This document shows positions 1 to 64,000 of a stretch of DNA of 64,000 bases, piece after piece; the stretch's first letter is position 1; the number at the start of each line of letters is the position of its first letter. This stretch comes from Candidatus Kapaibacterium sp. GTDB lineage: Bacteria > Bacteroidota > Ignavibacteria > Kapaibacteriales > JAEUSM01. The position numbers and the translations under genes are program-made. The notes below the pieces were generated by a model, which worked only from the letters and a program-made list of their open reading frames with translations, was not told the DNA's origin and searched no databases. The stretch lies in assembly GCA_016788785.1 (NCBI GenBank), contig JAEUSM010000007.1, positions 186,001-250,000 of the forward strand, read 5' to 3'.

Positions 1-312
1 AGCAGATCTGGCACCACTCAGACAATACAAATACACAGGTTTTGATTTGTCTAATTTTTCGATTTGCTTCAAAAAGTCTAAAGAACCTGAGTTGATATTG
101 GTAGCATTAAATAATGCACCTGATTGAAATTCTTCTGCAGTCCGAACATCTATTATCTGGGGTGAAGGATCCTTTTCGATAAGGGTTTTAAACTCTTCAG
201 CTGACACTTTTGTACCATAGGTGATATTCTTTTCTTTTGATTGACATGAGCAAAGCAACATAGTAACTATGACCATAAATGATAACGATGATGTCAAAAT
301 CGATTTTTTCAT
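1..312 (-). CDS. Rhodanese-domain lipoprotein (C-terminus cut by window edge)
   Basis: The reverse strand reads open from an ATG at 312 to the window edge, giving 104 residues without a stop. The N-terminus is a lipoprotein signal: two lysines, a hydrophobic run and a lipobox ending at Cys23, preceded by Leu-Cys-Ser. A rhodanese domain follows, with the IIDVRTAEEF strand-turn near residue 53 and the active-site loop C97-L-S-G-A-R102. Rhodaneses move sulfane sulfur on this cysteine; this copy would act in the periplasm, tethered to a membrane. It lies 95 bp downstream of the small membrane gene and in the same direction, so it may belong to the same sulfur module. The last residues lie outside the window. 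Confidence 0.85.
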   Translation of the reverse strand, partial: MKKSILTSSLSFMVIVTMLLCSCQSKEKNITYGTKVSAEEFKTLIEKDPSPQIIDVRTAEEFQSGALFNATNINSGSLDFLKQIEKLDKSKPVYLYCLSGARSA

Positions 313-407
313 TGTTTTTAGAATAAATTTGTGATAACGATTGATGTATACAACGTTTAGAGAGATAAATTCGTATGTTTTGATAGTTAATGTAATGAAT
401 TTACAAT

Positions 408-623
408 CTAATCTTTTGAACGTTGATAGATTGGAATTTTTTTTGGGGGAATTTGGCATTGTTTACATGGAAACAATAATTGTGCTACAAAAAAGAAAAC
501 CAAAAACAATACAAATGGGTTTTGCCATATCCACCAAATGGTAGCAAAACCCATTATTATAAGCATTCTAATAAGTGTTGAAGAATTTAGTGTTACTTTG
601 CTAAAAAATGGCAGTTGTTTCAT
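408..623 (-). CDS. Small membrane protein coupled to rhodanese operon
   Basis: A 71-residue protein with a strongly hydrophobic stretch (about residues 18-45) rich in Ile, Phe and Trp, ending in a Cys-rich FPCKQC patch and a basic tail. I chose the ATG at 623 because it overlaps the TAA stop of the upstream rhodanese by one base (TAATG), a standard translational-coupling arrangement. A longer reading from 653 would run into that gene. I do not recognise the family. The position suggests a membrane partner of the sulfurtransferases, like the small transmembrane segments fused to rhodaneses in YgaP-type proteins, but that link is inference. Confidence 0.6.
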   Translation of the reverse strand: MKQLPFFSKVTLNSSTLIRMLIIMGFATIWWIWQNPFVLFLVFFFVAQLLFPCKQCQIPPKKIPIYQRSKD

Positions 624-937
624 TATTGAATTTTTTGTTGTAAAGAATACCAACCACCCCCATTATGCACCTTCTCAAAGCCTTTTTTTCGTAAAAGAGA
701 CTTTGCAGCAGAACTTCTCATACCAGAAGCACAACAAGTAATTATCATCTTGTTTTTGGATAATTTTTTGCTTCGAGAATCTAATTCATCTAAAGGTATA
801 TTGATTGAGCCGCTGATATGACCACCAGAATATTCACCCTTTGTTCTTACATCAACGATTACAGCACCATTGTTTATTTCTTGTTTGATGTCAATGGAAG
901 GTCCAATGCCAAAAATTGATTTAAGTAAACTAATCAT
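623..937 (-). CDS. Single-domain rhodanese sulfurtransferase
   Basis: A 104-residue rhodanese-like protein. It shows the VDVRTKGEY strand-turn near residue 28, the GHISGSINIP segment, and an active-site loop C69-A-S-G-M-R74 in which the catalytic Cys69 is preceded by a second cysteine, Cys68. The protein is cytosolic, with no signal peptide. Its start overlaps the end of the upstream rhodanese by four bases (ATGA) and its stop overlaps the next gene's start (TAATG), so the run is translationally coupled. Rhodaneses transfer persulfide sulfur between small thiols and proteins. With OsmC and a Crp-type regulator upstream, a role in reactive-sulfur or persulfide handling is the best reading; the sulfur acceptor cannot be read from sequence. 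Confidence 0.9.
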   Translation of the reverse strand: MISLLKSIFGIGPSIDIKQEINNGAVIVDVRTKGEYSGGHISGSINIPLDELDSRSKKLSKNKMIITCCASGMRSSAAKSLLRKKGFEKVHNGGGWYSLQQKIQ

Positions 938-1188
938 TCTATTTCCTTTTTAGTTAATGCGTTTGCTTGCATCCAACTACCAACATTTTTGCAATCGATA
1001 CCTTTCGACATCAAAAATTCTGTAGCAATCCCACTACGTCCACCACTTGCACAACACAAGTATAACGGCTGTTTAAATGTTTCAATTTCATTGATTCTAT
1101 TTTCAATTTCTGCAATTGGAATATTAATACTTCCAACTACATTCCCACCCATAAATTCTTCCGGTGTTCTTACATCTACTATTGTCAT
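934..1188 (-). CDS. Minimal rhodanese sulfurtransferase
   Basis: An 84-residue rhodanese that begins almost directly at the IVDVRTPEEF strand, so it lacks the N-terminal helix most single-domain rhodaneses carry. The active-site loop is C46-A-S-G-G-R51, again preceded by a second cysteine (Cys45), and a further Cys66 lies near the C-terminus. The start ATG overlaps the upstream gene's stop by four bases (ATGA), and its own end overlaps the next rhodanese in the same way. Two consecutive rhodaneses with near-matching CCASG loops look like an old tandem duplication. Function by family is sulfane-sulfur transfer. Confidence 0.88.
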   Translation of the reverse strand: MTIVDVRTPEEFMGGNVVGSINIPIAEIENRINEIETFKQPLYLCCASGGRSGIATEFLMSKGIDCKNVGSWMQANALTKKEIE

Positions 1189-1370
1189 TTTTGTTTATCC
1201 TTTTTAAATGAAAGTCCTAACAATACCCCAATCAGTCCGCCATAAAGTGTAGAATTAAGTGGATTCGATGAAATCGTACAGTTTGATGTACAACCAAAAA
1301 AATGGTAATATCCATATCCAGTCAATAATCCTAAAAATGTAAGCATTAAGAGAATTGTTGTTGTTTTCAT
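1185..1370 (-). CDS. DUF6132-like small membrane protein
   Basis: A 61-residue protein with two hydrophobic segments (about residues 5-25 and 42-55) flanking a small Cys-containing loop, GCTSNCTISSNP, followed by NSTLYGGLIG. This pattern matches the DUF6132 family of small membrane proteins often found beside rhodaneses in Bacteroidota. I chose the ATG at 1370 because it leaves a 7-bp gap after osmC; the upstream in-frame ATG at 1406 would overlap osmC by 29 bases and adds a non-hydrophobic leader. It overlaps the following rhodanese by four bases. Function is unknown; the paired loop cysteines and context suggest sulfur or thiol transport across the membrane. Confidence 0.7.
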   Translation of the reverse strand: MKTTTILLMLTFLGLLTGYGYYHFFGCTSNCTISSNPLNSTLYGGLIGVLLGLSFKKDKQK

Positions 1371-1377
1371 CTTTATA

Positions 1378-1818
1378 TTAATTGTTCGTAAATATTTGAG
1401 TTCCATTGAGATTGATAGTCCAAGTTACTGGCATAGCCTTTTGCATCATAGCAGAAACACCGCAGTATTGTTCCTGAGACAGTCGTACAGCACGAATAAT
1501 TGCTTCAGAGTGGTCATCTTCGGCTTGAAAATCATAGATAATATGAACTTTTTCATATTGTTTAGGATGTGTTTCTGTAACTTCGCCTTCGACAGAAATG
1601 GAAAGACTTTTTGGTTCTTTGCGACCTTTTTGTAACATTGAAATCACATCCATTCCAGTGCATCCAGATAATGCCGTTAGAACAAATGGTTTTGGACTTG
1701 GAGCAGAATTATCACCACCACCTTTTTCGGTTGTATCCATTGTGACAGGAAATCCATTTACATTTGCTGTAAATTTCATTTTTCCATTCCATTCGGTTTT
1801 GATGTTGTGAGTAGACAT
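1378..1818 (-). CDS. OsmC-family thiol peroxidase-like protein
   Basis: A 146-residue OsmC/Ohr-family protein. The two family cysteines are visible: Cys53 in LSGCTGMDV and Cys119 in EQYCGVSAMM. OsmC/Ohr proteins reduce organic hydroperoxides through these cysteines, and YhfA-type members like this are of less certain role. The start is ATG at 1818; a further TTG at 1833 is in frame but lies in the leader. It is the first gene of the run osmC, DUF6132, rhodanese, rhodanese, membrane protein, behind a promoter box at 1860-1867 and an operator at 1887-1906. An OsmC next to rhodaneses suggests handling of persulfides or polysulfides rather than general osmotic stress. Confidence 0.85.
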   Translation of the reverse strand: MSTHNIKTEWNGKMKFTANVNGFPVTMDTTEKGGGDNSAPSPKPFVLTALSGCTGMDVISMLQKGRKEPKSLSISVEGEVTETHPKQYEKVHIIYDFQAEDDHSEAIIRAVRLSQEQYCGVSAMMQKAMPVTWTINLNGTQIFTNN

Positions 1819-1859
1819 TTTTGTGCCTTTCAATTACATTGAGAAATAAATTATTGTTA

Positions 1860-1867
1860 CAAAAATA
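1860..1867 (-). promoter_or_regulatory. Bacteroidota-type -7 box for the osmC-rhodanese operon
   Basis: The reverse strand reads TATTTTTG, an exact TAnnTTTG match, 42 bases upstream of the osmC start. No TTG lies at the usual 19-21 bases upstream. Instead the CRP-type palindrome sits there, as expected for a promoter that needs an activator. Confidence 0.55.
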
Positions 1868-1886
1868 CGTAATACCAAAATACTGG

Positions 1887-1906
1887 TTTGTGACAAATAT
1901 CACAAA
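1887..1906. promoter_or_regulatory. CRP-type operator palindrome
   Basis: TTTGTGA-CAAATA-TCACAAA is a perfect 7-bp inverted repeat with a 6-bp spacer, and contains the exact TGTGA-N6-TCACA core bound by Escherichia coli CRP. Its centre is about 33 bases upstream of the middle of the -7 box, close to the -41 position of class II activator sites. It overlaps the last codons of the regulator gene. The adjacent Crp/Fnr protein has the matching recognition-helix residues, so it is the likely ligand. Confidence 0.75.
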
Positions 1907-2550
1907 ATGAAATGGTCAGAATTAATGGTAATTTGATTTCGAGATAGTGAAATCATACCCTTTTTTTGTAGTTGATGTAACAAACGTGAAATAACTTCAC
2001 GAGGTGAATGCATTTCGTTTGCAATTTCTTGGTGTGTTATTGATAGAGATGAAACACCTTGTGCTTGAGCTCGTTTTAATAAATAGCTCCACAATTGATC
2101 GTCTAATTTTGAAAATGCAATGAGTTCGATTGTTTCTAATAATTCTGAAAAACGGTGTGATTGATTGGTAGCGACGAATCGTTTCCAAGATTTAAACGAT
2201 TCTAATGTGTCTACACATTCTAATGGAATCATCAATATGGTGGTGTCTTCTTCTGCAACAGCTTTTATATCTGACATCGAATGTGCCAAACAACAGGCTA
2301 ACGATACAGAACAGGTTTCACCCTGATAAATATGGTACAAAAAATATTCATCCCCATTGTCATTTACCAACATAATTCGTAGCGAACCACAAAGTATAAT
2401 AGGAACAAATGAAACTTTGGACCCAGCTTCAATGATTACATCATTTTTAGCAAAGTTCTGAATAATTCCATTTTGTTGTATAAATGTTAGAAGATTTTTC
2501 TCTTCAATATCAAAGATAGAAACTAATATTTGCGAAATGTCCAGTTTCAT
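1900..2550 (-). CDS. Crp/Fnr-family regulator of the sulfur module
   Basis: A 216-residue Crp/Fnr-family transcription factor. The N-terminal cyclic-nucleotide-like beta-barrel spans about residues 8-125 and the winged helix about 150-210. The recognition helix carries R184, E185 and R189, the same R-E-x3-R triad with which E. coli CRP reads TGTGA. The cAMP phosphate-binding Arg-Ser motif is not evident in the GETCSVSLACCLAH segment. Five cysteines (54, 80, 86, 87, 112) cluster in the sensor domain, so thiol or persulfide sensing is plausible, though inferred. There is no N-terminal Fnr-type iron-sulfur cysteine set. It lies upstream of, and in line with, the osmC-rhodanese operon it probably controls. 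Confidence 0.85.
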   Translation of the reverse strand: MKLDISQILVSIFDIEEKNLLTFIQQNGIIQNFAKNDVIIEAGSKVSFVPIILCGSLRIMLVNDNGDEYFLYHIYQGETCSVSLACCLAHSMSDIKAVAEEDTTILMIPLECVDTLESFKSWKRFVATNQSHRFSELLETIELIAFSKLDDQLWSYLLKRAQAQGVSSLSITHQEIANEMHSPREVISRLLHQLQKKGMISLSRNQITINSDHFIL

Positions 2551-2630
2551 TACAATACCGTCAAATGATGATGCAAGGAGAAATTGTGTATAAATTCTTT
2601 AAAACTAATGAGTGTTAAATAGACATTTCA

Positions 2631-2660
2631 TTGTACTTCGGTTTTTTTTCCGTATTTTTG
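2631..2660 (+). promoter_or_regulatory. Promoter for tRNA-Cys and efp
   Basis: TTG at 2631-2633, a 19-base spacer, and TATTTTTG at 2653-2660 match the Bacteroidota primary sigma consensus. The box ends 18 bases before the first tRNA base. Confidence 0.65.
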
Positions 2661-2678
2661 TATTCTACATTTTACATT

Positions 2679-2749
2679 GGTTCCGTAGTCTAGTGGTTAG
2701 GCAGAGCTCTGCAAAAGCTCCTACGTCGGTTCGATTCCGTCCGGAACCT
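2679..2749 (+). tRNA. tRNA-Cys (anticodon GCA)
   Basis: A complete tRNA cloverleaf can be drawn. The acceptor stem GGTTCCG pairs perfectly with CGGAACC, followed by discriminator U. The anticodon arm GAGCT-CTGCAAA-AGCTC places GCA at positions 34-36, decoding cysteine. The T-arm has a TTCGATT loop with one T-T mismatch in its stem. The 3' CCA is not encoded. It lies 33 bp upstream of efp and probably shares its transcript. Confidence 0.93.
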
Positions 2750-2782
2750 CTCTATTTTTTGCAAAAAAATCACATCAATATT

Positions 2783-3346
2783 ATGGGTACTACAGCAGAT
2801 TTACGTAATGGCGCGGTTATAAAATACAACAATGAATTGTGTGTAATTTTAGAATCAGAACATAGAACACCGGGAAACTTACGTGCTTTTTATCAAGTGA
2901 AAATGCGTAACTTGAAATCAGGTAAGTTATTAGAAAATCGCTACCGTTCTGGTGAAACTATCGAATTTGTTCGAGTTGAAAAAAAGAACTATCAATATCT
3001 TTATTCAGAAGGTGATGTAATGTACTTCATGGATAATGAAACCTACGATCAAGTTCCAGTATCAAGTACAATTGTTGGCGATGCTGCAAAATTTATGAAA
3101 GAAAATCAAGAAGTGCAAATTGCATTTAACGACACTGAAGTTGTTACCGTTGATTTACCAGAACACGTAATATTGAGAATTACACAAACTGATCCTGGAT
3201 TGAAAGGTAACACTGCTACAAACGCATTGAAGCCTGCAATTGTCGAAACAGGTGCTACTGTTATGGTGCCTTTGTTTGTGAACGAGAATGATGTCATTCG
3301 TATCGATACTCGCTCTGCAGCCTACATGGAACGCGTTAAAGAATAA
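2783..3346 (+). CDS. efp: Translation elongation factor P
   Basis: A 187-residue EF-P with the usual KOW-like N-terminal domain and two OB domains, ending in the conserved DTRSAAYMERVKE. EF-P enters the ribosome E site and relieves stalling at polyproline. The start is the ATG at 2783, giving the standard family length; the open frame upstream runs through the tRNA. The tip loop reads HRTPGNLRAFYQ. Aligned to E. coli, the position of the modified Lys34 holds Asn, so neither beta-lysylation (EpmA) nor Arg rhamnosylation (EarP) at that residue can apply. The same loop is recalled from Chlorobi EF-P, which supports the lineage call. Confidence 0.95.
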   Translation: MGTTADLRNGAVIKYNNELCVILESEHRTPGNLRAFYQVKMRNLKSGKLLENRYRSGETIEFVRVEKKNYQYLYSEGDVMYFMDNETYDQVPVSSTIVGDAAKFMKENQEVQIAFNDTEVVTVDLPEHVILRITQTDPGLKGNTATNALKPAIVETGATVMVPLFVNENDVIRIDTRSAAYMERVKE

Positions 3347-3350
3347 TCTG

Positions 3351-3381
3351 TTGATTAGTTCATTTAAAACTGTTACATTTG
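3351..3381 (+). promoter_or_regulatory. Promoter for accB-accC-gcvH
   Basis: TTG at 3351-3353, a 20-base spacer and TACATTTG at 3374-3381 fit the Bacteroidota consensus TTG-N19-21-TAnnTTTG. The accB ATG follows 42 bases later, with a GGAG element between. Confidence 0.65.
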
Positions 3382-3423
3382 CATAAACAAAACTAATTTC
3401 TGTTACCGATTGGAGTATATACT

Positions 3424-3897
3424 ATGGATTTAGGATACATTGAACGTTTATTAAAGCTATTTGATGATAGCACTGCAACAGAACTAACTGTAGAAGAAGA
3501 AGGCAGTAAAATTTCCATAGCTAAAACAGTTCAACAACAAGTTGTTACTGTAGCAGCTCCAATTCAACAATCTGCTCCTATTACTCCAACTCCATCACCT
3601 GTAGTTACTGCATCTGCACCTACTACTCCAACTCCTTCTGCTCCAAGTGCCGAACCTACTCAAGGAAAAGCTATTAATTCGCCAATGGTTGGAACGTTTT
3701 ATCGTTCTTCTTCTCCTGAAGCACCTCCTTTTGTTCAAGTTGGTGATACTGTTTCTATTGGAACTACATTGTGTATTGTAGAAGCAATGAAACTTATGAA
3801 TGAAATTGAATCTGATGTCGCAGGAACTGTACTTAAAGTTCTTGTGGAAAATGGTAAACCTGTAGAATACAATCAACCATTGTTTCTCATTGGATAA
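3424..3897 (+). CDS. accB: Biotin carboxyl carrier protein of acetyl-CoA carboxylase
   Basis: A 157-residue BCCP. The short N-terminal AccC-contact region is followed by a Pro/Ala/Thr-rich flexible linker (about residues 40-80) and a biotinyl domain. The biotin-accepting lysine is K123 in the canonical EAMKLMNE. The protein carries carboxybiotin between biotin carboxylase and carboxyltransferase in the first step of fatty-acid synthesis. accC follows 9 bp downstream, as in most bacteria. The carboxyltransferase genes accA and accD are not in this window. Confidence 0.97.
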
Positions 3898-3906
3898 TCA
3901 CACACA

Positions 3907-5247
3907 ATGATAAAAAAAGTACTTATTGCCAATAGAGGCGAAATTGCACTACGGATTATTCGTGCATGCAAAGAGCTGGGCATAGCAACAGTTGCGGTTT
4001 ATTCTGAAGCTGATAAAACTTCCCTTCACGTTCGATTTGCTGACGAAGCTGTTTGTATTGGACCTGCCTCAGGAAAAGAAAGTTATCTAAAAATCCCAAA
4101 TATCATTTCTGCAGCCGAAGTTACTCGAGCTGATGCAATTCATCCCGGCTACGGATTTCTAGCGGAAAACAAAGAATTTGCAGAAATCTGTGCAGAACAC
4201 AAACTCATTTTCATTGGTCCAAGCCCTGACGCTATCGGAAGAATGGGCAACAAATCTGTGGCTAAAGAAACAATGCGTTCTGTAGGCGTACCGGTTATTC
4301 CAGGTTCTTTAGGAATAGTTGAAACTATAGAAGAAGCGGAAAAAATTGCAGCTGAAGCTGGTTATCCTGTTATGCTCAAAGCAGTTGCGGGTGGTGGTGG
4401 AAAAGGAATGCGATTTGTTGCAACAGCTGATGAATTAGAAAAAGGTTTTAATGCTGCACGCAATGAGGCTGAAGCAGCTTTTGGTAATGGTGATGTATAT
4501 ATCGAAAAATTTGTTGAAGGTCCTCGACACGTTGAAATCCAAGTATTTGGTGATCATTTTGGTAACGTTGTCCATCTAAATGAACGTGAGTGTTCTATTC
4601 AACGTCGTCACCAGAAATTGATTGAAGAAGCTCCTTCTCCAGTACTAACTCAAGCTCTGCGTGAAAAAATGGGTGAAGCTGCTATGAATGCAGCAAAAGC
4701 TGTAAATTATGTTGGTGCTGGTACCGTTGAGTTTTTAGTTGATAAATATCTCAATTTCTACTTTATGGAAATGAATACTCGTATCCAAGTGGAGCATCCA
4801 GTAACTGAACAATCTTTGGGTATAGATTTGCTTAAAGAACAAGTCTTGGTTGCCTCAGGAAAAAAACTTTCCTTTGGTATTCAACCTCCCCGTTTGCATT
4901 CAATTGAATGTAGAATCAATGCAGAAGACCCATTTCAGAATTTTAGACCTAGTCCAGGAATGATTACTTCTCTTCATTTCCCTGGTGGAAATGGCATCAG
5001 AGTAGATTCTCATATTTACCAAGGATATGCAATCCCACCATATTATGATAGTATGGTCGCAAAACTGATTACCTTCGCTCCAACTCGTGATGAAGCAATT
5101 GCTAAAATGCGTAGTGCTTTGGACGAAATTGTCATAGAAGGTATAAAAACAACAATTCCATTCCATCGTAAAATGATGGATAATAAAGATTTTCAATCCG
5201 GTGATTTTGATACTAAGTATCTTGACACCCATAACTGGCAAGATTAA
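3907..5247 (+). CDS. accC: Acetyl-CoA carboxylase biotin carboxylase subunit
   Basis: A 446-residue biotin carboxylase of standard length, starting [17 protein letters not shown]. The ATP-grasp glycine loop GGGGKGMR is near residue 162, and the catalytic [14 protein letters not shown] segment near residue 290 carries the metal- and bicarbonate-binding residues. It uses ATP and bicarbonate to carboxylate the biotin on AccB. It lies 9 bp after accB and 15 bp before gcvH, one operon under the promoter at 3351-3381. Confidence 0.97.
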
Positions 5248-5262
5248 TTTAACGAGGAAACA

Positions 5263-5640
5263 ATGTACCCAGAAAACATTAAGTACACAAATGACCACGA
5301 ATGGATTCGCGTGGAAGGAAACATAGGAACTATTGGTATTACTCATCACGCACAAGGTGAATTGGGAGATATCGTTTATATTGATATTTCAGATGAAACA
5401 GCTACTGTTTCAGTTGGTGATAGTTTTGGCACTATCGAAGCAGTAAAAACTGTTGCTGATTTATATTCTCCGGTGAGTGGCAAAATCGTTGAAGTCAATG
5501 GTGGTATTAATTCCGCTCCAGAAACTGTCAATTCTGACCCGTATGGTGCTGGATGGATAGTGAAAATTCAGTTATCAAACCCATCAGAAGTTGATGCTTT
5601 GATGGATGTAAATGCATACAAACAACTGATTGGTGCGTAA
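5263..5640 (+). CDS. gcvH: Glycine cleavage system H protein
   Basis: A 125-residue GcvH, full length. The lipoyl-accepting lysine is K62 in GTIEAVKTVADLYSP, and the DHEWIRVEG N-terminus is typical. In the glycine cleavage complex the lipoyl arm shuttles the aminomethyl group among the P, T and L proteins; GcvH also serves as a lipoate-relay carrier in some bacteria. It sits at the end of accBC, 15 bp after accC, behind a GAGGAAACA leader. No gcvP, gcvT or lipoate gene is nearby, so co-transcription with another swinging-arm carrier may reflect shared dosage needs. Confidence 0.96.
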   Translation: MYPENIKYTNDHEWIRVEGNIGTIGITHHAQGELGDIVYIDISDETATVSVGDSFGTIEAVKTVADLYSPVSGKIVEVNGGINSAPETVNSDPYGAGWIVKIQLSNPSEVDALMDVNAYKQLIGA

Positions 5641-5657
5641 GTTACCATTTCATAAAT

Positions 5658-5694
5658 AAAAAAGCCCTATACTTTCAAAGTTTAGGGCTTTTTT
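5658..5694. terminator. Bidirectional intrinsic terminator
   Basis: AAAAAAGCCCTA at 5658-5669 pairs with TAGGGCTTTTTT at 5683-5694, leaving a loop that itself contains ACTTT/AAAGT. It has T-tracts on both strands and sits between convergent gcvH and the transketolase gene, so it can serve both. Confidence 0.9.
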
Positions 5695-5716
5695 TATAGC
5701 ACGAAAGAGTTACCTT

Positions 5717-6727
5717 TTACGCTTGAGAATACGATTCTACTTCATTTACTTTTCTCAAAGCTACAGCACCTTTATCACGACGCTTCATCGCCATTAAAGC
5801 ACTTGCATAAATTTCTTTCCAAGTCAATCCAAATTTTTCCATAAGTTCTGTTGGATCGCCACTTCCACCAAAGCTGTCTTTCACTCCAACAAATTCCATT
5901 GGTACTGGATAATTTTTGGCAACAGCTTCAGCGACAATTGAACCTAAACCGCCATGAACTTGGTGCTCTTCTGCAGTAACAATTGCACCGCATTCTTGTG
6001 CAGCTTTGACCGTAGTTTCATAATCAAATGGCTTGATAGTATGGTTGTTGATAACTCGGGCAGAAACTCCAATTTTGGAAAGTTCTTTCGCTGCTTCCAA
6101 TGCTGGCCAAACCATAGAACCACACGCTATAATTGCAACATCATTTCCAGGATGGAACACTTCTGCTTTTCCAAGTTGAAAAGGTGTTTCCTCCGTAGTA
6201 AACATCGGCACATCAACTCTTCCGAAACGAATATAGGCAGGTCCAACCATTTCACCAATGGCAATTGTTGCTTTTTTTGCTTCTAAAAAATCGCAAGGAA
6301 CAACTAAGGTCATGTGAGGTAAAGTACGTAGGAATGCCACTTCCTCTAATACTTGGTGAGTAGCACCATCAGGACCAACACTGATACCTGCATGTCCACC
6401 ACCAATTTTCACATTTGCTTCGTTATAACACATAGAAATACGTATTTGATCAGCATTTCTAAATGCACAAAACGCACCATATGATGCAAAAAATGGAACC
6501 TTGCCAGATAACGCCATACCTACCGCAATGGTTGTAGCATTTTGTTCTGCAATACCAATAGAGAAAAATCTATCAGGAAATTTCTCTTTAAAATATGAGG
6601 TCATTACCGACCCAGTAATATCACCACCTAAAGCAACAACATTAGGATTTCTTTCACCTAAAACGACTAAACCTTCACCAAAGCCATGCCTTGTTGGTTT
6701 TTTGCCTAATAACGAAAATTCTTGCAT
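5717..6727 (-). CDS. Transketolase, C-terminal subunit
   Basis: A 336-residue protein equal to the pyrimidine-binding plus C-terminal domains of transketolase. The conserved glutamate that activates thiamine diphosphate is in FSIGIAEQN (about residue 62), and GGGHAGISVGPDGATHQ follows. The enzyme moves two-carbon units between sugar phosphates in the pentose phosphate pathway. The N-terminal half is a separate gene at 7421-8302, with a lipoprotein gene between them. Split transketolases are known in archaea and various bacteria, usually with the halves adjacent. The start ATG at 6727 lies 30 bp after the lipoprotein gene. Confidence 0.93.
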   Translation of the reverse strand: MQEFSLLGKKPTRHGFGEGLVVLGERNPNVVALGGDITGSVMTSYFKEKFPDRFFSIGIAEQNATTIAVGMALSGKVPFFASYGAFCAFRNADQIRISMCYNEANVKIGGGHAGISVGPDGATHQVLEEVAFLRTLPHMTLVVPCDFLEAKKATIAIGEMVGPAYIRFGRVDVPMFTTEETPFQLGKAEVFHPGNDVAIIACGSMVWPALEAAKELSKIGVSARVINNHTIKPFDYETTVKAAQECGAIVTAEEHQVHGGLGSIVAEAVAKNYPVPMEFVGVKDSFGGSGDPTELMEKFGLTWKEIYASALMAMKRRDKGAVALRKVNEVESYSQA

Positions 6728-6757
6728 ACGTATATTTTGTAGTTAGTTTTTTAAAAA

Positions 6758-7414
6758 TTATTGAGCCGAAGAACTAAGAGCAACTAATTCTTCTGATTTG
6801 ACAAATTGCAAAATTGCTCCAACAGTAGCAATGGAAGCAGGAATATTCGAACCTTCCACTTTCAGCAAAAACCGATTAGCAATGAGTCCTTGAGCAATTC
6901 CATTTCTTTTGGTTTCATCGGATACCATACACCCTGGATGACCATCAAACGTAAATTTGTCTCTTGTTACTCCCTCGTTCAATTCAGCAGTAGAATTACA
7001 AAATTCTTTAAAGGTTGAAGGTGGTTCGTTGTTAGGAGAAATACCGAAATCTACTATGGAAATCATTGCAGAACCATTACCACTAAAGGTATATTCTTTT
7101 GACACAGTTACCACCTGCTGACCATTTTCTGTTGTAATTGTCATTGATGGTGGATAGGTTGTTGCATTTGGTATACTTTTCGGTAAATACTCACGAAGAA
7201 TTTCTGCTTGAATACGCCCCGGAACAGATCTTGATTGCACTTGCGTTACTTTTCCTTTATCAAATTCAAAGCTGGTTGTATCAACAACAACTTTTTTAGA
7301 CAAAGAATTTGTTGAGTCTTTTTCACTCGAGGTAGTCTTTTTATTAGAATCACAACCAGCAATAACTACAACTAACATGGCAAAAGTGCACAGAAAACAA
7401 AAGGATTTATTCAT
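6758..7414 (-). CDS. Lipoprotein of unknown function between transketolase halves
   Basis: A 218-residue predicted lipoprotein. A basic start and hydrophobic run lead to a lipobox VVIAGC (Cys21), then a Ser/Lys/Asp-rich linker of about 20 residues. The rest is a soluble domain with a likely beta-sheet pattern; I do not recognise the family. Its start is 6 bp after the transketolase N-subunit and its end 30 bp before the C-subunit, so all three share a transcript. Nothing in its sequence suggests carbohydrate metabolism; it is exported, whereas the enzyme is cytosolic, so the grouping is probably a chance insertion or a dosage link. Confidence 0.75.
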   Translation of the reverse strand: MNKSFCFLCTFAMLVVVIAGCDSNKKTTSSEKDSTNSLSKKVVVDTTSFEFDKGKVTQVQSRSVPGRIQAEILREYLPKSIPNATTYPPSMTITTENGQQVVTVSKEYTFSGNGSAMISIVDFGISPNNEPPSTFKEFCNSTAELNEGVTRDKFTFDGHPGCMVSDETKRNGIAQGLIANRFLLKVEGSNIPASIATVGAILQFVKSEELVALSSSAQ

Positions 7415-7420
7415 GCGAAA

Positions 7421-8302
7421 TTACAGAACTAATTCTTGTAATGCTGTAATTGCTTGCTCAACGTTAGGCGGATTACCGTGCCATTTGAAATTGTCTTCCA
7501 TAAATGAAACTCCTCGACCCATATATGTTTTTGCAACAATAGCAGTCGGTTTACCAGTTTTATTCTTTTGATTTGCTAAAAACTTATCAAACGCTGCATT
7601 AATTTCATCAAAATTATGACCGTCACAGACGATAGTATCAAATCCAAACGCTTGACATTTTTCAACAATAGGATATACATCCATAACTTCTGGAATTCTA
7701 CCATCAATTTGACAATCATTGTTATCGATAATCCAACAAAAATTGTCTAATTTGAAATGGTATGCCGACATTGCAGCTTCCCAAACAGATCCTTCTTGCA
7801 ATTCACCATCACCGGTAAGTGAATAAACGCGTTTATCGGTATTATCTAATAGTTTATCTGCCATAGCCATACCAACTGCAATAGAAATACCTTGTCCAAG
7901 AGAACCAGAGGAAGTTTCAATTCCTGGCAATCCCATATCACGACCTGGATGCCCCTGTAAACGCGTACCAAATTGACGAAGTGTACGTAGTTCCTCTTTC
8001 GGGAACATACCTGCATTTGCGAGAGTTGCATAAAGAACAGGAGCCATATGGCCTGCACTAAGAACAAAACGGTCGCGGCCTTCCCACCATGGTTCATTTT
8101 TTTTGTAACGCATATATCCCCCAAAATAGAGCGATGCAAAAATATCAGCAGAACCCAAAGGACCACCACTGTGGCCAGATTTTGCTAATACTAATGATTG
8201 AATAATATCGCGTCTAATTTCGTTGGCTATTTCTTGTAAATTTTCTGTCGATTGAGGTTTATTTTCGAAAGCTTTCTCACGAAATTCGATTGTTAATTCC
8301 AT
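7421..8302 (-). CDS. Transketolase, N-terminal subunit
   Basis: A 293-residue protein equal to the thiamine-diphosphate-binding domain of transketolase. GHSGGPLGSADIF near the N-terminus and the metal/diphosphate motif beginning SLTGDGELQEGSVWEA are clear. I chose the ATG at 8302. A longer in-frame TTG start at 8341 overlaps the -7 promoter box at 8339-8346 and so could not be in the mRNA. It pairs with the C-terminal subunit at 5717-6727 to form the active enzyme. Confidence 0.93.
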   Translation of the reverse strand: MELTIEFREKAFENKPQSTENLQEIANEIRRDIIQSLVLAKSGHSGGPLGSADIFASLYFGGYMRYKKNEPWWEGRDRFVLSAGHMAPVLYATLANAGMFPKEELRTLRQFGTRLQGHPGRDMGLPGIETSSGSLGQGISIAVGMAMADKLLDNTDKRVYSLTGDGELQEGSVWEAAMSAYHFKLDNFCWIIDNNDCQIDGRIPEVMDVYPIVEKCQAFGFDTIVCDGHNFDEINAAFDKFLANQKNKTGKPTAIVAKTYMGRGVSFMEDNFKWHGNPPNVEQAITALQELVL

Positions 8303-8338
8303 AGATGATATTGATAGGTTAATTGGTTCAATTTCTTG

Positions 8339-8346
8339 CAAAGATA
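8339..8346 (-). promoter_or_regulatory. -7 promoter box for the split transketolase operon
   Basis: The reverse strand reads TATCTTTG, an exact TAnnTTTG match, 36 bases upstream of the chosen ATG. No TTG is present at the usual -33 distance. Confidence 0.5.
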
Positions 8347-8382
8347 CGAAAAATAGTATAATTTATTTCGCATATTGCGAAT

Positions 8383-8418
8383 AAAAAAAAATGCCACGAC
8401 TTCAAGAGAGTCGTGGCA
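8383..8418 (-). terminator. Intrinsic terminator after rplT
   Basis: On the reverse strand TGCCACGACT (8418-8409) pairs perfectly with AGTCGTGGCA (8401-8392) around a 7-base loop, followed by eight or nine T residues. It closes the infC-rpmI-rplT transcript. Confidence 0.93.
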
Positions 8419-8445
8419 AGGACATAGGCAATAGTTCGGTTACCC

Positions 8446-8793
8446 TTATGCAATTGCTTGTTGTACGATAGTAGCAAAAATCGATGGTTGGTTCATTGCA
8501 AGATCTGCAAGGACTTTACGATTGATTGTTATATTTTTTTTGTTTAAAGCATCAATCAAGCGAGAATACGTAGTTCCATTAATACGAGCTGCCGCATTGA
8601 TACGAATTATCCATAAAGCACGGAAGTTACGTTTTTTCGTACGACGATCTCTGTATGCATGAGAAAGACCTTTCTCAACGTGATTTTTAGCAATAGTCCA
8701 AACATTATGTCGCGATCCCCAATATCCTTTTGCTAATTTAAGGACTTTTTTTCTACGAGCTCGCGAAGCTACTTTAGGCACTGAACGTGGCAT
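8446..8793 (-). CDS. rplT: Ribosomal protein bL20
   Basis: A 115-residue bL20, standard length and very basic, starting [26 protein letters not shown]. It binds 23S rRNA early in large-subunit assembly. A GGAG ribosome-binding site lies before the ATG. It is last in the conserved infC-rpmI-rplT order, with a 105-bp gap after rpmI and an intrinsic terminator downstream. In other bacteria bL20 represses this operon through an mRNA structure; I did not identify one here. Confidence 0.97.
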
Positions 8794-8898
8794 GGTTTCT
8801 CCAAATAAAGAAAATTGTTTAAAAACAGTAAGGAGAGTTTCGCTTACCCTTACTTGTTACTTATAATACATCGAAAACTTATTGATTTCAATAAGGTG

Positions 8899-9096
8899 TT
8901 ACGCCATACAAAGCAAGTGCTTGATGCGTGGTAAATCTGAGGCATGAACTAATGAGTCCTGACGAAGATTACGTTTACGTTTTCTGTTCTTTGACGTCAA
9001 AATGTGATTACGAAATGCTTTTTCGTAACGAACTTGACCAGTCGCTGTAACACGAAAGCGTTTTTTAGCGGAGCTAACGGTTTTCATTTTAGGCAT
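8899..9096 (-). CDS. rpmI: Ribosomal protein bL35
   Basis: A 65-residue bL35 of standard length, starting MPKMKTVSSAKKRFRVTATG, with the KNRKRKRNLR basic segment that contacts 23S rRNA. It lies between infC and rplT in the conserved order, 40 bp after infC. Confidence 0.96.
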   Translation of the reverse strand: MPKMKTVSSAKKRFRVTATGQVRYEKAFRNHILTSKNRKRKRNLRQDSLVHASDLPRIKHLLCMA

Positions 9097-9136
9097 ACAA
9101 TGATTCTTTCGTTATATATGGTTAAAAAATAGTAAA

Positions 9137-9784
9137 TTACTCTTGTGTTTTTGGTTTTTCTTTTGGTTTTGAAGCATCTTTTTCTTTTTCTTTTTTCCCA
9201 GATTTTTCTGGAGATAATAATACAGATAAAGAACGACCCTCAGCATGAATTGGCTGATCAACCTTGGAAACATCTTTTAATGCCTCTACAAATTCTTCCA
9301 TAAGTTTCATACCGATAGATTGATGCACAATTTCTCTACCACGAAACAACAATGAAGCTTTCACTTTGTGACCTTCTAAAAGAAATTCTCTTGCATGACG
9401 AGTTTTGAATTCAAAATCGTGCGAATCAGTACCAGCTTTGAAACGAATTTCTTTTAGTTGGTGATTATGTTGAGATTTTCTTTGAATTTTGTCACGTTTT
9501 TGTTGCTCGTAGACGAATTTACCATAGTCAATAATTTTGCATACTGGCGGAGTCGCTTGTGGTGCAATTTCAACTAAATCTAATTCCTGAGAATACGCTA
9601 AATCTAAGGCTTCTTTTGTTAGTTTTACACCTAACATTTTACCCTGACTGTCAACAACACGTACTTCACGTGCTGTTATTTGTTCATTGATACGAGTTTT
9701 GTTTTTACCAGAACCTCCGCCATCGCGTGGTTGGAAACGATTGCCAAATGGTTGTGATTGTTCAGAGCTGGACACTTTACTCAA
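9137..9784 (-). CDS. infC: Translation initiation factor IF-3, TTG start
   Basis: A 215-residue IF-3. After a Ser/Gly-rich N-terminal extension the N-domain starts at INEQITAREVRVVD, and the C-domain includes KEIRFKAGTDSHDFEFKTRHAREFL. A Lys/Glu/Pro-rich tail extends the C-terminus. IF-3 keeps ribosomal subunits apart and rejects non-AUG starts. The gene itself begins with TTG at 9784: a strong AAGGA site lies 5 bases upstream and no ATG precedes the conserved N-domain. An in-frame ATT five codons further upstream is possible but has no Shine-Dalgarno sequence. A rare start codon fits the autoregulation known from E. coli infC. Confidence 0.93.
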   Translation of the reverse strand: MSKVSSSEQSQPFGNRFQPRDGGGSGKNKTRINEQITAREVRVVDSQGKMLGVKLTKEALDLAYSQELDLVEIAPQATPPVCKIIDYGKFVYEQQKRDKIQRKSQHNHQLKEIRFKAGTDSHDFEFKTRHAREFLLEGHKVKASLLFRGREIVHQSIGMKLMEEFVEALKDVSKVDQPIHAEGRSLSVLLSPEKSGKKEKEKDASKPKEKPKTQE

Positions 9785-9887
9785 GAAATTCCTTAGAATT
9801 AATTTTGAAAACTTTTATGGAAACTACTAATATACGGCTTATTCGTCTATAAACCAAAATATTATCGCAAAAAACAAAAAATATTTG

Positions 9888-9895
9888 TACTTTTG
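9888..9895 (+). promoter_or_regulatory. -7 promoter box for lysS
   Basis: TACTTTTG matches TAnnTTTG, 36 bases upstream of the lysS ATG. The upstream -33 region is A-rich with no clear TTG. Confidence 0.5.
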
Positions 9896-9931
9896 TATTG
9901 GTTTTTTCCTATTTTAACTTACTTTAACGCA

Positions 9932-11440
9932 ATGAACACCCATTCATACAACGAGCAAGAACTTCATAGAATTGAAGAACTTTCATCACTTCGAGAGCTA
10001 AATATTAATCCGTATCCTCATACTTTTGACCGAACACATTCCTCGAAAGATATACTTGTAACTTTTTCTGACGAAAACCCTGAGGTACTTTCTTCTGTTT
10101 CCGTTGCTGGAAGAATTATGGCAATCCGTACAATGGGCAAGGCAAGTTTTTGGCATATCCTTGACCAAGATGGTCGTATTCAAATCTATTTGAAAAAAGA
10201 TGATTTGCCAGATATGTATGAGCATTTAAAATTGTTTGATATTGGTGACATTATTGGTGTTGAAGGGTATGTGTTTCGAACAAAAGTTGGGGAAGTTTCC
10301 ATTCATGTACGTACAATCACCTTACTGTCTAAATCAATTCGAATGCTTCCTATCGCAAAAGAAGAAATCACAGAAACTGGTGAAAAAATTGTTCATGATG
10401 CGTTCAAAGATAAAGAGTCCCGCTACAGAAGACGCTATATAGATTTAATTGTCAATAATGATATTAGAACTACTTTCATCAAACGTTCGAAAATCATTAC
10501 TGCTATGAGAAGGTATTTTGATGAACGGAATTGGTTGGAAGTAGAAACCCCTATTTTACAACCAATGTATGGAGGTGCTTCAGCACGTCCATTTGTTACC
10601 CATCATAACACATTAGATGTAGATTTATACTTGCGAATAGCTGATGAGCTGTATTTGAAACGCCTCTTGGTAGGTGGTTTTGAGGGTGTGTATGAAATTT
10701 CCAAAAACTTCAGAAATGAGGGAATGGACAAATCACACAATCCTGAATACACTGCTATGGAAATATATGTGGCGTACAAGGATTACCATTGGATGATGGA
10801 GATGACGGAAGATTGTTTGAATACTATTGCCAAATCCGTCAATAGAAGCGAAACCGTAATCTATGACGGCAAAGAAATTTCTTTCGCTTTACCATTTGCT
10901 CGTAAAAAAATGTCCGAATTGTTTGTTGAAACGATTGGCGTTAATCCTTTTGGATTTGACAGAGCCGCTTTAAAAGAATTAGCTCAAAAACATTCCGTTG
11001 CAATTGATCCAGCAGCGAATGAAATTAAAATTTTAGATGAAATGTTCTCAGAATTAATTCAACCAAAACTCATTCAACCAACCTTTGTGTATGACTATCC
11101 ATTGGAGATGTCGCCCTTAGCGAAATCTCACAGAACCGAACAAGGTGTCGTTGAACGATTTGAACTATTCATCAATGGTGGTGAAGTCGCTAATGCGTTT
11201 TCGGAACTCAACGATCCTTTTGACCAAAGACAACGTCTCGAACAACAAGCTCGTTTGAAAACCGAAGGTGATGATGAAGCAATGGTTGTTGATGAAGACT
11301 TCTTATTCTCTTTAGAAATCGGTATGCCCCCTGCTGCTGGATTGGGAATTGGTATTGACCGTTTAGTGATGATTCTCACTGGAGAAACATCCATAAGAGA
11401 TGTGTTGTTCTTCCCTCAAATGAGACCTGAAGTCTCATAA
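9932..11440 (+). CDS. lysS: Lysyl-tRNA synthetase, class II
   Basis: A 502-residue class II LysRS. The N-terminal OB-fold (about residues 50-150) contains [16 protein letters not shown]. The catalytic domain has motif 2 at [21 protein letters not shown] and motif 3 at [13 protein letters not shown]. It charges tRNA-Lys. The ATG at 9932 is used; an in-frame TTG at 9893 lies inside the promoter box. Its 3' end overlaps the convergent glycosyltransferase gene by 25 bp. Confidence 0.97.
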
Positions 11441-12435
11441 ATGGTAATGAGTTGTTTCGCAACATCATCCCACGAAATCAACCACTCGGGTTTTGTTTTT
11501 GAGTAGTATTTTTCGGGATTGTGAAACACTTCTAAACACGTAGAACGAATAGACTGTAAGCTTTTGGGGTTGCAATACGTTGCAAAATCCCCAAAAGCTT
11601 CTTTCATTACTGCGGTATTGCTCATCACAATTGGTTTACCTGCAGCATACGCTTCCACACTGACTAGTCCATGCCCTTCGGAAAACGATGGGAGAATGTG
11701 CATTTTTGCAGCCGCAAATGCTGAAGTTAACATTTCCGAATCATACGGAATAAAACGAATCCAATGGAAATGATGATGCTTATCTACTAATTCTTGCACT
11801 GCATTTGTATAAGAAGGGTCTTTATCGTCAGGTGCACCCAAAAGAACAATAGGTACATTTGGTTCATTTTCAAATGCTCGAAGTAGTGAGAGTTGATTTT
11901 TGCGTAACTCAATCTTTCCAACACAAAAAATAAAATCTTTCAGTCCATATTCTTTCACAAACAAATCTGGTTTTGCATCATAAAATCGAGCATCTGTCCC
12001 ATTGAATACTAAATCAATTTTTTCATACGGCACAGAATAAAACTCGTGCAAATATTTACATTCCTCTTTGGTAATTGCAATCACACGCTTAGGAATCGTA
12101 AAAAGATTTTTTCGAATTGTATTCGTGAATTTATTCGTAAAAAGTGGACTCAAGAGGTTTTGTGCTTTGTAAACAATCGATGGATATGTTTTCAAAAAAA
12201 TTGCTGACAAAATGATGTTACATTGTTTGACCTGCATTCGTTGGATAGTTTCAAACAAATTGAATCCACTTCCAAAAACATGAACATTTTTCGATGGTAG
12301 TGATTTTGCCCAATAGTCCAAAAATTCAACCTTGACACCTTGTCGTTCTAATGCAGCTGCAGTATTAAGGATTTGTACTTCTAAGCCACCAAATCCCAAA
12401 GAAAATGGGCTTTGAGAATAAAATGTTATGGTCAT
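11416..12435 (-). CDS. GT4-type glycosyltransferase
   Basis: A 339-residue family-4 glycosyltransferase with the GT-B fold. The N-terminal half includes the glycine-rich GFGGLEVQ acceptor-side loop, and the C-terminal half has [11 protein letters not shown] and the donor-binding E-x7-E motif in [17 protein letters not shown]. It likely adds a nucleotide-activated sugar to a lipid or surface glycan at the cytoplasmic face; donor and acceptor cannot be read. Its ATG overlaps the rarA stop by four bases (ATGA), so it is the last gene of the mutase-SDR-aminotransferase-rarA run. It converges on lysS with a 25-bp overlap. Confidence 0.9.
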
Positions 12436-13757
12436 TGTTCTTTGTTATTGTTGTATCGATTAGGCCAGAAAGAATGTAATCGTTTCTGAATTTCTTCTTC
12501 TTGACCTTGTTGAGTTGGATTGTAGAATGCTATTGGATCTACATTCATTGGAAAGTAATGAGCAGTTACAAAATGTTGTGTAAAATCATGTGGATAAAGA
12601 TAACCACTTCCATATCCTTCTTGTTTCATCAAGGAAGTAGGAGCATTCCGTAAATGTAAGGGCACACTACAATCAATTCCTTGCTCAATACATTTAATTG
12701 CTTCGTTGATTGCCTTATAAGAAGCATTTGATTTTATCGATGATGCTAAATAGGTCACTCCTTGAGCGAGTGTAATACGTGCTTCTGGCATTCCCAATAC
12801 TGCAACAGCTTGGAATACTGATAAGGCTACTTGCAAAGCTTGCGGATTTGCATTACCGATGTCTTCACTGGCAAAAATGAGCATTCTACGAGCAATAAAC
12901 TTTGGGTCTTCTCCAGAAACTATCATTTTTGCCAGCCAAAAGAGCGAAGCATCTGGGTCAGAACCTCGCATTGATTTGATAAATGCAGAAATGGTGTCAT
13001 AATGGGACTCACCTGATTTATCATATTGCACAACCTTCTTTTGAACTATTCGCTCCAAATCAACAGTTCGAATGACAACTTCATCACCTTTCAAAAAGGT
13101 AAGTCCATTTTCTATTATATTCAACAGCGTTCGAGCATCTGAGGAACTTAAGCGAAACAATGTATCTTCATCTTCAATGTGAACAGTTGTATTGTTACGA
13201 TTTTTGTAATGCAAAATTGCTCTTTGTAACACCTTTCGCAAATCTTCTGTTTGAAGAGGTTGCAAATGGTACACTTGACATCGTGAAAGTAATGCAGCAT
13301 TGACCTCAAATGACGGATTTTCTGTGGTAGCACCAATCAATGTAATAGAACCACTTTCGACACTATGTAACAATGCATCTTGTTGGGATTTGCTATACCG
13401 ATGAATCTCATCAATAAACAGAATTAACTTTCTCCCATTACGTTGTAATCGCTCACCAATTTGTATAACATCTCGAAGTTCTTTCACACCTGATTCTACC
13501 GCAGATAGTCGTTTGAAGTCTGCTTTTATCGAAGTTGCTACGACAGATGCAATAGTTGTTTTTCCTGTGCCAGGTGGTCCCCACAAAATAAGTGATGGTA
13601 ATCTTCCAAGAGCTAAATATCGACGCAATGGTCCATCCTCACCAATAAGATGTTCTTGTCCGACTACTTCATCTAAGCTTTTTGGACGAAGTAATTCAGC
13701 CAATGGAGAATTGGGATTTTGTTTATGTTCTACTGATTGTTCAAACAATGAATCCAT
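12432..13757 (-). CDS. rarA: Replication-associated recombination protein A (AAA+ ATPase)
   Basis: A 441-residue RarA/MgsA/WRNIP1-family clamp-loader-like ATPase. Walker A is GPPGTGKTT (about residue 60), Walker B is [11 protein letters not shown], and the sensor segment is [14 protein letters not shown]. The C-terminal tetramerisation region includes [16 protein letters not shown] and [12 protein letters not shown]. It acts at stalled forks and single-strand/double-strand junctions. Four bases separate it from the aminotransferase gene upstream, so it is embedded in an apparently unrelated metabolic operon. Confidence 0.96.
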
Positions 13758-13761
13758 TTAC

Positions 13762-14955
13762 TTACCGAATTGGTTTTGAGGTGAGATTTTGTTGTGCAAG
13801 GTTTGTAATCGCATTTTGTAAGGTTTCGTCTTTTTTTGAAAAACAGAATCGAACTGCATTGGGTAAGGAAACATTCTTACTATAGAAAGGCTCCAAAGGA
13901 ATCGTTGCAACCATATTTTCCTCCAAAAGGAATTGACAATATTCCCTTGAAGTTCCTGAAAACACTTTCGAAAAATTTGCAACAACGAAGTAACCACCTT
14001 TTGGAATATACGGTATTAGACCAATCGATTCTATAGTTGTTATCAATTTGTCTCTTTTTACCATTAAGGTATTTGCATATTCACGAATATACATTGGATT
14101 TTCAGTTATAAAAGAAAGTGCTTTTGCTGCAGCAATTTGCATAGGTGTTGAAACAGAAAACACTATAAATTGGTGTACTGCTCGAATGGCTGAGGTAACC
14201 GTTTCATTTGCCAATACCCAGCCAATTTTCCAACCAGTAACGGAAAATGTTTTCCCAAGACTACTAATACGAATAACCAAATCCTTCACTTCGGGCTCAT
14301 CAAAAAGCATTGGTATAGGAGTGTGGTTGCAATCATATGTCAGATGTTCATACACTTCATCACAAACGATGTACAGATTGTGAGACCGTGCTGTAGTTAC
14401 AATCCACGAAAGTTCTTCTTTAGAAAATACTTTTCCTGTAGGGTTATGTGGATTGGTAAAAAGAATAGCCTTTGTTTTGGTAGTGACTAAAGATTGAAGT
14501 AACCTACCATCCAATTCATACGTATCATTTACCAATTTGCAGGGAACGTACACTCCACCAGCAAAGGTAATACAAGGTGAATATGAATCGTAAGATGGTT
14601 CGATAACTATCACTTCATCGCCATCATTGAGAATGGCTTGAAATGTTGTCCAAAGTGCTTCAGTTGCACCTGAAGTAACAGTGATATTAGTATTTGGTTT
14701 ATAGAACAAACCATAGAACTTTTGCTCATGTTCAGCAATTGCAGAACGTAAAAAAGCAGTTCCTTGTGAAGGTGCATATTGGTTGTGTCCGGTAGTAATA
14801 GCCTCAATAGCAGCCTGTTTGATAAAGTCATCACAGTCGTAATCTGGAAAACCCTGACCCAAATTCACCGCTCCCAATTCATTCGCTTTAGCACTAATAA
14901 CAGAGAATATTGATGGTTGAATTGAAGCTATTTTGTTCGATAATACTTTAGCCAT
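13762..14955 (-). CDS. PLP-dependent aminotransferase, class I/II (YbdL/kynurenine aminotransferase-like)
   Basis: A 397-residue fold-type I aminotransferase. NLGQGFPDYDCDDFI near residue 32 is typical of the methionine/kynurenine aminotransferase branch. NPHNPTGK and the DEVYEHL segment precede the Schiff-base lysine in SSLGKTFSVTGWKIGW. Likely substrates are methionine, glutamine, kynurenine or aromatic amino acids with 2-oxo acid partners; specificity is not readable. Its ATG overlaps the SDR gene's end by 8 bp, which indicates co-translation. Confidence 0.92.
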   Translation of the reverse strand: MAKVLSNKIASIQPSIFSVISAKANELGAVNLGQGFPDYDCDDFIKQAAIEAITTGHNQYAPSQGTAFLRSAIAEHEQKFYGLFYKPNTNITVTSGATEALWTTFQAILNDGDEVIVIEPSYDSYSPCITFAGGVYVPCKLVNDTYELDGRLLQSLVTTKTKAILFTNPHNPTGKVFSKEELSWIVTTARSHNLYIVCDEVYEHLTYDCNHTPIPMLFDEPEVKDLVIRISSLGKTFSVTGWKIGWVLANETVTSAIRAVHQFIVFSVSTPMQIAAAKALSFITENPMYIREYANTLMVKRDKLITTIESIGLIPYIPKGGYFVVANFSKVFSGTSREYCQFLLEENMVATIPLEPFYSKNVSLPNAVRFCFSKKDETLQNAITNLAQQNLTSKPIR

Positions 14956-15652
14956 TTGGATTCGTCGCCCAAACAGATAATTCTGGAATAAATCCTCGGT
15001 CGTCCATTTCTAAGACAGATTTGATGGCATAGGCAATTTCCATAGAAGTGAGTTTTTTCGGATGGAGATCTCGTTCAGTGCGAGATTCGGAACCAAATGC
15101 AGTAGGAACTTCACTTGGATTAATCTGAATAACGCGAATATTATAGCTGCGTAACTCTGCTCTCCAGCATTCGGTCATTGACCGTAAAGCAAATTTGGAT
15201 GCAGAATAAATAGAGCCGCTTTTGAAGCCACTCAATGCAGCAGTAGAACCTATGTTAATAATCGTTCCCGATTGTTGAGGTATCATTATCTTTGCAGCTT
15301 CTTGACCCATCAATGCAGCACCAAATACATTCACACGAAACACTTCTTCGAAATCTTCGAGGGTATAATCTGTTATCGTTTTAAATTTGCCGATACCTGC
15401 ATTATTCACCAATACGTCTAAGCCACCCAATTTTGAATGAACTTCTTGCATTGTTTTGGCAATATCATTGGGATTTGAGACATCTGCTACACAGAAATGG
15501 ACACCCAATTGTTGTGCAACAGAAGCAGTTTTTTGTGCATCTCTTCCGGTGATGAGTACATTCGCACCAGATTCTTTCAATAACTGAGCAGTTGCTTTTC
15601 CAAGCCCAGAAGAACCACCAGTTACGAGTATTTTAGCGTTTAATAGATTCAT
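14948..15652 (-). CDS. Short-chain dehydrogenase/reductase
   Basis: A 234-residue classical SDR. The nucleotide motif is TGGSSGLGKAT at the N-terminus, NNAG lies near residue 86, the catalytic serine is in NIGSTAALSG, and the Tyr-x3-Lys pair is in YSASK. It reduces or oxidises a carbonyl/hydroxyl with NAD(P); the closest general type is the 3-oxoacyl reductase group. It lies 11 bp after the acyl-CoA mutase gene and overlaps the aminotransferase gene, so it may work on acyl intermediates, but that is inference. Confidence 0.9.
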   Translation of the reverse strand: MNLLNAKILVTGGSSGLGKATAQLLKESGANVLITGRDAQKTASVAQQLGVHFCVADVSNPNDIAKTMQEVHSKLGGLDVLVNNAGIGKFKTITDYTLEDFEEVFRVNVFGAALMGQEAAKIMIPQQSGTIINIGSTAALSGFKSGSIYSASKFALRSMTECWRAELRSYNIRVIQINPSEVPTAFGSESRTERDLHPKKLTSMEIAYAIKSVLEMDDRGFIPELSVWATNPNG

Positions 15653-15663
15653 TTTTTTTAAGA

Positions 15664-17679
15664 TTACATATTACGGCGGTATTGACCACCAACTTGATAT
15701 AATGCCGAAGTCATTTGCCCCAACGTACACACTTTCGCAGCTTCCATAAGCCCTTCGAAAATGTTTTCATTGTTCACAGAAACTTGTTTTAAGATTCTCA
15801 ACGAATTTTTAGCTTCATCTTGATTTCGTTGGTTTTGCGAACGAACACTTTGGATTTGGAATTCTTTTTCTTCTTCTGTCGAACGAATAACTTCTTGAGG
15901 CAGAATAGTCGGAGAACCGTCTTTACTCAAAAACGTATTCACTCCGATGATTGGGAATTCACCAGTATGTTTTAACGTTTCGTAATACAAAGACTCTTCT
16001 TGAATTTTATTTCGTTGGTACATTAGCTCCATCGCACCAAGCACACCTCCACGGTCAGAAATTGCTTTAAACTCTGTGTAAACAGCTTCTTCCACCAAAT
16101 CAGTTAATTCTTCAATGATAAAGGAGCCTTGTAGAGGGTTTTCATTTTTTGCTAATCCCAATTCCCTATTGATAATTAATTGAATTGCAACTGCTCTACG
16201 AACTGATTCTTCTGTGGGTGTTGTGATTGCCTCATCATATGCATTTGTATGCAAAGAATTACAATTGTCATAAATCGCATAGAGTGCTTGTAAGGTTGTA
16301 CGAATGTCGTTAAAATCAATTTCTTGTGAGTGCAAAGAACGTCCACTTGTTTGGATGTGATACTTCAACATCTGTGAACGTTCATTTCCTTTGTATTTCA
16401 ATTTCATCGCTTTTGCCCATATTCTTCGAGCTACTCTCCCAATCACTGAATATTCAGGGTCGATACCATTGGAGAAGAAAAACGATAAATTCGGTGCAAA
16501 GTCATCTATATTCATTCCTCGTGAAAGATAGTACTCTACAAAAGTAAAACCATTTGCCAAGGTAAAGGCCAATTGTGTAATCGGATTTGCACCTGCTTCA
16601 GCAATATGATATCCAGAAATAGAAACCGAATAGAAGTTTCTCACAGATTTATCGATAAAATACTGCTGAATATCTCCCATCATTCGAAGTGCAAATTCTG
16701 TAGAGAAAATACACGTATTTTGTGCTTGATCTTCCTTGAGGATATCCGCTTGAACAGTTCCTCGAACAGATTTCAATGCTTTTTCTTTGCATTGTTGATA
16801 CACGTCGTTCGGTAAAACTTGATCACCTGTTACACCAAGTAGCATTAATCCCAAGCCATCATTCCCCTCAGGTAGTTCCCCAAGATATTGCGGTCTTTTA
16901 GCTCCTTTTGCAGCATAAATAGCATCAATTTTTTTGTTTATTTCTGCTTCCAATCCATTCGATTTGATATACAATTCACATTGTTGGTCGATTGCAGCAT
17001 TCATAAAAAACGCCAACAGCATTGGTGCAGGACCATTGATAGTCATCGAAACTGACGTTTTCGGATTGCACAAATCAAAACCAGAATACAGTTTTTTTGC
17101 ATCATCTAAACTTGCAATACTAACTCCCGAATTGCCAATTTTACCATAGATATCAGGTCTATAATCAGGATCTTCTCCGTATAATGTTACTGAATCAAAT
17201 GCCGTAGAAAGTCTAGCAGCAGGCATTCCCAACGAAAGGTAGTGGAAACGTTTATTGGTACGTTCAGGTCCGCCTTCACCAGCGAACATTCTCGTAGGGT
17301 CTTCACCAGTTCGTTTGAATGGATACACCCCAGCTGTATAGGGAAATTCACCAGGAACATTTTCTTTCATCGACCATTCAACAATCTGACCCCAATCTTG
17401 AAAATTTGGAAAGGATACTTTTGGAATTTTTGAATGGGACAAAGATGTGGTGTAATTGTCGACCTTAATTTCTTTTCCACGAACTGTGTATGAATATTGT
17501 TCATTTTTGTATTGAGCTTTTTTTCCATTCCACCCATCAATTATTGCAATTGTTTCAGGTAAGAACTTTTTATATAAAGAATCATACAAAGAGCGAAGTT
17601 GTTTCGTTGTATCAGTTTCTTTTCCATTTAAATTTGGCGGTAACGCTGTGGCTATTTCAGAAAAAGTATGTTGGCTCAT
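15664..17679 (-). CDS. Stand-alone IcmF-like B12-dependent acyl-CoA mutase subunit
   Basis: A 671-residue methylmalonyl-CoA mutase-family protein. The substrate-barrel signature [12 protein letters not shown], then [18 protein letters not shown] and [16 protein letters not shown], is that of the C-terminal half of IcmF (isobutyryl-CoA mutase fused), not of methylmalonyl-CoA mutase. The B12-binding domain with its His-x-Asp-x2-Gly motif and the MeaI-type GTPase domain present in IcmF are both missing, so a partner must be encoded outside this window. The ATG at 17679 (MSQHTF) is preferred over the in-frame start at 17709. It leads a five-gene operon (SDR, aminotransferase, rarA, glycosyltransferase). 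The substrate may be isobutyryl-CoA or another branched acyl-CoA. Confidence 0.85.
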
Positions 17680-17749
17680 TGAGTTGTTTTTCAAAAGTAG
17701 ATGTAACAATTGTCTTTAAACAAAATTTTATGACGGTTATTTATCACAA

Positions 17750-17778
17750 CAAATGTATTTGTTCGTCATTATGCACAA
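17750..17778 (-). promoter_or_regulatory. Promoter for the mutase operon
   Basis: On the reverse strand TTG (17778-17776), 18 bases, then TACATTTG (17757-17750). This is one base short of the usual spacing. A second box TATTTTTG overlaps at 17783-17776. The ATG follows about 70 bases later. Confidence 0.5.
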
Positions 17779-17929
17779 AAATACACATTTAATCATAATT
17801 ATCCTATGAAGTTCTTTTCATATTTTACCAAAAAGAACTAATTTTTTCTAACCATTGTTTGAATATTTCAATTATACGAATCACCTCTACCTTTAAACAG
17901 TATTTTACCTTTTAACACTATCTCACTCA

Positions 17930-20491
17930 ATGAAATACCTTCTCATTGTATTTACATTTACTTGTAGTATATATCTTTCGCCATTAGTATTAGCACAAAC
18001 TGCAACGCTCAAAGGCATTGTTAAAGATTTGAATAATGAACCAATTGTTGGAGCCACTGTTGTGCTTAATGGTACTACCAAAGGAGCAAAAACCAAAAAA
18101 GATGGTTCATTTGAAATCCAAAACATTGAACCTAAATCATATTATCTTGTAGTCAAACTCATTGGGTATGAGGAATACAGAGAAATGATATCAATCAAAT
18201 CAGGAACAGAGGAAGTTTCTATTAAACTCAAAGAGAGTTCTGTTTTGCTCAATTCAGTGGAAGTCACATCCTCACGTAGGGTTCAGAAACAGGATGATAC
18301 TCGTACAAGTGTTATAACATTAGACCCTAAAGAAGCGAAATTCAAAGCTGGTGCTGCTGAAGATGTGTTACGTTCATTGCAATCCTTCCCTGGTGTAGTA
18401 GCAGCAAATGATTTTTCATCACAACTGATTATCCGTGGATCTGGACCAGACCAAAATCTTATTCTTTTAGATAATATTGAAGTTTTTAACCCTTATCGTT
18501 TGTATGGATTTATTTCTATGTTTAATCCAGAGACAGTCAGTGGTATTACTCTTCTTACAGGTGGATTTGGTGCCAAATATTCGGATAGACTTTCTGCTGT
18601 TTTAGATGTTACCAACCGTGAAGGTTCACGAGATAAAGGCTATTTCTCCACGAAAGCAAATATTTCTGTAACCAACGCAAATATAGTAACAGAAGGTAAA
18701 TTACCACTTTGGAACGGTTCATGGATTGTATCTGGTAGAAGAACATATTATGATTTGATAGTTGGTCCTGTTATCAAAGCAACAGGTGCAGTTGAAGGTG
18801 ACATAGCCTTACCAAATTTCGGTGATGTACAAGCAAAAATAGCATTACAACCAAGTTCAGAACTGAAAGTATTAGTCAACGCAATTTTTTCACGTGACAA
18901 TACAGAATTTTTGTCTGCTACAAATCGCCCACAAGCCGATAGTTTTAGCATCATTGATAATTCCTTTAATGATTTAGTTGGAACTACGTTCATTTATACT
19001 CCATTTAAGGATTTTGTTTCAACAACATCATTCTCATGGTATAAGAATCGTGGATCTAACAATTTTGGTGGTATTGGTGGTTCTCAATTTGTGACTGGCG
19101 AACGAGATATTTCTCAAGAAGATTTGAGAAACCTTCAAGATTCTCTTCGCAATGCTGGAGTTGATGTTCCAACATTATTTTCTATCAATGGCAGAACAAA
19201 TTTTAGTTTTCAAAAATGGTCAATGAAAAACGACCAAATTTGGAATCTTGGAGCAAACACTTTAGAGTTTGGTGTATTAACCGATTGGTTGACGACTGGT
19301 GTTGGGTTTGCAATAGATATAGATCCACGACTTCGTGCATTGCAAGCGGCAAACCCTCGAATACCGCCATTACCAGAATCCTTTGACAACAATGTCAGCT
19401 ATCTTCGATTAGGGTCGTATGTTCAAAATTCGTTTAGAGCTACAAACGATCTCACAGTGACCGGTGGTTTACGATTTGATTATTTCGGTTTAATAAATAA
19501 AGCCTATCTTTCGCCACGATTTTCTTTTTCGTATGCAGTTGACCCTATTTCAACTATTCGAGGCGCTTGGGGTATTTATTATCAATCACCTGGGTACGAG
19601 AAGTTGTTTGACCAACAAGTATTTATAGACTTTACTTCTCCAAATTTACCAAATTTGCGTGCTGAACGTGCAATGCATTATGTACTTGGATATGAACGAT
19701 TACTCTCACCTGAATGGCAGTTTAAAGTTGAAGGGTATTATAAATCCTTCAATGACCTCATTCTTCAAGAAGTATTACAAGGTACAGTGTACAATTCAGA
19801 ACGAATTCCTGGAACAGACTCTACTAAACGTGAAGGCTGGACAACACCCGTAGCGTCAATTGGCGACTCCGTAACAGTAACACCAATAAATATCGCTACT
19901 GGTGAAGCATACGGAATTGAATTTATGTTACAGAAAATCCAATCAATTGGCGAAAACAAATTATATGGTTGGGTTTCCTATTCATTTGCAATTGCAAATA
20001 GATTCAGAAATAACTTAGTCATCCCATTTAATTTTGATAGAAGACATACTATTAATGTAGTCGGAGGTTGGAAAGTTTCTGAGGCCTTTGATGTAAACTT
20101 TACATGGACCTTCGGTACTGGGTTCCCATGGACTCGAGCAAAAGGAATTAGACCGAGAATTGTACAAGTGACCGATACCTTGACTGGTCAAAAAGAAGCT
20201 AAATTAGACCAAGATTGGCGAGGACTGATATTTGATGTTGATAGAGGTGGAAATGAAAATCTTAACCAAGCCCGATTGCCAAATTATCATCGTTTAGATG
20301 TTCGTGCAACCACGTATGCCAATTGGTTTGGACAAAAATGGTCATTTTATTTAGATATTGTTAATGTCTATAATAATGTGAATATTATATCTGAAAATTA
20401 TCGTGTAGATAGAGAATCTTTGCAATTACAAACACGAGAAGTAGGTATGTTACCCATCTTACCAACACTTGGTTTTAGCGTTGAAATGTAA
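17930..20491 (+). CDS. TonB-dependent receptor with CarboxypepD-regulatory N-domain
   Basis: An 853-residue outer-membrane receptor. A signal peptide (about residues 1-22, ending VLAQ) is followed by a carboxypeptidase-regulatory-like beta-sandwich (LKGIVKDLNNEPIVGATVVLNGT to about residue 105). The plug domain contains DVLRSLQSFPGVV and LIIRGSGPDQNLILLDNIEVFNPY, and a long beta-barrel follows with an aromatic-rich end. It imports an unknown ligand with TonB energy. No SusD-like partner is adjacent, so it is not a classical polysaccharide locus. It stands alone, divergent from the mutase operon, and ends in a bidirectional terminator. Confidence 0.93.
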   Translation: MKYLLIVFTFTCSIYLSPLVLAQTATLKGIVKDLNNEPIVGATVVLNGTTKGAKTKKDGSFEIQNIEPKSYYLVVKLIGYEEYREMISIKSGTEEVSIKLKESSVLLNSVEVTSSRRVQKQDDTRTSVITLDPKEAKFKAGAAEDVLRSLQSFPGVVAANDFSSQLIIRGSGPDQNLILLDNIEVFNPYRLYGFISMFNPETVSGITLLTGGFGAKYSDRLSAVLDVTNREGSRDKGYFSTKANISVTNANIVTEGKLPLWNGSWIVSGRRTYYDLIVGPVIKATGAVEGDIALPNFGDVQAKIALQPSSELKVLVNAIFSRDNTEFLSATNRPQADSFSIIDNSFNDLVGTTFIYTPFKDFVSTTSFSWYKNRGSNNFGGIGGSQFVTGERDISQEDLRNLQDSLRNAGVDVPTLFSINGRTNFSFQKWSMKNDQIWNLGANTLEFGVLTDWLTTGVGFAIDIDPRLRALQAANPRIPPLPESFDNNVSYLRLGSYVQNSFRATNDLTVTGGLRFDYFGLINKAYLSPRFSFSYAVDPISTIRGAWGIYYQSPGYEKLFDQQVFIDFTSPNLPNLRAERAMHYVLGYERLLSPEWQFKVEGYYKSFNDLILQEVLQGTVYNSERIPGTDSTKREGWTTPVASIGDSVTVTPINIATGEAYGIEFMLQKIQSIGENKLYGWVSYSFAIANRFRNNLVIPFNFDRRHTINVVGGWKVSEAFDVNFTWTFGTGFPWTRAKGIRPRIVQVTDTLTGQKEAKLDQDWRGLIFDVDRGGNENLNQARLPNYHRLDVRATTYANWFGQKWSFYLDIVNVYNNVNIISENYRVDRESLQLQTREVGMLPILPTLGFSVEM

Positions 20492-20522
20492 AAAAAAGCC
20501 GATTGTATAATCGGCTTTTTTT
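20491..20522. terminator. Bidirectional intrinsic terminator
   Basis: AAAAAAAGCCGATT (20491-20504) and AATCGGCTTTTTTT (20509-20522) form a perfect stem with a four-base loop and T-tracts on both strands, between the convergent receptor and peroxiredoxin genes. Confidence 0.93.
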
Positions 20523-20538
20523 ATCATTACTTTGTTAA

Positions 20539-21009
20539 TTACAAAGCATTAACACTTGCCATTACTTCTTCAAAATTCGGAGCCACTCCTGGATTTTCAC
20601 CTGTCCAAGCATAAACTACTTCATGGTCTTTATTTAAGACATACACTGATCTATTAGATACAGTAAAACCTTCAATGCCAACAAAATTATCAAAAGTAGT
20701 ATCATACGCTTTTGATGCAACTAATGTAGGATCTGACAAAATTGGCAAACTCACGTTATTTGCTTTTGCCCAAGCTTTATTAGCAAAAGGGTTATCTACA
20801 TTAATAACTAAAACAGAGGTATCCAAAGTGTTAAGTGTAGAAAGGCTATTTTCAAACGTACATATTTCGTCAGAGCAAACACCAGAAAACGCGGCTGGTA
20901 CAAATGCTAATACAACTGGTTTTCCAGCAAAATCAGATAAAGAACGGCTATTGAGTTCTGTATCTTTTAAGGTAAAATTCGGGGCTTTAGTGCCTACAGA
21001 TAAAGACAT
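20539..21009 (-). CDS. Peroxiredoxin, AhpE/BCP-like
   Basis: A 156-residue thioredoxin-fold peroxidase. The peroxidatic cysteine is C45 in PAAFSGVCSDEIC, with a candidate resolving C50 five residues on, the spacing seen in atypical BCP/Prx-Q-type enzymes. It reduces hydrogen peroxide and organic or lipid peroxides. I chose the ATG at 21009, which has GGAG 8 bases upstream; longer readings pass through the terminator at 21032-21070. It is downstream of the NSS transporter pair but separated by that terminator, so it probably has its own promoter, which I could not place. Confidence 0.92.
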   Translation of the reverse strand: MSLSVGTKAPNFTLKDTELNSRSLSDFAGKPVVLAFVPAAFSGVCSDEICTFENSLSTLNTLDTSVLVINVDNPFANKAWAKANNVSLPILSDPTLVASKAYDTTFDNFVGIEGFTVSNRSVYVLNKDHEVVYAWTGENPGVAPNFEEVMASVNAL

Positions 21010-21031
21010 TTGTTTCTCCATTACAATTTGT

Positions 21032-21070
21032 AAAAAAAATATGGATTCCAAACGAATGAAGTCCATATTT
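21032..21070 (-). terminator. Intrinsic terminator after the transporter genes
   Basis: On the reverse strand AAATATGGA (21070-21062) pairs with TCCATATTT (21045-21037), with an inner TTC/GAA pairing, followed by eight T residues. It separates the transporter operon from the peroxiredoxin gene. Confidence 0.8.
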
Positions 21071-21097
21071 AATTGTTTATTGCTTGTTTAAAAACGC

Positions 21098-21217
21098 TTA
21101 ATCTTCAGAATCATCTACTTTTGGTGGAGTTTTTAAGATTTTCCAAAAGAAATATCCTGGAATAGTGATGAAAACTATATTCACACAAATCGCCAAAATT
21201 AATGCTTGTGTTGTCAT
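21098..21217 (-). CDS. NSS-transporter small subunit (MetS-like micropeptide)
   Basis: A 39-residue peptide read from the reverse strand: MTTQALILAICVNIVFITIP at the start, then GYFFWKILKTPPKV and a short acidic end. It is one hydrophobic helix of about 24 residues with a charged tail. Its ATG overlaps the TGA stop of the NSS transporter by four bases (ATGA), so the two are translationally coupled. In Corynebacterium glutamicum the NSS-family methionine transporter MetP needs a small membrane partner, MetS, encoded next to it; position, size and topology match. The specific homology is by analogy. Confidence 0.75.
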   Translation of the reverse strand: MTTQALILAICVNIVFITIPGYFFWKILKTPPKVDDSED

Positions 21218-22875
21218 TTTGTTACTCCTTCAGCCGAAAGATGTAATTTTGCTCTACGTACAGTTGCTATATAAATTAACAAACAAATAAATGCAAATAG
21301 CAATGTTAGGAATAATCTCGTAACATCTATGTAAAACATTGATGTTGGTACTCCATTTTGAAACCAAATGATTGATTCACCAATATGAAACAACTGTTTT
21401 ACAACAGCATTTTTATCAAATTCCCAACCTTGTCCACTAAATAGTAAGGAAGTTTGAGTCAACCAATCGTTTCCTTTGGGCGTAATAAGGTTTCCTAAGA
21501 ACACAAACAGAAGGAAAAATGGAGTGATGTATTTGATGATAAATTTATAGATAGTTGGCACTTTCATTGCTGCACCATCTGTAATTTCTTTCCAACCTTT
21601 TTCTATTCCTAAAACCCAACCAAAAAGGATAACTTCTGCAAAAGCAAAAATGACCAATGAAAAAGTTCCAGCCCAATAATCATATTCATCGAAAACTCCA
21701 TTTTTGAAAAAAATGACCGTTGGTATTCCCATAATCAACACGACAAGTCCAAACGTCCATGAAGATTTTGATTGTGACCATTTGAATTCATCTTTCATAA
21801 ATGCAACCCAAGGTGTTCCCATTGCTAACGAAGAGGTAATTCCTGCAAAGAAGAGTAAGCCAAACCACATGAAACCACCAATGGTACCAAGAGCAGCACC
21901 CCACTGAGAAAACAAATAGGGCATTGTTTGGAAGCCCATTGCAAAGCCTGCGTTTTGCTTGACCCAATCCAATCCCAAATAGCCAACAGAAATTGGAATA
22001 ATAATCGCTGCACCCAAAACAACTTCTACAAAACCATTCATCCATCCTGCAGACATTGAACTCAGGGCAATATCATCGTGTGAACGCACATAAGCTGCGT
22101 AACTATGGATAGTTCCCATACCAATTGACAAGGTAAAGAAAATTTGACCTGCAGCCGCAACCCATACTTTTGGGTCGTATAAACTTGAGTAAACTGGATT
22201 CCAGAGGAAATTAAACCCTGCCATCGCATCACAATCTGTACAACCTGCACTTGCACCACTTGTTCCTAAAGTCCAACCACGTAATGCGAGGAAGATACCA
22301 AAAATAATGAGGATTGGCATTCCAATTTTTGCTGTTAATTCAATCCCTTTTTCTAACCCTCGAGATAAGATATATACATTTAATACTAAACAAAGAATAT
22401 AAAAGATTATGGCTTCAAAAGGTATTCCAGTTGTTGATGTAAATACATCTACATAACTACCAAAAAATTGAGCGACTTGAGCTTGCGATAAACCACTGAA
22501 CGTTTGTGCCAAAGAGTGATATGCGTAGGATAATGTCCAAGATTCGATGTAGCAGTAATAAGCCGCAACTGCAATATTTGTAAAAATACCGAATGCACCT
22601 ATATATTTCCAAAATCTACTTTTTCCGATGCTTTCAAACATAAATGGTGTAGAGTGATTACCATTTCTTCCACCATACCGACCAATAGACCATTCAATCC
22701 ACAGGAGTGGAATTCCCATGAGTAAAAAACAAACTAAATAGGGGATGATGAACGCACCACCCCCATTTTGAACTGCTTGCATGGGAAATCGTAGGAAATT
22801 TCCTAAACCTACTGCATTTCCAGCCATTGCCAATACTAAACCAACTCTCGAGCCCCAATGTTCTTTTTTACCCAT
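21214..22875 (-). CDS. Neurotransmitter:sodium symporter (NSS) family transporter, MetP-like
   Basis: A 553-residue inner-membrane transporter with about 11-12 membrane helices. The first helix carries the family sodium/substrate signature GNAVGLGNFLRFPMQAVQNGGGAF, and LSIGMGTIHSYAAYV matches the unwound helix 6 region. It imports an amino acid or similar small solute with sodium. It begins 16 bp after the CHASE-PAS protein gene and ends overlapping the 39-residue subunit gene. Grouping with a receiver protein and a CHASE sensor suggests regulated uptake; the substrate is unknown. Confidence 0.92.
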   Translation of the reverse strand: MGKKEHWGSRVGLVLAMAGNAVGLGNFLRFPMQAVQNGGGAFIIPYLVCFLLMGIPLLWIEWSIGRYGGRNGNHSTPFMFESIGKSRFWKYIGAFGIFTNIAVAAYYCYIESWTLSYAYHSLAQTFSGLSQAQVAQFFGSYVDVFTSTTGIPFEAIIFYILCLVLNVYILSRGLEKGIELTAKIGMPILIIFGIFLALRGWTLGTSGASAGCTDCDAMAGFNFLWNPVYSSLYDPKVWVAAAGQIFFTLSIGMGTIHSYAAYVRSHDDIALSSMSAGWMNGFVEVVLGAAIIIPISVGYLGLDWVKQNAGFAMGFQTMPYLFSQWGAALGTIGGFMWFGLLFFAGITSSLAMGTPWVAFMKDEFKWSQSKSSWTFGLVVLIMGIPTVIFFKNGVFDEYDYWAGTFSLVIFAFAEVILFGWVLGIEKGWKEITDGAAMKVPTIYKFIIKYITPFFLLFVFLGNLITPKGNDWLTQTSLLFSGQGWEFDKNAVVKQLFHIGESIIWFQNGVPTSMFYIDVTRLFLTLLFAFICLLIYIATVRRAKLHLSAEGVTK

Positions 22876-22891
22876 AGGTTAGTATCAATGA

Positions 22892-25060
22892 TTAATCGAA
22901 TTGAGAAATTGGAATATGTATTTGTGCTAAATTATGGTCGTTTTCACCGAAAGACTCATATACCACACCACCATTCATACGTTGAATTTGTGTTTGTGCA
23001 ATAGCTAATCTAAACACAATAGAATTTTGGTCTAAGTGCATTGACTCTACTATATTTCGCTGATTTGCTTTAAAAACACCAATCTGAGATGAAGCTAATG
23101 GATTTATAGGAGTCATAATTTGAACTTCCATTACGTTCTCATGTGGATTTGGCTGAACTTCTATCTGAACTGTCGAAGGAGCAGAAACTGTTTCAAACAT
23201 AGCACCTAAGATATGTTTAATTGATTCAACAAAAACTTCTTTGTTTGCAAATACTCTATCTTCTCCGTTAGAGTTATATTCCACAGAAATTTTTGGCAAA
23301 TCTGGATTATCCGCTTTTACTATCTTTAACGCTTCATCGATGACATTTTTCACAGTAACGTATTCTTTTACCATTTTAAATGTTTTATTTTCAAAGGCAA
23401 CATCGTTTATGTCTGTCATCATTGACAACAATTGTTCAGTAGAATCAAGTGTTGTTTTTAGAAATTCATCTTTTTCCGATTCAGTTTCGTATGCTTCTGC
23501 TTCTATCAATTGCAAGAAACCAATGGTAGAAGAAAGTGAATCTCTCAAATCTTCACTCAAATGAATCATATATTCAGTTTTGGTTTGGCTTTCTTTGATA
23601 ACGTATTGTTCTGCCAATTGAATTTGTTTTGAACGAAGAATAATTTGATCTTCCGCTTCTTTTTCTATGGTTACATCACGACCTATCGCAAAGAACAAAC
23701 CATCAATTTTTGAAACAGTAAAGTGGAAACTTATCCAACGAGCTACTCCGTCTGCACCAGTTATATGATACAATTTGGTATGTGTTTGCTCATCTTTGGA
23801 TTGTTGCAACAATGCCAAAAGCTCTGTAGAATCCTGCTCACCAATTAATTTAGAAATAGACTGCCCAACCAATTTATCAGGCTCCATACCAAAAAGCAAT
23901 TGAGACGCTGGATTCATATTCTTCCATATACCATTCATTTCTAATGATGCAATGATATCTTTTGATGAATCGACAATTCTTCGTTGGCTTCTTGTCATTT
24001 CTTCTGCCAAATTCTCTGCTCTTGCACGAGAAGTGATTGTTGAGTAAACAAATCCAAAGAATAAAAACGAAGCAAACCCACCACCAAAAAGGACAATATA
24101 TGGAACTGCATTTGCAAATCCAGCAGCAAAATTTGGTTTAGAAGAAAAGTGTAATTCTAATGATCTATTTGCTAATTGTAATGTTTTAACATCCTGAAGA
24201 TTCGAAGATTTCATTGCATCTTCTGTGAACCCTTTGGATGTAAATATTCTTTTCATTGAACCATCAGAGGCTTTATCTAAAAATTCAAAGCTCACTAAAT
24301 CATCGGAGGCTACTTTTGAACCAAGTACAGTTTCAAAGAAATTTTTTGCGTCAATTTCTAAAACTATGACTCTTGTTTTTGGTTTTACTTTTGCAAATGG
24401 ATTATTTGGATCGTATTCAGAATCATCTGGAGACGGTTTGTTTTCTACTTTTAACACCAAATAAAATCCAAGAGTATCTTTTCTCACTTGATGGATTGCA
24501 GATGCTGAAATAGATTTTGTGCTTAGTGCCTTTTGAATAGTAGTATATAAATTTTTATCCTGAGAAACATCATAACCACATTTATACACATTTTTGGATA
24601 ATGGTACTATAAACGTAATTGGGAAATAGGATTCTCTTGATCCTTCTGGGAAAATTGTATATGTTTGATCTAATTTATAATCAAATTCATTCGAAAACAA
24701 TTCACCACGAGTATTATGGATAAATTGTTCTTTTTGCGATTCTTGAATTTCAGGAATGTAGGAAATACTGAGGATATATGGTCTGGTTTCAACAGGGATA
24801 GAGCCATATAATTCAAAAACCCCTTTTACAACCTCTACTAAGGATTTGTAAAGAGATTTCATCGAAACCATTACTTCTTCTTGTTGCTGAACGCCCAAAT
24901 CAAGGCGTTGCATCACAGAACTAACAGCTGCATTGAATTCAACTTTTCTTTCAGCTTCTACTTTGTTAGATAAAAACCACCAAGCACCTATAGAAAGCAG
25001 TAAAAGAACCCCTAAGGTTAGATATGCTGGATATGTTTTAGCAAATGTAATTTTTTTCAT
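22892..25060 (-). CDS. CHASE-PAS sensor with degenerate histidine-kinase core
   Basis: A 722-residue membrane sensor. A first TM (about residues 13-31) is followed by a periplasmic CHASE1-like domain to about residue 320, a second TM (about 322-345), a PAS domain (about 360-490) and a coiled H-box-like region. Where kinases have Ser-His-Glu-Leu-Arg the sequence is Ser-Glu503-Asp-Leu-Arg, so the phospho-accepting His is absent. The N-box Asn is also missing (HILGAMFE, about residue 618), and the glycine-rich ATP-lid boxes are not recognisable. It is therefore a pseudokinase. It is 44 bp after a receiver-domain gene and 16 bp before the NSS transporter. Confidence 0.85.
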   Translation of the reverse strand: MKKITFAKTYPAYLTLGVLLLLSIGAWWFLSNKVEAERKVEFNAAVSSVMQRLDLGVQQQEEVMVSMKSLYKSLVEVVKGVFELYGSIPVETRPYILSISYIPEIQESQKEQFIHNTRGELFSNEFDYKLDQTYTIFPEGSRESYFPITFIVPLSKNVYKCGYDVSQDKNLYTTIQKALSTKSISASAIHQVRKDTLGFYLVLKVENKPSPDDSEYDPNNPFAKVKPKTRVIVLEIDAKNFFETVLGSKVASDDLVSFEFLDKASDGSMKRIFTSKGFTEDAMKSSNLQDVKTLQLANRSLELHFSSKPNFAAGFANAVPYIVLFGGGFASFLFFGFVYSTITSRARAENLAEEMTRSQRRIVDSSKDIIASLEMNGIWKNMNPASQLLFGMEPDKLVGQSISKLIGEQDSTELLALLQQSKDEQTHTKLYHITGADGVARWISFHFTVSKIDGLFFAIGRDVTIEKEAEDQIILRSKQIQLAEQYVIKESQTKTEYMIHLSEDLRDSLSSTIGFLQLIEAEAYETESEKDEFLKTTLDSTEQLLSMMTDINDVAFENKTFKMVKEYVTVKNVIDEALKIVKADNPDLPKISVEYNSNGEDRVFANKEVFVESIKHILGAMFETVSAPSTVQIEVQPNPHENVMEVQIMTPINPLASSQIGVFKANQRNIVESMHLDQNSIVFRLAIAQTQIQRMNGGVVYESFGENDHNLAQIHIPISQFD

Positions 25061-25104
25061 TGAACGTTTTTTTGAATAAGTATACGATTTATCAACAAAG
25101 AACT

Positions 25105-25509
25105 TTAGGAAGATTTCTTTTTATTTTCAGTAAACTCTACCACTTGCTCTACAAAGGTATTAGCATCAATCGGCTTTGCTAAAAAACCATCGAACCCAAG
25201 TTCGTCTACAAATTTTTGTTGAGGATTCTCTGGGGTGACACTCGTTACAGCAATAACGGTCAATTTATCTCCATTGGGAAAGCTTCGAATTGCTTCTAAT
25301 ACTTCTCTCCCATTTTTATCAGGAAGCATCATATCGCAAGTAACGCTGTATAAGGTTTGGTGATTATCTTTCAACCATTCTATTGCAGGAATTGCTGCAG
25401 CAAATTCGACTGTTGCAAAACCTTTTTTCTTAAATATAACTTTATAGAGTTTTCGTAATAAATCGTTATCGTCAACGATACAAATCGTATTTGTTGATTC
25501 ATCAGCCAT
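25105..25509 (-). CDS. Stand-alone response-regulator receiver domain
   Basis: A 134-residue CheY-like receiver with no output domain. The acidic pair D13-D14, the phospho-acceptor D59 (VTCDMMLPDKNG), the switch Thr/Ser in AVTSV and the conserved Lys in AKPI are all present, so it should be phosphorylatable. It is first in an operon with the CHASE-PAS pseudokinase, which cannot donate phosphate by the usual route; another kinase must do so, or the pair works by binding alone. Confidence 0.92.
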   Translation of the reverse strand: MADESTNTICIVDDNDLLRKLYKVIFKKKGFATVEFAAAIPAIEWLKDNHQTLYSVTCDMMLPDKNGREVLEAIRSFPNGDKLTVIAVTSVTPENPQQKFVDELGFDGFLAKPIDANTFVEQVVEFTENKKKSS

Positions 25510-25598
25510 AGTGGAACCACAGTAATATTTTGGTTATGGAATGTAAAATTTGCCCTTATTATTGAACAAATTTCTTTCAAATTTTTATGTACTTGAAA

Positions 25599-25606
25599 CA
25601 AATATA
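25599..25606 (-). promoter_or_regulatory. -7 promoter box for the receiver/sensor/transporter operon
   Basis: The reverse strand reads TATATTTG (TAnnTTTG), giving a leader of roughly 85 bases before the receiver ATG. No TTG at -33. Confidence 0.5.
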
Positions 25607-25631
25607 AGAATTAATCTATAATTTCTATAAA

Positions 25632-27176
25632 TTAACGGAAGAAAACAGAAACTCTATTGTTCGAATTGTCTGTCGCAGGTTGTTTTGCTGGTCTTGTATC
25701 TGAACGACCTGCAACTGTAATTCTATTAAGAGCTATCCCCTGATTAAGAAATATCCTCGCAACTGCTTGAGCTCTTGTCGTAGAGGCAGTTTGTTTATTT
25801 CCTTCAAAATCTGAGTCTGTATGTCCCTCAATAGCTATTCTTGCGTTAGGGTTTGCTTTCATGTACTCAATGATTTTATTGAGATTTCCTGTATTTGATG
25901 GGTTTAAACCTGTCGGAGTGAAATTGATAGTTACTGAAGCTGGACGCCCAGTGGTAGGTTGAACGACCGTTCCAATATTATCTAACGTATTTTTGTTCTC
26001 GTTTTGAGCAACAACGACAGGTACACGTTTCGGTTCAGCAGGTGCTGATTCATACGTAACAAATCCATAAGTCAAATTTCCAGTTAAAGTGCGTCCTCTA
26101 ATTTCATTTTCACTTGTAATAACTGAAGCTAAAATGGGGAATTTATTCGTTGAAACGATTCCGCCTATAAATTCAATTTTATCATCAGAAAGTTTACTAA
26201 GTACAGCAATGGTTCGTTGAATAGATGGATCGTATGGGTATCGTTTTGACATTAATATTTCATCATCTCCAATTTTCACGGTAACACCAGCTCGGAGGAA
26301 GGTATTATTCCATGATGATTCCATAAATCCAGCTTGAGTAGTACCAACAGTCGCAACTATATATGGACTAATTTTGAACCGTTGGGTTTGCATGTTATCT
26401 GCAACAACAATATCCCAACCTGCACCTGCATGAATTGTCAAACGAGAAAGCGGATTTGTAGAAACTCTTCGAAGGATATCAATTTGAGACGTATTGTCTT
26501 GTACTTGGAAAAACTGAGAGAAGGAACTTACTAAAATTTCTGCAGACAATCCACCCATTAAAAACAATCCTGGAGGTAATTCAAGAATGTCTAGGTTGTA
26601 TCTGGCAGAAGGCATTACCGTTAAATATTGGAAGTTAGAGCTTGTTTGAAACTCTCGAATATCTTGAATATTAATTGGTGTAGCATCTGTAAAAAGTGAT
26701 CTGTTTTCATAAATCAAACTCAAACTACCACCCCAACGTTTTCCCGGACGTTGCCAATCTCCTGTGAGACCAATAAACCAACCATAGCCATTGCCACCTT
26801 TAAAATTGATAACATCTCTATAGATAGAATCATAGGGTGCAACATCCTTACGAGGTAAATTTAATGAACCAAAATTAGCAATAAAACTTGTACCTAATGT
26901 TATACCATACCACCAAGTACCGAACTGACGAACTTGTACAATCGTGTCATTTCTTTCATTAACATAACCCATGGAATCACGTCCCATATTTCGCTCAATA
27001 ACATCAGGCAAGATATATCTGGTTGTATCAATATAGATGGGAGTATCGGTAAAGACTGAATCTTCACTGTCAAGTCTTACAGAACCCGATACTTCAGCAG
27101 AATGCAAACTAACAGTTAGCCCTACAAACCACAGTGATAGCAATAATACGAATGTTGGTAGTGTAGATAGTTTCAT
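25632..27176 (-). CDS. OmpA-family outer-membrane protein
   Basis: A 514-residue exported protein. The signal peptide covers about residues 1-27. Residues 85-300 alternate aromatic and polar residues as in an outer-membrane beta-barrel. The C-terminal OmpA/MotB peptidoglycan-binding domain covers about residues 410-514, with IAIEGHTDSDFEGNKQTASTTRAQAVARIF and the RSDTRPA loop. It would anchor the outer membrane, and whatever binds it, to the cell wall. Its ATG overlaps the stop of the T9SS-type protein gene by one base (TAATG), so it is translationally coupled to the surface-protein operon upstream. Confidence 0.9.
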   Translation of the reverse strand: MKLSTLPTFVLLLSLWFVGLTVSLHSAEVSGSVRLDSEDSVFTDTPIYIDTTRYILPDVIERNMGRDSMGYVNERNDTIVQVRQFGTWWYGITLGTSFIANFGSLNLPRKDVAPYDSIYRDVINFKGGNGYGWFIGLTGDWQRPGKRWGGSLSLIYENRSLFTDATPINIQDIREFQTSSNFQYLTVMPSARYNLDILELPPGLFLMGGLSAEILVSSFSQFFQVQDNTSQIDILRRVSTNPLSRLTIHAGAGWDIVVADNMQTQRFKISPYIVATVGTTQAGFMESSWNNTFLRAGVTVKIGDDEILMSKRYPYDPSIQRTIAVLSKLSDDKIEFIGGIVSTNKFPILASVITSENEIRGRTLTGNLTYGFVTYESAPAEPKRVPVVVAQNENKNTLDNIGTVVQPTTGRPASVTINFTPTGLNPSNTGNLNKIIEYMKANPNARIAIEGHTDSDFEGNKQTASTTRAQAVARIFLNQGIALNRITVAGRSDTRPAKQPATDNSNNRVSVFFR

Positions 27177-28507
27177 TAACGTAATACCTGAAGTTTAATG
27201 AGAGCACGAGATAGTTCGACGGCAGGGTCATCTATTGGATTAGCAACAAACCACATTCCATAAAATCCTTGTTGAGATAGTATTGAGGCATTGTACGTAA
27301 AGTTGTATGTTCCTCTGCTTACTTGCTGCTTGTCCATAATTGTCTCAATTTCAGAACCTTTGCTATCAAACACTTTCACTGTTAGCAACACATCATCCTC
27401 AACAAAATATTCTACATTTGTTGATGAAGATAATGGGTTTGGATTTGCTTGAGCATAGGAGATAATTGCATTTGGAACAATCAAGTCTGTTGTATCGTGA
27501 AAAATAGTATCATTACGGAAATTTTGTGAAAACAGACTATACACATACTGTTCACCTCGATAATCAACCGTCTCATCATAAGAGTACAGTCTTCCAGTTT
27601 TTGAAGTACCTAATCCATCAAATTGAGATATTTTAGTTAATGTTTGACCAGGAAAATTACACGTAGTACATTCACCTAAATATTCTTTGAGTACATTGTT
27701 ACTATTATCTAAAAATCCAAATGGGCGTATTTCTCTTTTGACTAAGAATCCTTTATTAGATACTTCCGAAAGAGATTCCCAAGAAATTCGAACTTTCTTT
27801 TGACCAAGGTAGGTAGCTTTGAAATTTATAATTTGCATTCCCTGATCATCTAATTTTGAACCAATATACTTAGTAGAAATAGATCTGCCATCTTTCATTT
27901 GCACATTATTACTTTCTGTGTGCCATGTTACACCGGAGAGAGAACTATCACTCATTCGCTTATAAGCAATTGCTTGATAATAGTCTGTTGGGAAATAGAA
28001 CGTCAAATCTGACCCTTGAATCAATGTATCCGTTGTAATTCTAAAACGACCTAATAGAATGAAATTTGAACTATCTGCATTTAGAATTGGAATCATCTCA
28101 GTATTGGAAAATGTATCCGGTCCTAAAATAGCGACACTAAATCTTGTTTTAACAGAATCAGTGATTGATTGTGTTGCAAGAGTATATTTTACTAATTCAT
28201 TCGAATTATAGACTTCAATAGGTAAATCTGAAGTATCTAAATAGGTTATAGATGAGTTTGGAAAACGAATAAGATTTCCATTTGGTCCAGTTAACGACAA
28301 TTGAAATGTTCCATTCGCCAAATGCGACCAAATACCAGATACACGACTTATCTCAAGATTGAAATCTAAAGAATTTGGCGTTGCTTGAGAAACATCTGAA
28401 ACTCTCACTAACGAAACAGTATCAATAGTTTGCGACGTTACGGTGTTTGTTGTAGTAACAAACAAAAGAACTATAAAACTTACTAAGGGTAAAAAGTATT
28501 TCATCAT
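27176..28507 (-). CDS. Secreted protein with T9SS type A-like C-terminal sorting domain
   Basis: A 443-residue protein with a signal peptide (about 1-27, ending VTSQ). The C-terminal 85 residues follow the type IX secretion CTD pattern: NPNPLSSSTNVEYFVEDD, then a VKVFDSKGSEIETI strand, RGTYNFTYNAS, a GFYGMWF turn and a final basic RALIKLQVLR. Such domains direct export through the outer membrane and are usually cleaved on the surface. The middle has beta-sandwich character and a CTTC cysteine pair of unknown role. Its ATG overlaps the upstream dockerin-like gene by four bases (ATGA). Confidence 0.8.
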   Translation of the reverse strand: MMKYFLPLVSFIVLLFVTTTNTVTSQTIDTVSLVRVSDVSQATPNSLDFNLEISRVSGIWSHLANGTFQLSLTGPNGNLIRFPNSSITYLDTSDLPIEVYNSNELVKYTLATQSITDSVKTRFSVAILGPDTFSNTEMIPILNADSSNFILLGRFRITTDTLIQGSDLTFYFPTDYYQAIAYKRMSDSSLSGVTWHTESNNVQMKDGRSISTKYIGSKLDDQGMQIINFKATYLGQKKVRISWESLSEVSNKGFLVKREIRPFGFLDNSNNVLKEYLGECTTCNFPGQTLTKISQFDGLGTSKTGRLYSYDETVDYRGEQYVYSLFSQNFRNDTIFHDTTDLIVPNAIISYAQANPNPLSSSTNVEYFVEDDVLLTVKVFDSKGSEIETIMDKQQVSRGTYNFTYNASILSQQGFYGMWFVANPIDDPAVELSRALIKLQVLR

Positions 28508-30615
28508 GGTTTTACTAACGAAGTTTTATATCTATTATTCCAAGAAACGTTGAAGTCTTTGGTAATGGAAATTCCATTTAAATCTGTATCAACATTGAAA
28601 TATCCTTCAATGTTATGTGATTGCCATATTAAATCAAAATCAGCTTTATCGATTGATCTGTCACCATTAACATCACCGGAATACAATCCGAATATCAAGG
28701 CACCAGTTAATTCATCTCTATCAATAGGTTTTAATGAACTATTTCCGCCAAATATCCCTTGTCCATTCGTAAGGTCGACATTGATAATTGGAATTTGTGT
28801 TTGGTTACCCCCTTGTTGGAACAACAAGAATGAATTTGAAGTTGTAACAGCCAAGTGATTTCGATGGTGAACAGCAACGAAATAACGTGTTTCGTCAAAA
28901 TTGATAATCACAATTGGTTGACCATTCAAATCAACAACCTTACCATCATAGCGTAAAAATCCAGTTCTGTAAATAGATTTTGCTGGGTCAGGAGCTACAT
29001 TGTCATTACGTAATTCAATAACTACCCAATCAACAACTGAATCTGGCACATTATTTACAAACGTTACGCTATATAATGGGTCGAGATTATAAGGATAAAT
29101 ATTGGGTGGTCTTTTTGGGACAGTATTGTTTTCTCGTAAATCTAACGCCATAGAACCATTTCTATATGGACCTTCTAAATAGAATTTCACTGCAAGTTGT
29201 GCCGCTTTCGCAATATCAAGACCAACAGCAAAAAATCCAGTTTGTTGCATATTGCGTGTAACGCTATATCCCCAACCAGATGGGTCTAATTTTGGAACTT
29301 CAGACGTTGGAAGTGGTCCCCAAATATTCCCTGTCCAATTCTGAAGTCGTAATGATTCAAACGGATTAAGATTATTATCTTCATTCATTATTGGGTCAGC
29401 CATTCTATGTTTCCAACCATACCCAAAAGTGTATGTTATCGCATTGGAAAGAATTTGGTTACTACCATCTAAAACTTCAATTGCAAATGTTCTTTTGATT
29501 TTTTGATCACCTAATGGAAAGATATGAAATTGATTTGGTTTCGAAGTAATTTTCATCGAAGCAAATTTCAATCGTTCCGCAGGATTTTCGAAGATAATAT
29601 ACGTATATCTATTGTTGAATACGGTAGAGTCAGTCAATTTAGTTCGTTTCATCGATCCAGCAACCTCTGCATCTTGCGTAGTAAATTGTGGATGATTTTC
29701 CGAAGTATATGTTAACACATACGTTGTAGTATCAGGTACAAAGTATGTAAAAATATTCGATTGTAAGCGTAACGAATCGTTAACTGTTACAGAACGATTA
29801 AGCGTTATCGAGCCAGTATTTTCTACTGACAGTTTTTGTAGTACCAATGTATCTACTGGCAATTCTTCACCAGTGATAAGTGGGTTCTGATTAATATAGC
29901 GAACATTCGCAGTTTTTTCAAATATTGGAGCTGATTCAATCGAACCAATATTTCTAATTATTGTAGCAGAATCTCCAATTGTGAGATTATTTTGTTGTGA
30001 ATTTTGTAATGCACCTTCATTGAGAAGAAGTTCTTTTTTAACTTTGAAACCACCACCATTGACAACAGCAGCACCTTCAGAGTTATTGAGACCTAATAAA
30101 TCAAATTCTCCATTCCCTTCAACAGTTTGTTTGGCAGTGCCTTCCATCATTATATATTTGCTACCGATTGCTTTGGCTGTATTTTTCAACCAAGAACGAG
30201 CAGAAACATATTGTTGGTCAACCGAGAAGGTTGTGGAATCAATAATTACTAACGAATCTCTTGTAATAAGAGGATTATTTTGACCTAAAGAATTTGGCAA
30301 TGCTTCAACGGATTTTTGTGCCTTTCCTGACACTTCCAATTGATTAAATATAATTGTTGGAACTCTTTGTGTTTGAGTTTCAACTTTTGCTTTAAATTCA
30401 ACGCGACCACCGATAGAATCAGGTAAAGCTTTAACTTGACCATTTTTGATACGAATAGTACCAGAATTCGTCAAATTTTTAGCACCAGTATTATCAAGGT
30501 TTGTACCTTGAGCAAACAAAGGAGTACTATCCACTACCATACACGATAGCGATACAAACAACAGAACCAAAAGCTCTTTGGTTGTTTTGCTTAATGAAAA
30601 AGAATGTTGTTTCAT
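28504..30615 (-). CDS. Secreted protein with dockerin-like C-terminus and HRNHLA segment
   Basis: A 703-residue exported protein with a signal peptide (about 1-36, ending LFAQ). The N-terminal half is Asn/Gly/Thr-rich beta repeat sequence. From about residue 480 a segment common in large Bacteroidota surface proteins appears: FYLEGPYRNGSMALDLR, VDWVVIELRNDN, and VAVHHRNHLAV. The C-terminus holds two calcium-loop-like repeats, GDVNGDRSIDKADFD and DTDLNGISITKDFN, as in type I dockerins. It likely forms part of a surface complex. It lies downstream of the GC-rich hairpin at 30644-30685 and overlaps the next gene by four bases. Confidence 0.78.
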   Translation of the reverse strand: MKQHSFSLSKTTKELLVLLFVSLSCMVVDSTPLFAQGTNLDNTGAKNLTNSGTIRIKNGQVKALPDSIGGRVEFKAKVETQTQRVPTIIFNQLEVSGKAQKSVEALPNSLGQNNPLITRDSLVIIDSTTFSVDQQYVSARSWLKNTAKAIGSKYIMMEGTAKQTVEGNGEFDLLGLNNSEGAAVVNGGGFKVKKELLLNEGALQNSQQNNLTIGDSATIIRNIGSIESAPIFEKTANVRYINQNPLITGEELPVDTLVLQKLSVENTGSITLNRSVTVNDSLRLQSNIFTYFVPDTTTYVLTYTSENHPQFTTQDAEVAGSMKRTKLTDSTVFNNRYTYIIFENPAERLKFASMKITSKPNQFHIFPLGDQKIKRTFAIEVLDGSNQILSNAITYTFGYGWKHRMADPIMNEDNNLNPFESLRLQNWTGNIWGPLPTSEVPKLDPSGWGYSVTRNMQQTGFFAVGLDIAKAAQLAVKFYLEGPYRNGSMALDLRENNTVPKRPPNIYPYNLDPLYSVTFVNNVPDSVVDWVVIELRNDNVAPDPAKSIYRTGFLRYDGKVVDLNGQPIVIINFDETRYFVAVHHRNHLAVTTSNSFLLFQQGGNQTQIPIINVDLTNGQGIFGGNSSLKPIDRDELTGALIFGLYSGDVNGDRSIDKADFDLIWQSHNIEGYFNVDTDLNGISITKDFNVSWNNRYKTSLVKP

Positions 30616-30643
30616 AAAAGTACCTTTGTTTGAAATTAAAACC

Positions 30644-30685
30644 CAGTCTTTTGGCGGTGTCCAAAACAGACACCGCCAATGACTG
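30644..30685 (-). terminator. GC-rich intercistronic hairpin (leaky terminator or mRNA stabiliser)
   Basis: On the reverse strand TTGGCGGTGTC (30679-30669) pairs perfectly with GACACCGCCAA (30661-30651) around a 7-base loop. An outer CAGTC/GACTG pairing extends it. It is followed by GGGTTTTAA rather than a long T-run, so termination may be partial. It separates the two most abundant-looking surface genes from the dockerin/T9SS/OmpA trio. Confidence 0.6.
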
Positions 30686-30696
30686 AAAGAAAGAGA

Positions 30697-32865
30697 TTAC
30701 TCACCGATTTCAAGAACACCATTGTTGGTGATTGAACCAGCATTGATTAATGTACCAGCACCGAATGAAGGTGTTAGCAATGCACCGCTTTTACCACGAA
30801 TCCAAAGACCGAATAAACCAGTAGCTGAAGTACCTTCACCGTCACCAGAGTTTGCAGTTGTAGTCAACACGCGAACTGAAGCACCGTTAGGACCAGTTCC
30901 ACCAGAAAGTCTTGATCTGAAAGAACGTTCAGTAGTACCAGTAGGGAACATATCAGGATCTTGGTTACCAATTACTAACGCAGAAGGTAATGCAGGGTTG
31001 TTTGCATTGTTCACGATAGAAATAGAGTTTGCAGCAGCACCAGCATCACCTGCTGTTGAACCGTTAATCTCATCATTTGGCCAAGCAGCACCACCGAAGA
31101 CAGCTTGATCGATACCAGTCCAAACGACAGTTTGAACTTCCGCATCATCAAGAGCAGTTGGAACGATACCGATATCCCAAGTAGCAGGATTTGACCAACG
31201 ACCATTGATAACAGAAATAATTACGTTTGGTGCAGAAGTCATTAAGATGTCAGAGTTATTAGTCATTTCAGCTAATGTTCCACCACCTGTACCAGCAATC
31301 AAAGAAATTCTATTAGAACCAGATGTTGACATTGTAACGTGTCCGAAGTTAGCTCCAGAAGGTGTTACAACAGGTTGTTCACCGATGATAACTAATTTTT
31401 GGTCAGCATTTGTGTTGCTGTAAATTTCAGCAAAACGTAGATTTGCTTGTACAATCAATGGAGCAATATCAGCAGTTTCGTATGCAACTCTTAATGAACG
31501 GATAGTACCAGTTCCAGCGAATGAAGAATAAACACGACGGTTAACATCTTCAGCAGCGTCGAAGTTGATAGCAGCCGCATTTTGAGGAGCAGTTGCTTGA
31601 CGTACGTCTAATTGATGGTTAGTTAATGAAGCAACATTATCATAAATGATTTTTGTTTCAGCATTATTGAATCTGTATTCATTGTTAGTCAAGAAAGCAG
31701 TTCTTCTGAATTTACCACGAACTTCATTGTTAGCTAAATAGAATGCATTTGATGCATTAGTATCCATTGAAAGAATGAAATCATTTGAGCCAGATGCCAT
31801 GTCAGTTTCGCTTCCAACTTGTAAGTACATACCAGAAACGTTGATGTTACCACCTGCAGTTTTTGCACCGCCAGATAAAGAAAGATTACCATAACGTGCA
31901 AAGAAAGCTGGGTCATTACCAAGTAATGTTTGAGCAGCACCGATATAACCGAAACGAGAACCTGAAGTAAATGTTAATGTACCAGCAGCACGTGTAAATG
32001 CACCAGCAACAGCCATAGAGTCAGCGTTGTCTAATTCCAAAGCACCATCAGTGTTTGTAAAGTCAGCATTGAAAATCATTGGACCAGAATTACCATAAAC
32101 ACCTCCACCAGCTCCAGAAGAGTTGTTTGTGAAGTTACCAGTAATACTGAAGAATGCACCAGCAGCAGTACCTGCATTAAAAGTACCAGTGTTGTTGAAA
32201 GTAGATGTAGAAGTCAAAGACCCAGATCCACCACCAAGATTGAACGTACCAGCATTAGAAATTGCTGATGCAGAAGTACCGGCAGCAGTTCCTAAGTTCA
32301 ATGTAGAACCTAAAACGTTTGCAAAGTTTCCACCAGCGTGATTAAAAGCATTTGTAACAACAGTTACACCAGTTACAGTTTCTTTCAAACCAGCAGCAGC
32401 AAGGTTCAAGTTGTAGTAACCACCACCATTCGTTGTGTTTTCTGCAGCAACTAACTGAGTACCAGTTGTAGCATCATACTCAACAGTAGTAGAGTTAGTA
32501 GTATAATTTCTGTTACCACCATTAGTTGTGTAAACACCCGAAATGTAGGTTGTACCTGCAGAATATGTTTTTACACCCGCAAGTTCAGTACGTAAATTCA
32601 CATACCAACGAGGTTGAACATTCTGTGCAGTTGCACGAGACCATTCAACAGTACCAGCAATTCTTGTAGCAGCACTTGCCCCTAATGGAGCTGTACCGTC
32701 AAAAATTGAATTTGCACCACGCATACGAATCAAGCTATTCGGTCCACCAGCATACGTGCCGGGAGTGTTGTTCGTAAAGTTTTGAGCAAGAAGCTCAGAG
32801 CAGAATAATGAACCAACTACTGCAGCAGCTAGCATTATTCCTTTAGTTGTTAATTTGAATCTCAT
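30697..32865 (-). CDS. Gly/Ala/Asn-rich surface protein related to the giant
   Basis: A 722-residue exported protein with a signal peptide (about 1-28, ending LLAQ). The composition is low-complexity Gly, Ala, Asn, Thr and Ser, with short strands such as FNNTGTF and FTNNSSGAG that suggest a right-handed beta-helix (residues about 190-300). One NGRWSNPATWDIGIVP segment (about residue 560) matches the seven W-motifs of the 4582-aa neighbour, and the last residues, ITNNGVLEIGE, resemble the giant's end. No T9SS domain is visible. Secretion and function are unknown; a structural or adhesive surface role is inferred. Confidence 0.75.
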   Translation of the reverse strand: MRFKLTTKGIMLAAAVVGSLFCSELLAQNFTNNTPGTYAGGPNSLIRMRGANSIFDGTAPLGASAATRIAGTVEWSRATAQNVQPRWYVNLRTELAGVKTYSAGTTYISGVYTTNGGNRNYTTNSTTVEYDATTGTQLVAAENTTNGGGYYNLNLAAAGLKETVTGVTVVTNAFNHAGGNFANVLGSTLNLGTAAGTSASAISNAGTFNLGGGSGSLTSTSTFNNTGTFNAGTAAGAFFSITGNFTNNSSGAGGGVYGNSGPMIFNADFTNTDGALELDNADSMAVAGAFTRAAGTLTFTSGSRFGYIGAAQTLLGNDPAFFARYGNLSLSGGAKTAGGNINVSGMYLQVGSETDMASGSNDFILSMDTNASNAFYLANNEVRGKFRRTAFLTNNEYRFNNAETKIIYDNVASLTNHQLDVRQATAPQNAAAINFDAAEDVNRRVYSSFAGTGTIRSLRVAYETADIAPLIVQANLRFAEIYSNTNADQKLVIIGEQPVVTPSGANFGHVTMSTSGSNRISLIAGTGGGTLAEMTNNSDILMTSAPNVIISVINGRWSNPATWDIGIVPTALDDAEVQTVVWTGIDQAVFGGAAWPNDEINGSTAGDAGAAANSISIVNNANNPALPSALVIGNQDPDMFPTGTTERSFRSRLSGGTGPNGASVRVLTTTANSGDGEGTSATGLFGLWIRGKSGALLTPSFGAGTLINAGSITNNGVLEIGE

Positions 32866-32913
32866 AAGAGAATTCCCTTTAATAATGTAAGTATAATATA
32901 ATTTAATTTATTT

Positions 32914-35900
32914 TTATAATCCGATTTCAATAGTACCTTCGTTATCGACAGGAGCACTATTGATAATGCTACCCTCGATAGTTAATGCTTCAACTCCTGG
33001 TTGAACTTTCAAGAATGAACCGTTTTCATTCACAAGATTTCTACGTATCAATACTGGAGCTGTTACTTGTTTTGTTCCAGACTGAGACGTTACCACATTT
33101 CCATATCCTACACCTAAATTTGGAGCAGGACTAATTGTTTGATTTGTTCCAAAGAACTCAACATAACTTTCTAACCCTAAGAAATAAGTACCAAAACCAG
33201 AAAGTGCAGTATTCATATTGTTAGTACCTTCAATACGTAAGTATGCGGAATCGAGAATCGAAAATCCTGCTGATGAACCGTACGCATTTGAGGTAAATGT
33301 TAATAGATTCAATCTACCCTTACGAATTGAAAGAGAATCTCTAACAATTGTATTTACACTGGATGTTACTGTATTATTTCCAAAAGGACCAACATTTGTT
33401 ATGTACAATCCACGTACAGAGTCAGGAAGTGCATTACCAAATTGTTGATTTGTATTTCCTGTATAATCGTAGTTAGCTAATTTAGAGAAAATACGAACAC
33501 CCGTAGTTTGGATATTTCCAATTGGCAAGCCAATAGTATTTATACCAACACTCGAGCCAATACCCAAAGTAGAGTTATCACGTACTTCGAAGCTATTTCC
33601 TTTTATAACAAACGAACGTGTATTTAAAGTACCGGTGTTAGTCGAATTTGTTCCAACCAATACACCACTTACACTCGTTGAATCATTCATAGTAACAATA
33701 TGATTATTTACACCATTTGTACCACCACCAACGACTACAGAATCTGTTGGATCATTCGGGAATTGACCCGCACCTACGATAGGACCACTATGGGTTGGGC
33801 TAAATGTCCAAGTATTAGGATCTTCCCACGGACCTGTTTGACGACTGAAGAATAATCTATTAAAGTTACCAATTACCCAATCACCCCAAAGGTTATTCAA
33901 ATCATCTCCAAAGGAAGAAGCAGAATCTTTAGTAGTAAATCTATTATCGGTAGTTTGTATGAAACTTCCGTCACCAGGACCGTATTTCAACCAAGAACCA
34001 GGAGGTCCTTCGAATGGAGCTCTCCATCGCGAAATTGAATTCGCAGAAGTCTCAGCACCAACAAATTCACCCTCTGGATAATTAAATTCAAATCTACCTC
34101 GAGAATCTAAACCTTCTGCTACTGAAACGCTAAAGTATCGTTTCATATAATTTTGTACTGTAGGAGGAATATACAAATGTTCTTGGTTAGTACCTTGACC
34201 TTCAGAAACTCTTAAACCTAATAACCCATCAACACCACCAGCTTTTAAACTTCGGGTAACTTGAACTGGCATATAGTAAAGTGAATCTGATATTGGGAAT
34301 GTATAAGTTCCTGATGCACCATTAGCATAACACAAGAATAGGCTTCCTGAAGTCGGGCTTGTTTGTATAGCTCTAAGTATTGAAGATGTTGCAATTGGAT
34401 ATGCTCCATAAATTGCATCTCTAATTGCACCAGTAGAACCAGTAGTACAATTTCTAATTAACATATCCACATTTTGACCCAAAGCTATAACTTGTCTATT
34501 TGGATTGGTACCCTCTTGTAAGTCTAAGAAATCAAGAATAACAACATCTGACGTATTGTAGAAGTATACTTTTCCTTCTGTACCAACACCTTGACGGTTC
34601 ATTATCATCTGTTGAGTAATAATAGAATCTGAACCAGTAATATTTTGGTTTGAGCTATTATCACCTTGGAAAGTAATCGCTGCATTTGAAGCAGTTGAAC
34701 CATTTCTTAGAACGATGTTGTTAAATTTACCATCTAATAACAAATTGCCTTGTAAACGTAGGTTTTGATTACTATCAAAAGGTCTCAATTGTTGCGAAGG
34801 TGCAATTGCAACGTTCCAGAAAGCTTGTTGTGCAACAGAACCACCACTTACATTGTAGTCAAAAACTGTATTCGCAGGTGTTGAAGCATCACCAAAGTTT
34901 ATAGTACCACCAGTAACATTGATATTTGCAGGATTTGCAAGCATAATAAAGTCTGCAACGGTGCTACCTGGAGTAGAGGTTCTATTACGCAATATGATTG
35001 AACCACCTGTAGTAGTATAGGTTGAACCAGCTGTCAAATCAAATACACCTTTTGTTGTAGAAGTATGACATACACCACCAACTACTAACGTCGATGAATC
35101 TTGTTTGAATTGCAAATCACCAGTAGTAATATTAGAAATACGACCTGCGATAGTCATCAAACCTTTCTCAAGTTCTAATCTATTATTAGCCGTAGATGTA
35201 TACAAGAAGTTATCATCACATGAGCTTCCAACAGTAATGGAACCGTTCGTATTCATATACACACGACCACCGTCAGCAATTAACGAACCACCTGTTCCAC
35301 CAACTCCAACAATAATGTTACCATTTCCAGTGGCTTGAAGTTGACCGTTTTGAGTGACGGTTTGATCAAATGCATTTGTTAATCCTCTATCGAAGATTAA
35401 TGTATCATTTGTTTGATTAAATGTTCCATTCGTATAGGTTATCGCATTTCCTGAGGTTACATTTGAGATAAATGTTCTTACAGCATTATTCACAGTAGAA
35501 GTAGGAGTAGTTTTATTCAACACTACAGAATTAAACTGTTGCAAACCTGTACCACTAATAAATTGATTATTTGGAGTACCGAATACTAATTGAGAACGAT
35601 ATGTAACGTTTGTTAAATTTGGCAACATTAAGAATTGACCGTTATTGACAATCGAATCACCATTAAAGTTCACAGTATGGTTACGAGGTCCAGGGCCAGA
35701 AGTTGATGCAGTAAAGATACCGCAATTTTCAATTTCTAAGGCACCATTCATTGTAAATGTTTGGTTTGCAGGATTTGATGCGGCATCTGTACTTGATAAA
35801 GCCAAAATACCTCTATATACTTCAACTTTATTGCTTGCAACAATTCCACTTCGGTTAATAGAGACTGTATGTCCACAAGTATCTTTATTTATCAATAGTT

Positions 35901-38900
35901 GTGCAATGGCTAAAGGGAATGCACCACCGAGAGTTTGTGAAGGTACAGAACCCGCAAATTCATAATTTGCTCTTGGTTCAAAAGTTCTATTTGAATCTAT
36001 AACTCGAATGAGACCATTTAAGCCTGCTTCAATTCCTAACGCAGTATTATTTGTTAGCCATGCACCATTACGAAGTATGAAATAGCTTTGAGCACCAACA
36101 GTAGAACTTTGAGAAACAAACGAACCATTTTGAACAATGAGCTTACCAGTAGAATCTACTTGAAGTTTTGCTAATTCAGGTTGAATATTATTTCCAAGAG
36201 TAATTGTGTGATTAGCTCCAATTATAACGGAATCATTCTTTTCAGTTTCAAGAACACCTGAATTCCAATCAAAATTAGGGAATTCGCCATTAGGAACAGA
36301 AATTCCAGGATGACCGAAGAATGACCAAGTTGAACTATCTTGCCATAATCCAGTAGAGCGACTATAGAAGACTCGAGCGATTTTCTCACCAATATAGAAT
36401 TCACCAAGTCCTGGCCACCAAGAGGCTGTAGGTAGGTTTAAGTCTACTGTAGCAGTGCCAACATTGAAGTCTAAAGCTGTTCTTTCTGACCATAGAGGAA
36501 CTTCTGTAGGAATACTTCTTCTTCTAATAACTGTTTTTGAAAGATTCAGTCCACTCAAGAATGCAGGAGGGAATTGGAATTCAACATTAGAAGTTCTTAA
36601 GCCTTGTGTATATCCATCAATAGGATCAATTTTCCAGTATTGGTTTATCTTTTTCGTTGAGTCTAATCTATTACCTACAAATGGTTCATTAGGAACTGGT
36701 CCAAAAACTCCGCCACATAAATAACCAGCGGTACCATTCCCAGCAGTGTTGTCAGTTGTTAGTAGCATAGGAGAATAAACAGAACCTAAACCAACTTCAA
36801 AAGTAATGACTTGAGAAGTAGCACTTGCTGGTTTACACAATTCGCCATCAACGTGACCAGAACCAACTTTTACTACTGCTCCACCAGTGGAGACTCTCAA
36901 TTTTTTATTATTGGTTCTAACATCGATATAGGCAGTATTCGTGGGATCAAATACCAATGAATCGACTAAAACAACTCCAATTGGAGAAGAACCAGTAATA
37001 GTAATAACCGAGTCAGGATTCTTTAAAACAAGATTATTAAAATCAAGCGTATCAATTGTACTATTATTGATGATATTTTGATTACCTGGACCTGTGAGAA
37101 TAACAGTACTGTTTCCACCAGTGAAACCTGCTAAGGTATCGATAAGTAAGTCCTTGCCGATTCCTATAGTGAAGTTTCCTGGTTCAAAATATCCACGTTT
37201 TAAGTTCAAATTATCCGTAACAGTAACTGATTTAGATAATTGTAGTGAGTTTGTTCCGACTACACCGGTATTATTGTTAGTAATAGACAGCACTGTATCC
37301 GGTAATCCATTTCCTGTTGTTTGGGTTGATGCACCATCAAAAAGATAATTGGCAAAAGCATATTTTCTTGTAACAGTTGTTCTGATACCACCAGTATTTT
37401 GACCTAATGCACGGAAACCATTTGGATGTCTTGTTCCAATAGTAGTACTATCTGACATTTCGAAATCCAAACCATTTATAAAGTAATCATTCGTTAAAAG
37501 TGTTCCAAATAACCCAGTTCCACTTTTTTCTACTTTTACACCACCAACTGTATGGGCGCTGTCAGTAATAGTAATAGTATTTCCATTTCCAATTAATGCT
37601 TCATCTAATAAAGTACGAGGAAAGTCTGGTGCAGGTGGCCCACCATATCCAACTAAAGACCAAGAAGATGGTGATGACCAAGGACCATTAGTACGTGAGA
37701 AATATTGAATGAGACCTTGAATAGAGATAACAAAGTCACCAAATATAGTATTATTTATTGATTGATTTGTAGTAGTTGTCCTAGCACCCACAGTTAAAGA
37801 AGACCAAGGTGGAGTTACATTAACACGAGACATTCTAAAAGCTAGCGGTGCAGCTCCATTACGTATATCTTCAGGGTTATAGAATTGTAAATTCAAATCA
37901 AACGTTCTAGTACCTAAAGCAAAAGTACCACCTGGATTTATAGACCAATATCTTCTGATATTTCTTGAAGTGTCAATTCTAATTCCATTTGAATTTAAAT
38001 TAGGATGATTAACACCAAAAGCAGTAGCATTTACAAAACCTAAAGTACCACCAGTTCCTTTTATATCAAGAGTAGCTGGAGTGTAGAAAGTATCTGAACC
38101 TATATGGAAGGTATGTATTTGTGCATTGGTTCCGATGTTTTGACGAAGAAGACCGTCGACGTGTCCAACACCAATTCGTTGAACATCTCCAATATCTCCA
38201 GCAGCTTGAGGAATAACTATAGTGTTTTTATTGTTAGTTCTTCCAATAAGTCTTGCTCTATTCGTTGGTTCAAAAATAAGTGAATTTCGTACAACTACAT
38301 CTGAATTTGGAGTATTGTCAATAATTACATTCCCAGATGGTTTGTTTAAGACAAAATCAAACATCGCTTCATTTTGTCTAACCGAATTATTTGGTGTAGT
38401 AGCTTGTGTTCTTTCGTTTCGATATAATTGGTCACCCGTACCATTGAAAATTAGTTTTCTAGGTCCAGCTCCATTATTCCAAAAGAATCCATCAGGAGTA
38501 AAACGACCTCGATTAATAAAGTTTCCACCGAAGGCTATCGAGTTTGTATTCAAATCTAAACAACCTAGTGTATCAATTATAACATCATTAATAACAGTTA
38601 GGCCATTTGTACCACTTTCAACGATGACACAACGCATATCAGCTTCTCCAGTTGCTCCAACTGTTTGGCGAACACGAAGATTATAAATAGATTCACGCTG
38701 GTTAGTTAAAGCAATAACACCGGTACTTCCATAGTTGAAAGGAACACCAACTTCACCAATTTGAAGTGTACCACCAGTAACATTGACTGTATTTGCACTA
38801 ACAGTATAATCTCTATTGATCGAAATATTCGAAATAACTACTGTTCCACCAGATTGAGTGTAAGTTGAGAATGGGTGTCCAATACCAAAACCAATTCTGT

Positions 38901-41900
38901 ATGGTGGATTAGTAGCATTTGTACCAATGACACATCGAACAACACCAGAACCAGATAAATTAAAATATATTCTAGCGTTATTGTCAAAAGCATCAAAAGC
39001 TGAACGTACATTCATTTCTCCACCAGTAACAACAAAGTCAAGCTCATCCTGGTATAAAAAGTTTCTGTTATTTTGGTTACCACCAACTCTAAGATTTCCT
39101 GTTTCGATTCTAATGGAATTGCTTATACCCGTATGGAGATTATCTAAAAAGTCAATAGTTCCATTTTGAAGATGAATACCAGAATTTGGTCCCATAGTAA
39201 ATACCAAAGTGCCACCTTGTCGACACAAAGTATCACCACGAGAATTTGTTTTTCTGTAAATACCTCCTTGGAGAGCAAACAAATCTTCAACTAGTACTCT
39301 TGCAGTCAAAGCAGCACTAAAAGTGTTTGAGGTATTAACTACTGTATCTAATCTATTTGTTTTATTGAAGTTTACAGACGCTAATCTCCAATTTCCAACA
39401 CCACTAATTACTGAATTTTCAGTACCTGTAAACACAAGATTCGTAACACGAGCAGCATCTTGACGTAAATCAACTGCATCAGTAGTTGTATTATCGTTAC
39501 GAATGTTACTAAATAGGATCAAGCTGTCATTTCTATTTCCGGCTCCAGTTTCGTTGATAGTACCAGTAGAACGAATATGAACTCCATTTCTAACAAGTAA
39601 TGTTTTGTTTGTACCGCGAGTAAAATTGAAATTCCCAGCCAGAGATAAAGTATCGATAGTTGTTCTTGAACCAGTTGCCGTATTAAATGCAATAGTATGC
39701 GCTGAGGATACATATACAGTATCAAAGTCACTAAAAGAAGCCGGTGGATATGCTGTTGGAGCACCAGAATGGGAAATGTTTGACCATACAGTAGGAGTAG
39801 TCCAAGTACCAGAGTTAATAGAATAGAAAACTCTCCCTGCGACAAATACACTGCCTAATCCAGCAGTCCAATCACCATTGATTTGGTTCAATTCATTCGT
39901 TACCGAAACTGGACTTGGATTTGCCGAACGAGATGTACCTACATTGATATCCCATACTCCTGCAGTATTTCTTGCAGGGATGTACTGAGATTGAATTCCA
40001 TTAACATCTGATAATAAATATGGAAATTGTAAAGATGATGCAGTTATTGTAGAAATACCTGTAGAGGTAACAGTCCAATATCGTGATAATGAATTACTTA
40101 ATAAAATTGAAGGATGTTGAGCTGAAATCATTTTCACAGATGCAGAACCAGTAGCATAGGTTGCTGTGAGGTTGAGCGTAATCGGTAAGTATGTCGAGGT
40201 AGTTCCTATTGGGAAAACAAAGTTTTGAGTTGATGTTCCATTTGGATATTGTTTAGTAATTGTTCCTTCAGACGTTAAACCTGAAACAACAATCTTTTTA
40301 TCGATTGATGGAGTTCCAATTACTGATGATGTTGAACCAAAGGTAATATCTCTATTATTTTGAATCAAAAATGTATTTGAATTAAAATTCAATACACCAT
40401 TGATTTGGATATTTCTTTGTAATGTAACATTATTTGCAGTTTTGTTAATGGTAAAATTGTTGAAGGTAGTATTGAAATTTCCAGCAATATTCTGATTCAA
40501 ACTATCACCGAATACAACAGTAGAAGTACCAGAAGTAAAAGCAGTATTCGATGAATTATTCACCCACTGCCCATTCAACGTTATAGTGTTAGCACCAGCT
40601 GCTACAGTTCCATTTTTAATAATTAATGAATCTGAAACTGTTACAGAGGAACCTAATGTTACAGTATTAGTATTACTAAACTCCAAAGAAGTAACTGTAG
40701 AAGGTAAACCATTACCTGTAGCTTGAGCCGCTGTACCAGTATATTCAAATTTACCAGCATTGTGAGAGAATGGATTGTAAGAACGAATTGTAGTTTGGAC
40801 ATTTCCAGTCGCCCCAGAAGTAGTAATACCAGCAGTTGAGCCAATAACAATTTTACCACCACTATTCAATACAAATTGATTTCCGCTAAGTATGTTTGAA
40901 CCGAAAGTGAGAGTACCTTGACCAGAAACTGATTCAACGGTTACACTTTGTAATGTTCTGTTACTATCTAATGTAATTGAATTACCGTTACCTATATAAA
41001 CAATATCAGTTGATAATCTTGGGAAAGCAGTAGATGCAGCAGCACCGTAGTTGATTTCTGACCAAGTAGATGGATTCGACCAAGCACCATTTTGACGAGT
41101 ATAAAATATTCGAGCGTAAGGTGCAGATTCTCCCACCATAAATTCACCAAAAAGTGTGTTCCCAGTAGATTGGGTTGTTGTTGAAGTTCTTGTACCAGTT
41201 GTTGTATTATTCCATGTTCCGGAGAACCATCTTTTTGTTACAAAATTAGCAGTATTTGCTCCACCACGAATATCATCTGGGTTCAAAAAAGTCACTGTTA
41301 ATCCGTATGTTCTTCCTCCAATTGCAAATGATGTTCGAGGAAGCACTCTCCAGTAACGACGGATATTTCTGGTTGTATCTAAATTGTGTGTTAAATCTGC
41401 TGAATAGGTTGATTGATTTGAGTCTAATGAGAATACACCTAATCGTCCAGCAGTTCCACCTGCACCAGTTATGGCGATACTTGCTGGAGTGTATTGTAAT
41501 GAAGTTGGACCACCTACTTCAAAAGCAGTTGTTGATGCACCAGTTGCAATTTGTTTTTGTAATTCTCCATGAATATGTCCGTTCCCTGTTCTGGTGACAG
41601 TTCCAGCAAATAAAGGTCGATTGATATTTTTTGTGTTGATAATACCGTTATTTCCTGCAGCAAACAAAAGCGTTCCAGCAACAGATACCCCCAAAGATCC
41701 AGTTACATTGACTATACCTGAAGTTTTTGATATAGTAATGTTATTAAACGTTGTGTCAGAAAGGTTAAAGAAATTTTGATTTCCAGAACCATTAAGTATA
41801 AGAGTTTGTGTTGCTTCTGTAAAAGTTCCAGAATTTCTCCAATTTCCGCCAACAGTCACATTGTTTCCTCCTAAAGCTAATGTTCCTTGAGCTATATGGA

Positions 41901-44900
41901 ATGAATCAGTAGTGGTTACTGCAGAAGTTAAGGTAATTGTATTCGAATTATTCGCAGTGAACGTTCTCATTGTCGCTGGTAAACCATTACCAGTTACTTG
42001 AGATGCAGTTCCAGAGAAAATAAAATTACCATTATTATGGGTGCCTGGATTATAATTTCTTGTAGTCGTTTGAATCGCACCGGTAGCACCACTTGTAGTA
42101 ATACCAGCAGTATTGCCAACATCTAAACGCCCACCGGAATTTAGTGAAAACACACCGGTACCAGTTAACAAGAACGTTTGCGTTCGTAACAATCCTCCTA
42201 AGCCAGACGGTCCAGCTGCTTCAACAAATACAGTGTCTGTAGCAGCAGTAGTAGCATAGTTAGCAGTCATTGTAACTGTTTTACCATCGCCAATATATAC
42301 TTTTGCAGTTCCAGAAGGAGCTATTGATGATACTGCTCCACCATATCCTTCAGTAGACCAAGTAGAGGCTGCATTGAAATTACCATCAGCAATACTATAG
42401 AAAGCTAATGTTCCAGGAGGTCCAACAACATAAGAAGAAGTGGCATTAAATACTGTGTTTGTATACCCAGTTGATTGTGTTGTTGTTGAAGTTCTTGTTC
42501 CTGTATTTGTTAAGAACCAAGTACCTCCAGTATTTCTTCGTGTTTCAAATTGAGAAGGATTAGCACCGCCACGAATATCTGCTGGGTTTAAGAATTCAAA
42601 GGTTAAATTTGCAGTACGGGATTGTAAATCAAAATTACTTCCAGCAGGTACAAATACATCCCATTGTCTTTCAACATTTTGTGCTGTATTGAGAGTACTG
42701 CCTGTCATAGAGATTGTTCTGGTATTGCTGATAATTTCATACAATCCCGCAACACCACCTATTCCAGTTATCGTCACAGTCGCTGGAGTATAATTTGTTC
42801 CATTACCAATTGGATACACATACGTACCAGCACCAGTAGGAATTTGGAATCTCAAATCACCGTCAACGTGTCCAGTTCCTGAGCGAACCATTGAACCAAG
42901 AACTGCAACAAAACGAGTTGCTGCACCGCGGGTATTGATTCTTCCGTTAATAAATTCTAATCTATTTCCAACTGAAATAGCACTATTTGCGGACGCTCCT
43001 AATGTAACAACATTCGAGGTATTCATTACTAAGTTGTTGAATGGAACAGTTCCACTTGTAGTGATAGTTTTTGCTATTGATGAATCGAAAACAAAGGTAC
43101 CAGATCTTGGAATGAACGTACCATTATAAATCAAATTTTTTCGTAAAAAGACAGTATCACCACCAACAGCTTCCGAAGCAAATATTGCATTAGTATTGAT
43201 AGTTAGATCATCGTTGATGACCATATTATCGGTGTGTTGTAATTCACCTAATCCAGCAATAACAACATCAAAGAATGGAACTCCACGTGTTTGTGCTGTT
43301 CTTACTGTTGAAGCATTTACAACTTCAAAAGTCACTATATTAGTACCAGGAGTGAAATTTCCTGCAGTATTAGACCAATTACCTCGAACTGTAGGATTAA
43401 ATCCATTTAGTGCTAAATTCGCTGAAGTAAGAATTACATTATTATTAATAATTGGATTTGCATCAATGAAAGATTTTGTTCCAGAGCCAGAAATCTCTAA
43501 ATTGAAGTAATTGAATCGTGCCCATGATTGATTAGTACCACAATTTCGAGGAATATTTTGATTGCCAGAACCATTAAAGTTAAACGTGGTACCAGCTGTA
43601 TTAAAACGTTCTAAAGGAAAGTTTGTGAAAGTAATTCCAGTAATATTGAAGTTACCACCAATGTTAATTTTTCCAATTGGTGAGAATTCCATTGTAGAAT
43701 ATTGTCTGTTGCCAACAAAGGTGACATCATTATACTGTAAAACAGCTGGAACTGGACCATTTACTTGGTCAGATGGCATTACTGTTGAACCAGTCCCATC
43801 AAAAATTATTTCTCCAGCAGTAAATGTCGGAGGAGTATAATTCAATGGAAATGCGTTGAAAATTCTAAAAGAACCACCACGCATAATGAGGGTTCTACCA
43901 GGATTTTCTCCATCAATAGTAAAGTTGTTAGTAGAAATTGTTCCACTATTAATTACTAAAGAGTCTCTAATCGAAATATTATTCGATTGAGTGACTACTC
44001 CTCCAGTTTTAGAAATAACTAAACCACTAACAACCAAAGGAAACCCAGGTCCTGTTACTTGATTTAGATTACCGGAAAATCCATATATAGCGTTTTGATT
44101 ATATTCTCTAACTATAGATTGGACGCTACCTGTAGCACCACTCAATGAAATACCGTCTACAGAACCGATGAACAAACGTCCACCAGCATTCATTCGTAAT
44201 GTATCAGAAAAAACTACAAAATTTTCAGTTCTTAAAGTCCCATTAGTATCAACGATAATTGCATTAGCTCTTGTAAGAACTGTATTTGGTGTATTTGCCG
44301 TTAATGTTACAATTCTATTATTTCCAATGCGAACTCTATCAGTATTTTTATTTGGAGCAGTTGGAGAAACTGGTCCAGTATAACTTACTTTTGACCAAGT
44401 CGTTGCATCGGAATAATTTCCATTAGCAATACTATAATATATAGCTCTAACAGCACCTTCTTCACCAGCAGTCCAATCTCCATCAAGAAAAGATACTAAC
44501 TCAGATTCAGCTAAATTAGAATCTGCGTAAACAACGGAAGATGCCCCAGGTGCTACTCTCCAAGTAGATCCATCATAATGCAAAACATTATAAATATTTT
44601 CATTCCCTTGAACTTCTGACTGCAAATAACGCAAACGTACAGTCGCACCTTGAATATCGACAGTAGTATTTTGTGTTGTTAATTGCCAGTATTTTGTCAA
44701 GGAAAGATTCGAAACTTCGGTTTGTGGATGGACTGAAGCAATTGGTCTAAAACGTAATTCTGCATTTGCACCAAAAGTGATTTTGTTTTGTAGTAATCGA
44801 ACTTCAATTGGCGTTGCACCTGCAGAAGTTCCAACAGGTATATTTAAGAAAGTTGTAACTGGTATAACACCCGCTGTAAATTGACGAACTACTAAACCAC

Positions 44901-46662
44901 CTGTAAGTCCAACACTATTTAATAAGAAGTTGTCATTTGCAAAGTTTTGATTACCAGCAAAATCTGAATACACAAAAGCGTTCGTACCCAAAATTATATT
45001 GTGCGTACTCATTGTAAATCTACCTGCTTGAAGTACTAACCAAGCATTGATAGTCGTTGGATTGGCTTGAGTAACGCCCGTTGCGTTATTAATATGAAGG
45101 GTATCAAATGTTGTAGCAAATGTACCACCTAATTGTTGAGCAGTTGTTCCATTAAATTCTACAGTTCCAACAGTTGTAATTACATTTGTTGCTCTATTGT
45201 TCACCCAATTACCTTGTAAACGTAATTTTTGTCCATTCAAAGAAAGTGAACCAGAGTTAATACCGTCAAATGTAACATTTGAAAGTACATTCGTTGCACT
45301 TAATAATTGGACTGTAGGGTTTTGAACATTTGAAACGAACAATGATCCTAATGGCAAAGACGATCGTAGTCTTACAGTTTGAGAAGCTACAGCTGCAGTT
45401 ACTCTTACTTCAGCAGCAGCAGTTATAGTACCTGATGAGGCTTGAACAAAAAAGTCTCCTCCATTTGCAGGTGTTGCATCAGAACTTCTTTGTAATATAA
45501 TTACACCGCCAGAGCGATTGAACGTAGAACCAGTTGCTCCGACATCAAATAATGGTTTTGTTGTTGATGAACTGACTACTCCAGTACCAACAGAAAAATT
45601 ACCACCAGTTTGTGTAAAGTTGATTGTGTTCGCAGAAGAACTTCCACGTGAAAATCTACCTATTATATTGACAGTTCCACCGGATTGGTTGAAAACTGCA
45701 TTATTTTCATATTCAAAATGATTTTGGTTACTTCCAGTACCGACATTCAAATTACCTTGTTGGATATTCAAACGTCCAGCTAATGTAGGTGTTCCATTTT
45801 GTCCAAGTATTGTAACATTTGGATTGTTTAGCACCAAACCAGCAGTTGCTGGAATAGTATATCCTGCTGTTAAAAAAACTTGGTTAGAAAGAGTGAATGT
45901 ACCGTTAAATGCAACAGTTCCAGTATCTAAAGATAAAAAACCTGAAACTGGAGAAGTAATTCCTCCAAAAGTAAAGAGCACAGAATCATTAATTGTTGCT
46001 TTTCGAATTTCAATTAATGACAGAGTATTTGTAATTGTAGAACCTGAATAAATGCTTGTTCCATTACCGAAAAATCGGATAGTTGCCAAGGATACATTAT
46101 TCGTGTTTATTGTTCCATTATTAGTTATATTTCTTCTAACATCTAATCGGTGATTTCTAACAGTTCCGGTTTGTGTTCCAAAGGTAGCTCCAGCATCGAC
46201 TGTAAGAGAACCATTAAGAGTAATAATACGATTAGCTGTTGCATTTTCGTAAACTATTGAACCAGATTTAGCAACGAGATTTGAATCAACTGTTATGTTC
46301 TTATCAATAGTTAATCGAAATGCTGCAGAAGTTAGCGATATGAGATTGGAGGTATTTGTAGTTCCACTACCGGAGATAACTTGATTTGCTGTTCCAACAG
46401 AAACTAACGAATCTAAAACTCCCGTAAAAGTACCGTTATTCGTGAAATCTCCAGTAAAACGTATAGTTCCATTAGAATCTATAATCGATGCATTATTTTC
46501 TATAAGGATAGAACCATTGACAAAAAGAGTAGCGTTTTGCTTAACGGAAATCGTTGAAGATCCCTTAACTGTAAGTACTTGACCAGTACTAACCAAAGGG
46601 TTGAATAGTACAACGGTTGAAAGTATTACGAAATAGAGAAATTTGGTACAAAACGAACTCAT
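32914..46662 (-). CDS. 4582-residue repetitive surface protein (putative giant adhesin)
   Basis: A single uninterrupted frame of 4582 residues. The ATG at 46662 follows AAGG by 10 bases; an in-frame TTG 8 codons upstream has no ribosome-binding site. A signal peptide ends near STGQV, then comes an Asn/Thr/Gly/Ser-rich beta-helix-like body. Three motif types recur: a W-motif (Y-S-x-x-x-G-x-W-x4-TW, seven copies), a GHVDG-to-FPIG block, and an RYW-to-NPxDIRGG-to-TTTQS block. The last residues are DNEGTIEIGL. No calcium-binding RTX, LPXTG, autotransporter barrel or T9SS domain is visible. A cell-surface filament, sheath or adhesin is the best inference. Confidence 0.85.
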   Translation of the reverse strand: MSSFCTKFLYFVILSTVVLFNPLVSTGQVLTVKGSSTISVKQNATLFVNGSILIENNASIIDSNGTIRFTGDFTNNGTFTGVLDSLVSVGTANQVISGSGTTNTSNLISLTSAAFRLTIDKNITVDSNLVAKSGSIVYENATANRIITLNGSLTVDAGATFGTQTGTVRNHRLDVRRNITNNGTINTNNVSLATIRFFGNGTSIYSGSTITNTLSLIEIRKATINDSVLFTFGGITSPVSGFLSLDTGTVAFNGTFTLSNQVFLTAGYTIPATAGLVLNNPNVTILGQNGTPTLAGRLNIQQGNLNVGTGSNQNHFEYENNAVFNQSGGTVNIIGRFSRGSSSANTINFTQTGGNFSVGTGVVSSSTTKPLFDVGATGSTFNRSGGVIILQRSSDATPANGGDFFVQASSGTITAAAEVRVTAAVASQTVRLRSSLPLGSLFVSNVQNPTVQLLSATNVLSNVTFDGINSGSLSLNGQKLRLQGNWVNNRATNVITTVGTVEFNGTTAQQLGGTFATTFDTLHINNATGVTQANPTTINAWLVLQAGRFTMSTHNIILGTNAFVYSDFAGNQNFANDNFLLNSVGLTGGLVVRQFTAGVIPVTTFLNIPVGTSAGATPIEVRLLQNKITFGANAELRFRPIASVHPQTEVSNLSLTKYWQLTTQNTTVDIQGATVRLRYLQSEVQGNENIYNVLHYDGSTWRVAPGASSVVYADSNLAESELVSFLDGDWTAGEEGAVRAIYYSIANGNYSDATTWSKVSYTGPVSPTAPNKNTDRVRIGNNRIVTLTANTPNTVLTRANAIIVDTNGTLRTENFVVFSDTLRMNAGGRLFIGSVDGISLSGATGSVQSIVREYNQNAIYGFSGNLNQVTGPGFPLVVSGLVISKTGGVVTQSNNISIRDSLVINSGTISTNNFTIDGENPGRTLIMRGGSFRIFNAFPLNYTPPTFTAGEIIFDGTGSTVMPSDQVNGPVPAVLQYNDVTFVGNRQYSTMEFSPIGKINIGGNFNITGITFTNFPLERFNTAGTTFNFNGSGNQNIPRNCGTNQSWARFNYFNLEISGSGTKSFIDANPIINNNVILTSANLALNGFNPTVRGNWSNTAGNFTPGTNIVTFEVVNASTVRTAQTRGVPFFDVVIAGLGELQHTDNMVINDDLTINTNAIFASEAVGGDTVFLRKNLIYNGTFIPRSGTFVFDSSIAKTITTSGTVPFNNLVMNTSNVVTLGASANSAISVGNRLEFINGRINTRGAATRFVAVLGSMVRSGTGHVDGDLRFQIPTGAGTYVYPIGNGTNYTPATVTITGIGGVAGLYEIISNTRTISMTGSTLNTAQNVERQWDVFVPAGSNFDLQSRTANLTFEFLNPADIRGGANPSQFETRRNTGGTWFLTNTGTRTSTTTQSTGYTNTVFNATSSYVVGPPGTLAFYSIADGNFNAASTWSTEGYGGAVSSIAPSGTAKVYIGDGKTVTMTANYATTAATDTVFVEAAGPSGLGGLLRTQTFLLTGTGVFSLNSGGRLDVGNTAGITTSGATGAIQTTTRNYNPGTHNNGNFIFSGTASQVTGNGLPATMRTFTANNSNTITLTSAVTTTDSFHIAQGTLALGGNNVTVGGNWRNSGTFTEATQTLILNGSGNQNFFNLSDTTFNNITISKTSGIVNVTGSLGVSVAGTLLFAAGNNGIINTKNINRPLFAGTVTRTGNGHIHGELQKQIATGASTTAFEVGGPTSLQYTPASIAITGAGGTAGRLGVFSLDSNQSTYSADLTHNLDTTRNIRRYWRVLPRTSFAIGGRTYGLTVTFLNPDDIRGGANTANFVTKRWFSGTWNNTTTGTRTSTTTQSTGNTLFGEFMVGESAPYARIFYTRQNGAWSNPSTWSEINYGAAASTAFPRLSTDIVYIGNGNSITLDSNRTLQSVTVESVSGQGTLTFGSNILSGNQFVLNSGGKIVIGSTAGITTSGATGNVQTTIRSYNPFSHNAGKFEYTGTAAQATGNGLPSTVTSLEFSNTNTVTLGSSVTVSDSLIIKNGTVAAGANTITLNGQWVNNSSNTAFTSGTSTVVFGDSLNQNIAGNFNTTFNNFTINKTANNVTLQRNIQINGVLNFNSNTFLIQNNRDITFGSTSSVIGTPSIDKKIVVSGLTSEGTITKQYPNGTSTQNFVFPIGTTSTYLPITLNLTATYATGSASVKMISAQHPSILLSNSLSRYWTVTSTGISTITASSLQFPYLLSDVNGIQSQYIPARNTAGVWDINVGTSRSANPSPVSVTNELNQINGDWTAGLGSVFVAGRVFYSINSGTWTTPTVWSNISHSGAPTAYPPASFSDFDTVYVSSAHTIAFNTATGSRTTIDTLSLAGNFNFTRGTNKTLLVRNGVHIRSTGTINETGAGNRNDSLILFSNIRNDNTTTDAVDLRQDAARVTNLVFTGTENSVISGVGNWRLASVNFNKTNRLDTVVNTSNTFSAALTARVLVEDLFALQGGIYRKTNSRGDTLCRQGGTLVFTMGPNSGIHLQNGTIDFLDNLHTGISNSIRIETGNLRVGGNQNNRNFLYQDELDFVVTGGEMNVRSAFDAFDNNARIYFNLSGSGVVRCVIGTNATNPPYRIGFGIGHPFSTYTQSGGTVVISNISINRDYTVSANTVNVTGGTLQIGEVGVPFNYGSTGVIALTNQRESIYNLRVRQTVGATGEADMRCVIVESGTNGLTVINDVIIDTLGCLDLNTNSIAFGGNFINRGRFTPDGFFWNNGAGPRKLIFNGTGDQLYRNERTQATTPNNSVRQNEAMFDFVLNKPSGNVIIDNTPNSDVVVRNSLIFEPTNRARLIGRTNNKNTIVIPQAAGDIGDVQRIGVGHVDGLLRQNIGTNAQIHTFHIGSDTFYTPATLDIKGTGGTLGFVNATAFGVNHPNLNSNGIRIDTSRNIRRYWSINPGGTFALGTRTFDLNLQFYNPEDIRNGAAPLAFRMSRVNVTPPWSSLTVGARTTTTNQSINNTIFGDFVISIQGLIQYFSRTNGPWSSPSSWSLVGYGGPPAPDFPRTLLDEALIGNGNTITITDSAHTVGGVKVEKSGTGLFGTLLTNDYFINGLDFEMSDSTTIGTRHPNGFRALGQNTGGIRTTVTRKYAFANYLFDGASTQTTGNGLPDTVLSITNNNTGVVGTNSLQLSKSVTVTDNLNLKRGYFEPGNFTIGIGKDLLIDTLAGFTGGNSTVILTGPGNQNIINNSTIDTLDFNNLVLKNPDSVITITGSSPIGVVLVDSLVFDPTNTAYIDVRTNNKKLRVSTGGAVVKVGSGHVDGELCKPASATSQVITFEVGLGSVYSPMLLTTDNTAGNGTAGYLCGGVFGPVPNEPFVGNRLDSTKKINQYWKIDPIDGYTQGLRTSNVEFQFPPAFLSGLNLSKTVIRRRSIPTEVPLWSERTALDFNVGTATVDLNLPTASWWPGLGEFYIGEKIARVFYSRSTGLWQDSSTWSFFGHPGISVPNGEFPNFDWNSGVLETEKNDSVIIGANHTITLGNNIQPELAKLQVDSTGKLIVQNGSFVSQSSTVGAQSYFILRNGAWLTNNTALGIEAGLNGLIRVIDSNRTFEPRANYEFAGSVPSQTLGGAFPLAIAQLLINKDTCGHTVSINRSGIVASNKVEVYRGILALSSTDAASNPANQTFTMNGALEIENCGIFTASTSGPGPRNHTVNFNGDSIVNNGQFLMLPNLTNVTYRSQLVFGTPNNQFISGTGLQQFNSVVLNKTTPTSTVNNAVRTFISNVTSGNAITYTNGTFNQTNDTLIFDRGLTNAFDQTVTQNGQLQATGNGNIIVGVGGTGGSLIADGGRVYMNTNGSITVGSSCDDNFLYTSTANNRLELEKGLMTIAGRISNITTGDLQFKQDSSTLVVGGVCHTSTTKGVFDLTAGSTYTTTGGSIILRNRTSTPGSTVADFIMLANPANINVTGGTINFGDASTPANTVFDYNVSGGSVAQQAFWNVAIAPSQQLRPFDSNQNLRLQGNLLLDGKFNNIVLRNGSTASNAAITFQGDNSSNQNITGSDSIITQQMIMNRQGVGTEGKVYFYNTSDVVILDFLDLQEGTNPNRQVIALGQNVDMLIRNCTTGSTGAIRDAIYGAYPIATSSILRAIQTSPTSGSLFLCYANGASGTYTFPISDSLYYMPVQVTRSLKAGGVDGLLGLRVSEGQGTNQEHLYIPPTVQNYMKRYFSVSVAEGLDSRGRFEFNYPEGEFVGAETSANSISRWRAPFEGPPGSWLKYGPGDGSFIQTTDNRFTTKDSASSFGDDLNNLWGDWVIGNFNRLFFSRQTGPWEDPNTWTFSPTHSGPIVGAGQFPNDPTDSVVVGGGTNGVNNHIVTMNDSTSVSGVLVGTNSTNTGTLNTRSFVIKGNSFEVRDNSTLGIGSSVGINTIGLPIGNIQTTGVRIFSKLANYDYTGNTNQQFGNALPDSVRGLYITNVGPFGNNTVTSSVNTIVRDSLSIRKGRLNLLTFTSNAYGSSAGFSILDSAYLRIEGTNNMNTALSGFGTYFLGLESYVEFFGTNQTISPAPNLGVGYGNVVTSQSGTKQVTAPVLIRRNLVNENGSFLKVQPGVEALTIEGSIINSAPVDNEGTIEIGL
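33790..44460 (-). repeat. Seven modular W-motif repeats inside the giant gene
   Basis: Copies of the motif (for example FYTRQNGAWSNPSTW, FYSINSGTWTTPTVW, FFSRQTGPWEDPNTW) are encoded near 44440, 42410, 41110, 39835, 37710, 36375 and 33855, which is about residues 740, 1420, 1850, 2280, 2985, 3430 and 4270. Each is followed by an ordered block: a xVxIGxG strand, a VExxGxLxT segment and a TGNGLP segment. Unit lengths vary from about 425 to 840 residues, so the units are modules rather than exact tandem repeats. Confidence 0.8.
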
Positions 46663-46710
46663 AGTATCAAAGCCTTGTTTTTTCAAAAAATTGAGAGTAG
46701 CGAGGAGAAA

Positions 46711-47259
46711 TTAGTTAATAACTGATATTAAAAAATCCATCGCTGGAGGATCGATAGCACCTGCAGTGATATTTGCTACTTTAATTTCGACTGTATTAGT
46801 CGCTGAAACTCGTGCATATTGTATAATCAATCCATCTGCAAATCCTGAACCAGGGGAAACAATAGCACTTGCTGTTGTCACTGCACCAGTAACGGTAAAT
46901 GTAATAGTAGCTACAGAATTTGCTGGGATAGAGGTAATATCTTGATTGACAACCGATTTAATAATGCTCGGTGTTGAGAAACTAATTTGACGCCAAACAG
47001 TTCCATCATAAAATTGTGGTCCAGATGGTGCATCAGTTTGGAAAATCATTAATCCAGTTGAAGGCGATGCAATTGCAGTTTTTTGAGCAGCTGTCATTCT
47101 TGGAAGTAAAAATCCTAAGCTTGTAGAATTTAACTCCAATATAGAAGAAGCATGTGGAGTTGTTGTCCCAATACCAACATTATTTTGTGCAAATACAGTT
47201 GTTGACACAACACAAAACATACCTATTAATAGAACAGTGCGTAAAAGAAAAGTAACCAT
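46711..47259 (-). CDS. Small GIGT-type surface protein
   Basis: A 182-residue exported protein with a signal peptide ending VFAQ. The mature N-terminus NNVGIGTTTPHASSILELNS, then GFLLPRMTAAQKTAI and GLMIFQTD, is a pattern widespread in Bacteroidota cell-surface and tail-fibre-like proteins. The C-terminal half is beta-rich and Ala/Thr/Val-rich. The ATG at 47259 follows AAAGG; the in-frame GTG at 47289 lies inside the promoter box. It is the first gene of the surface operon, 48 bp before the giant gene's start. Function is unknown. Confidence 0.8.
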   Translation of the reverse strand: MVTFLLRTVLLIGMFCVVSTTVFAQNNVGIGTTTPHASSILELNSTSLGFLLPRMTAAQKTAIASPSTGLMIFQTDAPSGPQFYDGTVWRQISFSTPSIIKSVVNQDITSIPANSVATITFTVTGAVTTASAIVSPGSGFADGLIIQYARVSATNTVEIKVANITAGAIDPPAMDFLISVIN

Positions 47260-47288
47260 AATTTTGCCTTTAAAAGAGAATTTCAACA

Positions 47289-47296
47289 CAAAGATA
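47289..47296 (-). promoter_or_regulatory. -7 promoter box for the surface-protein operon
   Basis: The reverse strand reads TATCTTTG (TAnnTTTG), 29 bases upstream of the first ATG. The 158-base gap before the response-regulator gene holds this box and AT-rich sequence, and no terminator that I can see. Confidence 0.55.
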
Positions 47297-47447
47297 CTTA
47301 TTTTGATTGTGTAAATCTATACGTAGATATACGTATTTTTGGAAAATTAATTATTAGAATTGGGAAAATGGGGAATTTACCAAACGAAACAATGAATATT
47401 TTTTTAGTTTATTATGAATATTTGTTAAGTTTTGAACATATTTACCG

Positions 47448-48095
47448 TTAAACATCAAATTTCTGAGTCAAGGAAAAACGAACTAATCCAGCAGCATTTT
47501 TCACATCAAGTTTTCTCATTATGTTCGCTCGATGTGTTTCAATAGTTCTTGGACTTAAAAACAGTTTATCCGCTATTTCTTTTGTTGTATATTCTAAGGC
47601 AACTAATTCTAAAATCTCTTGTTCACGCTTTGTGAGTGTTACTGGGAGAGAGTTGATTTCTTCTAATGTATGACTTTTGCGATTGTTTAATAATGCTAAA
47701 ACAGTTTTACTAAAAATTCTTTCACCTTCCATTACTTTTTGGAGTGATTCAATCAAATTCTCAGGACTAATTTCTTTTGACAAATATCCGTCAACTCCAG
47801 CCATTATTGCTTTTTGTATGTTCATTTCGTCTTCTAATGACGTCAGCATAACAACTTTTGAACCTTGCAATTCTGAAGACAACTCTTGTACTACTTCGAT
47901 TCCTGTTCGTTCAGGCATAAAAATATCCAACAAACACAAATCAGGTTTTAAGGAGCGAATTTTCTCTATCGCCTCATTACCATTTCGTGCTTCTGAAACG
48001 ATTTGAAAGAGTTGAGAAGCATTCAAAATCAATAAAATACCTTTACGAAAAATTTCATGGTCGTCTGCAATTACAACTGTATATTTTTGCTTCAT
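47448..48095 (-). CDS. NarL/LuxR-family response regulator
   Basis: A 215-residue response regulator. The receiver has D11-D12, the phospho-acceptor D57 (LCLLDIFMPE) and a GYLSKE lysine. The C-terminal LuxR-type helix-turn-helix reads LTKREQEILELVALEYTTKEIADKLFLSPRTIETHRANIMRKL. It is 6 bp after obgE and immediately upstream of the surface-protein operon. No histidine kinase gene is adjacent. It could control the surface operon, but only position suggests it. Confidence 0.95.
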   Translation of the reverse strand: MKQKYTVVIADDHEIFRKGILLILNASQLFQIVSEARNGNEAIEKIRSLKPDLCLLDIFMPERTGIEVVQELSSELQGSKVVMLTSLEDEMNIQKAIMAGVDGYLSKEISPENLIESLQKVMEGERIFSKTVLALLNNRKSHTLEEINSLPVTLTKREQEILELVALEYTTKEIADKLFLSPRTIETHRANIMRKLDVKNAAGLVRFSLTQKFDV

Positions 48096-48101
48096 ACTTG
48101 G

Positions 48102-49100
48102 TTATTCAATTGTTGAAGATTCTTGTAACACTTTCCATATTTCCCATAATATGGGAGTAGTATTCGTTTTACTAATTGCAGAAATTGCATACACATTATA
48201 CTTCGAATACGAAGAAAATTCTGCAATTTTTTGGTCAATATCCTCAGTAACTTCGGATTTATTCAACGCAATGATTTGATGTTTGTCCATCAATTCAGGG
48301 TTGTACAGTCGTAATTCGTTGCACAATTTTTCGTAATCTTCAATTGGATTAGGTTTTGTTGCATCAAGGATAAACAACAACATTTTCGTGCGTTCGATGT
48401 GCCGTAGGAACTGAATACCCAATCCTTTGCCCAAATGAGCTCCTTCAATTAGTCCAGGTATATCTGCAATTGTATAGGAAATTTCATCTTCTAATCGAAC
48501 GACTCCTAAATTTGGTATCAAAGTCGTAAACTCATAGTCTGCTATTTTTGGTTTAGCAGCAGAAACAACGGATATAAAGGTAGATTTTCCTACATTTGGA
48601 AAGCCAACTATTGCAACATCTGCCAAGAGTTTTAATTCTAATTCTAAGAAGAATTCTTCACCAGGTCTTCCTGGTTCTGCATATCGTGGTGCTTGATTGA
48701 TAGCAGAGGTAAACTCAGCATTACCTCTTCCACCGATTCCTCCAGTTGCGACTGTCACTCTCTCATCATGATGAACTAAATCAAAAAGCACTTCACCAGT
48801 TTCTGTGTCTTTGATGACTGTTCCACATGGCACTTGGATTACAATAGCAGAAGCACTTTTACCCGTACAGTTGCGTTTGCTTCCCTTACCTCCATTATTA
48901 GCAATAAATTTTCGTTTGAATTTGAAATCTACTAAAGTTGAAATTTGTTTATTTGCTCGAAATACAACGTCGCCACCACGTCCACCATTTCCTCCATCAG
49001 GACCACCTTTAGAAATAAATTTTTCTCTTCTAAAGCTAATACTACCAGCCCCACCATCACCCGAACGTACAAAAATAGTTGCGGTATCTACAAAATTCAT
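48102..49100 (-). CDS. obgE: Obg-family GTPase
   Basis: A 332-residue ObgE/CgtA. The N-terminal glycine-rich Obg fold (about residues 1-158) contains GGDGGAGSISFRREKF-type turns. The G domain has the P-loop GFPNVGKS (about 165), DIPGL and NKSE. The variable C-terminal OCT domain is absent, as in many FCB members. It takes part in large-subunit ribosome maturation and stress signalling. It starts 3 bp after the upstream unknown gene and ends 6 bp before the response regulator. Confidence 0.96.
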   Translation of the reverse strand: MNFVDTATIFVRSGDGGAGSISFRREKFISKGGPDGGNGGRGGDVVFRANKQISTLVDFKFKRKFIANNGGKGSKRNCTGKSASAIVIQVPCGTVIKDTETGEVLFDLVHHDERVTVATGGIGGRGNAEFTSAINQAPRYAEPGRPGEEFFLELELKLLADVAIVGFPNVGKSTFISVVSAAKPKIADYEFTTLIPNLGVVRLEDEISYTIADIPGLIEGAHLGKGLGIQFLRHIERTKMLLFILDATKPNPIEDYEKLCNELRLYNPELMDKHQIIALNKSEVTEDIDQKIAEFSSYSKYNVYAISAISKTNTTPILWEIWKVLQESSTIE

Positions 49101-49103
49101 ATT

Positions 49104-50819
49104 TTAGATTTTTCCTTCAAAATAGGTTGATAAGTATTGCTCAGTTTGTTGAAGTAATGGACTTTCAGGAGATAAGCCATTGTCCAAAAATGTTTCAATA
49201 ACCATTGTCAGAGCAACATCATACGAGGTTATTTGTGACATAGTTTCTGCGAAATTCCGAGTAGCTTCAGTATTTGAACTGAAAACTTCTTGGTTTATTT
49301 GATGGTATAATTCTTCTGTAAAAAAAGGAATTTGCATAGAATCATAGGAATCTTTAACGATAAACTGTTCTATACTTTCTTCTGTTTCTAACGATTGTAC
49401 TTCATCGACATTTTTTCCATCATCTTGGTCAGAGTTTAGATCAAAGATATCATTGTCAAAATTTGGCAAAGATTCCTCGACAACTTCACTTTTACTACTA
49501 TCTGTAACTTCTGATGAGGGAGTTTCATCTACTAATTCTATAGTTGAAGGAATAATATTCAAAGGCTCATCATCAGTTTCACCAGACATCAAATTTCCTG
49601 AAGTATTGTTGTCATCTGTAGAAAAGAAAGTATCAAAATTTTTGAATGGATCATATTCCTCTTCTACAGCGATATTATCATCATTTGTTGAGGGAAATTC
49701 TATATCATCAAATCGTAGTGGATCGGAAGTAATCGATGACAAACCAGAAGTTAAATCTCCATTAGAAAACAACTCCTCATTATAGATAAAATCCATATTT
49801 GACTGAACATTTTCCAAAATTGAATCAATCGTATCCTTTTGTGATACTGCTTTTTCTGGAATATGCACCGCCTCAATTTTGTCAACAACAAATGTAGGAG
49901 TGATTTTAGGTGTTTGCTCTGTGGAAGAAATAGATTTACCTAAAAAGTTGCTTTGTTCTCGTATTGATGATGAATCAAAAAGAGGTTGTTGATTCACAAT
50001 TTCGTCTTCAACCATAGAAGATTGAGTAGCAACTTCGGTAAATCCATTAATGATTGAAAGGAGTTTGGATTTAGTAACGAATTTGATTTTTTGTGTATGA
50101 TATAAATCTGTTAAGAGTTTTGCAATTGGAACAATTTCTTTGTCATCTAAAAATAGAATTAGCGTTTCAATAGGAACAGAGCGTGGAGGAATATAGCTAC
50201 TGGCAACATCAAAAAACTCAAAAAGAGGCGTCAACAACTCGACAAATGCTTTGGACGAAAAATCATCTGCCAACAAGACAGCATCGTCGATAGAGGCTAT
50301 CAACGATTGAAATTGTTCTTTTGTTAGAAATACATTATCTTTTCGAGCGTGGTCTAATTGGAAAAACCACGACCGAATACCGTCATTCAAATATGCATAT
50401 TCAGAAAAGTAATTAATTCGTAAAAGAATCTCTTCTAAAGAACAGGATTGTTTATTTCGAAACACAAATTGTTTCAGTGTTTCACGAGGTCTACATAGAA
50501 AGTTCAATCGTGCTGAGACATATTGATGTAATAATGAACGAAGATCGTGAATTGAAAATCTTGCTCGCTCACGAAACACCTCATCTAAGGTATTGAAAAG
50601 TTGATTGATGGATGCAGTAGAATCGTGTAAATCTAAAACAGTCGTTTTATACTCTCTTTCTTTGTAAATCCACCATTCTATTTCAGCACGGAAGTAATTT
50701 TTTGTACCATCTTCTATAAGTTCGGAGTTTAAAATTTCTTGCAACAAAACATACTCTGAACCTGTATGTATTTGCCGAAACAACTTCGAAGTTAGTTGGT
50801 CAATTTCTACTTGAAACAT
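49104..50819 (-). CDS. Acidic protein of unknown function between ECF sigma pair and obgE
   Basis: A 571-residue protein. The N-terminal half (about 1-270) is Leu/Arg/Phe-rich and probably helical; the middle (about 280-500) is low-complexity, very rich in Asp, Glu and Ser and probably disordered; a short helical end follows. There is no signal peptide or TM. I chose the ATG at 50819 with GGGAAG upstream; longer readings start at 50864 (ATG) or 50918 (TTG). I do not recognise a domain. It ends 3 bp before obgE. Conservation of the ordered N-terminal half would help define the true start. Confidence 0.65.
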   Translation of the reverse strand: MFQVEIDQLTSKLFRQIHTGSEYVLLQEILNSELIEDGTKNYFRAEIEWWIYKEREYKTTVLDLHDSTASINQLFNTLDEVFRERARFSIHDLRSLLHQYVSARLNFLCRPRETLKQFVFRNKQSCSLEEILLRINYFSEYAYLNDGIRSWFFQLDHARKDNVFLTKEQFQSLIASIDDAVLLADDFSSKAFVELLTPLFEFFDVASSYIPPRSVPIETLILFLDDKEIVPIAKLLTDLYHTQKIKFVTKSKLLSIINGFTEVATQSSMVEDEIVNQQPLFDSSSIREQSNFLGKSISSTEQTPKITPTFVVDKIEAVHIPEKAVSQKDTIDSILENVQSNMDFIYNEELFSNGDLTSGLSSITSDPLRFDDIEFPSTNDDNIAVEEEYDPFKNFDTFFSTDDNNTSGNLMSGETDDEPLNIIPSTIELVDETPSSEVTDSSKSEVVEESLPNFDNDIFDLNSDQDDGKNVDEVQSLETEESIEQFIVKDSYDSMQIPFFTEELYHQINQEVFSSNTEATRNFAETMSQITSYDVALTMVIETFLDNGLSPESPLLQQTEQYLSTYFEGKI

Positions 50820-50971
50820 CCTTACACTTCCCAAATTTGAATAGTAACTATCTCTAAAAAACATCCTAAATATGTACGAAGTTACTAAATTATCTGTACT
50901 TATCAAGCATATTTTCAATTTTTACCGAAGAGTTTATGAAAATCTTCGTAGAATTGATTGTTTATTTACAA

Positions 50972-51457
50972 TTATTCTATTCCCTTAGGCGGTGGTGGAA
51001 TTGGAGTTTGAGTAGTTTTATTTGTATTTTTTCGTTTAACATTTTTCTTTTTTGTCAATACAGATTCTTCAGAGTTTGAACGTTGTTCATTCGAATTTGA
51101 CAAAGAAGGAGTTGTAATGATTTCAAGTTTTTGTTGCTGTATTTCTTTTGGTAACATCTCTTTTGCATTACTGAATTGAAATGAAGCAATCTCGGAGTTG
51201 AGCAATGTAGAAAAACTGATTAGTACTACTGATATTAATGAATAGAATGTTGTAGCAGCGATAAAACTTTTGTATAATTTCGTTGGTTCTAATAACGCGA
51301 CCTTATTCAGTACAGATGCCTCAAATGAGGCAGGTACAGTAACTGGTGCCATTGTTCGTAGAAGTATTTTCAATGCAACATCCGAGTAGAAATCATTTTC
51401 GGAATGGTTAGCAATTGAACTTTGTTGTAAAATCTGATCCAATGTTTGTTTTTCCAT
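50972..51457 (-). CDS. Putative single-pass anti-sigma factor
   Basis: A 161-residue protein. A soluble N-terminal segment (about 1-80) precedes one TM (about 83-107, KSFIAATTFYSLISVVLISF). A Ser/Lys/Pro-rich tail follows, ending PPPPKGIE. It begins 18 bp after an ECF sigma gene, the usual place for its membrane-bound anti-sigma partner. No zinc-binding His-x3-Cys-x2-Cys motif is present, so it is not a standard ZAS protein. The assignment rests on topology and context. Confidence 0.55.
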   Translation of the reverse strand: MEKQTLDQILQQSSIANHSENDFYSDVALKILLRTMAPVTVPASFEASVLNKVALLEPTKLYKSFIAATTFYSLISVVLISFSTLLNSEIASFQFSNAKEMLPKEIQQQKLEIITTPSLSNSNEQRSNSEESVLTKKKNVKRKNTNKTTQTPIPPPPKGIE

Positions 51458-51475
51458 CGTTTTATCCTTTTTCTA

Positions 51476-52087
51476 TCATTTATCCAAATCGATAATGAGA
51501 TTTTTCAATTTTTCCTTTAGTAATGCTTTGCCACGAAAAACACGAGATTTGACAGTTCCAACTTCAATCGAAAGTATTTCAGCAACTTCATCAAAGGTGT
51601 ATTGTTGAATTTCCTTCAAAATCAATACTTCTCTATAGTGAGGTTGAAGTGAATTTAACGCCTTTTGGACTTGCAAAGACACATAGTTTTTATCATACTT
51701 TACTTCAGGTGAATCTGCTGAATCTATTAATTCTGTCAAATTATAATCACCTGCTTCTTCAAAGTTCTCAAGAGAAGTAATTGTTTGTTTTGAATTTTTT
51801 TTGAGAAAATCTCGAGCAAGATTTGCAGCAATTGCAAATAACCACGTAGCAAATTTATGTTCAGCGTTAAATTGAGATACATTCAAATATACTTTCACAA
51901 AAACTTCTTGAGATAAATCATACGCATCATCATAATCTCCTACATATCGATAAAGAAAGTTGATAATTCGTTCTTTATAACGACTCATTATCTCTACAAA
52001 TGCAGCATTTTCTTTATTACTGATGAAGGTTATTAACTCTTTATCTGAATAATTTTTGTAGTCAATGTGCTTCATTGCCATGCTCAT
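51476..52087 (-). CDS. ECF-type RNA polymerase sigma factor
   Basis: A 203-residue sigma-70-family ECF factor. Region 2 includes YVGDYDDAYDLSQEVFVKVY (core and -10 binding), and region 4 includes FDEVAEILSIEVGTVKSRVFRGKALL (-35 binding). The start could be any of three closely spaced ATGs from 52087. Its partner is probably the membrane protein 18 bp downstream. A GGAAC-containing element upstream (52110-52125) may be its own target, as is common for ECF factors. Confidence 0.93.
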   Translation of the reverse strand: MSMAMKHIDYKNYSDKELITFISNKENAAFVEIMSRYKERIINFLYRYVGDYDDAYDLSQEVFVKVYLNVSQFNAEHKFATWLFAIAANLARDFLKKNSKQTITSLENFEEAGDYNLTELIDSADSPEVKYDKNYVSLQVQKALNSLQPHYREVLILKEIQQYTFDEVAEILSIEVGTVKSRVFRGKALLKEKLKNLIIDLDK

Positions 52088-52109
52088 AGTTACTTGTAGT
52101 ACTGCTTTA

Positions 52110-52125
52110 GGAACAAAAAAGTTCC
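52110..52125 (-). promoter_or_regulatory. Candidate ECF -35 element / inverted repeat
   Basis: The reverse strand reads GGAAC-TTTTTT-GTTCC, an inverted repeat whose first half, GGAACTT, matches the common ECF -35 motif. It lies 23-38 bases upstream of the sigma ATG. A -10 element is not clear. Confidence 0.35.
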
Positions 52126-52150
52126 ATTATTTTTGAAAATGATGTCAATT

Positions 52151-53509
52151 TTATTGAAAAATTTCTTTAATAGCCAAAGAAATTCTTTCTACTGGTAGAA
52201 TTTCTAATGTCGTTTGAAGTTCCAATTTTGTTACATTCGCTTTTGGAATAACTGCTTTTTTGAATCCTAATTTTTGTGCCTCACTCAATCTTTTTTCAAT
52301 ATCTGAGACTGCTCGCACTTCACCCGTCAATCCAACTTCACCGATTATAACCGTTTTTTCTTTAACGACAGTGTCTTTATAAGAACTTACAATAGCACAC
52401 GCAATAGCCAAATCAACAGCTGGGTCTTCGACAGACAATCCACCGACAATATTCACAAAAACATCAGCTTCTCGAAGACCTAAACCAATTCTTTTTTCTA
52501 AAACAGCAACAATCATCTGAAAACGCTTATAGTCATAACCATTGATAGAACGTTGTGGTTGTGGATAGGGAGTTTTTGCCACTAATGCTTGTATCTCGAT
52601 AAGTAAGGTTCGCGTTCCTTCAATTGTAGAGGTTATACTCGTTCCTGCATAACTGGTAGAATAGTCCGACATAAACAGTTCAGATGGATTTGTAACCTCT
52701 TGCAAACCATTTTTTACCATTCGGAAAATTCCTAATTCATTTGTTGGACCAAAACGATTTTTGATAGCTCGAACGATTCTATACGAAAGTGTTTTGTCTC
52801 CTTCAAATTGCAATACCGTATCTACCATGTGTTCCAATATTTTTGGTCCTGCAATTGTCCCCTCTTTCGTTACATGACCAATTAAAAAAATGGGCTTTCC
52901 TAATTGTTTTGCATATTTCATCAACAATGAAGCACATTGCCGAATTTGGGTTGTACTTCCAGGTGGTGCATCGATATTTGGATCAAACACAGTTTGGATT
53001 GAATCCACTATCACTAAACCAAATTCATCTGAGGATAAAACAGCATCTAAGACTGACATATCAGTTTCAGCAGCAATTTTAATTTTTCGTTTCTTATCAA
53101 ATAATCGTTCAGACCGCATCTTTACTTGGTAAAGCGACTCCTCACCTGTGATATACAACGGTGTAATTGAATCTGGAACAGTCGCACACATTTGCAATAA
53201 CAACGTAGATTTTCCAATTCCTGGATCTCCACCCAAAAGAATCAATGAGCCTTGGGTAATGCCTCCACCTAATACTCTGTCCAATTCTGCGTTATTGGTT
53301 GTTAATCGTTCTTGTTCTTGCACTGGGACTTCATCTAAATACACTATGGATTTTGCTGTTTGTAGTGAATCAAATGTTTTCAAATGTGGTTTCGATGTTT
53401 GTTGAACCTCTTCCATAGAATCCCAAGATGAACAATTGGAACAACGTCCCAACCACTTTGGCGAAGTTGCGTTACATTGATTACAAACAAATATTGATTT
53501 TTGTTTCAT
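52151..53509 (-). CDS. radA: DNA repair protein RadA
   Basis: A 452-residue RadA/Sms. The N-terminal zinc finger uses C9, C12, C23 and C26. The RecA-like core has Walker A GGDPGIGKSTLL (about residue 95) and the family KNRFGPTNELGIF motif. The C-terminal Lon-protease-like domain includes GLSVEDPAVDLAIACAI. It is a RecA-dependent helicase for branch migration in recombination. It is upstream of the sigma gene with a 63-bp gap. Confidence 0.96.
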   Translation of the reverse strand: MKQKSIFVCNQCNATSPKWLGRCSNCSSWDSMEEVQQTSKPHLKTFDSLQTAKSIVYLDEVPVQEQERLTTNNAELDRVLGGGITQGSLILLGGDPGIGKSTLLLQMCATVPDSITPLYITGEESLYQVKMRSERLFDKKRKIKIAAETDMSVLDAVLSSDEFGLVIVDSIQTVFDPNIDAPPGSTTQIRQCASLLMKYAKQLGKPIFLIGHVTKEGTIAGPKILEHMVDTVLQFEGDKTLSYRIVRAIKNRFGPTNELGIFRMVKNGLQEVTNPSELFMSDYSTSYAGTSITSTIEGTRTLLIEIQALVAKTPYPQPQRSINGYDYKRFQMIVAVLEKRIGLGLREADVFVNIVGGLSVEDPAVDLAIACAIVSSYKDTVVKEKTVIIGEVGLTGEVRAVSDIEKRLSEAQKLGFKKAVIPKANVTKLELQTTLEILPVERISLAIKEIFQ

Positions 53510-53572
53510 TGGTTATTGAACTTTTTGATTTTGAACGATGTTACATTATGACTTCAAAATTATCGTTAATTT

Positions 53573-54463
53573 ATGAGTACACATTCCTTCGACCAAGCAT
53601 TAATAGACTCTTCTTTACTCCATTGCAAAAATGTTACCTACAAATATGCAAAAACATTTTATTTTGCTTCGTATTTTCTTTCAAATGAGAAAAGAAGTGC
53701 TTGTTATGCTGTTTACGCATTTTGTCGGTATGTCGATGATTTGGTTGATTCATTTGAACAAAATGATGTCAATCAGTCTTTCAATGTAGCAAGTACGCAA
53801 TTGTTGCAAGAATGGCAAAAGGAGTTAGAATTAGTCTATTCTGGAACTCCGAGTACCAATCAAATTATGATTGGTTGGATGTGGGTTTTAGAACGATATC
53901 ACATTTCTTTAGATTTACCAAAGGAATTGATTGAAGGTGTTTTAATGGATACATATGTCACTACTTTTGATACTTTTGAGGAATTGTATACATACTGCTA
54001 CAAGGTCGCTTCAGTTGTTGGATTAATGACCTCTGAGATATTTCGATATACAGATAAAATTGCTCTCAACCATGCCATTGATTTAGGTATTGCTATGCAG
54101 TTAACTAATATTCTTCGGGATATAGGTGAAGATTTGGATAGAGGTAGAATTTACATTCCCCAAAAGGAATTAGAACAATTTGGTGTTACTACTGAAGAAT
54201 TGCAAAACAAATTCGTAACAGAAAAATTCATTCGATTAATGAAATTTCAGATTGAAAGAGCAAGAAAATACTACGCATCGGCTAACAAAGGAATTGCACT
54301 TTTAGAAGAAGATTCACGAACAACTGTTCGATTGATGAGTGTGAATTATAGCAGAATTTTAGATAGAATTGAGAAGAACAACTACGATGTATTTACAAAA
54401 AGAGCATCGTTAAGTTTTATCGAAAAAGCTCTTGCAGTTCCAAGAGCCTTTCTTGCTTCATAA
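53573..54463 (+). CDS. Phytoene/squalene synthase family protein
   Basis: A 296-residue trans-prenyltransferase. The two Asp-rich motifs are DDLVD (about residue 57) and DIGED in LTNILRDIGEDLDRGRIYIP (about residue 185), which bind magnesium and diphosphate. The second motif context is closest to CrtB-type phytoene synthases, but squalene synthases of the HpnC/D type share it. It condenses two GGPP or FPP molecules head to head. No desaturase (crtI) or hopanoid cyclase is in this window. It converges on yebC with 5 bp between stops. Confidence 0.88.
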   Translation: MSTHSFDQALIDSSLLHCKNVTYKYAKTFYFASYFLSNEKRSACYAVYAFCRYVDDLVDSFEQNDVNQSFNVASTQLLQEWQKELELVYSGTPSTNQIMIGWMWVLERYHISLDLPKELIEGVLMDTYVTTFDTFEELYTYCYKVASVVGLMTSEIFRYTDKIALNHAIDLGIAMQLTNILRDIGEDLDRGRIYIPQKELEQFGVTTEELQNKFVTEKFIRLMKFQIERARKYYASANKGIALLEEDSRTTVRLMSVNYSRILDRIEKNNYDVFTKRASLSFIEKALAVPRAFLAS

Positions 54464-54468
54464 AATTA

Positions 54469-55176
54469 TTATTTCATATTGTGATAGACTGCTTGTACAT
54501 CATCATCTTCTTCCAAACCATCAATAACTTTTAACACTTCGTCTAACTGGTCATCATTTACTTCTACAAAAGTATTAGGAATCCTTTGTAATTCTGCACT
54601 GATAACGGCAATAGCTTTTTGGTCAAAGTATTTTTGTATTCCTGCAAATTGGTCGTAAGGTGCATAAACAGTAACTTTGCCGTCTTCAGTTTCAATTTCT
54701 TCAGCACCAAAGTCAATAAGTTCTAATTCAATTTCATCTAAGGATATTTCACCTGCCTCAAAGGTAAACACACTTTTTCTGTCAAATACAAAATCCAATG
54801 CACCATTTGTACCCAATGAACCACCATTTTTATTGAAATGCATCCGAACATTTGCTACAGTTCTATTCTGATTATCAGTTGCAGTTTCAACAATAACAGC
54901 AACTCCATGAGGAGCATATCCCTCATATACCAACTCCACATAAGAATCTTGATCTTTGCTTGATGCTTTTTTAATAGCGGCTTCAATTCTATCTTTAGGC
55001 ATATTAACACCTTTGGCATTTTGAATCGCCGTTCTCAAACGTGGGTTATTTGCAGGGTCAGGTCCAGATTGTTTTACAGAAATCGCAATTTCTTTTCCCC
55101 ATCTTGTGAAGGCTTTCGCCATTTTATCCCATCGTTTTTCTTTTCTTGCTCGTCTAAATTCAAAGGCTCTTCCCAT
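54469..55176 (-). CDS. YebC/PmpR-family protein
   Basis: A 235-residue YebC-family protein with the standard N-terminus MGRAFEFRRARKEKRWDKMAKAFTRWGKEI and the GYAPHGVAVIVET and NVRMHFNKNGGSLG segments. Members act as transcription regulators and, in recent work, as ribosome-associated factors that relieve polyproline stalling, which would overlap with EF-P elsewhere in this window. A TATTTTTG promoter box lies 40 bases upstream of its ATG. Confidence 0.95.
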   Translation of the reverse strand: MGRAFEFRRARKEKRWDKMAKAFTRWGKEIAISVKQSGPDPANNPRLRTAIQNAKGVNMPKDRIEAAIKKASSKDQDSYVELVYEGYAPHGVAVIVETATDNQNRTVANVRMHFNKNGGSLGTNGALDFVFDRKSVFTFEAGEISLDEIELELIDFGAEEIETEDGKVTVYAPYDQFAGIQKYFDQKAIAVISAELQRIPNTFVEVNDDQLDEVLKVIDGLEEDDDVQAVYHNMK

Positions 55177-55215
55177 AATGGTATTGTTTTTATTGGTTTT
55201 TTCAGTAATTTGCTA

Positions 55216-55223
55216 CAAAAATA
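55216..55223 (-). promoter_or_regulatory. -7 promoter box for yebC
   Basis: The reverse strand reads TATTTTTG (TAnnTTTG), 40 bases upstream of the yebC ATG. No -33 TTG at standard spacing. Confidence 0.45.
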
Positions 55224-55254
55224 CGAAATTCTTTCAACCTTTTAGTTCTCAAAT

Positions 55255-55725
55255 ATGAATAATCTTCTTAGAATTATCTTCGTTCTCTCATTTTCATTTT
55301 GCTATAGCTGTGCAACAGTGGAAAAAGGTAAAAGTGAATGGGAGGGTTCGACAATCGAGTTTGCACGAGGTTCGTGCTTTGGAATGTGTCCAGTATATAT
55401 GCTAACAGTTCATGGCAATGGAAAAGTCTATTACAACGGATATTCTCACACAAAAGAAGGTATAGATTCAACTACTATTTCAAAAAAATCGGTCAATATA
55501 CTCTTTAGCACCTTGATAAATAATGGCTTTTTTCAATTAGAGTCTAAATATCTTAATACATCTATTCCAGATTTGCCTACTGCAACAATTTCGTTACTTC
55601 ATTTAAATAACAAAAAAACAGTACAACACACATCTGGAATTTCTACAGCTCCCAAATGGGTAGGAGAATTTGACTATACTATTGATTCTATTGTAAATGT
55701 TGAACGATGGACATCTCAAAAGTAA
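55255..55725 (+). CDS. DUF6438-type lipoprotein
   Basis: A 156-residue predicted lipoprotein; the signal ends at a cysteine in CYSC (about residue 19). Residues 35-60 carry RGSCFGMCPVYMLTVHGNGKVYYNGY, the signature of DUF6438, with a possible disulfide between the two cysteines. Function is unknown. The last 29 bases overlap the PlsC gene, which suggests coupled translation with the lipid genes that follow. Confidence 0.8.
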   Translation: MNNLLRIIFVLSFSFCYSCATVEKGKSEWEGSTIEFARGSCFGMCPVYMLTVHGNGKVYYNGYSHTKEGIDSTTISKKSVNILFSTLINNGFFQLESKYLNTSIPDLPTATISLLHLNNKKTVQHTSGISTAPKWVGEFDYTIDSIVNVERWTSQK

Positions 55726-56467
55726 AAAAATAAATATTGTGATTATACTTAGATTTTTAGGAGTTATATTTTTAACAGTTTACTATGGAGTTCGAGTATA
55801 CATTTATATGAGAATCCAAGGGAATAAGTCTGTATTTACCGTTCAAGCTATGGATTGGGCAAAAAAGTTGTTATCAATCTGTGGCGTTACTCTCACTGTG
55901 AATAATATTTATAATACAAATCTCGAAAATGATTTTGTTATTGTGCCTAATCATACTTCGTTATTAGATATACCGGTCCTCATTGCAACTATTCCTAACA
56001 TTAGAATAATGTACAAGCGTGATTTAGAGAAAGTGCCCATATTCGGTTGGATTATGAAAAATTCCCCTTATATTGCAATAGATAGAGAAGACCCAAAAAA
56101 GGCATTGATTACGTTGCAACAAACTATAGAATCTATGAAAGAGGGTTCATCTGTAGTTGTATTCCCTGAAGGAACTCGAGCTGCTGGTGAAGCTCTTGGA
56201 GAATTTAAAAGGGGAGCTTTCTATTTGGCAATTAAAGCACAAAAACCAATACTTCCAGTTTCAATTGTTGGAACTCATAAAGTTCTTCCAAATTCATCAA
56301 TACAAATTCGTCCTAATCCAGTTACCTTAAATATCTCGAAATCGATTGAAATAAATGATTCAATCACGAAGACTGAAGAAAAAAACTTAATATCGGAAGT
56401 TCATTCAATTATCTCAAACTTAATGACCTATGATGCAACCACTTTTGAATTGGATACAAGCAGCTAG
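55697..56467 (+). CDS. plsC: 1-acyl-sn-glycerol-3-phosphate acyltransferase
   Basis: A 256-residue PlsC-family acyltransferase. An N-terminal TM (about 12-32) is followed by the catalytic motif NHTSLLD (His-x4-Asp, about residue 81), the glycerophosphate-binding VFPEGTRAAGE (about residue 158) and PILPVSIVGTHK. It adds the second acyl chain to lysophosphatidic acid at the inner membrane. It overlaps the DUF6438 lipoprotein by 29 bp and ubiA-like by 38 bp, so the three genes form one transcript. Confidence 0.92.
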   Translation: MLNDGHLKSKKINIVIILRFLGVIFLTVYYGVRVYIYMRIQGNKSVFTVQAMDWAKKLLSICGVTLTVNNIYNTNLENDFVIVPNHTSLLDIPVLIATIPNIRIMYKRDLEKVPIFGWIMKNSPYIAIDREDPKKALITLQQTIESMKEGSSVVVFPEGTRAAGEALGEFKRGAFYLAIKAQKPILPVSIVGTHKVLPNSSIQIRPNPVTLNISKSIEINDSITKTEEKNLISEVHSIISNLMTYDATTFELDTSS

Positions 56468-57308
56468 AATACCTTCAGTTATAAACATCCTAATTCCTAT
56501 TTTATTTGGTGTTTCGTTTTCAATTCATAGTGTTACTAACTTTGAATTTTTCTTATTACTATTCCTATCGTTTTTGTTTAGTCTCACAATAGTATTTCTT
56601 AACGATGTAGCAGATGTGCAAGCAGATAAAAACAACAGCAATTATACTCTTTATTCTGGTGGTTCTCGCGTAATTCAAGATAACAAACTATCTCAAAAAT
56701 CAATTGAAATTGCCGGTTATTCAATTGCAATGTTACTTGTTATAATTGGTGTTGTCATATCTGTTCTGACAAAAAACACCTATCTGTTTTTGTATCCTAT
56801 TGCCTCAATTCTCTTACTATTTTGCTATAGTTATCCTCCATTAAAACTCAATTACCGAGGTGGTGGAGAATTGCTGCAAGGAATTGGATGTGGAATTGTA
56901 CTTCCTATGTTTGGATTTTCCTTATATTCTGGAAGTCATCTATTTGATTTTTCCATCCTGTTACCATACTGTGCATTACATACAGCTTCTTCAATAGGAA
57001 CATCTCTTCCTGATACTGAGGCTGATATCAAATCAAACAAAAAAACAGTTGCAGCAATATATGGCAAAGAAATCGGCTCATTTATTGCTGCAACAATTAT
57101 TATAATGACAACTATCATTGCTTTCCTTATAAAACCAAGTTTTTCATCAAGTTATCTGCTGTTTGGTTTTATGATTCCATTGATTCTTCCAGTCATTCAA
57201 TGTACACTTATTCCGATAATGAAACGCAAAAGAATTGCCGTGTTCTTCTCGGGAATGTTGCCACTTTTAGCGGTGGTTTCATTTAGTTTGGGAAGGATAT
57301 TACCATAG
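56430..57308 (+). CDS. UbiA-family prenyltransferase
   Basis: A 292-residue integral membrane prenyltransferase with about 8-9 TMs. The first Asp-rich motif is NDVADVQAD (about residue 62) and the second is DTEADIKSNKK (about residue 193), which bind the prenyl diphosphate through magnesium. The extended first motif and family length fit MenA-type 1,4-dihydroxy-2-naphthoate prenyltransferase for menaquinone, but other UbiA acceptors are possible. It overlaps plsC by 38 bp and converges with the dehydrogenase gene, overlapping by 9 bp. Confidence 0.85.
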   Translation: MMQPLLNWIQAARIPSVINILIPILFGVSFSIHSVTNFEFFLLLFLSFLFSLTIVFLNDVADVQADKNNSNYTLYSGGSRVIQDNKLSQKSIEIAGYSIAMLLVIIGVVISVLTKNTYLFLYPIASILLLFCYSYPPLKLNYRGGGELLQGIGCGIVLPMFGFSLYSGSHLFDFSILLPYCALHTASSIGTSLPDTEADIKSNKKTVAAIYGKEIGSFIAATIIIMTTIIAFLIKPSFSSSYLLFGFMIPLILPVIQCTLIPIMKRKRIAVFFSGMLPLLAVVSFSLGRILP

Positions 57309-58289
57309 TTCATTGTCTGCTTTTCCAGTCGTATTCCATTGGTAAAAACTATAGAAAGTTGATTCAGAAATGTTTTCTATTGCATTCGACGTTAAAAAGG
57401 CTTGATGCGAAGTTACCAATACATTCGGAAATGTTAATAATCGAGCAATCATATCATCTTGAACAATGGTGTCAGAAAAATCATAATGGAATAGTCCTTG
57501 TTCAAGCTCATAAACATCTAAACCAACACTATGGAATTTGCCCGCTTTCAAGGCTTGAATAAGTGCTTTTGTGTCAATCAATCCACCTCGAGAGGTGTTT
57601 ATTAGCATTACACCATCTTTCATCATATCAATGGATTCTTTGTTGATAATGTATTTAGTTTCGGGATTTAATGGAACTAACAATGTAATTACATCACTGT
57701 GTTGAAAGAGATATTCTTTTGAAACATATTCAACTCCATAGTTTTGTGATAGTAGTTCATTTGGGTATTTATCGTATGCTAAGACTTTGCATCCAAACCC
57801 ATTAAGAATTTTGGTCAATACAGAACCAATTTTTCCTGTTCCAATTACACCCACCGTTTTACCATTCATATCAAAACCAACTAAACCAGAAAGTGAAAAA
57901 TTCAAATCTCTCACTCTATTATGGGCTTTGATAAGTTTTCGATTTAACGCCATTATCAACGTTATTGTGTGTTCTGCCACAGAATATGGAGAATATGCAG
58001 GAACATTTGCCACTTTTATTCCTAATTCTTTTGCTTTTTTTACATCTACGTGATTGTAACCAGCAGAACGTAATGCTATAAATCTAATTCCATTCTGATG
58101 TAATTGATTAATAACTTCAGTTGAAGCATCATCATTTCCAAAAATTGCAATTCCGTCAGCACCTTTGCTTAATGAGACCGTTTCTTTTGTTAATCGAATT
58201 GGCAAATACTTTACTTCAAATTGATAGTTGTTTGCTTTTTCTAAATACGACTGTTCAAAATCGTGAGTATCATACACTATTATTTTCAT
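57300..58289 (-). CDS. D-2-hydroxyacid dehydrogenase, LdhA-like
   Basis: A 329-residue NAD-dependent D-isomer-specific dehydrogenase. The Rossmann motif is GVIGTGKIGSVL (about residue 150). The substrate Arg-region is ALRSAGYNHVDV, NTSRGGLID is present, and the catalytic His is in TSHQAF near the C-terminus. Overall similarity is to fermentative D-lactate dehydrogenase, interconverting pyruvate and D-lactate. A strong AAAGGAGAAG site precedes the ATG. It is downstream of the terminator at 58313-58338, so it likely has its own promoter. Confidence 0.93.
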   Translation of the reverse strand: MKIIVYDTHDFEQSYLEKANNYQFEVKYLPIRLTKETVSLSKGADGIAIFGNDDASTEVINQLHQNGIRFIALRSAGYNHVDVKKAKELGIKVANVPAYSPYSVAEHTITLIMALNRKLIKAHNRVRDLNFSLSGLVGFDMNGKTVGVIGTGKIGSVLTKILNGFGCKVLAYDKYPNELLSQNYGVEYVSKEYLFQHSDVITLLVPLNPETKYIINKESIDMMKDGVMLINTSRGGLIDTKALIQALKAGKFHSVGLDVYELEQGLFHYDFSDTIVQDDMIARLLTFPNVLVTSHQAFLTSNAIENISESTFYSFYQWNTTGKADNELW

Positions 58290-58312
58290 AACTTCTCCTT
58301 TCTTTGGTTTGT

Positions 58313-58338
58313 AAAAAAAAAGCTCTTCGAAAAGAGCT
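58313..58338 (-). terminator. Intrinsic terminator after the Spo0M-like gene
   Basis: On the reverse strand AGCTCTT (58338-58332) pairs with AAGAGCT (58327-58321) around a four-base loop, followed by at least eight T residues. Confidence 0.92.
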
Positions 58339-58343
58339 AAACA

Positions 58344-59102
58344 TTAAAGCAATGATAGTATTGTTGTTTCTATTTTAGGAATGATTTCCTCGAAGTTTGA
58401 GGTATTTTTATCGAATTCTATTGAAACAAGTGTTTCTGAATTAAATAGACCTTTGGATTTATCAACTTCAAAAATGACCGAATAACCATCTCCTTTTGGA
58501 ATAAATGTCAACTCTACCTCTCGTATTTTTCCTTCATAAGCTCCATAAGGAGGATGATATTCAAATTCTTGATAAAATGGCAGTTTTGAACCTTTAATTC
58601 TCCCTTCTTCGATATCCGTTTTATACAATCGAAATCCCATTTTTTCCATTGCTTCGAAAAACATCGTCATTAATGGCGTTGGTTGTACTGATATATGATC
58701 TAAGTCCGTAGGGTCAACAGCAGATTCAATATCTACACCCGTTCGAATAGAAATATGATGATTGGGGTTTAATACTTCTTTTCCAAATGTCGTAATTGGA
58801 ACATCGTTTGGAATAGAGAGAGAGATTGGAATTTCAATTTCTTCATTGATTCCAATGGTGAAGGAGGAATCAATATCATAATGCATAAATGGGACTAATT
58901 TGTAGCCAATTGCATCTTCTACTTGATATTTTACATTTGCAACTAACGATAGGTAGAATTTATCTATTTTTTGTTCTGTTGAACCACCTCGAAGGTGAAT
59001 TGTTCCAGTAAGTGTACCTCCCGGTTCTATAATTGCATTGTCCAATCGAGTATCAACTTCGGCATTTCCAATGCCTACTTTAGCTAAGATTTTTTTAAAC
59101 AT
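58344..59102 (-). CDS. Spo0M-like arrestin-fold protein
   Basis: A 252-residue protein of the SpoOM family: MFKKILAKVGIGNAEVDTRLDN, then EPGGTLTGTIHLRGGSTEQKI and EIPISLSIPNDVPIT. The fold is two arrestin-like beta-sandwiches. In Bacillus Spo0M influences sporulation and cytoskeleton; this organism shows no other sign of sporulation, so the role here is unknown, probably protein scaffolding. It starts 16 bp after the polyprenyl synthase gene. Confidence 0.88.
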   Translation of the reverse strand: MFKKILAKVGIGNAEVDTRLDNAIIEPGGTLTGTIHLRGGSTEQKIDKFYLSLVANVKYQVEDAIGYKLVPFMHYDIDSSFTIGINEEIEIPISLSIPNDVPITTFGKEVLNPNHHISIRTGVDIESAVDPTDLDHISVQPTPLMTMFFEAMEKMGFRLYKTDIEEGRIKGSKLPFYQEFEYHPPYGAYEGKIREVELTFIPKGDGYSVIFEVDKSKGLFNSETLVSIEFDKNTSNFEEIIPKIETTILSLL

Positions 59103-59118
59103 ATCAAAGGAATTTGTG

Positions 59119-60150
59119 TCAAAATGCTCTATTTGCTAACAAAGTTAAGAAAAATTCTAATTCATTCTTCGCTTTATCAGAAAATAATTTTATTGATTCT
59201 TGTGAAGCTGTGAAATAACGTTCTGCAGTAGTAATAGAAACCTCCTCAATCGACAATTCTTCGAAAATTTCTTTCATATATGGAATTTCTTGTTCTGTTA
59301 TTCCTTTATTTGAACAATAATACTCTAAAAACTTCTTATGTTCTGGTTTTGTAGCGAGTTCTATTGCACTAACAATTTGAAAAGTTTTTTTGCCTTCAAT
59401 CAAGTCTTTGCCGATTTTTTTACCCACTTTTTCTTGTTCACCATACAAATCAAGGTAATCATCTTGAATTTGAAAACCTATACCTAAATTCAAAGCAAAT
59501 GTGCGAAGTGAAGAAATCTGTTCGTTAGTACAATTGGCAATCAAACCACCAATAACTGCTGACATTTCTAATAATTTAGCGGTTTTCTTTTCAATCATTT
59601 TGAGATATTCTTTTTTGCCAACGTTATTGTTATTGCTTATGCTATCATGAAACTCCAAATCAAATGCTTGACCTTCGCATACTTCAATTAACCCTGTAGT
59701 AAACGCATCAAGGATCAATGAGAAATTTTTATGATTACTGTACGCTCCAAGTAATTTGTACGCATACCCCATCATCACATCACCAGTAAGCACTCCTACT
59801 GCTTCATTCCATTTTGAATGGATGGTTTCTCTTCCTCTTCGAATAGGTGCTTTATCCATAATATCATCGTGGACTAAGGTAAAATTATGAAGAATTTCAA
59901 TAGCGATACCACTTGAGAGAGCTTCTTCATAGTTTCCATCGCCTACGGATGTAGCCGCTAAAGTTAGTATTGGACGTAATCGTTTTCCACCACCATCTAA
60001 CAAGTATTGAAACGGCTCATACAAGGTATTCGGTCCACCAATTGGCAAACGAAATGTGTTTATACTATCGTCAATTTTTTGTTTATATAGTTCAAACTTT
60101 TGTTGTAAAATCATTTTATGAGTAAGTGTATCTGTTTCAATAAATGACAT
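59119..60150 (-). CDS. Polyprenyl diphosphate synthase
   Basis: A 343-residue trans-isoprenyl diphosphate synthase. The first Asp-rich motif is DDIMD in HNFTLVHDDIMDKAPIRRG (about residue 88), and the second is DDYLD (about residue 230). A Phe five residues before the first motif is, by analogy with archaeal GGPP synthases, a chain-length limiter, so a short product (FPP or GGPP) is likely. It could feed the phytoene/squalene synthase and UbiA enzyme nearby. It has its own promoter at 60180-60210. Confidence 0.9.
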   Translation of the reverse strand: MSFIETDTLTHKMILQQKFELYKQKIDDSINTFRLPIGGPNTLYEPFQYLLDGGGKRLRPILTLAATSVGDGNYEEALSSGIAIEILHNFTLVHDDIMDKAPIRRGRETIHSKWNEAVGVLTGDVMMGYAYKLLGAYSNHKNFSLILDAFTTGLIEVCEGQAFDLEFHDSISNNNNVGKKEYLKMIEKKTAKLLEMSAVIGGLIANCTNEQISSLRTFALNLGIGFQIQDDYLDLYGEQEKVGKKIGKDLIEGKKTFQIVSAIELATKPEHKKFLEYYCSNKGITEQEIPYMKEIFEELSIEEVSITTAERYFTASQESIKLFSDKAKNELEFFLTLLANRAF

Positions 60151-60179
60151 ATTTTATATCAATATTAAATTTGGGAAGG

Positions 60180-60210
60180 CAAATGTAGTATGTTCATTAG
60201 TAACTAACAA
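60180..60210 (-). promoter_or_regulatory. Promoter for the polyprenyl synthase operon
   Basis: On the reverse strand TTG (60210-60208), 20 bases, TACATTTG (60187-60180): a full Bacteroidota-type match, 29 bases upstream of the ATG. Confidence 0.65.
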
Positions 60211-60248
60211 GAAATATTGTTGAAAAGTTCAAAGAATCTTTGTTATTG

Positions 60249-61379
60249 TTAGGTTCTTATATACATACTACCAGGAACTTGACGAATAAAACCATGTAAC
60301 TCCATAGCTAATAATGAACCGTAAATTATTGAAGGAGACAAATCGGTTTTTTCACTTATTTCATCAATATGCATAGGATCGTAAGACAATGTAGAGTAAA
60401 TAAGTTCTTCTTCGTTTGTATCAAATTTTACAGTCTTATTGTTATTATTTTCTGAATAAACTTGAATTCCTAAATCTTCTAATATATCTTCTGGTCGTAA
60501 GGTCATTACTGCCTTACATTGTTTAATGAGAGTATTAACACCCATTGATGTATTTGTGGAAATATTTCCAGGAAGTCCATACACAGGTCTATTTTGCTCA
60601 AACGAGATTCGCGCTGTTATCAAAGAACCTCCCTTTTCTGCAGATTCTACTATAAAGGTAGCGTGAGAGAAACCACTTAGTAAACGATTTCGTTTTATGA
60701 AATTATACGTGTATGCAGGCTCTCCAAATGGAAACTCACTAATAACTGCTCCGCCATTTTCTGAAACTTTCTTCATTAATGACTTAGACAATTCTGGTGA
60801 AATCTTATCTAAACCACAAGCAACAAATGCGTAAGATTTCAACTGTGATTGAATACAGTATTTATGAACTGTTGAATCAATCCCAGTGGCATTTCCAGAA
60901 CAGAATATAAACCCATATTGACCCAATGCTTGGATATATCGCTCTGTTTGTAGTTTACCATATTGGGTTGCAGTCCGAGTCCCAACAATGGTTAAAGAAC
61001 GCGAATATTCGGACTGATCTGGTAATTGTCCTTTGTAAAAAAGTAGCAAAGAAGGATAATCCAAACCACGTAGTAAGCTTGGATACTGTTCATCAAAATA
61101 GGATACAACATTGTAATTTTTTTCAAGATATTTTCGTTGGTGATCCGCATATTCAATACCTCTTTGTATTTCAGCATGTAGATCTTTTTTGCTAAGTGAT
61201 TGAAACTTTTTGACAATTGGATGCTTCGATGGTTTTGCCAAAACATCTGCAATCGATGAATATTGCTGTGCTATAAAAGCACCGATGGATTGGAGTTTTT
61301 TTATTCCATTTAAGACCAATAAATCGTCTAATGTCCAAGATGTTTTAGGAATAACAGTAGTTTTCGAGCTTTGTACCAT
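60249..61379 (-). CDS. dprA: DNA-processing protein DprA
   Basis: A 376-residue DprA/Smf. The N-terminal helix-hairpin-like region is followed by the extended Rossmann fold with TIVGTRTATQYG, CSGNATGIDSTVHKYC and GGSLITARISFEQNRPVYGLPGN. A DprA-type winged helix closes the C-terminus (about residues 310-376). It protects incoming single-stranded DNA and loads RecA during natural transformation. The ATG at 61379 is chosen; longer frames pass through the promoter at 61421-61428. No other competence gene is nearby. Confidence 0.95.
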   Translation of the reverse strand: MVQSSKTTVIPKTSWTLDDLLVLNGIKKLQSIGAFIAQQYSSIADVLAKPSKHPIVKKFQSLSKKDLHAEIQRGIEYADHQRKYLEKNYNVVSYFDEQYPSLLRGLDYPSLLLFYKGQLPDQSEYSRSLTIVGTRTATQYGKLQTERYIQALGQYGFIFCSGNATGIDSTVHKYCIQSQLKSYAFVACGLDKISPELSKSLMKKVSENGGAVISEFPFGEPAYTYNFIKRNRLLSGFSHATFIVESAEKGGSLITARISFEQNRPVYGLPGNISTNTSMGVNTLIKQCKAVMTLRPEDILEDLGIQVYSENNNNKTVKFDTNEEELIYSTLSYDPMHIDEISEKTDLSPSIIYGSLLAMELHGFIRQVPGSMYIRT

Positions 61380-61420
61380 CTTTGCAAAAAAAATTGAATT
61401 TACTTCAAACAATAGGTTCA

Positions 61421-61428
61421 CAAATGTA
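61421..61428 (-). promoter_or_regulatory. -7 promoter box for dprA
   Basis: The reverse strand reads TACATTTG (TAnnTTTG), 41 bases upstream of the ATG; a second box TATTTTTG lies at 61440-61447. Confidence 0.5.
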
Positions 61429-61467
61429 ACCGTCAACATCAAAAATAATTTTAAAGAAAGTAAATAT

Positions 61468-61878
61468 ATGAAATTCCTCTTTACATTGCATTCACATAAT
61501 CGTTGGTTACTGTTTATTTTTATGGCTACAACCTTAGGTTTGTTGCTATATTCATGGTTGAAAAAGGAAGAAACGCTCAATAAAATTACAAAAATCTCAA
61601 AATCAATTCTTCATGCTTTATGGGGAATTCAAGTCTTAGTCGGGATTGTTCTATGGTTATGGTTTGGATTTTCTGGATTTGGCTGGCCAATGCATCGCTC
61701 AGAACATTTTGGAACAATGATTATCGCATTTTTAGTGTTTAGTTTCACTTCTAAATGGAAGAATGCTGAAGCTTCAGTCTATGCAAGAAATTCCTTCTTT
61801 TTGTTGCTTTCTGCAATAGCCTTGGTATGTATAGCTATCACAAGATTGCCACAAGGTTGGGCAATTACCAAATTTTAA
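61468..61878 (+). CDS. Small integral membrane protein, four TMs
   Basis: A 136-residue hydrophobic protein with four predicted TMs. The N-terminus MKFLFTLHSHNRWLLFIFMA has paired His residues ahead of the first helix, and HRSEHFGTM lies between helices 2 and 3. Histidines at helix ends recall small haem- or quinone-linked membrane proteins, but I do not recognise a family. AAAGAAAG precedes the ATG. Its TAA stop is directly followed by the ATG of the FAD oxidoreductase, so the two are co-translated. Confidence 0.75.
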   Translation: MKFLFTLHSHNRWLLFIFMATTLGLLLYSWLKKEETLNKITKISKSILHALWGIQVLVGIVLWLWFGFSGFGWPMHRSEHFGTMIIAFLVFSFTSKWKNAEASVYARNSFFLLLSAIALVCIAITRLPQGWAITKF

Positions 61879-63009
61879 ATGAGTGTAAAATCTTATTGGG
61901 AATCATCATCTAAAACATTTGATGTAGTTATAATAGGAGCGGGATTTTTAGGCTCTTGGACTGCCTATGAGCTTTCCAAGGATACTAATCTTTCTGTAGC
62001 AGTTATAGAATCTTCATCATTGTCGCATGGAGCCAGCACCAAAAATGCAGGTTTCGCTTGTTTTGGTAGTGCAACAGAACTTTTGGGTGACATTGGACTT
62101 TTAGGAAAAGAAAAATCTTTAGAAATCACCCAAAAACGATTGAATGGTATCAATAAAATTCGAAGAATTTTAGGTGATTCTGCCATTTCATTTGATAACT
62201 GTGGTGGATATGAAATTTTCTTACAAAATGATCTTAATCCCAATGAAAGTGACATTCAAGAACTAAATGGTTTGTTGCAGTCATCACTTTCAATGCAACC
62301 TTTTAGTTTTTTAACAAAACAGCAAATTTCAGCACTTGGATTTTCACACAATGTTCAAAGTGTTATTGCTAACCCATTAGAAGGTTCTATCAATCCTGTA
62401 AAAACCTTAGAAACGCTTCACACACTCGCAAAATCTCAAGGTGTACAATTTTTCTTTCGTACTCAATTTCGCGACTTTAACGCTGAAAATGGAACAATTT
62501 CCGTTGTTTCAGATGGAGTTGAAAGTGCTATTTTTACAAAAAAAGTCATATATTGTACTAATGCTTTTACAAAACAGCAGGATATAGCACCGGGAAGAGG
62601 TCAAGTTTTAATAACGTCTGTCATTGAGAATTTACCACTTCGAGGAACATTTCATTATGATGAAGGCTATGTGTATTTTAGAAATGTAGATAGTAACGAA
62701 GGCAGAAGAATACTCATAGGTGGTGGGAGGAACAAGGATTTTACAACGGAGGAGTCATTAGAATTCGTATCAAATCCTATGATTATTGAGTACTTACAAC
62801 AATTCCTCTCTAAAATCTTACCTGACGAAATTTTCTACACAATTGAGCAATCATGGACAGGAATTATGGGGTTTTCAAAAGATAAATTACCAATTGTAAA
62901 AGAAGTCTCAGCAAATGAATTTGTCGGTTTTGCTTGTAATGGTATGGGTGTAGCACTAACACCAATTATCTCTGAAGAACTTGTAACCTTAGTGAAATTC
63001 TCAATGTAA
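61879..63009 (+). CDS. FAD-dependent oxidoreductase, DAO family
   Basis: A 376-residue D-amino-acid-oxidase-fold flavoprotein. The dinucleotide motif VIIGAGFLGSWTAYELS is near the N-terminus, followed by GASTKNAGFACFGS and, near the C-terminus, the FAD-contacting GIMGFSKDKLPIV and GFACNGMGVALTP. Members oxidise amines or amino acids (for example gamma-glutamylputrescine or glycine). The substrate is unknown. It begins at the base after the upstream membrane protein's stop and overlaps the convergent esterase gene by 9 bp. Confidence 0.9.
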   Translation: MSVKSYWESSSKTFDVVIIGAGFLGSWTAYELSKDTNLSVAVIESSSLSHGASTKNAGFACFGSATELLGDIGLLGKEKSLEITQKRLNGINKIRRILGDSAISFDNCGGYEIFLQNDLNPNESDIQELNGLLQSSLSMQPFSFLTKQQISALGFSHNVQSVIANPLEGSINPVKTLETLHTLAKSQGVQFFFRTQFRDFNAENGTISVVSDGVESAIFTKKVIYCTNAFTKQQDIAPGRGQVLITSVIENLPLRGTFHYDEGYVYFRNVDSNEGRRILIGGGRNKDFTTEESLEFVSNPMIIEYLQQFLSKILPDEIFYTIEQSWTGIMGFSKDKLPIVKEVSANEFVGFACNGMGVALTPIISEELVTLVKFSM

Positions 63010-64000
63010 TGTGTTTTCTATAGAAAACCAATCTATCAATGCAGTTGCAAAATTAGTTTTCCAATTTCCCCATGTATGCCCTTGAGCAAATTCTCGGTAA
63101 ACTACATTCCCAACTCGATGCTGTATCAAGCGTTTTTTCATAAAATACGTCAGTTCTTTTGCATCACAAACAGTACCAGTATGCAATACAAACGACAAAT
63201 CGGAAGCATTTTGTAGATAAGGACTTTTATAAATCTCCCCTTTGTTCCACCAATATGCGGGAGATTGAGCAATACATACTCCAAACACATTTGGATTTTT
63301 CAGCACCAAATTTGTCGAAATAAGCCCACCTAACGATGCACCAATTATCGCTCTATCGGATAATTGTGTACTGAGTGATAAAGAATTCTTTATTGCAATA
63401 TCTTGTGCAAAGTTCACAACCTCATTTTTTAAAAAATCACAATAGTTGTCATTATCTATATATTCCAAATGTCTATTCGTTGGTTTAACGAACACCATCA
63501 TTATTGGAGGAATTTTTTTTGCAAAAATCAAGTTATCGACAATTTGATTAAACTTCCCAATTGTCAGGGATTCTTCCCCATCTAAAACAACTAATAAGGG
63601 AATCGAATTGAGAGATTGGTATTCCCTTGGAGGAGTATATGTATACAAGGTTACATCGTAATTAACCTCTTTGCTATGAAGGATGTGTGAGTGAACATTT
63701 CCTATTGGAACATTTCCAAATGGAAAATTCATATAGGATTCGTCGATATAGTCCGACATCCAAAATTCTGAATTAACTCCAAAACCTTCCTCTGCAATCC
63801 TATGGTTTGCTGTATCTAAAACCCATTCACCATCTACTATAATCTTATATTGTAATCGTGATGTTTTTGCAAAGTTTTGAATAGAATAAAACAAGTTGGT
63901 GTGTTCAATTCTACGAAATTTTCCACCTGGACGCCAATGTGTCCAATCACCAGCAACTAAAATTTCTTTTGTATTCTCATCCCCACCAACAAAAAAATAA
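63001..64000 (-). CDS. CBM48/E-set plus esterase-D-type hydrolase (N-terminus cut by window edge)
   Basis: The reverse frame stays open to the window edge, adding 35 codons upstream of the TTG at 63894, so the true start lies beyond 64000. The visible 332 residues begin with a CBM48/AMPK-glycogen-binding-like segment: ILVAGDWTHWRPGGKF, then LQYKIIVDGEWVLD and NHRIAEEGFG. A putative-esterase (PF00756-like) alpha/beta-hydrolase follows. The nucleophile is Ser in IIGASLGG, and the His is in FAQGHTWGNW. This enterochelin-esterase-like layout occurs in hydrolases of acylated sugars or siderophores. No signal peptide can be judged because the start is missing. Confidence 0.8.
   Translation of the reverse strand, partial: YFFVGGDENTKEILVAGDWTHWRPGGKFRRIEHTNLFYSIQNFAKTSRLQYKIIVDGEWVLDTANHRIAEEGFGVNSEFWMSDYIDESYMNFPFGNVPIGNVHSHILHSKEVNYDVTLYTYTPPREYQSLNSIPLLVVLDGEESLTIGKFNQIVDNLIFAKKIPPIMMVFVKPTNRHLEYIDNDNYCDFLKNEVVNFAQDIAIKNSLSLSTQLSDRAIIGASLGGLISTNLVLKNPNVFGVCIAQSPAYWWNKGEIYKSPYLQNASDLSFVLHTGTVCDAKELTYFMKKRLIQHRVGNVVYREFAQGHTWGNWKTNFATALIDWFSIENTLH

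Follow-up and report, generated by a model that had tools for sequence, protein, structure and literature searches.

The palindrome at positions 1887-1906 of the analysed window, a stretch of 64,000 nucleotides from contig JAEUSM010000007.1 of Candidatus Kapaibacterium sp., is confirmed by sequence comparison as a real, widely conserved predicted operator for the neighbouring sulfur-detoxification operon. It is probably the operator of the adjacent Crp/Fnr-family regulator, which would activate the osmC operon from a class II position, would be paired with its operator through residue 185, and would sense sulfur or thiols at Cys80. The site, its conservation, the promoter phase, the residue-operator association, the invariance of Cys80, and the sulfur-type neighbours were all computed. 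That the regulator binds there, that it activates and does not repress, and what it senses are inferred, as follows. A dimer of the regulator would bind the palindrome through R184, E185, and R189, about 41.5 bp 5' of the start set by a TAnnTTTG box, and would thereby exert class II activation of the osmC-DUF6132-rhodanese-rhodanese genes. The predicted operator is joined to the 3' end of the regulator gene and takes in its stop codon. The likeliest signal would be reactive sulfur species or the thiol redox state, sensed at Cys80, which is predicted just before a short helix that takes the place of the cAMP phosphate-binding cassette of CRP. The result would be a regulator matched to its operator, with promoter geometry kept among relatives, next to genes for sulfane-sulfur detoxification. 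It is possible, but less so than the local reading, that such persulfide- or thiol-sensing Crp/Fnr activators are widespread, with an invariant Cys where CRP binds cAMP, a repeated natural E/V toggle between TGTGA and TGTAA, and an operator often placed in the stop codon.

Operator and gene environment

Positions 1887-1906 read TTTGTGACAAATATCACAAA, or TTTGTGATATTTGTCACAAA when read along the strand that codes for the operon, and match TTTGTGA-N6-TCACAAA exactly. The first-pass annotation had described a perfect palindrome 5' of an osmC-rhodanese operon, and the match is indeed exact and the single one both in the window and in the whole 2.97-Mb assembly. By chance, 0.0008-0.003 exact matches are expected in the window, and 0.04 (composition) or 0.13 (first-order Markov model) in 2.97 Mb. 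With up to three mismatches allowed, the motif shows no enrichment in the window (7 matches vs. 12 expected). Perfect 7-N6-7 inverted repeats of any sequence number 10 in the window and are therefore not rare; the distinctive point is the particular palindrome sequence at a particular place, not the inverted repeat as such.

On the minus strand, the palindrome lies between the gene of the Crp/Fnr-family regulator (1900-2550, 216 aa), assigned from profile matches, alignment, and a structure model, and osmC, whose ATG is at 1818. The regulator gene ends with a TGA stop codon (1900-1902, minus strand) that doubles as the TGA of one TGTGA half-site. The gene order 3' of the operator is osmC-DUF6132-rhodanese-rhodanese, all coded on the minus strand: an OsmC-family protein (1378-1818, PF02566) is followed by a small DUF6132-like membrane protein (1185-1370; weak match below the cut-off, neighbour also in relatives) and two rhodanese-domain proteins (934-1188 and 623-937, both PF00581). 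Another rhodanese-domain protein (1-312, minus strand, PF00581), with a lipoprotein-like signal, runs off the window and is a candidate member of the operon. A small membrane-type ORF with no family match is located between rhodanese genes (408-653, minus strand). Just past the start of the regulator gene, a tRNA-Cys gene is coded on the opposite strand (2679-2750).

Conservation of the site among relatives

The sample comprised 228 distinct regulator relatives with flanking DNA, window included; a single-sequence scan of genome contigs had led to one relative only. A Bacteroidia record (L032) is among the relatives and, together with the promoter type, suggests phylum Bacteroidota for the source of the window. 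At first look, with the CRP motif not in mind, the commonest dyad in the flanks was GTAAC-N4-GTTAC, from which the common form TGTRAY-N4-RTYACA was derived. By the strict rule (this form near the regulator gene with at most one mismatch), 94 of 228 loci have the site vs. 8 in the reversed-sequence control, and the remaining 134 relatives have no site by this rule; in the first set, it was present in 62 of 142 loci vs. 2 in the reversed control. The relaxed rule, allowing two mismatches if the promoter box was in phase, gave 117 loci from 33 family groups vs. 12 in the control, and the site stands behind the regulator gene in 107 of the 117. The stop codon is part of a half-site in 40 of these 117 loci, a placement favoured by the scan because three positions are matched beforehand by a TAA or TGA stop. 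The first-pass annotation had proposed a palindrome search at related loci and named lack of conservation as grounds against the operator; the search found the site conserved, and the objection fell away.

The nearest relative (L219) has a regulator 52% identical and belongs, by kinship codes, outside the class of the window. Its site, AATGTGATATTTGTCACAAA, is identical to that of the window over 18 bases (TGTGATATTTGTCACAAA) and has the box in phase. A YgaP-TM protein and then a metallo-beta-lactamase-rhodanese fusion are coded after the phased box; the latter we take to be the domain pair of persulfide dioxygenases. In L082, L083, L073, L075, L077, and L081, the site is placed 5' of the regulator gene itself, and such a position suggests autoregulation in some relatives.

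Residue 185 and the operator sequence

R184-E185-x3-R189 of the regulator aligns with R180, E181, and R185 of CRP, so the equivalence of these residues to the CRP contacts, claimed earlier, was upheld; with the predicted operator, the window has the full CRP set for TGTGA. R184 and R189 are invariant in the 228 relatives; at residue 185, 118 of them have E, 109 have V, and 1 has A. In the strict set, E-type loci with a site include 53 with at least one TGTGA half-site and 1 without, and V-type loci 5 with and 35 without (Fisher 2.9e-19, a raw value with no kinship correction). V regulators are found mostly with TGTAA half-sites, and E-type operators often have one TGTAA half. The relaxed set contains more exceptions (E: 61 with a TGTGA half, 5 without; V: 5 with, 46 without). 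When the recognition helix was left out of the tree, nine E/V changes appeared; among loci with sites, five independent pairs were supported, none of them discordant, and this number limits the p of a sign test to 0.0625.

Judged from these alignments, the key operator letter seems mostly to follow residue 185 of the regulator, E going with TGTGA and V with TGTAA. The earlier statement that the DNA code of CRP is kept is thus valid in part: it agrees with the invariant R184 and R189, but residue 185 varies between E and V and the operator shifts from TGTGA to TGTAA along with it, so that the code toggles and is not simply kept. CRP mutants E181V, L, and K reportedly lose the G:C preference at that position (Ebright and colleagues, 1984); no work on CRP E181 mutants was found in our literature search of limited coverage. 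For HcpR, DNR, and NnrR, Rodionov and colleagues described a link between motif positions and the residues R180 and E181 (PMC1274295). Regulators that naturally carry E or V, each type with its corresponding operator, represent a series for probing this classic CRP specificity residue.

Promoter geometry and mode of regulation

In Bacteroidetes, the -7 element has the consensus TAnnTTTG (PMC7366714). In the window, such a box, TATTTTTG, is located at 1860-1867 on the minus strand; it begins 29 nt from the operator centre, and its TTTG is at 33 nt, which sets the operator at about -41.5. This is the class II position of CRP, and the placement relative to the TAnnTTTG box given in the first-pass annotation was accordingly recovered, in a phase that is conserved in relatives. 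Of the 94 loci, 57, the window among them, have TTTG 33 nt from the operator centre, vs. 0.52 per offset elsewhere (binomial about 1e-103, kinship ignored), and this count is independent of the operator search. The genome contains six TGTRAY-N4-RTYACA palindromes; only that at 1887-1906 has the phased box, and the five other sites, which lack a correctly phased -7 box, were rejected. A sigma-70 promoter scan gave no excess over shuffles.

The regulator could also bind this operator as a repressor, or as a repressor and activator, and not as a class II activator. Crp/Fnr proteins are capable of both, and for HcpR, repression was predicted at sites overlapping the -10 box (PMC545781). The site in the phased loci, however, leaves the -7 box uncovered, and most loci keep one fixed spacing to that box, as for RNA polymerase contact at -41.5. 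Repression, alone or combined with activation, is therefore unlikely, and class II activation is the preferred reading of this geometry.

The regulator and its possible signal

The putative activator matches PF00027 with its N-terminal domain, and PF13545 and PF00325, all above cut-off; together with fold matches, these place it in the Crp/Fnr superfamily. It is not recognized as a member of the cAMP-dependent CRP family (NF008732), as it scores 33 bits vs. a cut-off of 266. Residues E72 and R82/S83 of the CRP cassette have no counterpart in the regulator when the two proteins are aligned, in agreement with the previously noted absence of the cAMP-binding Arg-Ser. In the AlphaFold2 model (pLDDT 92.6), the recognition helix spans residues 184-196, and a helix at 81-89 follows directly after Cys80. 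Every one of the 228 relatives has Cys80. A cysteine pair as a general switch was rejected, since only 83 of 142 relatives have C at position 86, and 53 of 142 at position 87.

At least one sulfur-type neighbour (rhodanese, TauE, YgaP-TM, OsmC, YeeE, SQR-like, or DUF6132) occurs at 170 of 228 loci; the counts are 91 for rhodanese, 52 for TauE, 42 for YgaP-TM, 36 for OsmC, and 21 for YeeE. These neighbours vary between loci, and the search for them drew on a limited reference set. The invariant Cys80 together with sulfane-sulfur neighbour genes suggests thiol or persulfide sensing, and a thiol or persulfide would be the signal of the regulator. A live alternative is heme: with Cys80 as its ligand, the protein may bind heme and sense gases in the manner of CooA or HcpR. 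The regulator is distantly related in sequence to CooA and HcpR, and heme binding is known for PgRsp, a further Crp/Fnr protein, from P. gingivalis (PMC6955866), but the neighbours are of sulfur type and not of CO or nitrogen-oxide type, and a heme sensor seems quite improbable. Our literature search of limited coverage found no sulfur-linked Crp/Fnr family to compare with the thiol or persulfide sensor proposed here.

cAMP setting of the genome and other palindromes

The class III cyclase domain PF00211 has 37 matches in the genome, on contigs C1, C4-C6, C12-C15, C17, and C18, and many of them are clustered, e.g., at C6:399653-427117. The regulator is the only HTH_Crp_2 protein of the genome. 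Four other cNMP-binding-domain matches are present at C12:146319-146576, C15:402009-402263, C15:75100-75342, and C17:172721-172972, the last of them below the curated cut-off. The match on C12 is a few kb away from a cyclase cluster. With 37 cyclase domains and other cNMP-binding matches, the first-pass wording 'outside a cAMP context' is unsafe for the organism; it may hold for the regulator, whose pocket, without the cassette, argues against cAMP as the ligand.

Still, the regulator might answer cAMP or cGMP from the many cyclases via an unusual pocket, as it is the single HTH_Crp_2 protein in so cyclase-rich a genome and has a PF00027 domain. Against this stand the missing counterparts of the CRP cassette residues, the cysteine that relatives keep at the cassette place instead, and the four other cNMP-binding matches, which are candidates for the nucleotide; a cyclic nucleotide is considered very unlikely. 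A CRP-type site in a cyclase-rich genome need not report on cAMP.

The second-best palindrome of the genome (L002, C6:423283, one mismatch) sits just behind a cyclase gene in the cyclase cluster; it was rejected because it apparently falls within the next coding sequence and has no promoter box. That the palindrome at 1887-1906 is a terminator stem of the regulator gene, being at the gene 3' end and able to pair as RNA, or a chance repeat of the common 7-N6-7 type, is extremely improbable, since the sequence, the promoter phase, and the residue link are conserved, and the terminator is disfavoured by the missing T run after the palindrome and a fold not clearly better than shuffles (z -1.22).

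Relation to known systems

A CRP-type operator read by a non-cAMP regulator has its precedent in HcpR (PMC545781, PMC1274295). Desulfovibrio HcpR was assigned the motif wTGTGAnnnnnnTCACAw in 2004-2005, with R180/E181 correlated with the motif (PMC545781, PMC1274295). Like the regulator of the window, it is a Crp/Fnr protein not known for cAMP, with a CRP-like operator and R180/E181 linked to it in a comparison of relatives; compared by description, it differs in controlling hcp and frdX in nitrosative stress, whereas sulfur-type genes are found here. No hcp was seen in the neighbourhood read. HcpR of P. gingivalis (9day) is a distant match to the regulator of the window. cAMP-independent Crp homologues are already known (PMC12040651), and CrpPg and PgRsp of Porphyromonas gingivalis, likened by description, are cAMP-independent Crp/Fnr regulators likely from the same phylum but with other targets (PMC12040651, PMC6955866).

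E. coli CRP shares the equivalents of R180, E181, and R185, the TGTGA-N6-TCACA operator, and the class II spacing; its cAMP cassette is not preserved in the regulator of the window, which as far as seen serves a local operon in contrast to the global regulon of CRP. The best match both by sequence and in Foldseek is PDB 3dv8, a Crp/Fnr protein of Eubacterium rectale from structural genomics, with a Cys aligned with Cys80 and R-E-x3-R; it is from another phylum, and its function is not given. The combination of sulfur genes, fixed class II geometry, the E/V toggle, and a stop codon in the operator was not found in the literature search of limited coverage.

HcpR2 of clostridia and Bacteroides has the motif GTAACnnnnGTTAC, which is the operator of V-type members, but it has Pro at position 181 and controls hcp (PMC1274295), whereas the relatives of the window have Val. 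In the V-type loci L066, L068, L104, and L124, the operator TGTAAC-N4-GTTACA equals the HcpR2 consensus GTAACnnnnGTTAC (PMC1274295), so that a site of one family might be mistaken for, or read by a regulator of, the other family.

Follow-up and report, generated by a model that had tools for sequence, protein, structure and literature searches.

The 722-aa protein encoded on the minus strand at nt 22892–25060 of the window (the whole 64,000-nt stretch of Candidatus Kapaibacterium sp. DNA analysed here) is best explained as a signal-controlled, receiver-binding membrane pseudo-histidine kinase, a reading to which we assign a probability of about 0.5. The absence of standard kinase activity in this sensor is much surer than its mechanism. 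Its catalytic residues are lost, its pairing with a stand-alone receiver is conserved in related genomes, and the catalytic residues of the receiver are intact. The residues thus support the view, put forward in a preliminary description of this DNA, that the pair is not a standard two-component system.

Domain Organization of the Sensor and Loss of the Catalytic Motifs

The features of the sensor gene are the following:

22892–25060, minus strand: CHASE-PAS pseudo-histidine kinase (sensor), 722 aa (ORF, Pfam, orthologue alignment and model)
24323–24781, minus strand: CHASE domain, residues 94–246 (Pfam; predicted between two long helices)
23660–23974, minus strand: PAS domain, residues 363–467 (Pfam)
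23396–23563, minus strand: HisKA/DHp match, residues 500–555, under the Pfam cut-off (Pfam, profile-profile alignment and model)
23531–23554, minus strand: degenerate H box, residues 503–510, EDLRDSLS (orthologue alignment)
22904–23368, minus strand: CA domain, predicted Bergerat fold without N, G1 and G2 box, residues ~565–719 (alignment and model)

Both sensory domains named in the preliminary description were recovered by Pfam, CHASE (PF03924) with an E value of 4.2e-14 and PAS with one of 1.6e-7, and the long helices predicted to flank CHASE in the structure model correspond to the layout of a CHASE receptor. The HisKA match scored 22.4 bits versus a cut-off of 26.9 bits, and no Pfam HATPase_c match was found in the sensor at E ≤ 1. 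Glu503 (codon nt 23552–23554) occupies the His column both in the orthologue alignment and in a profile-profile alignment with 14 kinases from the sensor's own genome that carry G boxes (probability 99.5, 254 columns). In the latter, E503 stands opposite the His, HILGAMF opposite the N box and NSIVFRLAIAQ opposite the GTGLGL region, and the two alignments bear out the replacement of His by Glu503 and the loss of N and G boxes as first read. Compared with a HisKA kinase, the sensor lacks the phospho-accepting His and the N, G1 and G2 boxes, the DHp hairpin and the Bergerat fold being present in the model. Its genome yielded 27 HisKA domains, 26 of which carry the His; that of the sensor is the sole exception. 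A frameshift is excluded, since the ORF is open throughout and orthologues align nearly end to end.

Another His, H500, lies one helical turn before site 503. A His at site 500 was found in 1/56 sensors with a receiver (the window member), in 0/17 without and in 0/3 of unclassed status. Being non-conserved, in a family where no member showed GxGLG, H500 was rejected as an alternative phosphosite.

Two further HisKA proteins of the same genome, L142 (G000:C17:178037-178219) and L153 (G000:C6:198559-198738), keep the His, and a simple pattern search did not detect the G1/G2 pattern in them; to judge from their sequences, they are possible further ATP-site-dead kinases.

Predicted Fold

The full-length sensor was modelled by AlphaFold2 with 53 aligned rows (mean pLDDT 85.0, pTM 0.48); domain placement in this model is unsure because of the low pTM. 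Modelled alone, as the preliminary description had suggested for the C-terminal part, the DHp-CA portion reached a pLDDT of 89.3 and a pTM of 0.80 with a kinase-like fold. This model matched HK853 (Foldseek E 1.1e-12), the ThkA CA domain 3a0z (Z 15.3, rmsd 2.8, 143 aligned), DivL 4q20 (Z 14.7, rmsd 5.8, 171 aligned) and RetS 6dk7 (Z 14.3, rmsd 4.4, 181 aligned). The highest-ranking structures were pyruvate dehydrogenase kinases (Z up to 16.1), and these matches are taken as a shared fold, a predicted likeness that says nothing on function. According to this high-confidence prediction, the CA domain would be kept as a Bergerat fold from which the nucleotide-site motifs are gone.

Distribution of the Sensor Family

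Sensor orthologues (E ≤ 1e-60) were found in 75 of the 123 genomes of the order, one per genome and including that of the window. In a phylum sample of 395 genomes, hits that covered most of the profile with 784 bits or more were restricted to this order; no full-length relative was found outside it (best 153 bits, with partial profile coverage), in a search that scored the two best first-look candidates per genome and would thus miss a lower-ranked full-length relative. A non-exhaustive scan of GTDB contigs, based on a single peptide pattern, found no relative with a single-protein query and 33 loci with an alignment query. One of these, L100, carries the title Desulfobulbaceae and is likely a mis-titled record of the order member G482. 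In the single-contig genome G003, only a C-terminal sensor fragment with in-frame stops was found (L056, G003:C1:974808-975596), an apparent loss. For pseudo-histidine kinases and for histidine kinases in Kapabacteria, the matches listed in open-access searches included no paper about this sensor family (titles and abstract starts).

Residues at the Former Phosphorylation Site

Residues were counted in 76 sensors with a DHp, i.e., 55 of the first 56 loci plus 21 more; L055, which has no DHp, was left out, and L051 was included with a CA domain unaligned past residue ~635. At site 503 the letters are His in 45, Phe in 14, Asp and Arg in 6 each, Tyr in 2, and Glu, Thr and Leu in 1 each, His being thus absent in 31/76. 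The preliminary description had suggested a survey for orthologues keeping Glu: orthologues do exist, as described above, and the Glu is confined to the window member (1/76), whose family, f1, is represented in the set by this one genome. The position following the former His (H+1) is acidic in two sensors, the window member and L202, the latter with SHEMRN as H box and likewise without G boxes. At H+4, Asn (59) prevails over Ser (7), Thr (6), Asp (2), Lys (1) and Gln (1). Neither a Pro at H+5 nor a GxGLG was present in any of the 76 sensors; one off-position DxGxG (DKGIG, in L184) precedes the N-box position and was excluded as a G1 box. When 52 members were scanned at E ≤ 0.01, HisKA was detected in 44 and HATPase_c in none.

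The degeneracy, which the preliminary description had missed, is family-wide, and the sensor family as a whole is, as far as its residues tell, kinase-dead, its ATP site being no longer recognisable. A 54-row tree, a quick one with SH-aLRT support only, a long-branched window row and many rows of unusual letter make-up, requires a minimum of 11 letter changes at site 503 and of seven changes between His and not-His. Glu is one of several replacements at this labile site; the loss being family-wide and the site labile, Glu503 is therefore not the defining feature. Measured over 52 rows, sequence conservation peaks in the helix that surrounds and follows the second membrane segment (mean majority fraction 0.61); DHp helix 1 comes next (0.57) and the CA domain last (0.37).

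The same residues bear on the alternative that the family, perhaps including the window member, consists of signal-controlled receiver phosphatases whose kinase half has been lost. A study of four HisKA proteins, CrdS among them, found that kinase activity depends on the acid at H+1 (needed in CrdS for kinase activity only) and phosphatase activity on the Thr/Asn at H+4; CrdS N375D was phosphatase-dead and H371A kept most phosphatase activity (PMC3510030). Asn or Thr at H+4 in 65/76 sensors, together with the H+1 acid missing in 74/76, reproduces the pattern of the kinase-minus, phosphatase-plus CrdS mutants, and by this residue rule much of the family would therefore be kinase-minus and possibly phosphatase-plus, the window member being neither. 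A Phe or Tyr at site 503 in 14/56 receiver-bearing sensors also fits a phosphatase. The window member, however, has Asp507 at H+4, a position at which the Thr/Asn of a HisKA-derived phosphatase is thus lacking and at which the Asn-to-Asp change kills CrdS phosphatase (PMC3510030). Moreover, PhyP of Sphingomonas, an HRxxN protein with a degenerate ATPase, was named a phosphatase on similar grounds, yet no such activity was seen when it was tested; it turned out to be a phosphotransferase, renamed PhyT, that receives its phosphate from a single-domain receiver (PMC5898713). We consider the phosphatase reading unlikely on balance.

PhyT also provides the model for a phosphotransfer role, in which the DHp His would take the phosphate from the receiver and hand it to an output regulator, as in PhyT, Spo0B or ChpT. 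PhyT combines HRxxN, a degenerate ATPase, a membrane anchor and the single-domain partner SdrG (PMC5898713), and the sensor shares with PhyT/PhyP the membrane anchoring, a putative periplasmic sensor, the degenerate ATPase and a single-domain receiver partner. In ChpT (PMC3433190), and in Spo0B as cited there and in PMC5898713, the helical hairpin that forms the dimer is likewise followed by a degenerate ATPase-like domain. Within the family, the His present in 45/76, the prevalence of Asn at H+4 (59/76), the degenerate CA domain and the stand-alone receiver beside many sensors agree with such a role. On the other hand, PhyT/PhyP keeps its phospho-accepting His and shuttles phosphate, unlike the window sensor, and Spo0B and ChpT keep theirs too, ChpT having in addition the kink Pro (Pro38) found at H+5 in none of the 76 sensors. 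Phosphotransfer is impossible at Glu503, 31/76 sensors have no His and H500 is not conserved; on the whole, this reading is decidedly improbable.

Partner Receiver and Gene Neighbourhood

The genes around the sensor are the following, transcribed on the minus strand in the order 703-aa protein, 443-aa protein, OmpA-family protein, receiver, sensor and NSS transporter:

25105–25509, minus strand: stand-alone receiver, 134 aa, 44 bp upstream of the sensor (ORF, Pfam and residue check)
25632–27176, minus strand: OmpA-family protein, upstream neighbour on the same strand in 36/56 loci, its link to the pair unproven
27176–28507, minus strand: 443-aa protein, conserved-block gene (cluster c3, 31/56 loci) with a sub-cut-off secretion-tail match (Pfam and synteny)
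28504–30615, minus strand: 703-aa protein of the co-oriented block, no Pfam match at E ≤ 0.01
21214–22875, minus strand: NSS/SNF transporter, 16 bp past the sensor, outside the conserved unit (Pfam and synteny)

The receiver retains every catalytic residue (D13/D14, D59, T89 and K112, as in Response_reg), as the preliminary description had read. A receiver lies directly upstream of the sensor in 32 of the 56 loci of the first set, and is linked to the sensor in 17 of 21 later loci; synteny counts over the 56 loci are lower bounds, contig ends cutting some of them. The catalytic positions are kept in 32/32 linked receivers of the first set, one having Ser for Thr. In 5 of 6 genomes of family f6 the best match to the receiver is encoded away from the sensor. 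With Arg506 (see below) and synteny kept, and with all these linked receivers catalytically intact, the role of allosteric receiver binder, one of those first suggested for the sensor, is the most economical one.

L080 has an additional receiver-like ORF, of 138 aa, 9 bp downstream of the sensor. Cluster c4 takes part in the upstream block in 21/56 loci, and its single scanned member is a WD40 propeller. The upstream block (OmpA-family, 443-aa and 703-aa proteins) may be a surface structure served by the sensor-receiver pair. A promoter and terminator scan gave nothing decisive (10 promoter-like sites versus 18.6 in shuffles), and a plasmid search with the receiver returned 40 records, every one below 60% identity.

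The preliminary description had correctly placed the NSS transporter 16 bp after the sensor and had added that the sensor may gate it. Co-transcription of the two genes is likely because of this short gap, which speaks for gating. However, the transporter adjoins the sensor in 1/56 loci, and of 99 genomes 25, including that of the window, have NSS matches (E ≤ 1e-20), which in the other 24 (among them G095, without a full-length sensor) never lie beside the sensor. The gating proposal is thus unsupported and barely credible.

A third role would be the modulation of a partner kinase, the sensor pairing with or inhibiting an intact kinase of which the receiver would be substrate or feedback. In L072, L075 and L083, the next gene downstream of the sensor belongs to cluster c33, and the scanned c33 member (L067, not adjoining its sensor) is a REC-HisKA-HATPase_c protein, a candidate phosphodonor kinase for the receiver; the 26 His-bearing HisKA domains of the window's genome would offer other partners. 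RetS is a pseudokinase acting on other kinases, and we know of no pairing of either RetS or RocA with an adjacent stand-alone receiver. RocA, a pseudokinase that is kinase-like as the sensor is, acts through another kinase, CovS (PMC7028121). No such kinase adjoins the window pair, however, and the receiver is the neighbour most often kept, which makes partner-kinase modulation improbable here.

Receiver-Facing Residues and Presence of a Receiver

A receiver was scored as present when linked to the sensor or found elsewhere in the genome at an E value of 2.1e-24 or better (56 sensors, 49 of them linked). Absence, scored for 17 sensors, relies on one query (E ≤ 1e-12) and local scans, and two of the genomes so counted, G041 (92% complete) and G060 (70% complete), may hide a receiver; the contig-truncated L184, L185 and L198 were excluded from the comparison. 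Among the 56 sensors with a receiver, Arg506 is present in all, and His/Phe/Tyr at 503, Asn/Thr at 507 and Thr at 510 in 55 each. Among the 17 for which no receiver was found, the corresponding figures are 10, 4, 7 and 3, and the only two that keep the His are both of family f5. The pattern H/F/Y-x-x-R-N/T-x-x-T is thus maintained at each variable site in 55/56 receiver-bearing sensors, the window member being the lone exception.

Fisher tests of receiver presence versus His, Arg and Asn/Thr gave p values from 1.2e-5 to 3e-7, ancestry being ignored. On the 54-row tree, with five starred independent pairs, the link of the receiver to His, H+4 or H/F/Y was not significant; the pairs went the same way in 2.3, 2.0 and 2.7 cases, respectively, and the opposite way in 0.5, 0 and 0 (averages). 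Shared ancestry could explain the association. As residues go, those that are constant in the sensors would point at the receiver.

The window member is the only receiver-bearing one in which three receiver-facing positions are broken (E503, D507 and S510), departures that may mark a new binding mode or the start of decoupling from the receiver. These broken positions, the long branch of the window row and the fragment with in-frame stops to which the sensor is reduced in the relative G003 would agree with a decaying gene that is losing its function. The full-length open frame, the confident predicted fold and the kept synteny argue against decay, which we regard as very improbable.

Proposed Mechanism and Comparison with DivL

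In the favoured reading, that of a receiver-binding pseudo-histidine kinase, CHASE and PAS would respond to a signal by shifting a DHp-CA core that has neither ATP-site motifs nor a phospho-accepting His. The DHp helix of this core would still offer a receiver-docking face, and its output would be to bind the stand-alone receiver of the adjoining upstream gene, which other cellular kinases presumably phosphorylate. A core with Asn or Thr at H+4, as found in much of the family, could also be a receiver phosphatase, and in His-bearing relatives it could be a phosphate shuttle for the receiver; many members indeed look phosphatase- or phosphotransfer-competent by their residues. In the window member, which has Glu in place of the His, Asp in place of Asn at H+4 and Ser in place of Thr at +7, binding or sequestration only would be expected, as in DivL, and the protein looks binding-only and DivL-like.

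DivL of Caulobacter, which works with DivK, is the closest working model. DivL has Tyr at the H site and binds DivK-phosphate, for which R553 (+3) is needed; in the available part of the study it has neither kinase nor phosphatase activity, and weak binding of an ATP analogue was measured (PMC4211667). The window sensor shares with it the PAS domain, the DHp-CA fold, a non-His H site and the Arg at +3 (R506). The two differ in that DivL has Tyr rather than Glu at the site and a measured weak ATP-analogue binding, and CHASE is not mentioned for DivL in that part of the source (PMC4211667). The likeness seen to the alphaproteobacterial DivL is one of structure and H-site residues.

A broader view, possible in our opinion although doubtful, is that of an order-wide receptor family in which kinase activity would have died first (ATP site, H+1 acid and helix-kink Pro), the DHp being kept only as a receiver-reading surface and the His being free to change at least seven times; with the acidic triad E503/D504/D507, the window member would then read the receiver by charge, perhaps with a preference for its unphosphorylated form. 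To our knowledge, the bacterial pseudo-histidine kinases (DivL, RocA and a few others) are isolated examples. The present sensor family offers natural phosphosite variants with His, Phe, Tyr, Arg, Asp, Thr, Leu or Glu, with and without a receiver, in related genomes, a series that lets one ask what a dead kinase does, i.e., whether binding, dephosphorylation or phosphate shuttling is under selection.
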